Of a DNA stretch of 35,663 bases, positions 1-35,663 are shown piece after piece. The notes beneath the pieces were generated by a model. It worked only from the letters and a program-made list of their open reading frames with translations. It searched no databases and was not told the origin of the DNA. The position numbers were made by a program, and so were the translations under genes. The stretch's first letter is position 1; each line of letters starts with the position of its first letter. The DNA is from an uncultured Paracoccaceae bacterium (lineage in GTDB: Bacteria; Pseudomonadota; Alphaproteobacteria; Rhodobacterales; Rhodobacteraceae): positions 1 to 35,663 of the forward strand of contig CALKJA010000044.1 in the NCBI GenBank assembly GCA_937995865.1, given 5' to 3'.

Positions 1-86
1 ACCGCTTGCGTCAGAAAATAGAGCCCGATCCCTCGAACGCGCGTTTGCTTGTAACGGAAAGCGGTGGCTATCGGCTTGTTGCCTGA
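1..86 (+). CDS. Response regulator, OmpR/PhoB winged-helix C-terminus, KdpE-like (partial, 5' end outside window)
   Basis: Only the last 27 residues are present, read in the frame that starts at base 3. They begin LRQKIEPDPSNARLL and end with GGYRLVA before a TGA stop. This matches the end of the winged-helix DNA-binding domain of OmpR/PhoB regulators: the LRxKIExDP recognition-helix end, then the TExGxGYRL wing hairpin. KdpE, the potassium-transport regulator, has this wording closely, but other family members are similar. The receiver domain lies outside the window, so the partner kinase and target cannot be judged. The next gene on this strand is more than 400 bases away and is separated by two terminators. 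Confidence 0.7.
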   Translation, partial: RLRQKIEPDPSNARLLVTESGGYRLVA

Positions 87-136
87 AAATTAACGGATCC
101 GGGATATCCTTTGTCCTGTGATCTAAGAATCCCTCG

Positions 137-207
137 GCAGATCGGGGTTATGATCTGCACCTCCCTGTTGGACTTGGCCCGGACCTTTTTAGGTTCGGGT
201 CTTTTTT
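137..207 (+). ncRNA. Small RNA, copy 1, with CCUCCC motif (cuckoo/CcsR-like candidate)
   Basis: Two hairpins flank a single-stranded anti-Shine-Dalgarno-like segment. Hairpin 1 pairs 137-143 (GCAGATC) with 152-158 (GATCTGC) around an 8-base loop. Next comes the 17-base segment CCTCCCTGTTGGACTTG at 160-176. The terminator hairpin (176-201) and six T residues follow. The 17-base segment recurs exactly in copy 2, and hairpin 1 recurs there with a compensatory A-U to C-G pair change, which argues for selection on RNA structure. Rhodobacter CcsR (cuckoo) RNAs carry CCUCCUCCC motifs; membership of that family is inference. The 5' end is uncertain because no clear promoter was found. Confidence 0.6.
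176..207 (+). terminator. Rho-independent terminator of small RNA copy 1
   Basis: A ten-pair stem (GGCCCGGACC with GGTTCGGGTC, including two G-U pairs) closes a six-base loop and is followed directly by six T residues on the + strand. Confidence 0.85.
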
Positions 208-270
208 GCGTCCAACCGATTGTTACCGAAAATCGCACAAATTCCGCCAAAACGATCCATCACCGCCGCT

Positions 271-298
271 TTGTTGCCGGATTCGCAAGCAATATAGG
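271..298 (+). promoter_or_regulatory. Candidate promoter of small RNA copy 2
   Basis: TTGTTG at 271-276 and TATAGG at 293-298 are separated by 16 bases. This predicts a start near 303-306, which coincides with the first paired base of the small RNA's first hairpin. The match is moderate, and the class of sigma factor cannot be decided; known CcsR RNAs use stress sigma factors. Confidence 0.4.
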
Positions 299-302
299 TG
301 TC

Positions 303-415
303 ATCGCAGCAGGATCCTCCCGTCTGAATGCGATAGAAGATCCCGCGCAGACCCGGGCATAGGTCTGCTTCCTCCCTGTTGGACTTGCCCGGGCCGCTTT
401 GGTCCGGGTTTTTTT
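303..415 (+). ncRNA. Small RNA, copy 2, with two CCUCCC motifs (cuckoo/CcsR-like candidate)
   Basis: Three hairpins can be drawn. The first pairs ATCGCA (303-308) with TGCGAT (329-334), with an inner CAG/CTG helix, and shows CCTCCC (316-321) in its loop. The second pairs GCAGACC (347-353) with GGTCTGC (362-368). The third is the terminator. Between the second and third lies the same 17-base segment as in copy 1, again with CCTCCC. Exposed CCUCCC is complementary to the GGAGG of ribosome binding sites, so the RNA could act on mRNAs, on 16S-like targets or as a sponge. Calling it a cuckoo-family RNA is an inference from motif and layout. Confidence 0.6.
388..415 (+). terminator. Rho-independent terminator of small RNA copy 2
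   Basis: An eight-pair stem (CCCGGGCC with GGTCCGGG, one G-U pair) and a five-base loop are followed by seven T residues. This is a textbook intrinsic terminator for + strand transcription. Confidence 0.9.
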
Positions 416-513
416 GTTTGGGGTTTGCTCACCTTCAAGACCTTGGCGCAAAGAGCGCCGCTTTTGAGGCTGTGCATTGACGTGAGATTGGTTTGACCCA
501 TACCCTAGAACCG

Positions 514-924
514 ATGAAACTGACGCTTCACCATATCAATCTGTCCACCGATAAAGTGGAAGAGATGGATGACTTCTATCGCGATGTGTTGGGCCTTGCG
601 CGCGAGCAAGAGGGGCTGCCTACTCTGGAAAAGTCCAAGGGATATTCCGGCGATGTGGCCTTTGTGAGCGATGGCGCCGTGCAAACCCATTTGGCGCAAA
701 GGGATGTCTTGGCGGCGAATAAGACAGGGTCATGGCTTAATCCCTTGTCGCGTGGGCATATCGCCTATCGGACAGATGATCTTGCGGCGTTCAAAGCGCA
801 TTTGGATGCTCAGGGTATCCCCTATGCAGACTGGGGTCATACTGCTGTAGCGGGCTGGGCACAGATATTCTTTTATGATCCAGACGGTAACGTGATTGAA
901 GTTCATCAGGTGATGGAGGGCTAG
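514..924 (+). CDS. VOC-superfamily (glyoxalase-fold) protein
   Basis: This 136-residue protein has the layout of a single-chain vicinal-oxygen-chelate protein with two beta-alpha-beta-beta-beta units. The first opens with LHHINLSTDKVEEMDDFYRD, where the helix following strand 1 carries the usual FYRDVLGL. The second opens with RGHIAYRTDDLAAF and closes with FYDPDGNVIEVHQ. The His near residue 6-7, the His of RGHIAYR and the Glu of VIEVHQ are the expected metal ligands. The substrate cannot be told; family members include glyoxalase, dioxygenases and resistance proteins. The ATG was chosen; an in-frame TTG seven codons upstream is also possible. No strong ribosome binding site is seen for either. 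Confidence 0.75.
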   Translation: MKLTLHHINLSTDKVEEMDDFYRDVLGLAREQEGLPTLEKSKGYSGDVAFVSDGAVQTHLAQRDVLAANKTGSWLNPLSRGHIAYRTDDLAAFKAHLDAQGIPYADWGHTAVAGWAQIFFYDPDGNVIEVHQVMEG

Positions 925-1023
925 CCCGCCATCATAGACGCCCTTCGACGCGGGCTATGGCTGGCGCTTGAGCCACGCTTTGCGATAAAGCTCAGGCAAC
1001 ACCCTTTGCAGGAGCAGACACAG

Positions 1024-1812
1024 ATGCCCTTTACCCTTGCGACTTGGAATATTAACTCTGTGCGCTTGCGCGTGGGGCTTGTTGAAGATTTGCTCCGTTC
1101 GGAACAGCCGGATGTCCTCTGCCTTCAGGAATGCAAAAGTCCTGTTGATAAGATCCCAGCCGAAGCTTTTGCGGCGCTCGGCTATGAGTACATGGTTGCA
1201 CGTGGTCAAAAGGGTTATAACGGCGTGGCGATCCTGTCGCGTTTGCCGCTTGAGGACGCAGGCGGGCATGACTACGCGCAGCTGGGGCACGCCCGGCACG
1301 TGGCGGCACGCCTTCCCAACGGGGTTGTCATCCACAATCATTATATCCCTGCTGGCGGTGACATTCCGGATCGGGAAAAGAACGAGAAATTTGATCAAAA
1401 ACTGCGGTACCTAACGGAGTTGACCAAAGAGTTCTCGGCCACGCCTCCGCAGCGGGCGATTCTGGTGGGCGATCTCAACATTGCCCCCCGCGAGGATGAT
1501 GTCTGGAATCATAAGCAGCTGTTGAAGGTAGTGTCGCATACTCCGATTGAGGTCGAGCATCTTGAGGCAACGCGCATTGCGGGCGGTTGGGTTGATGTGA
1601 CCCGTGCAGATATTCCCGATGGTCTGCTTTACAGCTGGTGGTCGTATCGCGCGAAAGATTGGGATACCGCTGATAAGGGCCGCCGGCTTGATCATATATG
1701 GGCCACATCAGATATCGCGGGAACCGCGTCCGGCAGCCGCGTTTTTCGCGATGCACGGGGTTGGGAAAAGCCCTCGGACCATGCGCCAGTCTTTGCCACG
1801 TTTGATCTTTGA
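1024..1812 (+). CDS. xth: Exodeoxyribonuclease III
   Basis: This is a 262-residue Mg-dependent AP endonuclease and 3'-5' exonuclease of the base-excision repair pathway, of normal family length. Visible motifs are TWNINSVR at the N-terminus, LCLQECK (metal ligand Glu36), the GDLNIAPREDD loop (Asp150, Asn152), LDHIWAT and the C-terminal SDHAPV with catalytic Asp/His. The ATG at 1024 has GGAG nine bases upstream, which favours it over an upstream in-frame TTG. A GC-rich hairpin with a T-run lies just past the stop codon. The gene stands alone between the VOC protein and the convergent lacI-type gene. Confidence 0.95.
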   Translation: MPFTLATWNINSVRLRVGLVEDLLRSEQPDVLCLQECKSPVDKIPAEAFAALGYEYMVARGQKGYNGVAILSRLPLEDAGGHDYAQLGHARHVAARLPNGVVIHNHYIPAGGDIPDREKNEKFDQKLRYLTELTKEFSATPPQRAILVGDLNIAPREDDVWNHKQLLKVVSHTPIEVEHLEATRIAGGWVDVTRADIPDGLLYSWWSYRAKDWDTADKGRRLDHIWATSDIAGTASGSRVFRDARGWEKPSDHAPVFATFDL

Positions 1813-1824
1813 TCAGTTGAAGCC

Positions 1825-1848
1825 AAGCGCGCGCATGCTGCGCGTTTT
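1825..1848 (+). terminator. Terminator after xth
   Basis: A stem AAGCGCGCG paired with TGCGCGTTT (two G-U pairs, five-base loop) begins 13 bases after the xth stop and runs into TTTTATT. It also overlaps the end of the convergent repressor gene, so it may limit read-through from both sides. Confidence 0.65.
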
Positions 1849-2881
1849 ATTCAGTTTGTGCCGCAACCAACGGCGCGGTGCTTTCCCGCGTTACAAGTGA
1901 CACTGGCAAGACCGCTGCGCTTGAAGAATGCTCAACATCGGGAGAAACGATCCGCTCCATCAGCATCTTTGCGGCGGTTTCCCCAATCAGCAAACGATCC
2001 TGACGGATGGATGTGAGCGGTGGAATGAACTGTTCGGCCAATTCGATATCATCAAAGCCCATGACGGATACATCATCTGGCACCTTTACATCGCGTCGAG
2101 AGAGTTCTGCGATAAAGCCCATCGCGAGCTGATCAGATGCGCAAAAGACGGCCGTAGGCCGATCCTGCATGGCGACCCAAGCCTTTGCCGCATGACAACC
2201 GGCGGATAGCGAAAAGTCCCCTGGGATGATCCACTCTGGCTTTAGCTCAAGATCACGCGCGGCCATCTCAAGCACGAAGGCGTCCATTCGGGTGTGCATC
2301 AGCACATTTCCTTCTGGCCCGGTGAGATGCGCAATTTTGCGGTGGCCAAGTTCATATAAGTGCGAAACCGCGACACGCGCGCCTTGACGGTTTTGGCAGC
2401 GAACAGATGGAAAACTAGCGCCATCAACCCATTCGCAAGCAAACAGAATGCGCTTGGCTTGTGGCGCGGCGGCTAGCATCTCGACAACTTCTGGGGCCAA
2501 TCCGCCATCAAGGATAATCATGCCATCAGCGCGCGCGTCATCAAGGTAATCAATCAGCCGTTCACCGCTGTCATGAACTTGTTTGGTGCTCGCGATAAGC
2601 ATGGAATAGCCAAGTTGCGACAGATGTCGGGAGATACCTTCGAGGATCGTTGCAAAAAATGGATTAGCCAGGTTGGGAAGAAGCACCAGAACTGAATGCG
2701 CGCGCTGAGTACGGAGATTTCGGGCGGCGCGATTAATCCGATAACCGGTGACCTTTACGGCCTCCGACACTCGCCGCCGGGTTGATTCGGATACAACGTC
2801 TGGGTTTGAAAGTGTCCGAGAGACCGTCGCCGTCGAAACTTTTGCAACCCGTGCAACATCCTGAAGTGTCGAGGTTTTCAA
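1847..2881 (-). CDS. LacI-family transcriptional repressor of the sugar locus
   Basis: This 344-residue protein has an N-terminal LacI helix-turn-helix (TLQDVARVAKVSTATVSRTL, residues 5-24), a hinge helix region (residues about 45-60, ending in RAARNLRTQ) and a periplasmic-binding-protein-like effector domain with the typical VLVLLPNLANPFFATILEGI opening and VMGFDDIELAEQFIPPLTSIRQD motif near the C-terminus. The start codon is TTG, since no ATG fits in frame; AGGA lies about ten bases upstream. The gene is divergent from the transport operon, and both promoters lie among two TGTAATCGATTGCA-type operators, so it most likely represses that operon and itself. The effector is probably the imported sugar or a product of it. 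Confidence 0.93.
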   Translation of the reverse strand: MKTSTLQDVARVAKVSTATVSRTLSNPDVVSESTRRRVSEAVKVTGYRINRAARNLRTQRAHSVLVLLPNLANPFFATILEGISRHLSQLGYSMLIASTKQVHDSGERLIDYLDDARADGMIILDGGLAPEVVEMLAAAPQAKRILFACEWVDGASFPSVRCQNRQGARVAVSHLYELGHRKIAHLTGPEGNVLMHTRMDAFVLEMAARDLELKPEWIIPGDFSLSAGCHAAKAWVAMQDRPTAVFCASDQLAMGFIAELSRRDVKVPDDVSVMGFDDIELAEQFIPPLTSIRQDRLLIGETAAKMLMERIVSPDVEHSSSAAVLPVSLVTRESTAPLVAAQTE

Positions 2882-2912
2882 TGCTAAATGGTCCTACAAT
2901 CCGCAGCGCTCT

Positions 2913-2927
2913 TGCAATCGATTACAT
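2913..2927 (+). promoter_or_regulatory. LacI-type operator O1
   Basis: TGCAATCGATTACAT has the central CG-containing palindrome (AATCGATT) typical of LacI-family sites. It is the exact reverse complement of O2 fifty bases away. On the minus strand it contains the predicted -10 hexamer of the repressor gene, so binding here should block the repressor's own transcription. Confidence 0.8.
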
Positions 2928-2949
2928 ATTTTCTTGACACAAACATCAA
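2921..2949 (-). promoter_or_regulatory. Predicted promoter of the repressor gene
   Basis: On the minus strand TTGATG (2949-2944) and TGTAAT (2926-2921) are separated by exactly 17 bases, a good sigma-70 match. The -10 lies inside operator O1. Confidence 0.6.
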
Positions 2950-2963
2950 TACGGTAACAAAAT
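2934..2963 (+). promoter_or_regulatory. Predicted promoter of the sugar transport operon
   Basis: A consensus -35 TTGACA (2934-2939) is followed after 18 bases by CAAAAT (2958-2963), four of six matches to TATAAT; TAACAA at 2955-2960 is an alternative with shorter spacing. The downstream operator O2 overlaps the -10 and start site. The promoter overlaps the divergent repressor promoter. Confidence 0.65.
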
Positions 2964-2976
2964 GTAATCGATTGCA
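2962..2976 (+). promoter_or_regulatory. LacI-type operator O2
   Basis: ATGTAATCGATTGCA is the perfect reverse complement of O1. It covers the -10/start region of the transport operon promoter, a position that allows direct repression. The centre-to-centre distance to O1 is 50 bases, nearly five helical turns, so the two sites face the same side of DNA and could be bridged by a tetramer or bound together. Confidence 0.8.
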
Positions 2977-3043
2977 GGGCGAGGAGAGCGCTAAGCGATC
3001 TAAGAAACAAACAGCGGGACACCGCACTTTCTGGGAGGAAACT

Positions 3044-4273
3044 ATGTCTACAACTTTGAAGTCTCTGTTGGTCGGGACGGCGCTTACAACCGCATCCGCG
3101 GCAAGCGCCGTTGAACTGGAAGTCACCCATTGGTGGACATCCGGAGGGGAAGCCGCAGCGGTTTCCGAATTCGCCGCGGCATGGAATGCCACTGGCAACA
3201 CATGGGTTGATGGCGCAATCGCCGGTTCCGGTGGCACTGCGCGCCCCATCATCATTTCACGAATTCTCGGCGGTGACCCAATGGCAGCAACACAGCTGAA
3301 CCACGGCCGCCAAGCACAAGAGCTGATCGAAGCGGGCCTATTGCTTGATCTTACAGACGTCGCCGAAGCGGGCGGCTGGACTGATATCGTAAATCCGTCC
3401 TCTCTGCTGGATGCCTGCACGCTCGACGGTAAGATTTACTGCGTGCCAATCAACATCCACTCTGCACAGTGGATCTGGTTGTCTCATGCAGCCTATGAAA
3501 ACGCTGGCCTTGAAGTGCCAAGCGACTGGAACGAATTTGTTGCCACAGCGGGCGATCTGAATGCGGCGGGCACATTGCCTTTGGCCATGGGTCAGCAAGG
3601 CTGGCAACAAAGTATCGCGTTTGGTGCAATCACGCTTGCGGTTGCAGGTTTGGATGCCTGGAAAGCCGTGAACGTTGATAAAGATGCAGATGCGGCACGT
3701 GGGCCAGAGTACACAGCAGCCTTTGAAGCGGTTGCAGCTGCACGGTCCTTGGCAAGTGAATCCGCAGTGCAAGACTGGAACCTTGCCACCAACATGGTCA
3801 TCACCGGCCAAGCTGGTGCTCAAATCATGGGTGACTGGGCGCAAGGTGAATTCGCGGTCGCCGGTCAGGTTGAAGGCGAAGACTACTCTTGCTTGCCGGG
3901 TCTGGGTCTTAACGCTGTGTTGGATACCGGCGGTGATGCATTCTATTTCCCAGTGAATGACGACCCAGAGATTACAGCCGCTCAAAAAGAGCTTGCTGCC
4001 CTCCTGATCTCTCCTGAGGCGCAGGTGTCTTTCAACCTTGCCAAAGGTTCCCTGCCGGTGCGCGGTGACATTGATATGTCAGCGGCAAATGGCTGTATGC
4101 AAAAGGGTCTCGAAATCCTCGCAAGCGGCGGTGTCCTGCCGTCTGCAGATATTTCGTTCTCAGCAGATACTCAGACCCAAATTGAAGATCTGATGGCCCA
4201 GTTCTGGACCAGCGACATGTCTGCGGCGGATGCGCAAGCTGACTATGCGGACCTGATCGAAAAAGCGGACTAA
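3044..4273 (+). CDS. Sugar ABC transporter substrate-binding protein (GtsA-like)
   Basis: This 409-residue periplasmic protein has a Sec signal peptide with a predicted cut after ASA at residue 22 (before VELEVTHWW). The mature start, with HWWTSGGEAAAV, the segment GSGGTARPIIISRILGGDPM and VPINIHSAQWIW, resembles glucose/mannose-type binding proteins of CUT1 transporters such as Pseudomonas GtsA, and later NMVITGQAGAQIMGDWAQGEF also fits. It should deliver a sugar to the two permeases encoded downstream. The ATG at 3044 has an excellent GGGAGG site seven to eight bases upstream and begins the signal peptide; the longer open frame would run through the promoter and operators. The ligand cannot be read from the sequence; downstream enzymes suggest a glycoside or oligosaccharide. 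Confidence 0.93.
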   Translation: MSTTLKSLLVGTALTTASAASAVELEVTHWWTSGGEAAAVSEFAAAWNATGNTWVDGAIAGSGGTARPIIISRILGGDPMAATQLNHGRQAQELIEAGLLLDLTDVAEAGGWTDIVNPSSLLDACTLDGKIYCVPINIHSAQWIWLSHAAYENAGLEVPSDWNEFVATAGDLNAAGTLPLAMGQQGWQQSIAFGAITLAVAGLDAWKAVNVDKDADAARGPEYTAAFEAVAAARSLASESAVQDWNLATNMVITGQAGAQIMGDWAQGEFAVAGQVEGEDYSCLPGLGLNAVLDTGGDAFYFPVNDDPEITAAQKELAALLISPEAQVSFNLAKGSLPVRGDIDMSAANGCMQKGLEILASGGVLPSADISFSADTQTQIEDLMAQFWTSDMSAADAQADYADLIEKAD

Positions 4274-4284
4274 ATTCTGCAATT

Positions 4285-4320
4285 GCCCGGCTTTCTGGAG
4301 TGCTCTCCTTTGAGCCGGGC
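4285..4320 (+). terminator. Hairpin between binding-protein and permease genes
   Basis: GCCCGGCT (4285-4292) pairs perfectly with AGCCGGGC (4313-4320), with an inner GGAG/CTCC helix at 4297-4308. Only a weak T-rich stretch follows. Such hairpins after binding-protein genes usually cause partial termination or protect the upstream mRNA, so that binding protein is made in excess over permeases; that role is inferred here. Confidence 0.6.
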
Positions 4321-4356
4321 TCTCATTTCATACCCTGAAGATTTGGAGCCGACACG

Positions 4357-5274
4357 ATGACCGTGGTCTCGGACCCCCGCCCGCGCTCAGCAAAGCGCCC
4401 CAGCCGCCTGTTCAAAAACTGGATGGCCAAGATTGCATCGCTTCCGATGATCCTAACGGCGCTTGTCGTCTTTTTGGGCGGTACAGCTTGGACAGTGACC
4501 TATTCCTTTACCGGGTCGCGCATGCTGCCCAGGGCGAAATGGGTTGGCCTTGATCAGTACGAACGCCTTTGGGACACGGACAGATGGATCATTTCGATCA
4601 AGAATTTGGCGATCTACGGCAGTTGTTCGATGATATTAACGCTGGTGCTGGGCTTTAGCCTTGCGGCCTGTTTGGATCGCAAAATCCGCTTTGAAAGCGC
4701 GTTTCGCACTATATTCCTATATCCATTTGCGTTGTCATTTGTGGTGACCGGCCTTGCTTGGCAATGGATCTTGAACCCCGACTTTGGCCTGCAAAGCGTT
4801 GTACGGAGCTGGGGTTGGGAAAGCTTCGCGTTCAACCCGCTCAACGATCCCAATACTGTCATATTTGGGCTGCTCATCGCTGGATTGTGGCAAGGTACTG
4901 GTTTGATTATGTGCATCATGCTCGCCGGGCTGCGCGGCATAGATGAAGACATCTGGAAAGCCGCACGGGTTGACGGGATTGGCACGGTAAAAACCTATGT
5001 CGTTGTTATCATTCCGATGATGCGCCCGGTGTTTATTACAGCCCTCGTGATGATCGCATCGGGCATTATCAAGCTTTATGATTTGGTTGTCGCGCAAACC
5101 GGGGGCGGGCCGGGCTTGGCCTCTGAGGTGCCCGCGAAATATGTGATCGAATACATGTTCCGCGCTCAAAACCTTGGCCAGGGTTTCGCCGCTTCAACCA
5201 TGATGTTGTGTTCTGTTGTGATCATCCTGATCCCTTGGGCTTATCTTGAATTCGGAGGCCGTAAACGTGGCTGA
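4357..5274 (+). CDS. Sugar ABC transporter permease 1 (MalF/UgpA type)
   Basis: This 305-residue inner-membrane protein has about six membrane segments, the first around residues 26-48 after a basic cytoplasmic tail. The EAA-type loop that contacts the ATPase reads EDIWKAARVDGIGTVKTYVV, at about residues 200-220, with the invariant G. The Pfam family would be BPD_transp_1 of CUT1 transporters. GGAG eight bases before the ATG supports the start. Its last eight bases overlap the start of the second permease gene, indicating translational coupling and a permease heterodimer. Confidence 0.93.
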   Translation: MTVVSDPRPRSAKRPSRLFKNWMAKIASLPMILTALVVFLGGTAWTVTYSFTGSRMLPRAKWVGLDQYERLWDTDRWIISIKNLAIYGSCSMILTLVLGFSLAACLDRKIRFESAFRTIFLYPFALSFVVTGLAWQWILNPDFGLQSVVRSWGWESFAFNPLNDPNTVIFGLLIAGLWQGTGLIMCIMLAGLRGIDEDIWKAARVDGIGTVKTYVVVIIPMMRPVFITALVMIASGIIKLYDLVVAQTGGGPGLASEVPAKYVIEYMFRAQNLGQGFAASTMMLCSVVIILIPWAYLEFGGRKRG

Positions 5275-6175
5275 CTCATCACCCAGCGCTGCCGCATTAG
5301 AACCGCGTGGCCGTAAACCCAAAAAGACCTTTTCTCGCGCCAATATCTTTTTGTATGGCACGTTGATCATGGTCTCCATGTATTACCTTTTGCCGCTCTA
5401 TGTGATGGTCGTGACCTCACTCAAAGGCATGCCGGAGATCCGCATGGGCAATATCTTTGGCCCGCCAATGGAGATCACTTTCGAGCCGTGGGTCAAAGCA
5501 TGGTCAGAGGCCTGCACAGGCATCAACTGCGATGGCCTTTCTCGTGGCTTTGGCAATTCGGTCCGTATTCTGATCCCATCGGTTCTGATGTCGATCGTGA
5601 TTGCATCGGTCAATGGTTATGCGCTTGCAAACTGGAAGTTCAAAGGCTCTGAAGTCTTCTTTACAATTTTGATTATCGGGGCGTTTATCCCGTATCAAAC
5701 GATGCTTTACCCTATTGTGATTATGCTGCGCGAAATCGGTTTGATGGGCTCCATTTGGGGGTTGGTTCTTGTGCACACGGTGTTTGGCATGCCCATTCTG
5801 ACCCTTCTGTTCCGCAACTACTTTGCATCCGTTCCAGAAGAGCTGTTCAAGGCGGCCCGTGTAGATGGCGCCGGGTTCTGGCAGATTTATTTCCAGATCA
5901 TGATCCCAATGGCGCTGCCAATCTTTGTGGTTGCGATCATCCTGCAGGTTACAGGCATTTGGAACGATTTCCTCTTTGGTGTGATCTACACCAAGCCCGC
6001 TACGTATCCAATGACCGTACAGCTCAATAACATCGTTAACTCGGTGCAGGGGATCAAGGAATACAACGTCAATATGGCAGCAACCTTGCTGACCGGATTG
6101 GTCCCTCTCATCATCTATTTTGCCTCTGGCAAACTCTTTGTTCGTGGCATCGCTGCGGGCGCAGTCAAAGGCTGA
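5267..6175 (+). CDS. Sugar ABC transporter permease 2 (MalG/UgpE type)
   Basis: This 302-residue inner-membrane permease has a first membrane segment at about residues 30-50 and the EAA loop EELFKAARVDGAGFWQIYFQ followed by IMIPMALPIFV. The GTG start at 5267 is chosen because GGAGG stands eight bases upstream and the start overlaps the end of permease 1; a TTG seven codons earlier lacks such a site. It pairs with permease 1 to form the CUT1 channel. The C-terminal tail LFVRGIAAGAVKG is typical of MalG-type subunits. Confidence 0.93.
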   Translation: MADSSPSAAALEPRGRKPKKTFSRANIFLYGTLIMVSMYYLLPLYVMVVTSLKGMPEIRMGNIFGPPMEITFEPWVKAWSEACTGINCDGLSRGFGNSVRILIPSVLMSIVIASVNGYALANWKFKGSEVFFTILIIGAFIPYQTMLYPIVIMLREIGLMGSIWGLVLVHTVFGMPILTLLFRNYFASVPEELFKAARVDGAGFWQIYFQIMIPMALPIFVVAIILQVTGIWNDFLFGVIYTKPATYPMTVQLNNIVNSVQGIKEYNVNMAATLLTGLVPLIIYFASGKLFVRGIAAGAVKG

Positions 6176-6181
6176 AAACTG

Positions 6182-7261
6182 ATGGCAAATTCTGTAGAAA
6201 TCAAAGATCTGGATCTCAACTTTGGGGCGGTCAAAGTCCTCAAGCAGCTCAATTTGGATATCGCCGAAGGTGAATTTCTTGTGTTGCTTGGTTCATCGGG
6301 CTGCGGCAAGTCAACCTTGCTGAACTGCATCGCCGGGCTGCTCGACATCTCTGGCGGGCAGATATTTATCAAAGGCGAGAACGTGACGTGGGCGGAGCCT
6401 TCGGAACGCGGCATAGGCATGGTTTTTCAATCCTATGCGCTTTATCCCCAGATGACGGTGCGCGGGAACCTGTCTTTTGGCCTCAAGAACGCAAAAGTGC
6501 CCAAGGCAGAGATTTCTGAGCGTGTTGAGCAAGCCGCCAAGGTCTTGCAGATCGAGCCACTTTTGGATCGCAAGCCTGGCGCATTGTCCGGTGGCCAGCG
6601 TCAACGGGTGGCCATCGGGCGCGCACTTGTTCGCGATGTGGATGTGTTTCTGTTCGATGAACCGCTCTCTAATCTTGATGCGAAACTGCGGACGGATCTT
6701 CGGGTTGAACTGAAGCGGCTGCACAAACAGCTCAAGAATACGATGATATATGTGACCCATGATCAGGTTGAAGCGATGACACTTGCCGACAGAATTTCGA
6801 TCATGAAAGGCGGGATGATTCAGCAACTCGACAGCCCGGACGTGATCTATGCCAAACCGTGCAACAAATACGTCGCAGATTTTATTGGATCGCCGGCAAT
6901 GAACATGTTTTCGGGCCAGTTGGCTGGAACCACATTTACCTGCGATGGGTTCAAGGTTGATGTAGCAGGATATGAATTTGGCGAGGCAGCCCGCGCGGAT
7001 GGTTCTGCATGGCTTGGCATCCGCCCCGAGCATATCTTCACCGGACAGGCCGCGGCCGATGCAACCTATTCGGGTACTGCTGAAATTGACATTGTAGAAC
7101 CTATGGGCTCGGACACTTTGGTTTGGGTCAATTTCGCGGGGCAGTCGGTGCGGGTGCGCACTGAGGGCCAGTCAAAACTCAAATCCGGAGACACTCTCGC
7201 GCTCGGGTTTGACGCAGATCGATTGCATCTCTTCGACACAAAAACTGAAATTCGTCTCTAA
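6182..7261 (+). CDS. Sugar ABC transporter ATP-binding protein (UgpC/MalK type)
   Basis: This 359-residue ATPase energises the transporter. It has Walker A GSSGCGKS (37-44), the Q-loop Gln83 in VFQSYALYPQM, the signature LSGGQRQ (135-141), Walker B VFLFDEP with catalytic Glu160, and switch His193 in YVTHDQ. The C-terminal third is a TOBE/OB-fold regulatory region (GIRPEHIF is the usual marker) seen in MalK and UgpC. The ATG lies six bases after the permease 2 stop with AAAGG about ten bases upstream. No kinase or phosphotransferase gene is nearby, so import should leave the sugar unphosphorylated. Confidence 0.95.
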   Translation: MANSVEIKDLDLNFGAVKVLKQLNLDIAEGEFLVLLGSSGCGKSTLLNCIAGLLDISGGQIFIKGENVTWAEPSERGIGMVFQSYALYPQMTVRGNLSFGLKNAKVPKAEISERVEQAAKVLQIEPLLDRKPGALSGGQRQRVAIGRALVRDVDVFLFDEPLSNLDAKLRTDLRVELKRLHKQLKNTMIYVTHDQVEAMTLADRISIMKGGMIQQLDSPDVIYAKPCNKYVADFIGSPAMNMFSGQLAGTTFTCDGFKVDVAGYEFGEAARADGSAWLGIRPEHIFTGQAAADATYSGTAEIDIVEPMGSDTLVWVNFAGQSVRVRTEGQSKLKSGDTLALGFDADRLHLFDTKTEIRL

Positions 7262-7277
7262 TTGTGAAAGCAAGCAC

Positions 7278-8042
7278 ATGACAGCAGCATTGCAACTTTA
7301 CTCTATGCGCGACTGCGCAGATCAGCTCGCGCTTTTGGCAGAATTGCCGGCCCTTGGGATCACGACCGTCGAAGGCTATGGCGGCGTTTACGGTGATCCG
7401 ATCTCATACCGGGCTGCAATGGATGCCAACGGCGTTACGATGCCGTCCGGGCATATGGGCATTGCCGATATCGAAGCGGATTTCGAGGCGACGATGTCTA
7501 TTATCGAAACGCTGGGTATCACGCGCGTTTTCGCCCCGTATCTTGATCAATCCGAGCGCCCAGACACGGCCGATGGATGGGCAGCATTTGGTAAACGCCT
7601 TCAGGCTGCTGCACAGAAATACGCGGATCGCGGTCTTAGCTTTGGATGGCATAACCATGACTTTGAATTTGCTGCATTGGAAAATGGCGGCACGCCGATG
7701 GACATTTTGCTGGACGTAGCGCCGGATATTAAATGGGAGGCGGATCTGGCATGGATCGTGCGCGGAGGTCGCGATCCTCTTGAGTATGTCAAAACTTACG
7801 GAAGTCGGCTTTCCGCAATTCACGTCAAAGACATCGCGGAAATTGGCAGCAACCTTGAAGAAGATGGTTGGGCGGATCTTGGCGCGGGCACGATGGATTG
7901 GGCTGCCTTGCTGCAAGCATGCCGGAGCGCCTCTGGTGACTTAGTCTACGCCCTAGAGCACGATAAACCGACTGACCCGGTTGCCTATGCTGGGCGATCT
8001 GCCGCTGCCTTCAAGACGCTTTGGGAGGCCACACATGACTAA
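7278..8042 (+). CDS. Sugar phosphate isomerase/epimerase-like TIM barrel 1
   Basis: This 254-residue protein belongs to the xylose-isomerase-like TIM-barrel superfamily (AP_endonuc_2). Visible family motifs are LQLYSMR at strand 1, GWHNHDFEF (residues 123-131), EADLAWIVRGG (154-164), AIHVKDI (180-186) and ALEHD (225-229). Glu130, Asp156, His182 and Glu227 are the likely metal ligands. Related enzymes include IolE-type dehydratases, ketose epimerases and 3-keto-glycoside eliminases or hydratases. Next to two Gfo/Idh oxidoreductases and without a kinase, a 3-keto-sugar lyase, hydratase or epimerase role is the best inference. The ATG chosen follows the ATPase by 16 bases; the ribosome binding site is weak. 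Confidence 0.88.
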   Translation: MTAALQLYSMRDCADQLALLAELPALGITTVEGYGGVYGDPISYRAAMDANGVTMPSGHMGIADIEADFEATMSIIETLGITRVFAPYLDQSERPDTADGWAAFGKRLQAAAQKYADRGLSFGWHNHDFEFAALENGGTPMDILLDVAPDIKWEADLAWIVRGGRDPLEYVKTYGSRLSAIHVKDIAEIGSNLEEDGWADLGAGTMDWAALLQACRSASGDLVYALEHDKPTDPVAYAGRSAAAFKTLWEATHD

Positions 8043-9156
8043 GAATCTTGGGGTTGGCATCATCGGATGCGGAAATATCTCTGCAGCCTACCTGCAATTG
8101 GCACCAATGTTCAAAGGCTACGAGATCGTAGCCGTGGCCGATATCAATATGGGCAATGCAAACGCCCGTGCAGCAGAATTTGGCGTGCGCGCGGAAACGG
8201 TCGAGGGGCTTTTGGCCGCCGATGATATTGATCTTGTCATCAACCTCACCATCCCAGCAGCCCATGTCGAAGTATCTCGCGCTATTCTGCAGGCGGGCAA
8301 ACATGTCTATTCTGAAAAGCCGTTTGTTCTTAGCCTCGCTGAAGCTCAGGAGCTAGGTGATATCGCCAAGGTCAATGATCTTCGTATCGGATCGGCACCG
8401 GATACGTTTGTTGGGGGCAGTCATCAACTTGCCCGCACTCTCATAGATGAAGGGACAATTGGTGCTGTGACGTCTGGTGCAGCGGTTGTGATGTCGAGCG
8501 GCATGGAAGATTGGCACCCAAACCCCGATTTTTTCTTTCAAGAGGGCGGTGGACCGATCCTTGATCTTGGGCCCTACTATATCTGCAATTTTGTGCAGTT
8601 GCTTGGTCCAGTTGCTAAGGTCACAAGCTTTACAGGTGCGGCCCAAACGAACCGGACCATTCAAAACGGGCCGCGTCTTGGCGAAACCGTGCCGGTTGAA
8701 ACGCCGACAACAATCCACTCCGTTCTGTCGTTTGAAAGCGGCGCAATCATAACGCTTTTGGCGAGTTGGGATGTTTGGGCAAGCAATCATCCGATTATGG
8801 AGCTGTATGGCACCGAGGGAACTATGAATCTTCCCGATCCAAATTTCTTTGGCGGCACATTGACTGTGACCAAGCGGGCAGGGGAGCCGGTTGAAAAGAA
8901 CTGGGACCACCCGTTCAGCATTCCGAATTTTGAAGAGACGAGAGCCAACTATCGTGGCGCAGGTCTGGCGGATATGGCCTTAGCTATTTCTCAGGGCCGC
9001 CCGCATCGCTGCAACAACGAATTTGCGACCCATGTGGTCGAGGTCATGACAGCAATCCTTGAAGCTGGAGAAACCGGAACGGTTCTCAAAATGAAAACCA
9101 CATGTGATCGGCCTGAGGTTCTTGGGCCTGACGCGGCCCGCGCCTTGCTGGCGTGA
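8035..9156 (+). CDS. Gfo/Idh/MocA-family oxidoreductase 1
   Basis: This 373-residue NAD(P)-dependent sugar dehydrogenase-like protein has an N-terminal Rossmann fold (GVGIIGCGNISAAY, residues 6-19), the EKP motif with Lys95, and a C-terminal alpha/beta domain. In the substrate-site motif GGGPILDLGPYY the Asp is residue 177, but the usual His four residues later is Tyr181. A GGAGG lies six bases before the ATG, and the start overlaps the TIM barrel 1 stop by eight bases, so the two are translationally coupled. It probably oxidises a sugar hydroxyl to a keto group or reduces a keto-sugar; the partner oxidoreductase downstream may run the opposite step. Confidence 0.9.
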   Translation: MTKNLGVGIIGCGNISAAYLQLAPMFKGYEIVAVADINMGNANARAAEFGVRAETVEGLLAADDIDLVINLTIPAAHVEVSRAILQAGKHVYSEKPFVLSLAEAQELGDIAKVNDLRIGSAPDTFVGGSHQLARTLIDEGTIGAVTSGAAVVMSSGMEDWHPNPDFFFQEGGGPILDLGPYYICNFVQLLGPVAKVTSFTGAAQTNRTIQNGPRLGETVPVETPTTIHSVLSFESGAIITLLASWDVWASNHPIMELYGTEGTMNLPDPNFFGGTLTVTKRAGEPVEKNWDHPFSIPNFEETRANYRGAGLADMALAISQGRPHRCNNEFATHVVEVMTAILEAGETGTVLKMKTTCDRPEVLGPDAARALLA

Positions 9157-9176
9157 TCCAATAAACGGAGAGTAAG

Positions 9177-10232
9177 ATGACCAGTTCCATCAAAGGCCCC
9201 GCGCTTTTTCTCACCCAATTTGTGGGTGACAACGGGCCATTCAATTCTCTGCCCGCGATTGTCGAATGGGCTGCGGGTTTGGGGTACAAGGGCGTTCAGA
9301 TCCCGTCATGGGACGCGCGCGTGTTTGATTTGGATAAAGCAGCGTCGAGCAAAACCTACTGCGATGAAATCGCCGGTATTTGCGCTGAGCATGGGGTGAC
9401 GGTCACGGAGCTGTCCTGCCATCTGCAAAGTCAGCTGGTTGCGGTTCACCCGGCCTATGACACGGCTTTCGATGCTTTTGCGCCTGAGCATCTGCATGGA
9501 AAGCCCGCCGAGCGTCAGGCTTGGGCTGTGGACCAAGTGACCAAGGTGGCCAAAGCATCGCAGCATCTTGGGCTCACCGGGGCGGTTGGCTTTACAGGGT
9601 CGCTGGCGTTTCCATATCTTTATCCGTGGCCGCAACGGCCCGCCGGGCTTGTTGAAGAAGCTTTTGGCGAATTGGCGCGCCGTTGGATTCCGATCTTGGA
9701 TACGTATGATGCTGCGGGCGTTGATTTGGGGTTTGAGATTCATCCCGGTGAAGATGTTTTTGATGGAACAACTTTTGAACGCTTCCTTGCTGCAACTGGA
9801 AATCATACGCGGTGCAATATAACCTATGATCCGTCGCATTTCCTGCTGCAGCAGCTGGATTACCTGGCGTTTATTGATGTGTACCATGACCATATCAGCG
9901 CGTTTCATGTCAAAGACGCTGAATTCAACCCTACCGCGCAACAAGGTGTCTATTCCGGCTATGCGGATTGGACAGATCGCGCAGGCAGGTTCCGGTCTCT
10001 TGGCGATGGCCAGGTCGATTTCAAAGGCATCTTTTCACGGTTGACCAAATACGGATTTGACGGTTGGGCCGTTCTGGAATGGGAATGCTGTTTGAAACAC
10101 CCAGAGCAGGGCGCTGCGGAGGGCGCTCCGTTTATCGCTGACCACCTGATCCGCCAAACTGAACATGCATTTGACGACTTTGCTGGCGGCAAATCCGATC
10201 CAGCAGCGCTGCGTAAGATGATGGGTTTCTGA
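9177..10232 (+). CDS. Sugar phosphate isomerase/epimerase-like TIM barrel 2
   Basis: This 351-residue xylose-isomerase-like TIM barrel is about 100 residues longer than barrel 1 and is not a close paralogue. Metal-site motifs are LGFEIHPGED (Glu187, His189), ITYDPSHF (Asp218, His221), AFHVKDAEF (His244) and VLEWECC (Glu301 or Glu303). The long insert after FHVKDAEFNPT resembles the subfamily that is often coded beside Gfo/Idh oxidoreductases. GGAG ten bases upstream supports the ATG. In this operon it would act on keto-sugar intermediates, by elimination, hydration or epimerisation; which of these cannot be told from sequence alone. Confidence 0.88.
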   Translation: MTSSIKGPALFLTQFVGDNGPFNSLPAIVEWAAGLGYKGVQIPSWDARVFDLDKAASSKTYCDEIAGICAEHGVTVTELSCHLQSQLVAVHPAYDTAFDAFAPEHLHGKPAERQAWAVDQVTKVAKASQHLGLTGAVGFTGSLAFPYLYPWPQRPAGLVEEAFGELARRWIPILDTYDAAGVDLGFEIHPGEDVFDGTTFERFLAATGNHTRCNITYDPSHFLLQQLDYLAFIDVYHDHISAFHVKDAEFNPTAQQGVYSGYADWTDRAGRFRSLGDGQVDFKGIFSRLTKYGFDGWAVLEWECCLKHPEQGAAEGAPFIADHLIRQTEHAFDDFAGGKSDPAALRKMMGF

Positions 10233-10236
10233 TATC

Positions 10237-11349
10237 TTGCCGCTCAAACTTGGCATGGTCGGAGGCGGACAAGGTGCGTTCATTGGGGGCGTGCATCGCA
10301 TGGCTGCGCGTTTGGACGGTTGTTTTGATCTGGTTGCAGGAGCCTTTTCTTCGGATCCCGCGCGTGCGCATGCATCGGCGGCAGAGATTGGGATCTCTGC
10401 AGATCGATCCTATGCAGATTACACAGAAATGGCCAAAGCAGAGGCTGCGCGGGCTGATGGGATCGATGCCGTTTCCATTGTGACGCCAAACCACTTGCAC
10501 GGCCCCATTGCCGGGGCGTTTCTTGCCCAAAACATCTCGGTCATCTGCGACAAGCCCCTGACGGCGACCTTGGAACAGGCACAGAGCTTATTGGCTGTGG
10601 CAGAAGCGTCAGATGCTCACTTCTTCTTAACGCATAACTACACAGGCTACCCTATGATCCGGCAAGCGCGCCAAATGTTGGCCGAGGACGCATTGGGCGA
10701 GATCAGGATTATCGAAGCCAATTATTTGCAAGATTGGCTGAGCGCCGTGCCAACAAAGGAAAACAAACAGGCCAAGTGGCGCCTTGACCCCGCACAGTCA
10801 GGCGGCGGCGCGATTGGAGATATCGGCACCCATGCCCATAACCTTGCCTGCTTTGTCAGCGGGCTGCGACCAACCGCACTTAGCGCGACCCTTAGGTCCT
10901 ATGTTGCAGGCCGTATTGTTGATGATGATGCCCGCATCACACTGGAATTTGAGGGCGGCGCACGCGGTTACATCTGGGCAAGCCAGGTGGCGATCGGGAA
11001 TGAAAACAATCTGACCTTGGCGATCTATGGGGCCAAAGGATCACTGCGCTGGGCGCAAGAGACGCCCAATATTCTTTGGTTCACAGAATTTGGGCAAGCG
11101 CCGCAAATGATCACACGGGGCGGCGGCGCTGCAAATGCAAGTGCCGCTGACGTGACTCGAATCCCAGCCGGTCACCCCGAAGGATATCTAGAGGCTTTTG
11201 CCACGCTTTATAGCGAGGCTGCCACGGTGATCAGATCAAAGCCCAAAGGCGCGACCATTGGCATCCAAGCGGGGTTAGACGGAGTGCGCTTTGTCGATGC
11301 TTGCTTGCGTTCATCGCAAGATGGCTCTGCATGGATCGACCTTTCTTAA
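10237..11349 (+). CDS. Gfo/Idh/MocA-family oxidoreductase 2
   Basis: This 370-residue oxidoreductase opens with KLGMVGGGQGAFIG, a Rossmann nucleotide site of the subclass with GAF after the glycines. The catalytic set is complete: Lys106 in CDKPLT, and Asp195 and His199 in GGGAIGDIGTHAHNL. The N-terminal half binds NAD(P) and the C-terminal half binds a sugar. The start is TTG, four bases after the TIM barrel 2 stop, with no good ribosome binding site, so it is probably translated by coupling. Its standard triad makes it the better candidate for the first oxidation step, with oxidoreductase 1 as second enzyme. It is the last gene of the sugar operon. Confidence 0.88.
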   Translation: MPLKLGMVGGGQGAFIGGVHRMAARLDGCFDLVAGAFSSDPARAHASAAEIGISADRSYADYTEMAKAEAARADGIDAVSIVTPNHLHGPIAGAFLAQNISVICDKPLTATLEQAQSLLAVAEASDAHFFLTHNYTGYPMIRQARQMLAEDALGEIRIIEANYLQDWLSAVPTKENKQAKWRLDPAQSGGGAIGDIGTHAHNLACFVSGLRPTALSATLRSYVAGRIVDDDARITLEFEGGARGYIWASQVAIGNENNLTLAIYGAKGSLRWAQETPNILWFTEFGQAPQMITRGGGAANASAADVTRIPAGHPEGYLEAFATLYSEAATVIRSKPKGATIGIQAGLDGVRFVDACLRSSQDGSAWIDLS

Positions 11350-11425
11350 GGCAATCCAAAGGTTCAGCCCCCTTGCCCCCGCTCATCCGTACACTCATAT
11401 ACGGCTCAAGCAATAAAGGGAGCGC

Positions 11426-12340
11426 ATGATGCTCGAACTCAATGCAGGCCCCGCGGCCTCTGACCTGATCAAAGACGGCACTGAGGCCACATTTATGCAA
11501 GACGTTGTGGAGGCCTCGCAAGAGGTGCCGGTCATCGTCGATTTCTGGGCGCCATGGTGCGGACCCTGTAAAACGCTTGGCCCCGCGCTCGAAGCCGCGG
11601 TGACGAAGGCCAAAGGTGCTGTGAAAATGGTCAAGATCGATGTCGATCAGGCCCAACAGATCGCGGCCCAACTGCGCATTCAGTCAATCCCAACGGTTTA
11701 TGCGTTTTGGCAGGGTCAACCCGTTGATGGCTTTCAAGGCGCGCTTCCTTCGTCTGAGATTGATGCATTTGTTGAGCGTGTCGTAGAAGCGGGCGGTGGT
11801 GCATCTGCGGATGGTGGGCTTGAAGATGCTGTGCTTGCCGCCGAAGAAATGCTCGCTGAAGGCGCGTCTTCCGATGCCGCCCAAACCTTCGCTGCAATTC
11901 TCGAAGAAGATCCGTCCCATGCTGGCGCATATGGTGGTTTGATACGTGCCCATGTCGCGCTTGGCGCGCTGGATGAGGCCGAAGCGGTGCTCAATGGCGC
12001 ACCTCTTGAGATTAGCACATCACCCGAACTCGAAGCCGCGCGCGCCCAACTTGAACTGGCGCGTCAGGCGGAGGATGCCGGCCCCGTCGCAGAGCTGTCG
12101 GGACAAGTGGCAGCCGAGCCTGACAACCATCAAGCGCGATTTGATCTTGCTCAGGCAATGCATGCCAATGGCGATGCCGAAGGCGCGGTGAATGAGCTGC
12201 TTGAGCTGTTCCGCCGTGATCGTGACTGGAACGACCAAGCCGCAAAGACTCAGCTCTTCACGATTTTTGATGCCCTCAAACCGAGCGATCCGGTCGTCTT
12301 GAATGGTCGTCGCAAGCTGACATCGATGATTTTTGCCTAA
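11426..12340 (+). CDS. cnoX: Thioredoxin-domain/TPR co-chaperone (CnoX/YbbN)
   Basis: This 304-residue cytoplasmic protein has an N-terminal thioredoxin fold with VDFWAPWCGPCKTLGP (Cys45 and Cys48) and IQSIPTVYAFWQGQPVDGF around the cis-Pro. Its second half, from about residue 125, is an Ala/Glu-rich TPR-like helical region (LAAEEMLAEGASSDAAQTF, then AYGGLIRAHVALGALDEAEAVL) ending in the family tail FRRDRDWNDQAAKTQLFTIFDAL. This is the CnoX layout: it holds oxidised or unfolding clients for GroEL and DnaK. E. coli CnoX has lost the CxxC pair, whereas here both cysteines are present, so redox activity is likely. ATG at 11426 follows AAAGGGAG. A second ATG directly follows. Confidence 0.93.
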   Translation: MMLELNAGPAASDLIKDGTEATFMQDVVEASQEVPVIVDFWAPWCGPCKTLGPALEAAVTKAKGAVKMVKIDVDQAQQIAAQLRIQSIPTVYAFWQGQPVDGFQGALPSSEIDAFVERVVEAGGGASADGGLEDAVLAAEEMLAEGASSDAAQTFAAILEEDPSHAGAYGGLIRAHVALGALDEAEAVLNGAPLEISTSPELEAARAQLELARQAEDAGPVAELSGQVAAEPDNHQARFDLAQAMHANGDAEGAVNELLELFRRDRDWNDQAAKTQLFTIFDALKPSDPVVLNGRRKLTSMIFA

Positions 12341-12381
12341 TCCCGTTTGTCTGTCACAGTGTAAGAGCTATCTAAAAAGCT

Positions 12382-13020
12382 ATGGCCAATACCGGAGACC
12401 TCCCCGAGACGATCGCGATTTTCCCGTTACCGGGTGCATTGCTTCTTCCGCGCGCGCGGCTGCCATTGCATATTTTTGAGCCGCGATACCTCGCAATGCT
12501 CGATGATGTACTAAAAACGCAACATCGTCTTATTGGCATGATCCAGCCATACGATGGCCCCTCAGGTGAACGCTTGCAAAGTATCGGTTGCGCCGGCCGT
12601 GTAACTGGGTTTTCGGAAACCGAAGATGGTCGCTACATGATCACATTGGCCGGCCAGTCGCGCTTTCGGGTAACCGAAGAAATCTCTGGGTTTACCCCCT
12701 ACCGACGCTGCAATGTGGACTGGACAGGGTTTGGTCGTGATTTGGGCCCGGAAGAAAAGAACATTGGTTTCGAGCGGACAGGCTTTTTGAACTTGCTAGA
12801 TCGGTTCTTCAAAGCGCAGGATCTTTCCACCGATTGGGACAGTTTGAAAGAGGCCGATGACGAGCTGCTCATAAACTCGCTTTCGATGCTTTGTCCTTTT
12901 GATTCAGAAGATAAACAGGCATTGCTTGAAGCTCCATCCCTAGCAACACGCCACGAGACTCTTGTGACCCTGCTGGAATATGCTCTTCGTGGCGGCCAAT
13001 CAGACGAGATCGTTCAATGA
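12382..13020 (+). CDS. LON N-terminal (substrate-binding) domain protein
   Basis: This 212-residue protein is made of a stand-alone LON N-terminal domain without ATPase or protease parts. The start [26 protein letters not shown] and the following [24 protein letters not shown] and FRVTEE strands are diagnostic of the family. Its role is unknown; it could bind unfolded segments, as in Lon. The gene lies 41 bases after the co-chaperone gene and its stop overlaps the next start (ATGA), so the three probably form one operon. The ribosome binding site is weak (AAAAAGC). Confidence 0.92.
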
Positions 13021-13190
13021 GCAATTTTGACCGAAAAATGCTCCAAGCACTGGTTTGCCCGCAAACCCGCCAACGCCTGAGCTACGATGCACAAACGCAA
13101 GAGTTGATCAGCAAAGCCGCACATCTCGCTTACCCGATCCGTGATGGCATCCCGGTTTTGCTCGTTGACGAAGCGCGTAAGTTCGACTGA
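13017..13190 (+). CDS. Trm112-like small protein (YcaR family)
   Basis: This 57-residue protein starts [17 protein letters not shown] and has the family core [25 protein letters not shown] and DEAR. In Trm112 proteins, which activate methyltransferases, this fold is a zinc-like knuckle; bacterial YcaR forms usually keep only some cysteines, and here a single Cys14 remains. The ATG overlaps the LON-domain gene's TGA (ATGA), so translation is coupled. Its length is normal for the bacterial family. The partner is unknown. Confidence 0.9.
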
Positions 13191-13202
13191 CACCGCCCTT
13201 CA

Positions 13203-13263
13203 TTTTTCTCAAAATACCTCCGAGAGCACGAGAGGCAGCGCCTCTCGTAGCCGCCATAGGCGG
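13203..13263. repeat. Dispersed hairpin repeat, copy 1
   Basis: TTTTTCTCAAAATACCTCCG is followed by CGAGAGGC/GCCTCTCG (13229-13236 with 13240-13247) and then CCGCC/GGCGG (13251-13263). It shares the CTCAAAATAC-TCCG head and following hairpin with two other sites in the window. It lies between two convergent genes (Trm112-like and the FAD hydroxylase), where it could stop transcription from both sides. Confidence 0.7.
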
Positions 13264-13339
13264 CTTACCCGGTCCTGTTCAAGCCGGAGGCGCAGAAGGG
13301 AGGCGGGTGGCCCCACGTCTAAAAAACTTGCTCAACTGC

Positions 13340-14566
13340 CTAAAGGCGCCGACCTTGCAATAGGCGTGGCAACTCTCCGCTCAACCCTGCAGCCTCGCGC
13401 ATGAAGTTTCGGCGCAATGCCGGCACCGATCCAACAACACCTAACCCTACATCCCTCAACCCGCGCAGAATGGGATTGTCGTTTGAAAACAGCCGATTGA
13501 ACCCGTCTGTGGCTGCGGCAAGCGTGGCCGTGTCAAAGCGCCGCCATTGCTGATACCGTGCAAGCGACTGCGCGCCGCCGATATCTTCGCCGCGTTGGCG
13601 CGCATCGCTAAGCACTTCGGCAAGAGCGGCGACATCTTTCATGCCCGCGTTTAGCCCTTGCCCGGCGATTGGGTGAATTCCGTGTGCAGCATCGCCAACC
13701 AGCGCTATACGTTCTGCGACAAAGCTTTGCGCCAAGGACAGGTTCAATGGATAGCTGAACCTATCCCCGGCAAGTTCGATCCTGCCAAGAAAATCCCCAA
13801 AGCGGGGGCGCAAGATATCCAAGTAGTCATCATCTGACAAAGCGTTTATGTCTTTGGCCCGCTCGGTGGCTTCCGTCCAAACCACGCCAACCCGGTTCTT
13901 GGTCAGCGGCAAGATCGCCAAAGGTCCTTGCGGCAAAAACAACTGATGCGCGATGCCGTGGTGGGGATGCTCGACATGCAGCGCACAGACAAGAGATGTC
14001 TGACCATATCTCCAGCCGGTTCGCGCGATCCCGGCGCGTGTGGCCGTGCCGCTCCCACGGCCATCGCACCCGATCAAAAGTGGCGCAGTCAGCTCAGTCC
14101 CATCTCCAAGCCCGATTCGCGCTGACCCCTCGGTAACCTCTTGCTCTACAACCCGCATTTTCGCGATGTGGGTCAGCCCCGGTGTTTCCCGCTCTGCGTT
14201 CAAAAGAGCCACACGTGCATGTCGATCTTCGATCATATAGCCCATCGGGTCTGATCCGATTTCTGCGGCATCGAAATGCAGAAAAAAGGGAGAGGGCGCG
14301 GCGCCCATTCGCCCATCACTCACTTTGATCTCATTCATGGGCTGTGCATGTACCGCCAACCCACCCCAAAGCCCCAACGCGTCCAACATTTTGGTCGTCG
14401 AAAGCGCCATAGCATAGCTGCGCCCGTCAAACCCAACCTTGCGTCGTGTTGCTCTCGGCAATGCGTCAACGAGGACCACCTGAAAACCAGCTTGGCACAG
14501 GGCAAGTCCGAGGGTTGAGCCAATCAATCCCCCCCCAACGATCAAGATATCCGCGTCATATTTCAT
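13340..14566 (-). CDS. UbiH/UbiF/VisC-family FAD-dependent hydroxylase
   Basis: This flavoprotein monooxygenase of about 408 residues probably hydroxylates the ring of a ubiquinone precursor. It has the N-terminal FAD site ADILIVGGGLIGSTLG, the DG motif LLIGCDGRGS, and GDAAHGIHPIAGQGLNAGMKD, which together define the UbiH/COQ6 group. The ATG at 14566 was chosen; an in-frame GTG two codons upstream is equally possible and no strong ribosome binding site decides it. The gene is divergent from the amidase and convergent with the Trm112-like gene. Which ring position it hydroxylates is not clear (UbiH, UbiF, UbiI and UbiL are hard to separate by eye). Confidence 0.9.
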   Translation of the reverse strand: MKYDADILIVGGGLIGSTLGLALCQAGFQVVLVDALPRATRRKVGFDGRSYAMALSTTKMLDALGLWGGLAVHAQPMNEIKVSDGRMGAAPSPFFLHFDAAEIGSDPMGYMIEDRHARVALLNAERETPGLTHIAKMRVVEQEVTEGSARIGLGDGTELTAPLLIGCDGRGSGTATRAGIARTGWRYGQTSLVCALHVEHPHHGIAHQLFLPQGPLAILPLTKNRVGVVWTEATERAKDINALSDDDYLDILRPRFGDFLGRIELAGDRFSYPLNLSLAQSFVAERIALVGDAAHGIHPIAGQGLNAGMKDVAALAEVLSDARQRGEDIGGAQSLARYQQWRRFDTATLAAATDGFNRLFSNDNPILRGLRDVGLGVVGSVPALRRNFMREAAGLSGELPRLLQGRRL

Positions 14567-14663
14567 ATGCACAAATACGGCTCTGTGGTTGCAGATGTAA
14601 ATGTGCGGGATTGTCCGAAGCCTGCCGCGCGGCTACCACGGTAATGTCAACACGGAGGACACA

Positions 14664-15989
14664 ATGGATTGGCTCACCAAAACCGCTGCGGATCAAGGGC
14701 GGGCAATTGCCGCTGGTACGCTTGACCCTGTTGACCTGACTCAGGCCTATCTTGATGTCGCTGCAGCCAATCCCGACGCGTCGCGCATTTATGCGCGCAT
14801 GACGCCAGACCGCGCGTTAGCAGAAGCAGGCGCTGCAAGGACCCGCGCGCAGCAAGGGTTTCGTGTTTCACCACTTGATGGGGTGCCAATCTCTTGGAAG
14901 GATCTTTTTGATACAGCAGGTATTGTGACCGAAGCGGGTTCCGCGCTTTTAGAGGGCCGCACTCCGCAGACTGACGCAGATGTCATAGGCAAAGCGACAT
15001 CTTTGGGGCTTATCTGTTTGGGCAAGACGCATATGAGCGAGCTTGCGTTTTCTGGGCTCGGGCTTAACCCGATCACGGCGACACCCCCATGTGTGAACGA
15101 TCCCGATGGAATCTCCGGGGGGTCTTCGTCGGGCGCTGCCGCCTCTGTTGCGTTCGGTCTTGCTGCAGCAGCGATTGGATCCGACACGGGCGGATCCGTT
15201 CGGATTCCGGCTGCGTGGAATGATCTTGTGGGGCTAAAAACCACCACTGGGCGGCTTCCGTTGACCGGCGTTGTGCCGTTATGCCGCCAGTTTGATACCA
15301 TTGGTCCGCTGACCCGCAGTGTTGAGGACGCAACGTTGCTTCTTGCTGCGATGGAGGCAGCACATCCGATGGATCTGCGTGGCGCCTCGCTGAGTGGGAC
15401 GCGCTTTCTGGTGCTTGAGACGGTCGTGTTTGACGGTATCGAAGATACGCCCGCTCAAGCATTTGAAGAAAGCGTGGCCAGGCTAGAGGTGGCAGGCGCA
15501 ACAATCACGCGCGGCGCTTTGCCGGACGTTGCCGATGCGCTGGCGCTGACACCGCTTCTCTATGCGCCCGAGGCGTATGGTGAATGGCAAGGCGTGATCG
15601 AAGCGAACCCGGACAAGATGTTTGCAGAGATCCTTGAGCGCTTTCGCAGTGGTGCAAAGGTGAGCGCGCCTGACTATATTCAGGGCTGGCACCAATTAGA
15701 GAGGTTGCGCAAAAGCTACTACGCTGAAACGGCGGGCTATGATGCGGTGATAATGCCCGCGTGTCCGATCCTTCCGCCTCATACTGAGCGTCTTCTCAGC
15801 GATCACGAATATTATGTGGATCGCAATCTTCTGGCTTTGCGAAATACGCGGGTTGGGAACCTGATGGGATCGGCGTCTTTGACCCTACCAACCGGCGTGC
15901 CGTCCTGCGGTTTGATGTTTGTGACGCCGCCTCTAAGCGAGGAGCGGCTGTTGAGGTTGGGGTCAGCGGCAGAAGCCGCACTCGGGTAG
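14664..15989 (+). CDS. Amidase-signature-family hydrolase
   Basis: This 441-residue amidase has the Ser-cisSer-Lys triad: Lys79 in PISWKDLF, Ser154 in GGSSSGAAAS and nucleophile Ser178 in GSDTGGSVRIPA. The spacings (75 and 24) equal those of fatty acid amide hydrolase. The glycine-rich signature segment covers residues 149-185. A GGAGG five bases before the ATG fixes the start. It resembles GatA in the core but shows no GatB or GatC neighbour, so it is probably a stand-alone amidase. Substrate unknown. The gene is transcribed away from the hydroxylase gene. Confidence 0.92.
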   Translation: MDWLTKTAADQGRAIAAGTLDPVDLTQAYLDVAAANPDASRIYARMTPDRALAEAGAARTRAQQGFRVSPLDGVPISWKDLFDTAGIVTEAGSALLEGRTPQTDADVIGKATSLGLICLGKTHMSELAFSGLGLNPITATPPCVNDPDGISGGSSSGAAASVAFGLAAAAIGSDTGGSVRIPAAWNDLVGLKTTTGRLPLTGVVPLCRQFDTIGPLTRSVEDATLLLAAMEAAHPMDLRGASLSGTRFLVLETVVFDGIEDTPAQAFEESVARLEVAGATITRGALPDVADALALTPLLYAPEAYGEWQGVIEANPDKMFAEILERFRSGAKVSAPDYIQGWHQLERLRKSYYAETAGYDAVIMPACPILPPHTERLLSDHEYYVDRNLLALRNTRVGNLMGSASLTLPTGVPSCGLMFVTPPLSEERLLRLGSAAEAALG

Positions 15990-16095
15990 GTCGCGCCTAA
16001 ATCGTGAACGAGACTCTGGACGGCGGACTCTTCGCTGCGCTATGCTGGGACAAACGGGGCGAATAAACGACCCCACCTGAGGCAGTAGTAGTTTA

Positions 16096-17301
16096 ATGAC
16101 CCCCGAGCGGTTTCAAACCCTCCCGGATGCGACGTGGCCGCGTTTGCGCGCGCTGCTGGATGCGCATCAGCCGGGAGACACACCAGTTAATATGACCATT
16201 GGGGAGCCCAAGCACCCCTTTCCAGACTGGTTGCCGGATATGTTGGCCAGCCATGCCGAAGGGTGGGGCAAGTATCCCGATAATTATGGCTTGCCTGAAT
16301 TGCGGGGTGCGATCTCCAATTGGATCGGCCAACGCTACGGCGTCTCGTTGGATCCTGAGACGCAGGTCATGGCCTTGAACGGGACGCGCGAAGGGCTGTT
16401 TAGCGCAGCTTTGGCTTTGTCTCCGGATCACAAAGGCGGGCGACCTGCGGTTTTGCTGCCAAACCCCTTCTATCCGGTTTATGGGGTTGCCGCGCTTGCT
16501 GCTGGGGCTGAACCCTTCTACGTGCCCGCAACGGAAGAAACCGGGCATCTGCCGGACTACGAAAATTTGCCGGAAGATGTGCTGGCGCGGACAACCATTG
16601 CTTATGTCTGTTCGCCTGCAAACCCGCAGGGCACCGTTGCGGATGAAAGCTATTGGCGGCGTCTGTTGGCGTTGGCTGAGCGCTATGATTTCCGCATCTT
16701 CAGCGATGAGTGTTATTCCGAGATCTACCGAACAACCCCGCCGCCGGGCGCGTTGGAAATGGCGGATAAATATGGCGCAGACCCAGAACGCGTTGTTGTT
16801 TTCCATTCTTTGTCCAAACGCTCCAATCTTCCGGGGCTGCGTTCCGGTTTTGTGGCTGGCGGTCCGAAATCCATGATCGAAATCAAACGGCTGCGCGCAT
16901 TGGCAGGAGCACCTTTGCCCAACCCGGTGCAGCATGTGAGCGCTGCCGTTTGGGCGGACGAGGCCCACGTTGTGGCCAACCGGCAACAATATTCTGACAA
17001 ATTTAGACAAGCTGACCACATTTTTGCCGGGTTTGAGGGCTACCAAAGCCCTGACGCGGGATTTTTTCTGTGGCTGAAGGTTGGCGATGGCGAGCAGGTC
17101 GCGCTGGATCTTTGGACGGCCACAGGCGTGCGCACCCTACCGGGAGCGTATTTGAGCCGCAGCGTGAACGGGACAAACCCGGGCGCAAACTATATCCGGG
17201 TGGCTTTGGTCGCCCCAATGAATGAGATGGTCGAAGGTCTTACTCGCCTTCGCACACATCTTGAAAAGACGAATACCGGTCAAACGAACGGGCGAGGCTG
17301 A
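16096..17301 (+). CDS. PLP-dependent class I aminotransferase, DapC-like
   Basis: This 401-residue fold-type I aminotransferase has Asn176 in PANPQGT, Asp204 and Tyr207 in [13 protein letters not shown] lysine 241 in [16 protein letters not shown], and a C-terminal Arg in NYIRVALV. The wording [15 protein letters not shown] and [10 protein letters not shown] matches proteins annotated as succinyldiaminopimelate aminotransferases (DapC, lysine and peptidoglycan synthesis), but aspartate aminotransferases are close. It is followed four bases later by ftsK, so the pair is probably co-transcribed. The ribosome binding site is weak (GAGG 13 bases upstream). A long reverse-strand open frame across it is judged a shadow. 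Confidence 0.85.
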
Positions 17302-17305
17302 GCAC

Positions 17306-20300
17306 ATGGCATACCAAACACACGGGCGTGACCCGCTTCTTGACAGTAACATGCAAGCCGCGCTTGAGCGGCGCGGGCGTGAATTGATTGGAATCGGTCT
17401 TGTTGTACTGGGCCTTATGGCAGCGATGATGATTGTCTCGTATTCGCCAGATGATCCAAACTGGATGGTGGCAACGGATGCTCCGGTGCAGAACTGGTTG
17501 GGCCGCATGGGCGCTTCCTTGGCGGCGCCACTCTTCATGATTATCGGTTGGGGCGCATTTGGTATTGCGATCCTGTTCACAGTCTGGGGACTGCGTGTTG
17601 GATTTAATTGGGGTAAAGAACGGGCCGTCTCTCGTCTGATCTTCGCGCCAATCGCTTTGGCTTTGGCTTCTGTCTATGCGGCGACTCTGGCACCAGCTGC
17701 GGGCTGGTCACATTCCTTTGGTCTCGGCGGTCTGTTTGGCGATACTGTTTTGCTTGTCATTCTTGAGGTTATTCCGGGCACCGCCGCATTGGGCGCGAAG
17801 TTGATTTCGCTGATCGCTGGGGCTGCAATTCTTGGACTTGGCGCATTTGTTCTGGGCTTCACTTGGCCTGAGATTTACCGCCTGTCGCGTTGGATGGTTC
17901 TTGGCTTGGTGTTGATCTACGCCTACGCCATGAAAGCGTTGGGACAAGGTGCGCGTATGGGTGCTCGGGCAACATCTGTTGCGGCTCAGGCTACTTCAAC
18001 AGTAGCCCACAATATTCATGCCCAAAGGCAAGCACATGCGCAGGCCTGCGCTGAGCAAAAAGCGAATGATGAACAATTGCGCGCGCAGCACCTTGCTAAG
18101 GCAAATGCACATGAAGAGGCTGAAAAGCAGCGTGTTGCCCAAGTCATCCGGGCCAATCGTGCAGCAGGTCTGCCTGCAGCGTCCGTCACGATGCAGCCTG
18201 AACCGGAAATGGGTTTTGACGAACCTGATCCGGTCCTTGATTCCTATTATGATGAGCCGACCGTCAACGCAGAGCCTAAAAGCCGTTTGCGGGGTCTTGT
18301 CCCGTCGCTTCTTAAACGCGAACCAGAAACAGTCGCAATGCCGGCTCCCGAGCTGGTGAGCCATGAGCCAAACTTTGAAGATGAGTTGCCGGAAACCTCT
18401 GAAGATCGCCTCCGCTCAAAGATCGCAAAGGCGATCCGCACCCGGAGCCGGGTCGAGCCGCCGCTGACCGCAGCATATGCGGCTAAGACCAATCCTGCAC
18501 CGCAGCAGCAAACGGTCGCCAGCACAGCCCCGCTGCGCGAGGAGCCGAGCATGACCCGTTCTGCTCGAGCGCCTGCACCGACATACGCGCCAGAGACAAT
18601 CCCGGCTGCCCAGCCTTTTGAAAGCGTTCCCACCGAAGCCGCTTTGGATCTGTCTGCGTTTGTTCCACCTGCACCGTCGGAAATTCAAAACCCGGTCGCA
18701 AAGCCTGCGGCACCTGCATTCGAACCTGAGCTGCCCAAAGAAATGGTGGATATTCCGACGGCTCTTTCAGACGTCGCCGAAATTCCTGAAGAGTCGGTTG
18801 CGAATATGGCCACGCCACATTCGCCGATCCCCGAGGTAACACTCCCGCCGATACCAGTTCCAGAGCCTAAGAAGGTTGTCCAACACCCAACAAAGAAAAA
18901 GATGCAACCGTCCGTTCGTGCTAAGGCAGAAGCGCAACCTGATCTTAAGTTTGAAGACACGCGTCCGTTGTATGAACATCCCCCGCTTTCGTTGCTGGAA
19001 AACCCGATTCAAATCGAGCGGCACCATTTGAGCGATGAATCTTTGGAAGAGAACGCTCGCATGCTGGAAAGCGTGTTGGACGACTATGGTGTGAAGGGTG
19101 AAATCGTTTCCGTGCGGCCCGGCCCTGTGGTCACAATGTATGAGCTTGAGCCTGCGCCAGGTCTCAAAGCATCGCGTGTTATTGGCCTGTCCGATGATAT
19201 TGCGCGATCTATGTCGGCGTTGTCTGCGCGTGTATCAACGGTTCCAGGCCGCTCTGTGATTGGGATCGAATTGCCTAATGTGAACCGCGAAAAAGTGGTG
19301 CTTCGCGAGATGCTCTCTGGTCGTGATTTTGGTGATACAAACATGCGGCTTCCGCTCGCGCTTGGTAAAGATATCGGTGGCGACCCTGTCGTCGCTAACC
19401 TTGCCAAAATGCCCCACCTTTTGATTGCGGGGACAACCGGTTCGGGTAAGTCTGTTGCGATCAATACAATGATTTTGTCGCTGCTTTATAAGCTGACGCC
19501 TGAAGAATGCCGTTTGATCATGATCGATCCCAAGATGCTTGAACTCAGCGTCTATGACGGCATCCCACATCTTCTTAGCCCTGTTGTAACGGATCCCAAA
19601 AAGGCTGTGGTCGCCCTGAAGTGGACCGTGGGTGAGATGGAAGAGCGCTATCGCAAGATGTCCAAGATGGGCGTCCGCAATATCGAGGGCTATAATTCGC
19701 GTGTCGCGGATGCGCTTGAAAAGGATGAGATGTTCAGTCGTACGGTCCAGACCGGATTTGACGATGAAAGCGGCGAACCAATCTTCGAAACCGAAGAATT
19801 TGCCCCTGAAAAGCTGCCCTATATCGTGGTTATCGTCGATGAGATGGCCGATCTGATGATGGTTGCAGGCAAAGAGATTGAAGCCTGCATTCAAAGGCTT
19901 GCTCAGATGGCGCGGGCAAGCGGTATTCACCTGATTATGGCCACCCAGCGGCCTTCGGTCGATGTGATCACCGGCACAATCAAGGCAAACTTCCCAACGC
20001 GGATTTCGTTTCAGGTCACGTCCAAAGTCGACAGCCGGACGATCCTTGGTGAGATGGGTGCTGAGCAACTGCTGGGGATGGGCGATATGCTATATATGGC
20101 AGGTGGGGCGAAGATCTCCCGCGTGCATGGGCCTTTCTGCTCAGATGAGGAGGTCGAAGAGATTGTCAATTTCCTCAAGGGTTACGGCCCACCGGACTAT
20201 ATCGGCGGCGTCGTCGACGGGCCTTCGGACGGCAAGGAAAGCGATATCGACCTTGTTCTTGGTCTTGGTGGGAATACCGATCAGGAAGATGCGATGTATG

Positions 20301-20476
20301 ACACGGCTGTGGCGATCGTAATGAAGGATCGCAAATGCTCCACCTCGTATATCCAACGGAAACTGGCGATTGGGTATAACAAGGCCGCGCGTCTTGTGGA
20401 GCAAATGGAAGATCAGGGGATCGTTTCCCCAGCCAACCATGTGGGCAAGCGAGAGATCTTGGTACCGGAGCAGTGA
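17306..20476 (+). CDS. ftsK: DNA translocase FtsK
   Basis: This 1056-residue protein pumps chromosome dimers at the septum and activates XerCD. The N-terminal ~210 residues hold about four to five membrane segments ([19 protein letters not shown] is the first). A long Pro/Glu/Ala-rich linker of about 400 residues follows. The motor has Walker A GTTGSGKS near residues 709-716, Walker [13 protein letters not shown] near 840 and [13 protein letters not shown]. The C-terminal gamma winged helix ([24 protein letters not shown]) reads KOPS sites. The ATG at 17306 has GAGG eight bases upstream; a longer frame overlapping the aminotransferase is rejected. Its stop overlaps the next gene (GTGA). Confidence 0.96.
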
Positions 20477-21024
20477 AGCTTGCGTTTGCGTCGATTGCCC
20501 TCGTTGCCCTCTTAGGGTGCCGTGATCAGATCGCGCCGGACTTGACCATTGGGCTGGATGAGGTGGCAGGTCAGTCAGAACCCGTCCGCTTTACACGTCG
20601 CGCGCTAGCCAACAGCTTTCCCGGGTTTGAGATCGCAGCTGAGCACTACCCCGTGCCGCACCAAATGGGCCGCGAGGTCTTTGAGCTGCGTACGGGTGAG
20701 ACCGTCGCCTTTTGGGCGGATGTGGGGCAGGAAGAGATTTACACCTTCTCTGTATTTACAAACACACCTTTGGTGACCGGGCCGCATGGGCTTCAGGTCG
20801 GTTTGACCAAATTCGGAGATGTCGACGCGCAGGTTCTAGGGGAGTGCGGGATTGGCTGGAATGAGCTCTCGAAGCATTTGGTCTGCCTGAATGGCACGTT
20901 CCGCACGCTCTTTTTGTCGCTGGACCGCACGGTAGTTATTGGCGAGCCCGAGATGATGCCTCAGGATCCTAATGGATTAGTCCTGTCGGAGATGCGAAAA
21001 TATTTCCGACGCCCTGTACAGTAG
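20473..21024 (+). CDS. Small predicted lipoprotein, function unknown
   Basis: This 183-residue protein starts with GTG overlapping the ftsK stop (GTGA), so it is translationally coupled to it. The N-terminus [15 protein letters not shown] is a type II signal peptide with the lipobox LLGC and lipid-bearing Cys16. The rest contains [20 protein letters not shown] and later [18 protein letters not shown] with two cysteines that could pair. It recalls the DUF1131-type lipoproteins that have a repeated ANSFPGF-like start, but that assignment is not certain. Its place between ftsK and lolA suggests an envelope role. Confidence 0.75.
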
Positions 21025-21029
21025 CCAGA

Positions 21030-21049
21030 AACCGCCACTGGAGGCGGTT
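21030..21049 (+). terminator. Hairpin after the lipoprotein gene
   Basis: AACCGCC and GGCGGTT form a perfect seven-pair stem around a six-base loop just past the stop codon. No T-run follows, so it may be a weak terminator or an mRNA 3' end stabiliser. Confidence 0.45.
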
Positions 21050-21121
21050 GTTATCGCATAACACTCGGCAAACCGCGCAGCTGTGCCTATGTATCATAAA
21101 GAATAAAAACGAGGTGTTCCT

Positions 21122-21733
21122 ATGGGTCTTACACGACGCAGCATGATCGCAGGCAGTGCGGCACTGACGGCCAGTTTGGCTGCGCCCGCAATGGCACAAC
21201 AACGCATCCCCTTGAATGATCTCAGCGCGTATCTGAATGCCCTGAAATCTGCAAAGGGGACATTTACACAGGTCACTAGCCAAGGTGATGTCTCAACCGG
21301 AACGATTTATATCAAGCGCCCCGGCCGTGTCCGGTTTGAGTACAATCCTCCTGAGCGTGCAATGGTGATTGCGGGCGGTGGATCGCTCGCGGTATTTGAT
21401 CCACGTTCTGATGAACCAACGCGCTATCCCCTGGGGCAAACGCCACTCTCCATCATTCTTGCAAGGAATGTGAATCTTGGTCGCGCGAATATGGTCACAG
21501 GGCATTCGGTTGATGGCCAAACAACGGTGGTTCGGGCGCAGGATCCTGAGAACCCGGAATACGGGTCCATTGATCTGGTCTTTACCGCAAGCCCGGTTGA
21601 GCTGCGCAAGTGGGTGATCAACGATGGTGACGGCAGCTCAACGACAGTGATCCTTGGTGATCTTGATCGCAGTGTCCGTGTGCCGGAACGCCTGTTCAAC
21701 ATCATCGCTGAAACGCGCGATTGGGCCGGGTGA
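21122..21733 (+). CDS. lolA: Outer-membrane lipoprotein carrier protein LolA
   Basis: This 203-residue periplasmic carrier takes lipoproteins from LolCDE to the outer membrane. The mature part carries AKGTFTQVTSQGD, GTIYIKRPGRVRFEYNPPE and NVNLGRANMV, typical LolA beta-sheet motifs. A signal peptide of about 25 residues starts MGLTRRSMIAGSAALT and ends APAMA before QQR; the twin-arginine TRRSM is unusual because LolA normally goes through Sec. GAGG nine bases before the ATG supports the start. It is the third gene of an ftsK-lipoprotein-lolA group. Confidence 0.92.
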   Translation: MGLTRRSMIAGSAALTASLAAPAMAQQRIPLNDLSAYLNALKSAKGTFTQVTSQGDVSTGTIYIKRPGRVRFEYNPPERAMVIAGGGSLAVFDPRSDEPTRYPLGQTPLSIILARNVNLGRANMVTGHSVDGQTTVVRAQDPENPEYGSIDLVFTASPVELRKWVINDGDGSSTTVILGDLDRSVRVPERLFNIIAETRDWAG

Positions 21734-21771
21734 TCCTACAATCATCCGATCCATTCGCACGTTTGCCAACG

Positions 21772-21796
21772 CCAAGAGCCTCTTGAAGGCTCTTGG
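21772..21796. terminator. Bidirectional hairpin between lolA and the convergent lipoprotein gene
   Basis: CCAAGAGCC and GGCTCTTGG form a perfect nine-pair stem with a seven-base loop between two convergent genes. The T-richness that follows is poor on both strands (CAGATTTTCC on +), but the position favours a shared terminator. Confidence 0.6.
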
Positions 21797-21800
21797 AACA

Positions 21801-22388
21801 TCAGATTTTCCGGCAACCTTTGAGTTGTTGATGATACATCACTGAGCGGTCGCCGACCTCTCCTGCGATGCGCATTAACCACGGCTTGCCGCGATAGGTG
21901 CCGCGGCGGTATCCGGTGCGTCCGTCGTGATACGCAAGATACTGATTGGTCGCGTCGGATACTGGAATGCCAAGCTGCTCTTCAGATTGCTTCATATACC
22001 AGCCCATGAAATCCGTCGCATGGCGAATGTTATCGCGTCTTGAACCCGCACCGCCTTGAAGCTGGACATATTCTTCCCATGTCGCGTCAAGCGCCTGACT
22101 GTAACCGAATGCAGAAGATTGGCGCCCAATAGGCAGCACACCCAATTTATATCGGAAAGGTGTGCGGGCATCGGAGATGAACTTGCTCTCCTGATAAATC
22201 GTCGCCATTTGTACGGCGACGGGCACGCCGTATTTCTTCTCACTCGCCTTAAAGGCGCGTAGGTATCCGGGGCGCTCGTTCAGTATGGCACAGGCATTGT
22301 CCAACTCACGCGGAGCTTTGCCTGATCCGCCCCCGGCACAGCTGGCCAAAAGCATCAAAACGATTAGTGCGCGAAGGGTTCTGCTCAT
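21801..22388 (-). CDS. Lytic transglycosylase-like (SLT-fold) lipoprotein
   Basis: This protein of about 195 residues starts MSRTLRALIVLMLLASC, a lipoprotein signal with Cys17. The lysozyme-like fold is seen in VAVQMATIYQESKFISDA, where Glu67 would be the catalytic acid, followed by AFGYSQALDATWEEY and ATDFMGWYMKQSEEQLGI. Such proteins cleave the glycan strands of peptidoglycan. An in-frame GTG three codons upstream (at 22397) is an alternative start; GAGG lies only three bases before the chosen ATG. The gene lies downstream of the AEC permease gene on the same strand. Confidence 0.88.
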   Translation of the reverse strand: MSRTLRALIVLMLLASCAGGGSGKAPRELDNACAILNERPGYLRAFKASEKKYGVPVAVQMATIYQESKFISDARTPFRYKLGVLPIGRQSSAFGYSQALDATWEEYVQLQGGAGSRRDNIRHATDFMGWYMKQSEEQLGIPVSDATNQYLAYHDGRTGYRRGTYRGKPWLMRIAGEVGDRSVMYHQQLKGCRKI

Positions 22389-22433
22389 TGGCCTCACTCG
22401 CTATGTAGTCTTTTATTTTGCGAACATATTAGC

Positions 22434-22457
22434 TGATTTCCTTCGCTGTGGAAATCA
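22434..22457 (-). terminator. Hairpin after the AEC permease gene
   Basis: TGATTTCC and GGAAATCA form a perfect eight-pair stem with an eight-base loop, 13 bases beyond the permease stop codon. A T-run is missing, so confidence in termination is modest. Confidence 0.45.
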
Positions 22458-22470
22458 CGATTTTGAGGTC

Positions 22471-23352
22471 TCAGAGCACAACGGCGAGAATCAGCGGAAG
22501 CGTAATGATCGAAAGCGCTGTAGTAACGACGACAAGCCCGGCTACGGATTGTGCATCCGCGCCATACTTTTCAGCGATCAGATAAGAGGTCACAGCAGCC
22601 GGGGCACCGAATTGCAGCACCAAAATCCCGAAAGGCATATGCGCCAAGCCAAAAGTTGCGCCAACAGCTGCAGCAACTCCTACGCAAATCGCGATCTTGA
22701 GCACAGACAGAAGTGTCGCGCGGCCAATATTCGATGGGCTAATCCGGGCGATTGCGACGCCAAGTGTGATCAGCATTAAGGGGATACCCATTTGCCCAAT
22801 CAGCGTTAGCGTGTTTGTAAAGACCTCTGGGGTCTTCCACCCTTGCCATAAGAACAGGGCCCCAAGGACAGTAGCGCCAACCATTGGTTCCTTGATCAGA
22901 GTTAACGGATTTGAGGATCGCGAAACCATGCCAACTCCGACTGTGAATCCGAAAATGGTAGAAACAGCAAAAACTGGAACAGCAAAAGCCAGCCCTTCAG
23001 GGCCATATGCGAAAAAGGCGAGTGGCAGACCAATATTGCCGGTGTTGCTCATTACCAATGGCGCATGCCATGTGCGTTGATCCAGTCGCCCCGCGCTCAC
23101 AAGCCCCCACATCACAGCCGTCAGGATCGCGTAAATAACCACCGTTGCTATTGTAACCTGCGACAGAGCTGCGGGGGATACGTCTGTCTCCATCAACGCC
23201 ACAAAGATCAGCGCTGGGATGGCCACGGACATGGCCAGCCGAGTAACAAACTCAACCCGGTATTCAAGCCCCAGCTTGACCCAGGCCAATCCAATAGCCG
23301 CCAAAGCAAAAACCGGCGCAACAATCTCAAGCACTGTCAGGGCAAGGTTCAC
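22471..23352 (-). CDS. AEC-family (auxin efflux carrier-like) permease
   Basis: This 293-residue membrane protein has about ten hydrophobic segments in two groups of five. Typical AEC wording is seen in PLVMSNTGNIGLPLAFFAYG (about residues 98-117), IGQMGIPLMLITLGVAIARI and APAAVTSYLIAEKYG near the end. Members export small organic anions such as malate, malonate or auxin; the substrate is unknown. The GTG start has GGAAA six bases upstream. The gene is divergent from hspQ. Confidence 0.9.
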   Translation of the reverse strand: MNLALTVLEIVAPVFALAAIGLAWVKLGLEYRVEFVTRLAMSVAIPALIFVALMETDVSPAALSQVTIATVVIYAILTAVMWGLVSAGRLDQRTWHAPLVMSNTGNIGLPLAFFAYGPEGLAFAVPVFAVSTIFGFTVGVGMVSRSSNPLTLIKEPMVGATVLGALFLWQGWKTPEVFTNTLTLIGQMGIPLMLITLGVAIARISPSNIGRATLLSVLKIAICVGVAAAVGATFGLAHMPFGILVLQFGAPAAVTSYLIAEKYGADAQSVAGLVVVTTALSIITLPLILAVVL

Positions 23353-23435
23353 ACAGTGTTTCCTTGGGTTTTTCTTAGAATCATCGGTATATACCCCCCT
23401 GAGCGCGCGGGATACGCGCCAAAAGGAATGACTCT

Positions 23436-23762
23436 ATGCTGAAACAGCGCGCGAAATACCATTTGGGGCAAGTCGTCCGGCATAAAAAGCACCCGTTCCG
23501 TGGTGTGGTTTTTGACGTTGATCCAGAATTCTCCAACACTGAAGAGTGGTACGATGCTATCCCAGAGGATAGCCGCCCGCGCAAGGAACAGCCTTTTTAT
23601 CACCTGCTCGCGGAGAATGATCAAAGCTACTATGTGGCTTACGTCTCTGAGCAGAATCTTGTTGCTGACTATTCTGGCGAGCCTGTGGATCACCCCGACA
23701 TTCCGGACCTTTTTGGACCATTCGAAGATGGTGGATACCCTCTTCAGTTTCAAATGAACTGA
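23436..23762 (+). CDS. hspQ: Heat shock protein HspQ
   Basis: This 108-residue protein carries the HspQ/YccV domain: AKYHLGQVVRHKKHPFRGVVFDVDPEF, WYDAIPEDSRPRKEQPFYHLLAEND and YVAYVSEQNLV. In enterics HspQ is heat-induced, hemimethylated-DNA binding in older literature and a Lon specificity enhancer. The ATG has AGGA about eight bases upstream. The gene stands alone, divergent from the permease, with a repeat element past its 3' end. A heat-shock promoter is likely, but no clear sigma-32 site could be fixed by eye. Confidence 0.92.
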   Translation: MLKQRAKYHLGQVVRHKKHPFRGVVFDVDPEFSNTEEWYDAIPEDSRPRKEQPFYHLLAENDQSYYVAYVSEQNLVADYSGEPVDHPDIPDLFGPFEDGGYPLQFQMN

Positions 23763-23831
23763 CCTTTCGCATGCGGTCCAAAGCCTTCAGTGGGCGTTTC
23801 ATGGCACAATACATCACCATGTTGCTTTGCA

Positions 23832-23883
23832 TTTCACTTGTCTCAAAATACTCCGGGGAGTGTGAGGGGCTGGCCCCTCACCT
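23832..23883. repeat. Dispersed hairpin repeat, copy 2
   Basis: CTCAAAATACTCCGGGGAG leads into GTGAGGGGC/GCCCCTCAC (23862-23870 with 23873-23881). The head matches copy 1 nearly base for base. It sits between the convergent hspQ and gamma-glutamyltransferase genes and ends a few bases from the latter's stop codon. Confidence 0.75.
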
Positions 23884-23889
23884 GCTCAG

Positions 23890-25467
23890 TCAATAGCCAA
23901 GTGCGCAACCGTCTTTTCGCGGGTCTGATGCACCTTCAAGCACCCCATCTTCGCGGATTAAGATGGACTGCGCTCCTCCGATTGGGCCGTCCGGGATCGC
24001 AACGTTATGACCCCTTTCGGTTAGCTCGGAGCGGACTATATCGGGATAGCCTCTTTCTACCTTCATGATGCCTGCATCAAAAAAGGCCCGCGGCGCATCG
24101 ATGGCCGATTGAGCGTCCAATCCAAAATCAGTCATGTTGCTTACAAAACGCGCATGCCCGTTGGGCTGATACGCGCCACCCATGACACCAAATGGCATGA
24201 TAGTGCGCCCCGCTTTTTGAAGCATGCCGGGGATTATCGTATGCATAGGACGTTTCCCACCGGCAACCTCGTTCGGATGACCTTCTTCCAAAGTGAACCC
24301 TGCTCCGCGATTTTGGAAGAGTACGCCAAAATCATTGGAGGCTATGCCCGAGCCGAAGCTATGAAAGATCGAATAGATGAGAGAAACGCTCATGCGATCT
24401 TTGTCCACAACCGTAATGTAAATCGTGTCTTTATGGACCGCCTCAGAGACCGTAACTGGGTTGCTGATTGCGCATTTGGGATCGATGAGAGCGGCCAGAC
24501 TTGCAGCTGTTTCAGGCGCAAGCATATGGGCGAGGCGGGCAGTGTGATCGGGATCCGCGAGCATCCTATTGCGCGCGTCATATGCCAGTTTTGCGGCCTC
24601 GGCTTCTATGTGCGCGCGCTCGGTGCCAAAAGGGTCCATGCCAGCGATATTGAAATGCTTGAGCATGTTCAGCATCAAGATCGCAGTTGCGCCTTGTCCG
24701 TTCGGCGGGTGCTCTACTAGGTCGAGATCGGCATAGCTGCCACGTATCGGCGTTGTGTAGTCGCAAGCGGTGCCGGCAAAATCTTCAAGCGTGTGCGTGC
24801 CGCCCAACGCGTTGAGCGAATTCACCATGTCCTCGGCGACTTCGCCATCGTAAAACCCAGCGCGCCCATCCATTGCAATGCGGCGCAGAACTTCGGCTTG
24901 TTTTGGAGCGCGGAAAAGCTGCCCCGGCTGAGGTGCCTTGTTGTCAAAGCTGTATGCCGCTTTGGCGGAAGGATGCAGATTGCCCAAAGCCTCGGACCAA
25001 TCAAACGCAACGCGCGGCGCGACGGGAACACCGGCCTCAGCATAGTGGATGGCCGGGGCGAGGAGGGTTTTGAGGCCAAGCTTTCCATAGTCTTTTGAGA
25101 GTTTGCAGATTGCGTCAACCGCGCCAGGAATTGTCACAGCTGCCGCATCATAGAGCGGGACTTTGCTATGGCCCTGCTCGCGCAGTTTGGCAGCGGACAG
25201 GCCCGCAGGGGCACGGCCGGACCCATTCAACGCGACGATTTCGGCATCTTGATCGGGCGCAATCAGCGCAAAGAGATCGCCGCCGATGCCGGTCATTTGG
25301 GGCTCGCAGAACTCTAGTAAAACCGCACCAGCAAGTGCCGCATCCATCGCATTGCCGCCTGCTTCAAGCATCTGGATCGCAACTTTTGCAGCCAACGGGT
25401 GCGAGGTGGCGCACATCCCGGATGTTGACAAGACGGGCGAGCGCCCCGGCCTTTGAAAATCGCGCAT
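23890..25467 (-). CDS. Gamma-glutamyltransferase-family protein
   Basis: This 525-residue Ntn-hydrolase resembles gamma-glutamyltransferase, which transfers or hydrolyses the gamma-glutamyl group of glutathione-like compounds. The large-subunit part has AIQMLEAGGNAMDAALA, GIGGDLF and ELPPNGQG-like HPPNGQGATAI. The chain should self-cleave before Thr348 (DTIYITVVDKDRMSVS); the glycine loop of the small subunit reads FGSGIAS and KRPMHTIIP. No signal peptide is evident at the N-terminus, so it is probably cytoplasmic, as in the YwrD/soil-type subfamily. GGAGG six bases before the ATG fixes the start. Confidence 0.92.
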   Translation of the reverse strand: MRDFQRPGRSPVLSTSGMCATSHPLAAKVAIQMLEAGGNAMDAALAGAVLLEFCEPQMTGIGGDLFALIAPDQDAEIVALNGSGRAPAGLSAAKLREQGHSKVPLYDAAAVTIPGAVDAICKLSKDYGKLGLKTLLAPAIHYAEAGVPVAPRVAFDWSEALGNLHPSAKAAYSFDNKAPQPGQLFRAPKQAEVLRRIAMDGRAGFYDGEVAEDMVNSLNALGGTHTLEDFAGTACDYTTPIRGSYADLDLVEHPPNGQGATAILMLNMLKHFNIAGMDPFGTERAHIEAEAAKLAYDARNRMLADPDHTARLAHMLAPETAASLAALIDPKCAISNPVTVSEAVHKDTIYITVVDKDRMSVSLIYSIFHSFGSGIASNDFGVLFQNRGAGFTLEEGHPNEVAGGKRPMHTIIPGMLQKAGRTIMPFGVMGGAYQPNGHARFVSNMTDFGLDAQSAIDAPRAFFDAGIMKVERGYPDIVRSELTERGHNVAIPDGPIGGAQSILIREDGVLEGASDPRKDGCALGY

Positions 25468-25886
25468 CTCAATCCTCCATTTGATCGGTCGGACAGTAGC
25501 TCGCTTAAGCTAGGATACAATCCATTCGCGATTTATTCCTGCGATGAAGATTGCGGGTTGGCGGCGGCTTGTATGCAGATTCGCGCCAATATTAGCTCTA
25601 GCTATGCGTCAGTGGCGCAATGCATCTGGGAAAGGCCTCGGAATTTTTGTGCGGCCGTCAATATTCCTCGGCGTCGCGCAATGGGTGGGGGCTATTATAC
25701 ACGACGCCGAGATGAAGCTTCAAAGTAGCTACCCCTCTTCAATGACGGCGTTTCGCGGCAGAGCGGCGGAAGACTTGTGGCACCGAAGTGGCAAAGCGAG
25801 CATTTGGGGAAACAGAGTGTTTTGATTGGTGCAATGATCGCTGAGCACGGTTCGAAATCTGACCGTCAAACCGTTGGATGTTTCGG
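25468..25886. other. Intergenic region, no supported gene; one long hairpin
   Basis: These 419 bases lie upstream of the gamma-glutamyltransferase gene and downstream of the RsbW-like gene. A 93-codon open frame at 25544-25825 (+) has no ribosome binding site and uses codons rare in its neighbours (ATA, TTA, CTA, AGA), so it is not called. A perfect ten-pair inverted repeat, CTCGGCGTCG at 25667-25676 and CGACGCCGAG at 25702-25711, stands in the middle. The promoter of the reverse-strand gene should lie in this stretch, but no clear hexamers were found. Confidence 0.6.
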
Positions 25887-26333
25887 CTACTCTCCTAGCG
25901 ACATTCGGAAGCTGAGGTGATTTGCGTCACCGCGCCGTACATAAGTAAGGTCCTTGGCAAGCTCGCCAATTAGAAACCATCCAAAACCACCTTCAGGCAG
26001 GTCGTCCACTTCAACATCAAGATTGGCTGGCATCCCAAGCGGTGTCTGTCCGTTTGGCATCGGCTTGCCAAAGTCTTGGAGAACAATGGAAATTCCGCCT
26101 GGGATATAGGCCATATCCAATTCAATCTTCCCATCACCCATTTCTTCATAGGCATGCTCTGCCACGTTGTTAAGGACTTCGGCCAGAACAAGCTCAACGG
26201 TGCCGCGTTCCTCAGGAAGGTAGTCTCGGGTCTCCATATCGTTCATCAGCGTTTTGAGCGAATTTCGCACTTCAAAAGTGTCACTAAGACACTGAATAGA
26301 GATCGCAGTATCCGTAGTTTCGACTTCAATCAT
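25887..26333 (-). CDS. RsbW-like anti-sigma factor / HATPase serine kinase
   Basis: This 148-residue protein is a stand-alone HATPase_c_2 domain. The N box is LVLAEVLNNVAEHAY (Glu52, Asn55 or 56, His60), the G1 box is QDFGKPMP (Asp87) and the G2 box is EGGFGWFLI. Proteins of this kind bind a sigma factor or another target and phosphorylate the STAS partner. It follows the STAS gene by ten bases; a GGA site is seven bases upstream of the ATG. No sigma factor or PP2C phosphatase gene is next to it, so the target must be encoded elsewhere. Confidence 0.88.
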   Translation of the reverse strand: MIEVETTDTAISIQCLSDTFEVRNSLKTLMNDMETRDYLPEERGTVELVLAEVLNNVAEHAYEEMGDGKIELDMAYIPGGISIVLQDFGKPMPNGQTPLGMPANLDVEVDDLPEGGFGWFLIGELAKDLTYVRRGDANHLSFRMSLGE

Positions 26334-26343
26334 GGGGCTCTCC

Positions 26344-26682
26344 TCAGGATGCCAACGCTGGAACGGCGGTTGCGACGTTTGTATGAATTGAGAAGACTGA
26401 GTCCATGCGGGTCAGTTTGAAGACTTTGTCGACAACAGGAGTTAGTCCCGCAAGTTCAAGAGTGTGGGCCCCATTCAAGAGTTTTTTCGCAGCCACAACT
26501 GCACCAAGCCCTGAACTATCGATGAACATGACCTCACTCAGGTCAAGCACCACGCGTTTTGGCCCGCCCTCAGTCTGGGCGCGCATGGCGTCTTTGAACT
26601 GGATGGCGACAGCGGCATCGATCCGCGTATCAATTACAGTGACGATGCGGGTATCTGCGGTATCGTTAGTTATAAGCTCCAT
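26344..26682 (-). CDS. STAS-domain anti-anti-sigma factor (RsbV/SpoIIAA-like)
   Basis: This 112-residue STAS protein carries the phosphorylation motif MFIDSSGLGAVVAA, with Ser56 or Ser57 as the acceptor, at the normal place. The strand LDLSEVMF leads into it and the C-terminal half has LAGLTPVVDKVFKLTRMDSVF. When unphosphorylated it should capture the RsbW-like kinase and free that kinase's target. The ATG (26682) was preferred over a TTG one codon before it; AAGGGG lies six bases upstream. It is the first gene of the two-gene unit and is divergent from the thiolase gene. Confidence 0.9.
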   Translation of the reverse strand: MELITNDTADTRIVTVIDTRIDAAVAIQFKDAMRAQTEGGPKRVVLDLSEVMFIDSSGLGAVVAAKKLLNGAHTLELAGLTPVVDKVFKLTRMDSVFSIHTNVATAVPALAS

Positions 26683-26761
26683 CAAAGGCCCCTTCCTGTC
26701 GCGGTGGGCACACGGTACTCAATAAGAGTTACTAGAATGTTGCCCGTACAGGAGAGATAAC

Positions 26762-27916
26762 ATGACAGACGTTTTTATTTCTGGCGCCGCGCGCACACCC
26801 ATGGGTGGTTTGCAGGGCGCATTCGCTGGCGTGGCGGCATCTGCTCTTGGAGGAACCGCAATCCATGCAGCGCTGGAACAGGCAGGCTCGCCCATGGTGG
26901 ATGAGCTTTTGATGGGCTGCGTTTTGCCAGCTGGACAAGGCCAAGCACCTGCAAGGCAAGCGGGGTTTGCCGCTGGGTTGGGCGATGACGTGCCTGCTAC
27001 GACACTGAACAAAATGTGTGGCTCGGGCATGCAGGCGGCTATGATGGCGTTTGATAGGCTTGCGCTGGGCGATGCACAAACAATTGTTGCGGGCGGGATG
27101 GAGAGCATGACGAATGCTCCGTACCTTTTGCCTAAGATGCGCAGCGGGGCCCGCATCGGCCATGGGGCTGTCATCGATTCGATGTTCTTGGATGGGCTTG
27201 AGGATGCGTATGACTCAGGCCGCCTGATGGGCAGCTTTGCCGAAGATTGCGCCGAAGCCTTTCAGTTCACTCGCAACGCACAGGATGCGTTTGCTTTGGA
27301 ATCCCTGAGCCGGGCGAAGGATGCTCAGGCAAATGGCGGGTTTGATGCCGAGATTGCTCCGGTAGAGATCTCGGGGCGCAAAGGAAATATCATCATTGAT
27401 ATTGATGAACAGCCGGGAGCGGCGCGCCCTGAGAGGATTCCTCACCTTAAGCCCGCTTTCCGCAAAGACGGGACGGTGACACCTGCGAATGCATCATCAA
27501 TTTCAGACGGAGCGGCGGCGATTGTAATGACCCGCGATGGAGAGTTGGCGCGGGCACGTGTTTTAGGACACGCGGCGTACGCTCAAGCGCCGGGTCTTTT
27601 CACAACGGCCCCTGTGCCCGCAGCACAAAAGCTGTTGGCACGCATCGGATGGTCTGTTTCAGATGTAGATCTTTGGGAGGTGAACGAGGCTTTTGCTGTC
27701 GTTCCTATGGCTTTCATGCATGAGATGGGACTGCCGCACGAGGTGGTCAATGTAAATGGCGGTGCATGCGCGCTTGGTCACCCGATTGGCGCGTCCGGCG
27801 CGCGGATTATCGTGACGCTCCTTAATGCTTTGGAGACTAGGGGGCTTAAGCGCGGTGTGGCTGCGATCTGTATCGGTGGTGGCGAAGGAACGGCGATTGC
27901 GATTGAACGCGTCTAA
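26762..27916 (+). CDS. Acetyl-CoA acetyltransferase (thiolase)
   Basis: This 384-residue thiolase condenses or splits acyl-CoA units. The active-site cysteine is Cys86 in TLNKMCGSGMQA, the His lies in NVNGGACALGHPIGASGARI, and the C-terminal Cys in AAICIGGGEG. The order and spacing match biosynthetic thiolases such as PhaA/AtoB. The length is slightly under the usual 390-395. GGAGAG six bases upstream supports the ATG. No reductase or polymerase of polyhydroxyalkanoate synthesis is nearby, so the pathway stays open. It is followed after 50 bases by the methionine sulfoxide reductase gene. Confidence 0.93.
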   Translation: MTDVFISGAARTPMGGLQGAFAGVAASALGGTAIHAALEQAGSPMVDELLMGCVLPAGQGQAPARQAGFAAGLGDDVPATTLNKMCGSGMQAAMMAFDRLALGDAQTIVAGGMESMTNAPYLLPKMRSGARIGHGAVIDSMFLDGLEDAYDSGRLMGSFAEDCAEAFQFTRNAQDAFALESLSRAKDAQANGGFDAEIAPVEISGRKGNIIIDIDEQPGAARPERIPHLKPAFRKDGTVTPANASSISDGAAAIVMTRDGELARARVLGHAAYAQAPGLFTTAPVPAAQKLLARIGWSVSDVDLWEVNEAFAVVPMAFMHEMGLPHEVVNVNGGACALGHPIGASGARIIVTLLNALETRGLKRGVAAICIGGGEGTAIAIERV

Positions 27917-27966
27917 TCGAATGCTTATGGGAAAAGCGAATATACCTCTTTTGTAGGAATGACGCG

Positions 27967-28425
27967 ATGCGCGTGGATTACGATCAATTGGATCAAACGG
28001 TTAATGCTCTGACAAAGGGCGAAACTGACACCGTTGCGCTTATGGCGACGGTCGCTTGCGAGGTTCATCATTCTGACGACCGCTTTGATTGGACAGGTTT
28101 CTATCGCGTCACAGCCCCGGATCTACTGAAAATCGGGCCCTACCAAGGTGGGCACGGGTGCCTTGTGGTCCCATTTTCGCGCGGCGTTTGTGGTGCAGCA
28201 GCGCGAACCGGAGAGGTTCAGTTGGTTGCGGATGTGGATGCGTTCCCCGGGCATATCGCGTGTGCAACCTCAACGCGGTCGGAGCTCGTTTTGCCTGTTT
28301 GGAATCGGTCAGGGTCGCTTTTGGGCGTATTCGATATTGATTCCAATCAGCCTGATGCTTTTGACAGTGCGGATGCGAAGCGCATGGCTGCAATTCTGGA
28401 TTCGGTCTTTCGCGCGGTTGATTAA
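27967..28425 (+). CDS. msrC: Free methionine-(R)-sulfoxide reductase (GAF domain)
   Basis: This 152-residue GAF-domain protein reduces free methionine-R-sulfoxide. The three functional cysteines are Cys65, Cys75 (RGVCGAAA) and Cys99 (GHIACAT), spaced by 10 and 24 residues, exactly as Cys84, Cys94 and Cys118 in the E. coli enzyme. Other family marks are DWTGFYR, QLVADVDAFPGHIAC and GVFDIDSN. AGGA eight bases upstream supports the ATG. It may share a transcript with the thiolase gene. The gap after it holds an operator-like palindrome for the next gene. Confidence 0.95.
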   Translation: MRVDYDQLDQTVNALTKGETDTVALMATVACEVHHSDDRFDWTGFYRVTAPDLLKIGPYQGGHGCLVVPFSRGVCGAAARTGEVQLVADVDAFPGHIACATSTRSELVLPVWNRSGSLLGVFDIDSNQPDAFDSADAKRMAAILDSVFRAVD

Positions 28426-28520
28426 GACCTCAAGCTTTTAGCCCGCAAACGCCACCATTTTTGAGCGCATGGCCGACCTAACTTCGCCTTCCCGCACAAA
28501 GAAAATTCACTTTGCTTTGC

Positions 28521-28555
28521 GAGTGCGTGAAAAAATGGTTGATAATTTCACACTC
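28521..28555 (+). promoter_or_regulatory. Operator-like inverted repeat before the XRE-cupin gene
   Basis: GTGAAA (28527-28532) and TTTCAC (28546-28551) are perfect arms separated by 13 bases; with an imperfect extension the arms read GAGTG-CG-TGAAA and TTTCACACTC. The site is centred about 34 bases before the ATG of a helix-turn-helix regulator, a usual place for autoregulation. Confidence 0.45.
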
Positions 28556-28572
28556 TTCGCCAGTGTGTGGAC

Positions 28573-29148
28573 ATGGGACAGACCTTCTCAAATAAGTTTG
28601 CCGCGTCTTTAGGGGCGGATTTACGTGCGCTGCGCAAGGCGCGCGGGCAGACCCTTCAGGGATTGGCAGATTCGCTTGGGCGATCTGTAGGCTGGCTCAG
28701 TCAGGTTGAGCGCGATCTATCCGAACCGTCTATAACCGATTTGCGTCAACTAGCGGCGGCCTTGGACGTTTCCGTTTCGTCGCTATTTCGAACAGACGCG
28801 CCACGCGCGGAAGAGGCAGGATATATTGTGCGCGCCGGCGCGCGGCGACCTATCGGATCACGCGAAGCGGGGCTGGTAGAGGCATTACTTTCACCCGATC
28901 TCACAGATGACTTTGAGATGTTGCACTGCGTCTTTGAACCGGGCGCTGAAATCACAGTGCCGGTTAGGCGCCCCACACAAGAAGTTGGCTTCATTGTGTC
29001 CGGGCAATTGGACCTGACCATAGCCGAGCGTTTGCATCATCTGGGTACAGGCGACAGTTTCCGGATCCGTGGTGAAACATTCCGTTGGGCGAACCCGCAT
29101 TCCACCCCTTGCGTTGCGATCTGGGTGATCGCTCCGCCGGTTTATTAG
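28573..29148 (+). CDS. XRE-family regulator with C-terminal cupin domain
   Basis: This 191-residue DNA-binding regulator has an N-terminal XRE helix-turn-helix (LRALRKARGQTLQGLADSLG and then VGWLSQVERDLSEPS, residues about 18-52) and a C-terminal cupin barrel (FEPGAEITVP, EVGFIVSGQLDLT, LGTGDSFRIRGETFRWANP). This design is shared with PuuR-type regulators, which sense small amines or amino acids through the cupin part. The ATG was chosen; a GTG two codons upstream is possible. Its position at the head of the methylamine-type gene block suggests that it controls that block. Confidence 0.9.
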   Translation: MGQTFSNKFAASLGADLRALRKARGQTLQGLADSLGRSVGWLSQVERDLSEPSITDLRQLAAALDVSVSSLFRTDAPRAEEAGYIVRAGARRPIGSREAGLVEALLSPDLTDDFEMLHCVFEPGAEITVPVRRPTQEVGFIVSGQLDLTIAERLHHLGTGDSFRIRGETFRWANPHSTPCVAIWVIAPPVY

Positions 29149-29162
29149 GGGGGGCGCGCGCT

Positions 29163-29783
29163 ATGAGTTTCGAAGCGTGGTTGGTCTTTGCACTGTTCTG
29201 GGTTGTGTTTGTTACAACACCGGGGCCGAATGCCGCGAATTGTATTCAAACTGGCATGGCCTTTGGGCTGAAACGTGGCCTCTGGGGGGTCTTAGGTATT
29301 CTCACTCAGGCGGCGCTGTTCCTGCTTTTGTCGGCAGCCGGAATTGGCGCATTGATCGTGGCTGCACCGGATGTGTTCTTTTGGGTGCAAGTTGCGGGTG
29401 CGGGGCTGCTGGTTTGGTTGGGTGTGCGGAGCTGGATGCGGGCTTCCGAGCCTATTGCGCTCCCTGAGCGCGCCGGATCCATCTATGCGCGCGCCTTTTT
29501 GATCGCGACCGTAAATGCCAAAAGCCTTGCAGGATATATTGCGGCGTTCAGCCAGTTTGTGCAGCCTGATGTGCCAATCTGGTCGCAAATGTGGGTGATT
29601 ATGCCCACGGCGCTGACACTCACGGCGCTGAGCTACATCGGTTTTACAGCATTGGGTGCGGGACTTGGGCGCGCGGCGCTGGGTGCAGTATTTAATGTAA
29701 CGCTCAGGCGCGTTCTGGCGGGATGCTTTCTGTTTTACGGACTGCTTTTTGGTGGCGCAGCAGTGCATGCGAGGACGATATGA
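29163..29783 (+). CDS. LysE-family amino acid exporter
   Basis: This 206-residue inner-membrane protein has about six hydrophobic segments. The N-terminal family motif is FVTTPGPNAANCIQTGMAFGLKRG, with the PGPN of LysE/RhtB transporters, and the fourth segment starts after ARAFLIATVNAKSLAGYIAAF. It probably exports an amino acid or small amine. The ATG follows a GGGGGG stretch. Its stop overlaps the start of the next gene (ATGA), so these two are translationally coupled. Together with the regulator it may relieve excess of a betaine breakdown product; that is inference. Confidence 0.9.
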   Translation: MSFEAWLVFALFWVVFVTTPGPNAANCIQTGMAFGLKRGLWGVLGILTQAALFLLLSAAGIGALIVAAPDVFFWVQVAGAGLLVWLGVRSWMRASEPIALPERAGSIYARAFLIATVNAKSLAGYIAAFSQFVQPDVPIWSQMWVIMPTALTLTALSYIGFTALGAGLGRAALGAVFNVTLRRVLAGCFLFYGLLFGGAAVHARTI

Positions 29784-30166
29784 TGCATCACGGTAGATGT
29801 GAATGTGGCGCGGTAGCGTTCAATGTGACGCTCTCTCGAACCCAAGTCAGTATATGTCATTGCAGCCAGTGCCGCCGAACGAGCGGGCATCATTGGGCAG
29901 CGGTACGTGCAGAGTCTGCGGATCTGCATTTTACCAACGACACTGGCTTGCGCTGGTTCAAGTCCTCCGATTTTGCCAAACGGGGCTTTTGCAAAGCCTG
30001 CGGAAGCAGCCTTTTTTATCGAATGAATGACGAAACGGGCATCGGCATTGCTGCTGGTGCGTTCGATGCGCCAACCGGGTTCACGGTGGGCCGCCACATT
30101 TTTTGCGCCGACAAGGGCGATTACTATGACATCGCGGCCTACGAGCCGCAGATTGAAAAGTTCTGA
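29780..30166 (+). CDS. GFA-family (Mss4-like) zinc protein
   Basis: This 128-residue protein shows the GFA zinc fold: GRCECGAVAFNV (first Cys pair), SICHCSQCRRTSG (second set) and RGFCKACGSSLFY (third pair), as in glutathione-dependent formaldehyde-activating enzyme and related CENP-V-type proteins. The founding member speeds formaldehyde-glutathione adduct formation, though many family members have no known role. Start ATG overlaps the LysE stop; a second ATG follows directly. It lies 11 bases before a dehydrogenase that can release formaldehyde, which makes a formaldehyde-related task plausible. Confidence 0.88.
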   Translation: MMHHGRCECGAVAFNVTLSRTQVSICHCSQCRRTSGHHWAAVRAESADLHFTNDTGLRWFKSSDFAKRGFCKACGSSLFYRMNDETGIGIAAGAFDAPTGFTVGRHIFCADKGDYYDIAAYEPQIEKF

Positions 30167-30177
30167 GGGAGACGGAC

Positions 30178-32628
30178 ATGAGCGATTTTCCAACAACGGC
30201 CCGCGTGGTCATCATCGGCGGCGGGGCTGTCGGTGTTTCTGGTCTTTATCATCTGGCCAAGATGGGTTGGACGGATTGCGTCCTCCTCGAAAAGAACGAA
30301 TTAACTGCAGGGTCAACTTGGCACGCGGCGGGCAATTGCCCGTCTTTCAGTACCTCTTGGGCCGTGATGAACATGCAGCGCTATTCGCTGTCCCTTTACG
30401 CGGGGCTTGCGGAAGAAGTTGATTACCCGATGAACTATCATGTCACCGGTTCTATCCGCCTTGCGCACTCGAAAGAGCGCATGCAGGAGTTTGAGCGTGC
30501 GGTGTCGATGGGCCGATATCAGGGCATGGATCTCCATATGATGACCAATGCCGAGATGAAGGAAGCCTATCCCTTTATGGAGACACACGATCTTGAAGGG
30601 GGCATGTGGGATCCTGATGATGGAGATATCGATCCCGCTCAGCTGACCCAGGCTTTAGCCAAAGGCGCGCGTGAAATGGGGGCACGGATTGAGAGGTTTT
30701 GCCCTGCAACGGGTGTGAGCCGCGATGGCGATGAGTGGATCGTCCACACAGACAAAGGCGATATTCGCTGCGAATTCGTTGTAAACGCTGCCGGCTATTA
30801 CGCACAGCGGGTCGGAGAATGGTTCAAACCCTTTGGCGGACGCACAGTTCCCATGGCGACGATGTCTCACCAGTACTTTCTGACGGAAGAGATCCCGGCG
30901 CTTAAAGAATGGTCTGAAAGCAATGGTCGCAAAGTACCGCTTCTGCGAGATGTCGACAGCTCCTATTACCTGCGTCAGGACAAAAATGGCCTGAACCTTG
31001 GCCCTTATGAGCGCAACTGTGTTGGTCACTGGATGACGCCAGATGATCCGATGCCAGATGATTTCTCATTCCAGCTTTATCCAGACGATCTGGACCGTTT
31101 GGAATGGTATATAGAGGATGCTATGGCGCGTGTGCCGCTTTTGGGCGAAGGCGGCGTGGGCCGGAATATTAACGGTCCAATTCCCTATGCGCCTGACGGG
31201 CTGCCGCTGGTCGGGCCAATGCCGGGTGTGAAAAATGCGTTTGAAGCTTGCGTTTTTACCTTTGGGATCACGCAAGGCGGCGGCGCTGGCAAAGTGCTGG
31301 CGGAATGGATTGTCGAAGGCGAGACCGAGTGGGACATGTGGGCGGTCGATCCGCGCCGCTTCACTGACTACACGGATCAGGACTATTGCAACAAAAAAGC
31401 GATGGAGGTCTATGGCCACGAGTACGCCATGCATTTCCCACAGCACGAATGGCCCGCAGCACGGGACAAAAAACTCTCGCCGCTGCATGCACACCTGAAG
31501 GATGCTGGCGCAGTCTTTGGCGCTTATAATGGCTGGGAGCGGGCCAATTGGTTTGCAAAGCCGGGCGATGACACATCGCTTGAGGCGACGCACACATGGG
31601 GCCGCTCTGGCCCATGGGAGCCGCGTGTCAAGGAAGAGTGTGAAGCCGTCCGAGACCATTGCGGCATGCTCCCGATTACCGGGTTTACACGCCTAAAGAT
31701 CAATGGACCGGGAGCTAAGGACTTTGTTGATGGATTAACCGCCTCCCGCCTTCCAAAACCTGGCCGTGTATCGTTGGCGTATTTCCCTGATAGCCGCGGG
31801 CGCATCCTGACGGAAACGTCGATCATGGTGCATGGAGACGACGATGTTGGGATTATTACTGCAGCAACCGCTCAATGGCACGATGCCGAGATTTTCTCGC
31901 GTCAGGCCCCAGATGGGATCACGGTTACAGATCATACCAAGGACGTTGAATGCATTCTTGTGACGGGTCCGAAGTCGCGCGAACTCTTGCAGCCCTTGGT
32001 CGAAGGTCATGATCTAAAGGCACCTTGGCTAACCGCCAGCCTGACCGGAAAAGTCGCTGGTGAGGACGCGGCTATGCTACGCGTCTCCTTTGCAGGTGAG
32101 TTAGGTTGGGAAATTCATTGTGCCCCTGAAGCGGCCTCGGCGATCTGGGATGCATTGGCTGGTGCGGGTGTGAAACCCTTTGGGATGTACGCGCTCAATA
32201 GCCTACGGATCGAAAAGGGATATCGTGCTTGGAAGGGGGATCTGTCCTCAGATTACACCCTTTTGGAAGGTGGTTTGGGTCGCTTCGCAAAGCTCGACAA
32301 ACCACAGGACTTCCCCGGCAAAGCCGCATTGTTGAATGAAAAGCAACAGGGTCCGGCTAAGCAATTCGTCTTGCTTAAGGTGGAGGCTGGAGAGTGTGAC
32401 GCCCCGTATATGTCAACGCTGTGGTCCGGCGATGAGGTCGTGGGCGAAACCACATCCGGTGCCTGGGGCTATAGGGTTGAGTCTTCGGTAGCGCTGGGAA
32501 TGGTGCGGCCGGATCTGGCAGTGGCTGGGACGGAGCTTGAGGTCGAGATCTACGGGCAGCGCTGCCGTGCGATCGTCCAAGAGGACAAACCGATGTGGGA
32601 TCCTGACAACGATCGTCTGCGGGCCTAA
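30178..32628 (+). CDS. FAD-dependent dehydrogenase with GcvT domains (dimethylglycine dehydrogenase-like)
   Basis: This 816-residue two-part enzyme has an N-terminal DAO-type FAD domain (VVIIGGGAVGVSGLYHLAKMG, residues 10-30), where TAGSTWHAAGN carries His49, the residue that binds FAD covalently in mammalian dimethylglycine dehydrogenase. The C-terminal part (from about residue 470) is a GcvT-type folate domain with FTRLKINGPGAKDFVD, SFAGELGWEIHC and NSLRIEKGYRAWKGDL. It should remove a methyl group from dimethylglycine or sarcosine and hand it to tetrahydrofolate. GGGAG seven bases upstream supports the ATG. The AGNCPSFSTSW after the His differs from the second copy's AGLIAQLRATQ. Confidence 0.9.
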   Translation: MSDFPTTARVVIIGGGAVGVSGLYHLAKMGWTDCVLLEKNELTAGSTWHAAGNCPSFSTSWAVMNMQRYSLSLYAGLAEEVDYPMNYHVTGSIRLAHSKERMQEFERAVSMGRYQGMDLHMMTNAEMKEAYPFMETHDLEGGMWDPDDGDIDPAQLTQALAKGAREMGARIERFCPATGVSRDGDEWIVHTDKGDIRCEFVVNAAGYYAQRVGEWFKPFGGRTVPMATMSHQYFLTEEIPALKEWSESNGRKVPLLRDVDSSYYLRQDKNGLNLGPYERNCVGHWMTPDDPMPDDFSFQLYPDDLDRLEWYIEDAMARVPLLGEGGVGRNINGPIPYAPDGLPLVGPMPGVKNAFEACVFTFGITQGGGAGKVLAEWIVEGETEWDMWAVDPRRFTDYTDQDYCNKKAMEVYGHEYAMHFPQHEWPAARDKKLSPLHAHLKDAGAVFGAYNGWERANWFAKPGDDTSLEATHTWGRSGPWEPRVKEECEAVRDHCGMLPITGFTRLKINGPGAKDFVDGLTASRLPKPGRVSLAYFPDSRGRILTETSIMVHGDDDVGIITAATAQWHDAEIFSRQAPDGITVTDHTKDVECILVTGPKSRELLQPLVEGHDLKAPWLTASLTGKVAGEDAAMLRVSFAGELGWEIHCAPEAASAIWDALAGAGVKPFGMYALNSLRIEKGYRAWKGDLSSDYTLLEGGLGRFAKLDKPQDFPGKAALLNEKQQGPAKQFVLLKVEAGECDAPYMSTLWSGDEVVGETTSGAWGYRVESSVALGMVRPDLAVAGTELEVEIYGQRCRAIVQEDKPMWDPDNDRLRA

Positions 32629-32663
32629 CTGAATGCGGCTGGGTGGGAGTTACAACCCAGGCG

Positions 32664-32718
32664 TTGATATTGGGGGCACTGCCCCGACCCTTCGGGCACC
32701 CCGGAGTATTTGAGGAAC
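32664..32718. repeat. Dispersed hairpin repeat, copy 3 (reverse orientation)
   Basis: Read on the minus strand it starts CCTCAAATACTCCGGGG and runs to GGGGC/GCCCC (32673-32677 with 32681-32685), like the other two copies; CCCTTCGGG forms a small hairpin between. Unlike them it lies between two genes in the same direction. Its outer end, TTTGAGGA on +, appears to serve as the ribosome binding site of the following gene. Confidence 0.7.
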
Positions 32719-32725
32719 AATGAAG

Positions 32726-33607
32726 ATGAGTGTTACAGTTTTGGATGGTGGTTTGGGTCAAGAGTTGATCCGCCGTGCGGGCACTGCTACGCCACTTTGG
32801 TCTGTTCAGGCGCTCATTGATGCTCCGCAGATCGTTCGCGACGTACATGACAGTTTCTTTGCAGCAGGTGCGCAGATCGCAACAACCAACACCTATTCTG
32901 TGCGCCCAGATCGGTTGGTGCATCACGGAATGGGCGAGCGGTTTGAGGAATTGCAATCGCTAGCGTGCGAGCTGGCTGTCGCGTCGCGGGATGCGCATGG
33001 GGCCGGGCTGGTTCTGGGCGGGATGGGTCCGCTGGGCTTTTCGTACCGACCTGAGTTGGCGCCTCCGGTCGAAGAAGCCGCCGCAATCTTTGCAAGTATG
33101 GCACGGGTGCAAGCCCAGTTTGTAGATGGCTATATACTCGAAACAATGGGATCGGTTGATGAAGCGCGCGGCGGTCTCATAGGCTGTGCGGACGAGGATA
33201 AACCTGTTTGGCTCTCTGTTTCGGTTTCTGATGAGGATGGCACAAAACTGCGCTCTGGCGAGGACGTCGCAAACATTGTCCCGCTTGCAGAAGACTTTGG
33301 TGTTCAGGTCTTGAGCGTGAATTGCTCAAGACCTGAAGCCGTTACGCAAGCCGTTGATATGTTGAGCGGGGCACCGATGCCCTTGGGGGCTTATGCGAAT
33401 GGGTTTACGGCCATCATGGATGGCTTCGACAATGATGACGTGACAGTAGACATGCTGTCAGCGCGAAAAGATTTGGGGCCTGACGCGTATTTGAAGCATG
33501 CTCAAAATTGGGCGGCTGCAGGTGCAACCTTCATCGGTGGGTGTTGCGAAGTTGGGCCTGCGCACATTGCGGCGTTGTCCGCACATTTCAAAGGAAACAT
33601 GGTATGA
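32726..33607 (+). CDS. Betaine/homocysteine S-methyltransferase-family protein
   Basis: This 293-residue zinc TIM barrel has DGGLGQEL (residues 7-14), a TTNTYSVRPD loop and the three zinc cysteines, Cys200 in SVNCSRPE and Cys273-Cys274 in IGGCCEVGP. It should transfer a methyl group to homocysteine; placed between two dehydrogenases for methylated glycines, glycine betaine is the likely donor. The second ATG (32726) was chosen because GAGGA stands nine bases upstream; an ATG two codons earlier is too near. The stop overlaps the next start (ATGA). The DNA coding residues around Cys200 holds a perfect 14-base inverted repeat. Confidence 0.88.
   Translation: MSVTVLDGGLGQELIRRAGTATPLWSVQALIDAPQIVRDVHDSFFAAGAQIATTNTYSVRPDRLVHHGMGERFEELQSLACELAVASRDAHGAGLVLGGMGPLGFSYRPELAPPVEEAAAIFASMARVQAQFVDGYILETMGSVDEARGGLIGCADEDKPVWLSVSVSDEDGTKLRSGEDVANIVPLAEDFGVQVLSVNCSRPEAVTQAVDMLSGAPMPLGAYANGFTAIMDGFDNDDVTVDMLSARKDLGPDAYLKHAQNWAAAGATFIGGCCEVGPAHIAALSAHFKGNMV
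33303..33337. repeat. Perfect 14-base inverted repeat inside the methyltransferase gene
   Basis: TTCAGGTCTTGAGC (33303-33316) and GCTCAAGACCTGAA (33324-33337) are exact reverse complements around a seven-base loop. The codons concerned specify the segment around zinc ligand Cys200, so protein and RNA constraints overlap here. Confidence 0.85.
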
Positions 33608-35663
33608 GTGTTCCAAGCTCGGCCCGGGTTGTCATCGTCGGGGGTGGCATCATTGGATGCTCTGTAGCTTACCATCTGACCAAACTTGGTTGGAGTGATG
33701 TTGTATTGCTGGAACGCAAAGCGCTTACCAGCGGAACAACTTGGCACGCGGCAGGCCTCATAGCACAACTTCGCGCTACGCAAAACATGACCCGGTTAGC
33801 GAAATACAGCCAAGAGCTGTACGGCACTCTGGAGGCAGAAACGGGTGTGGCAACGGGATTCAAACGGTGCGGATCGATCACCGTTGCGCTAACGGAAGAG
33901 CGGCGCGAGGAGATCACACGGCAGGCGGCTATGGCCCGTGCTTTTGGCGTGCTGGCGGAAGAAATCTCACCTGCTGAGGTGAAGGCCAAGTACGAGCATT
34001 TGAATATCGAGGGCGTCACAGGCGGGGTATATCTGCCGCTGGATGGACAGGGTGATCCTGCAAATATCGCGCATGCGCTGGCCAAAGGGGCCCGGCAGGG
34101 TGGCGCCAAAGTTATTGAAAGGACATGCGCGACCGGCGTGAACCGCGACGGGCGGCGCATTACTGGCGTTCAATGGCGGAATGAAGTTGGTGAGACGGGT
34201 GAGATCGCCTGTGATCATGTGGTAAATTGCGGCGGCATGTGGGGTCACGAAGTGGGCCGAATGCTGGGCACCAACGTACCGCTCCACGCGTGCGAGCATT
34301 TCTATATCGTAACCGAGGCGATTGCAGGTCTTACTCAATTGCCAGTGCTTCGGGTGCCCGACGAATGCGCGTACTACAAGGAAGATGCAGGCAAGATGCT
34401 GCTTGGCGCGTTCGAACCAAATGCAAAACCTTGGGCGGCGAACGGCATTCCAGCGGATTTCGAGTTCGACCAACTGCCCGAGGACTTTGATCACTTTGAG
34501 CCAATTCTTGAAAACGCGGTCGAGCGGATGCCGATGCTAGCCGAAGCCGGAATCCACACGTTTTTCAACGGTCCAGAAAGCTTTACACCGGATGATGCCT
34601 ATCATCTTGGGCTTTGCCCGGAGATGGACAATGTTTGGGTCGCTGCTGGGTTCAATTCCATCGGCATCCAGTCCGCTGGGGGCGCAGGACAGGCTCTGGC
34701 ACAATGGATGGAGGACGGTGAAAAGCCGTTTGATTTGGGAGATGTTGACATCAGCCGTATGCAGCCATTTCAGGGCAACAAGACTTATCTATTTGAACGC
34801 TCGAAAGAGACTTTGGGCTTACTCTACGCTGATCACTTCCCGTTCCTGCAGAAAGCTACGGCGCGGGGAGTCCGGCGGACGCCGTTTCACCAACACCTTT
34901 TGGATCAAGGCGCGGTCATGGGGGAACTGGCTGGCTGGGAACGCGCGAACTGGTTTGCGCGAGACGACCAAGAGCCGCGCTATGCGTATTCCTGGAAGCG
35001 GCAAAATTTCTTTGAAAATGTGCGCGAAGAACACATGGCCGTTCGGACCGGTGTGGGCATGTATGACATGTCCTCATTCGGTAAGATCCGTGTTGAAGGC
35101 CCGGACGTTGTTGAGTTTTTGAACTACGTGGGCGGCGGGCAGTATCAAGTCCCCATAGGCAAAATCGTCTACACTCAATTCCTAAATCATCGCGGTGGGA
35201 TTGAGGCTGATGTGACGATCACGCGATTGGCGGAGACGGCTTTCTTAGTTGTGACGCCTGCCGCCACGCGACTAGCGGATCAGACATGGATGGAGCGCAA
35301 TCGCGGTGATTTCAACGTTGTGATTACGGATGTGACAGCAGGCGAAGGCGTTCTTGCCGTGATGGGTCCACAGGCGCGGGCGCTTTTGCAGAAAGTATCA
35401 CCTGCGAATCTTAGCAATGAGGTTAATCCGTTTGGTACTGCACAAGAAATTGAAATCGGTATGGGTCGTGCACGCGTTCACCGTGTGACCTATGTGGGTG
35501 AGCTTGGTTGGGAAGTCTATGTCAGCTCGGATATGGCTCCGCACGTCTTTGAGGTGTTGCATGAGGCCGGGCAAGATTTGGGCATGAGACTTTGTGGAAT
35601 GCACATGATGGATACGTGCCGTATTGAAAAAGGCTTCCGTCATTTTGGCCACGACATCACAGC
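33604..35663 (+). CDS. Second FAD-dependent dehydrogenase with GcvT domains (dimethylglycine/sarcosine dehydrogenase-like, partial, 3' end outside window)
   Basis: An open frame of 686 codons runs to the window edge without a stop. It has the Rossmann FAD site ARVVIVGGGIIGCSVAYHL (residues 7-25), SGTTWHAAGL with the covalent-FAD His48, and a C-terminal GcvT part with GMYDMSSFGKIRVEGPDVVE, YTQFLNHRGGIEADVTITR and VTYVGELGWEVYVSSDM. It resembles dimethylglycine and sarcosine dehydrogenases of about 810-820 residues, so roughly 130 residues are missing. Its start overlaps the methyltransferase stop, so the two are coupled. With the first copy it could cover successive demethylations, dimethylglycine to sarcosine to glycine; which copy does which is not decided. 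Confidence 0.9.
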   Translation, partial: MSVPSSARVVIVGGGIIGCSVAYHLTKLGWSDVVLLERKALTSGTTWHAAGLIAQLRATQNMTRLAKYSQELYGTLEAETGVATGFKRCGSITVALTEERREEITRQAAMARAFGVLAEEISPAEVKAKYEHLNIEGVTGGVYLPLDGQGDPANIAHALAKGARQGGAKVIERTCATGVNRDGRRITGVQWRNEVGETGEIACDHVVNCGGMWGHEVGRMLGTNVPLHACEHFYIVTEAIAGLTQLPVLRVPDECAYYKEDAGKMLLGAFEPNAKPWAANGIPADFEFDQLPEDFDHFEPILENAVERMPMLAEAGIHTFFNGPESFTPDDAYHLGLCPEMDNVWVAAGFNSIGIQSAGGAGQALAQWMEDGEKPFDLGDVDISRMQPFQGNKTYLFERSKETLGLLYADHFPFLQKATARGVRRTPFHQHLLDQGAVMGELAGWERANWFARDDQEPRYAYSWKRQNFFENVREEHMAVRTGVGMYDMSSFGKIRVEGPDVVEFLNYVGGGQYQVPIGKIVYTQFLNHRGGIEADVTITRLAETAFLVVTPAATRLADQTWMERNRGDFNVVITDVTAGEGVLAVMGPQARALLQKVSPANLSNEVNPFGTAQEIEIGMGRARVHRVTYVGELGWEVYVSSDMAPHVFEVLHEAGQDLGMRLCGMHMMDTCRIEKGFRHFGHDIT

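Follow-up and report, generated by a model that had tools for sequence, protein, structure and literature searches.

Two small RNA genes lie in tandem at the start of the analysed window (the whole stretch of 35,663 nt, which is the beginning of contig C44 in a Rhodobacteraceae genome of 219 contigs that is 87% complete). In our best explanation, to which we assign a probability of roughly 85%, they are a tandem pair of SorX genes sharing one seed and a 5' pseudoknot, with copy 1 processed from an ompR transcript and copy 2 made from its own promoter. The covariance search against Rfam and relatives that the preliminary description had proposed did find a family. SorX (RF02784, cut-off 46.6 bits) matched copy 1, in 3'-UTR position, at 130..207 (60.4 bits, E 1.7e-12) and copy 2 at 340..415 (60.3 bits, E 1.9e-12), both on the + strand, like all features of the pair given below. 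The two duplicated RNAs are where they had been described and built as described. An identical 17-mer (CCTCCCTGTTGGACTTG) is found at 160-176 and 371-387, i.e., at an offset of 211 nt, with hairpin 1 before it and an intrinsic terminator with a T run behind it (176..207 and 387..415; the terminator scan called 176-201 and 387-409). The window holds a single instance of this core-gap-core pattern, and none of 100 shuffled versions of the window has one. Hairpin 1, defined by the Rfam match, the predicted fold and pair statistics, spans 137..158 in copy 1 (GCAGATC/GATCTGC, arms 137-143/152-158) and 347..368 in copy 2 (GCAGACC/GGTCTGC, arms 347-353/362-368), and is present in both predicted folds (z -3.73 and -2.58). 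The compensatory change that had been noticed in it is real, T-A in one copy becoming C-G in the other, and among relatives every position of the hairpin is occupied by several pair types. The 17-mer is the conserved core of both copies by sequence and conservation. It is mostly unpaired in the predicted folds, and the one at 160..176 is a candidate seed.

The assignment to the cuckoo/CcsR family, made at first sight, did not survive. The CCTCCC motif and the tandem arrangement would suit such RNAs, but both copies match SorX, and the CcsR signature motif, which we take to be CCUCCUCCC, has 0 matches in the whole window, from which CCTCCTCCC is missing as well. Moreover, the upstream gene is of the OmpR type and not ccaF1 (DUF1127), the parent gene of CcsR in a passage of PMC8625941. 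We rejected this identity, whose probability is close to nil; judged by sequence, the locus is a tandem SorX pair, a known family. Because a terminator-like hairpin ends both elements, they might also be a pair of terminators for ompR transcription that regulate nothing. We consider this very improbable, since the conservation of the core and of hairpin 1 goes far beyond the needs of a terminator and since SorX is described, in passages of PMC9438474 and PMC5036791, as an experimentally characterised Hfq-binding small RNA of Rhodobacter sphaeroides.

The absence of a DUF1127 neighbour had also been remarked upon. The upstream gene is indeed not DUF1127, but a telling neighbour had been overlooked, namely the 3' end of an OmpR-type response regulator gene (ompR-1/RSP_0847-like) at 3..86 (+ strand), with 27 codons and a stop (translation RLRQKIEPDPSNARLLVTESGGYRLVA), the remainder of which lies beyond the contig end. 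This fragment is too short to give a Pfam match; the same C-terminus precedes SorX at two other loci (L084 and L085), and both a Response_reg and a Trans_reg_C domain are present in the whole ompR-type gene of a genome of the same genus (G230). Copy 1 starts 43 nt past the ompR stop, which fits the 3'-UTR mode of origin. The gene order in the window is ompR end, SorX1, SorX2, a glyoxalase-type gene and an exodeoxyribonuclease III gene (1024-1809, TIGR00633), and the order ompR, SorX, exodeoxyribonuclease III gene is found in R. sphaeroides (L072) and several relatives. We took genome G051 as R. sphaeroides because its SorX match at 2598225 and the same core at 1632683 agree with the 5' ends of SorX (75 nt; 2,598,224) and SorY (1,632,642) given in a passage of PMC6238624. 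Passages of four reports (PMC9438474, PMC6238624, PMC8625941, PMC5036791) have SorX of this species arising from the 3' UTR of an ompR-type gene, with RNase E, Hfq and potA involved; the mature RNA of ~75 nt is released by RNase E (PMC6238624) and bound by Hfq (PMC5036791).

Conservation of the core in relatives, on which the preliminary description had staked its reading, is extensive. An exact copy of the core CCUCCCUGUUGGAC (CCTCCCTGTTGGAC) was present in 274 of the 295 genomes of the family, often at two sites. SorX matches at E <= 0.001 were obtained in 282 of the 295 (232 above the cut-off), the weak ones including SorY-type loci, and 13 genomes had no match. The genome under study (G000) has the core three times, once in each SorX copy and once on contig C195 (L003, 1534-1550), where it is located before a terminator. 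The third lies between a LysR gene and purL (names taken from the matching genes of G230), in the same arrangement as SorY in R. sphaeroides (L073), and thus in the SorY position; with the SorX model it reaches 31.7 bits, below the cut-off. This LysR - sRNA - purL context is not that of the two copies in the window. By sequence comparison, then, SorX and SorY have a core in common, and the GUUGGAC half, which could not be placed before, finds its place as part of it. The literature passages found do not mention this shared core, which the original SorX/SorY descriptions may show. At three other loci (L043, L064 and L066) the core is followed by a terminator-like stretch, with no ompR or LysR signature in the 1.5 kb upstream, and these could be further members with the shared core.

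Tandem SorX genes are not confined to this genome. A scan of the contigs of one genome collection, which may lack records closely similar to the window's genome, recovered 10 stretches with two exact cores 179-239 nt apart. All 10 lie behind an OmpR C-terminus, and in 8 of them both copies are above the SorX cut-off, the exceptions being the second copies of L082 and L087. The hosts, mostly metagenome-assembled, are Gemmobacter, Pseudogemmobacter, Pseudorhodobacter, Tabrizicola, Aestuariivita and Rhodobacter records. Gemmobacter tilapiae KCTC 23310 (L089), a cultured species, has both copies above the cut-off, and in another one, Pseudogemmobacter faecipullorum CC-YST710, the second copy is without hairpin 1. 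Tandems with different spacings occur as well: 2.8 kb in G295, of the same genus as the window (L074), ~640 nt in G190 (L079), 184 nt in G272 (L080) and 140 nt in G148 (L127). Of the three genomes examined from the window's genus, two have two SorX matches above the cut-off and one has a single such match. The second copies of L082 (at 7136) and L087 (at 877) lack hairpin 1 and have the core directly after an AT-rich stretch; perhaps they are very short RNAs starting at the core.

How copy 2 is controlled is a separate matter. The candidate promoter noticed before it did not appear in a sigma-70 consensus scan of 1-520, which found no promoter and did not report 271-284; what stands is a promoter-like element, TTGTTGCCGGATTC, at 271..284 (+ strand), identical in three other genomes. 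In all four, i.e., the window's genome, Tabrizicola sp. RU_1_2 (G022, L078), Rhodobacter sp. WM.3.37 (L090) and G191 (L225), the element occupies the positions 87-100 nt upstream of the core, with G022 and G191 representing two genera other than the window's, and in G191 it sits between ompR and a single SorX. The whole set of 295 genomes has 30 matches to TTGTTGCCGGATTC, in 26 genomes, versus 1 for the backwards control. At least three of the matches are ahead of SorX (G000, G022 and G191), and among the 20 given as loci one (G022) has a core nearby. The element is probably the promoter of copy 2, and a reasonable case can be made that this copy is separately controlled. If instead copy 2 were a promoterless, decaying duplicate, made only by read-through of the copy 1 terminator, the lack of a consensus sigma-70 promoter would be explained, as would the second copies of L082 and L087, without hairpin 1 and below the Rfam cut-off. 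Nevertheless, copy 2 of the window scores as high as copy 1 and retains the core, the hairpin pairing, the pseudoknot and the terminator, while TTGTTGCCGGATTC precedes the core at the distance just given in four genomes and is otherwise scarce, so that we regard mere read-through as quite unlikely. The extra hairpin ascribed to copy 2 does exist as an inverted repeat (ATCGCA/TGCGAT, 303-308/329-334, with CCTCCC at 316-321 in the loop), but it is not formed in the minimum-energy fold of 303-415, and it is a weak candidate for a real hairpin.

A different control element is frequent in other genomes. Of 110 sampled SorX loci, 34 have an FNR-type box scoring 10 of 10 in front of the RNA, compared with 3 of 2200 shuffled stretches. 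The best box scores 9 or 10 in 41 loci (positions were listed for 40 of them), 27 times centred 71-74 nt before the core. The strict pattern is found in 30 of the 295 genomes and its backwards control in 0. In three of the tandems (L083, L079 and L127), it is SorX2 that has the box, and SorX1 is directly behind the ompR stop. These three, together with L121-L140, illustrate boxes at a nearly fixed distance before SorX in many genera. Variants such as GTGATCCGGATCAC occupy the place of the box in L027, L025 and L030 and are possibly sites of another Crp/Fnr-family regulator. The link between FnrL and SorX is not new, since a passage of PMC4263372 reports binding of FnrL at RSs2461 (= SorX) in R. 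sphaeroides by ChIP-seq. As for the copies in the window, their best scores are 7 and 6 of 10, and we discarded control by such a box there.

The alignment of SorX loci (A1, with 65 of 84 sequences; the second copies of L082 and L087 and 17 sequences from L102 on were omitted) pointed to a second helix. The bases CCCN just before hairpin 1 are the complement of the NGGG with which its loop begins, and the two strands would form a helix (S1) that, with hairpin 1 as S2, makes a pseudoknot. From the alignment and pair statistics, S1 is predicted at 131..147 in copy 1 (CCCT 131-134 with GGGG 144-147, the fourth pair being U-G; a shifted register with CCTC 132-135 is possible too) and at 342..357 in copy 2 (CCCG 342-345 with CGGG 354-357), both on the + strand. 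Allowing the 5' strand a shift of 0-4 nt, and with hairpin 1 picked regardless of S1, 109 of 110 loci can form four S1 pairs; these loci are the best-scoring SorX matches (30 given and 80 fetched), which lean to the family consensus, weaker matches being left out. Sliding the loop strand by 1, 2, 3 or 4 nt leaves 74, 20, 1 and 0 four-pair loci, respectively. With register freedom, shuffling among loci still gives 98 +/- 2 of 110 (highest 105, with one more loop register allowed), since CCC and GGG are nearly invariant. The telling test for S1 is the fourth pair at fixed register, which is formed in 93 of 109 loci versus 55.5 +/- 4.7 in shuffles that ignore relatedness (highest 74). It is G-C in 60, C-G in 24, U-G in 8 and U-A in 1, and unpaired in 16. 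The one remaining locus, L201, lacks CCC/GGG and carries ACCG/CGGT instead, and SorX2 of L080 has GCCG/CGGC. The state of the fourth pair changes at least seven times along an ompR tree. This tree has 61 rows (52 labelled and 9 without a usable pair label) and is weakly resolved, with 9 of 58 inner branches starred.

A wider set gave a similar picture. It contained 149 candidates, including loci chosen for their tandems or FNR boxes, and one had no stem; of the other 148, four S1 pairs were found in 131, three in 14, two in 2 and one in 1, against 101 +/- 3.7 with four pairs in shuffles (highest 113). Four rows within the 148 are doubtful (L013 at 1859, L222 at 413 and the second copies of L082 and L087, with no hairpin 1). 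It should be noted that this count allowed hairpin loops of 7-10 nt, whereas the register test on 110 loci used loops of 7-9 nt and a simpler score. In the four-pair candidates, L1 is 0-3 nt, L2 was set to 0 and L3 is 4 nt in 123 of 131. In the Rfam match, both S1 strands are marked as unpaired in the structure line; structure lines of this type are not known to show knots, so this is no proof that Rfam lacks one. In R. sphaeroides, the mature 5' end of SorX given in a passage of PMC6238624 is 3 nt before the S1 helix and 33 nt before the core (at 2598257), and the knot would therefore occupy the very beginning of the RNA.

SorX is thus likely to contain a pseudoknot of four pairs that joins its 5' CCCN to the hairpin 1 loop. 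This feature is likely also new, as far as checked: we found no earlier report of it in the literature, where the original SorX/SorY descriptions may still contain a published drawing of the fold. The same CCC and GGG could, alternatively, pair as a hairpin of their own (CCCN-stem-NGGG) that competes with hairpin 1 and acts as a switch. When hairpin 1 is open, the S1 pairs do form a plain 4-bp hairpin, and covariation alone cannot separate the two structures. However, hairpin 1 is longer (5-8 pairs), varies in pair type at every position and should be the stable state, and the loop lengths of the four-pair candidates suit the geometry that we take to be that of a classical H-type pseudoknot. 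A switch thus seems unlikely to us, and we retain the pseudoknot.

Regarding the function of the core, the anti-Shine-Dalgarno role suggested for its C-rich half is plausible, and the core could pair with Shine-Dalgarno regions. We found no literature report of CCUCCC in connection with a small RNA in Rhodobacter. The 9-mer complement ACAGGGAGG has 13 sites in this genome, 3 of which are the sRNA genes themselves, versus 8 for the backwards control, i.e., no clear excess of targets. Across 120 genomes, the pattern AACAGGGAGG-N4-10-ATG has matches in 108, compared with 73 with a shuffled prefix; many of the matches to the unshuffled pattern, among the rows listed, are the sRNA genes on the opposite strand, and we base no claim about targets on the difference. 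We also looked at PotA-like genes. Four of the 79 matches in this genome were tested, and their Watson-Crick runs with the core reach at most 6 nt, or up to 11 with G-U pairs. One of the four tested in R. sphaeroides (L158, G051 C4:1027768-1028691, strand not given) carries an 8-nt complement of the core, ACAGGGAG, near its start, and the published potA target may be another gene. Overall, a check of seed runs in 16 PotA-like loci gave 8 nt in L158, 8 nt in L163 (G295), where a different part of the core pairs, and 7 nt in L156 (G295). Whole-length duplex prediction against PotA-like genes was uninformative, as it ignores internal folding.

Putting these data together, copy 1 would be cut from the ompR 3' UTR, as in R. 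sphaeroides, and a separate promoter would drive copy 2, which lies behind the copy 1 terminator. Together with Hfq, both RNAs would offer an identical seed (CCUCCCUGUUGGAC) to the ribosome-binding regions of mRNAs and so reduce the translation of these, in the way that SorX acts on potA. We adopt this mechanism, in which the core and Hfq bring about translation repression, by analogy with SorX of R. sphaeroides, and we infer in the same conditional way the targets, expression and processing of the copies in the window. The pseudoknot at the mature 5' end probably shields SorX from 5'-end-dependent decay. Duplication would raise the amount of SorX and give its level a second input, with no new seed. 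Extended to the family, the picture would be one of a conserved H-type pseudoknot that caps SorX, fixing and protecting a 5' end generated by ompR processing or by an adjacent promoter. Tandems would split the two modes, copy 1 being tied to ompR and copy 2 free-standing, with an FNR-type box in some genera and another element here, and together with SorY there would be one set of small RNAs with a shared seed. For this broader proposal we put the chances at even.

SorX is an alphaproteobacterial small RNA with a worked-out stress role, and the pseudoknot would offer a concrete, testable reason for its start point and its persistence. The tandem loci are natural material for the study of how an sRNA derived from a 3' UTR may turn into an independent gene, and the identical core suggests that target studies of either SorX or SorY should weigh both.

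Among known systems, the CcsR1-4/cuckoo RNAs resemble the pair in being tandem small RNAs from a 3' UTR with a C-rich, potentially anti-Shine-Dalgarno motif, and differ in the motif itself (presumably CCUCCUCCC) and in their parent gene, ccaF1. SorY of R. sphaeroides (RSs1543) has the same CCTCCCTGTTGGAC core adjoining a terminator, with another 5' hairpin and a locus of its own. The closest relative is SorX of R. sphaeroides (RSs2461). It is a single copy with a core ending in GGAT, while here there are two copies, with cores ending in GGAC, no FNR-type box and a promoter-like element before copy 2. It has in common with both copies the family match, the location on the 3' side of an ompR-1-type gene and the plan of hairpin, core and terminator.
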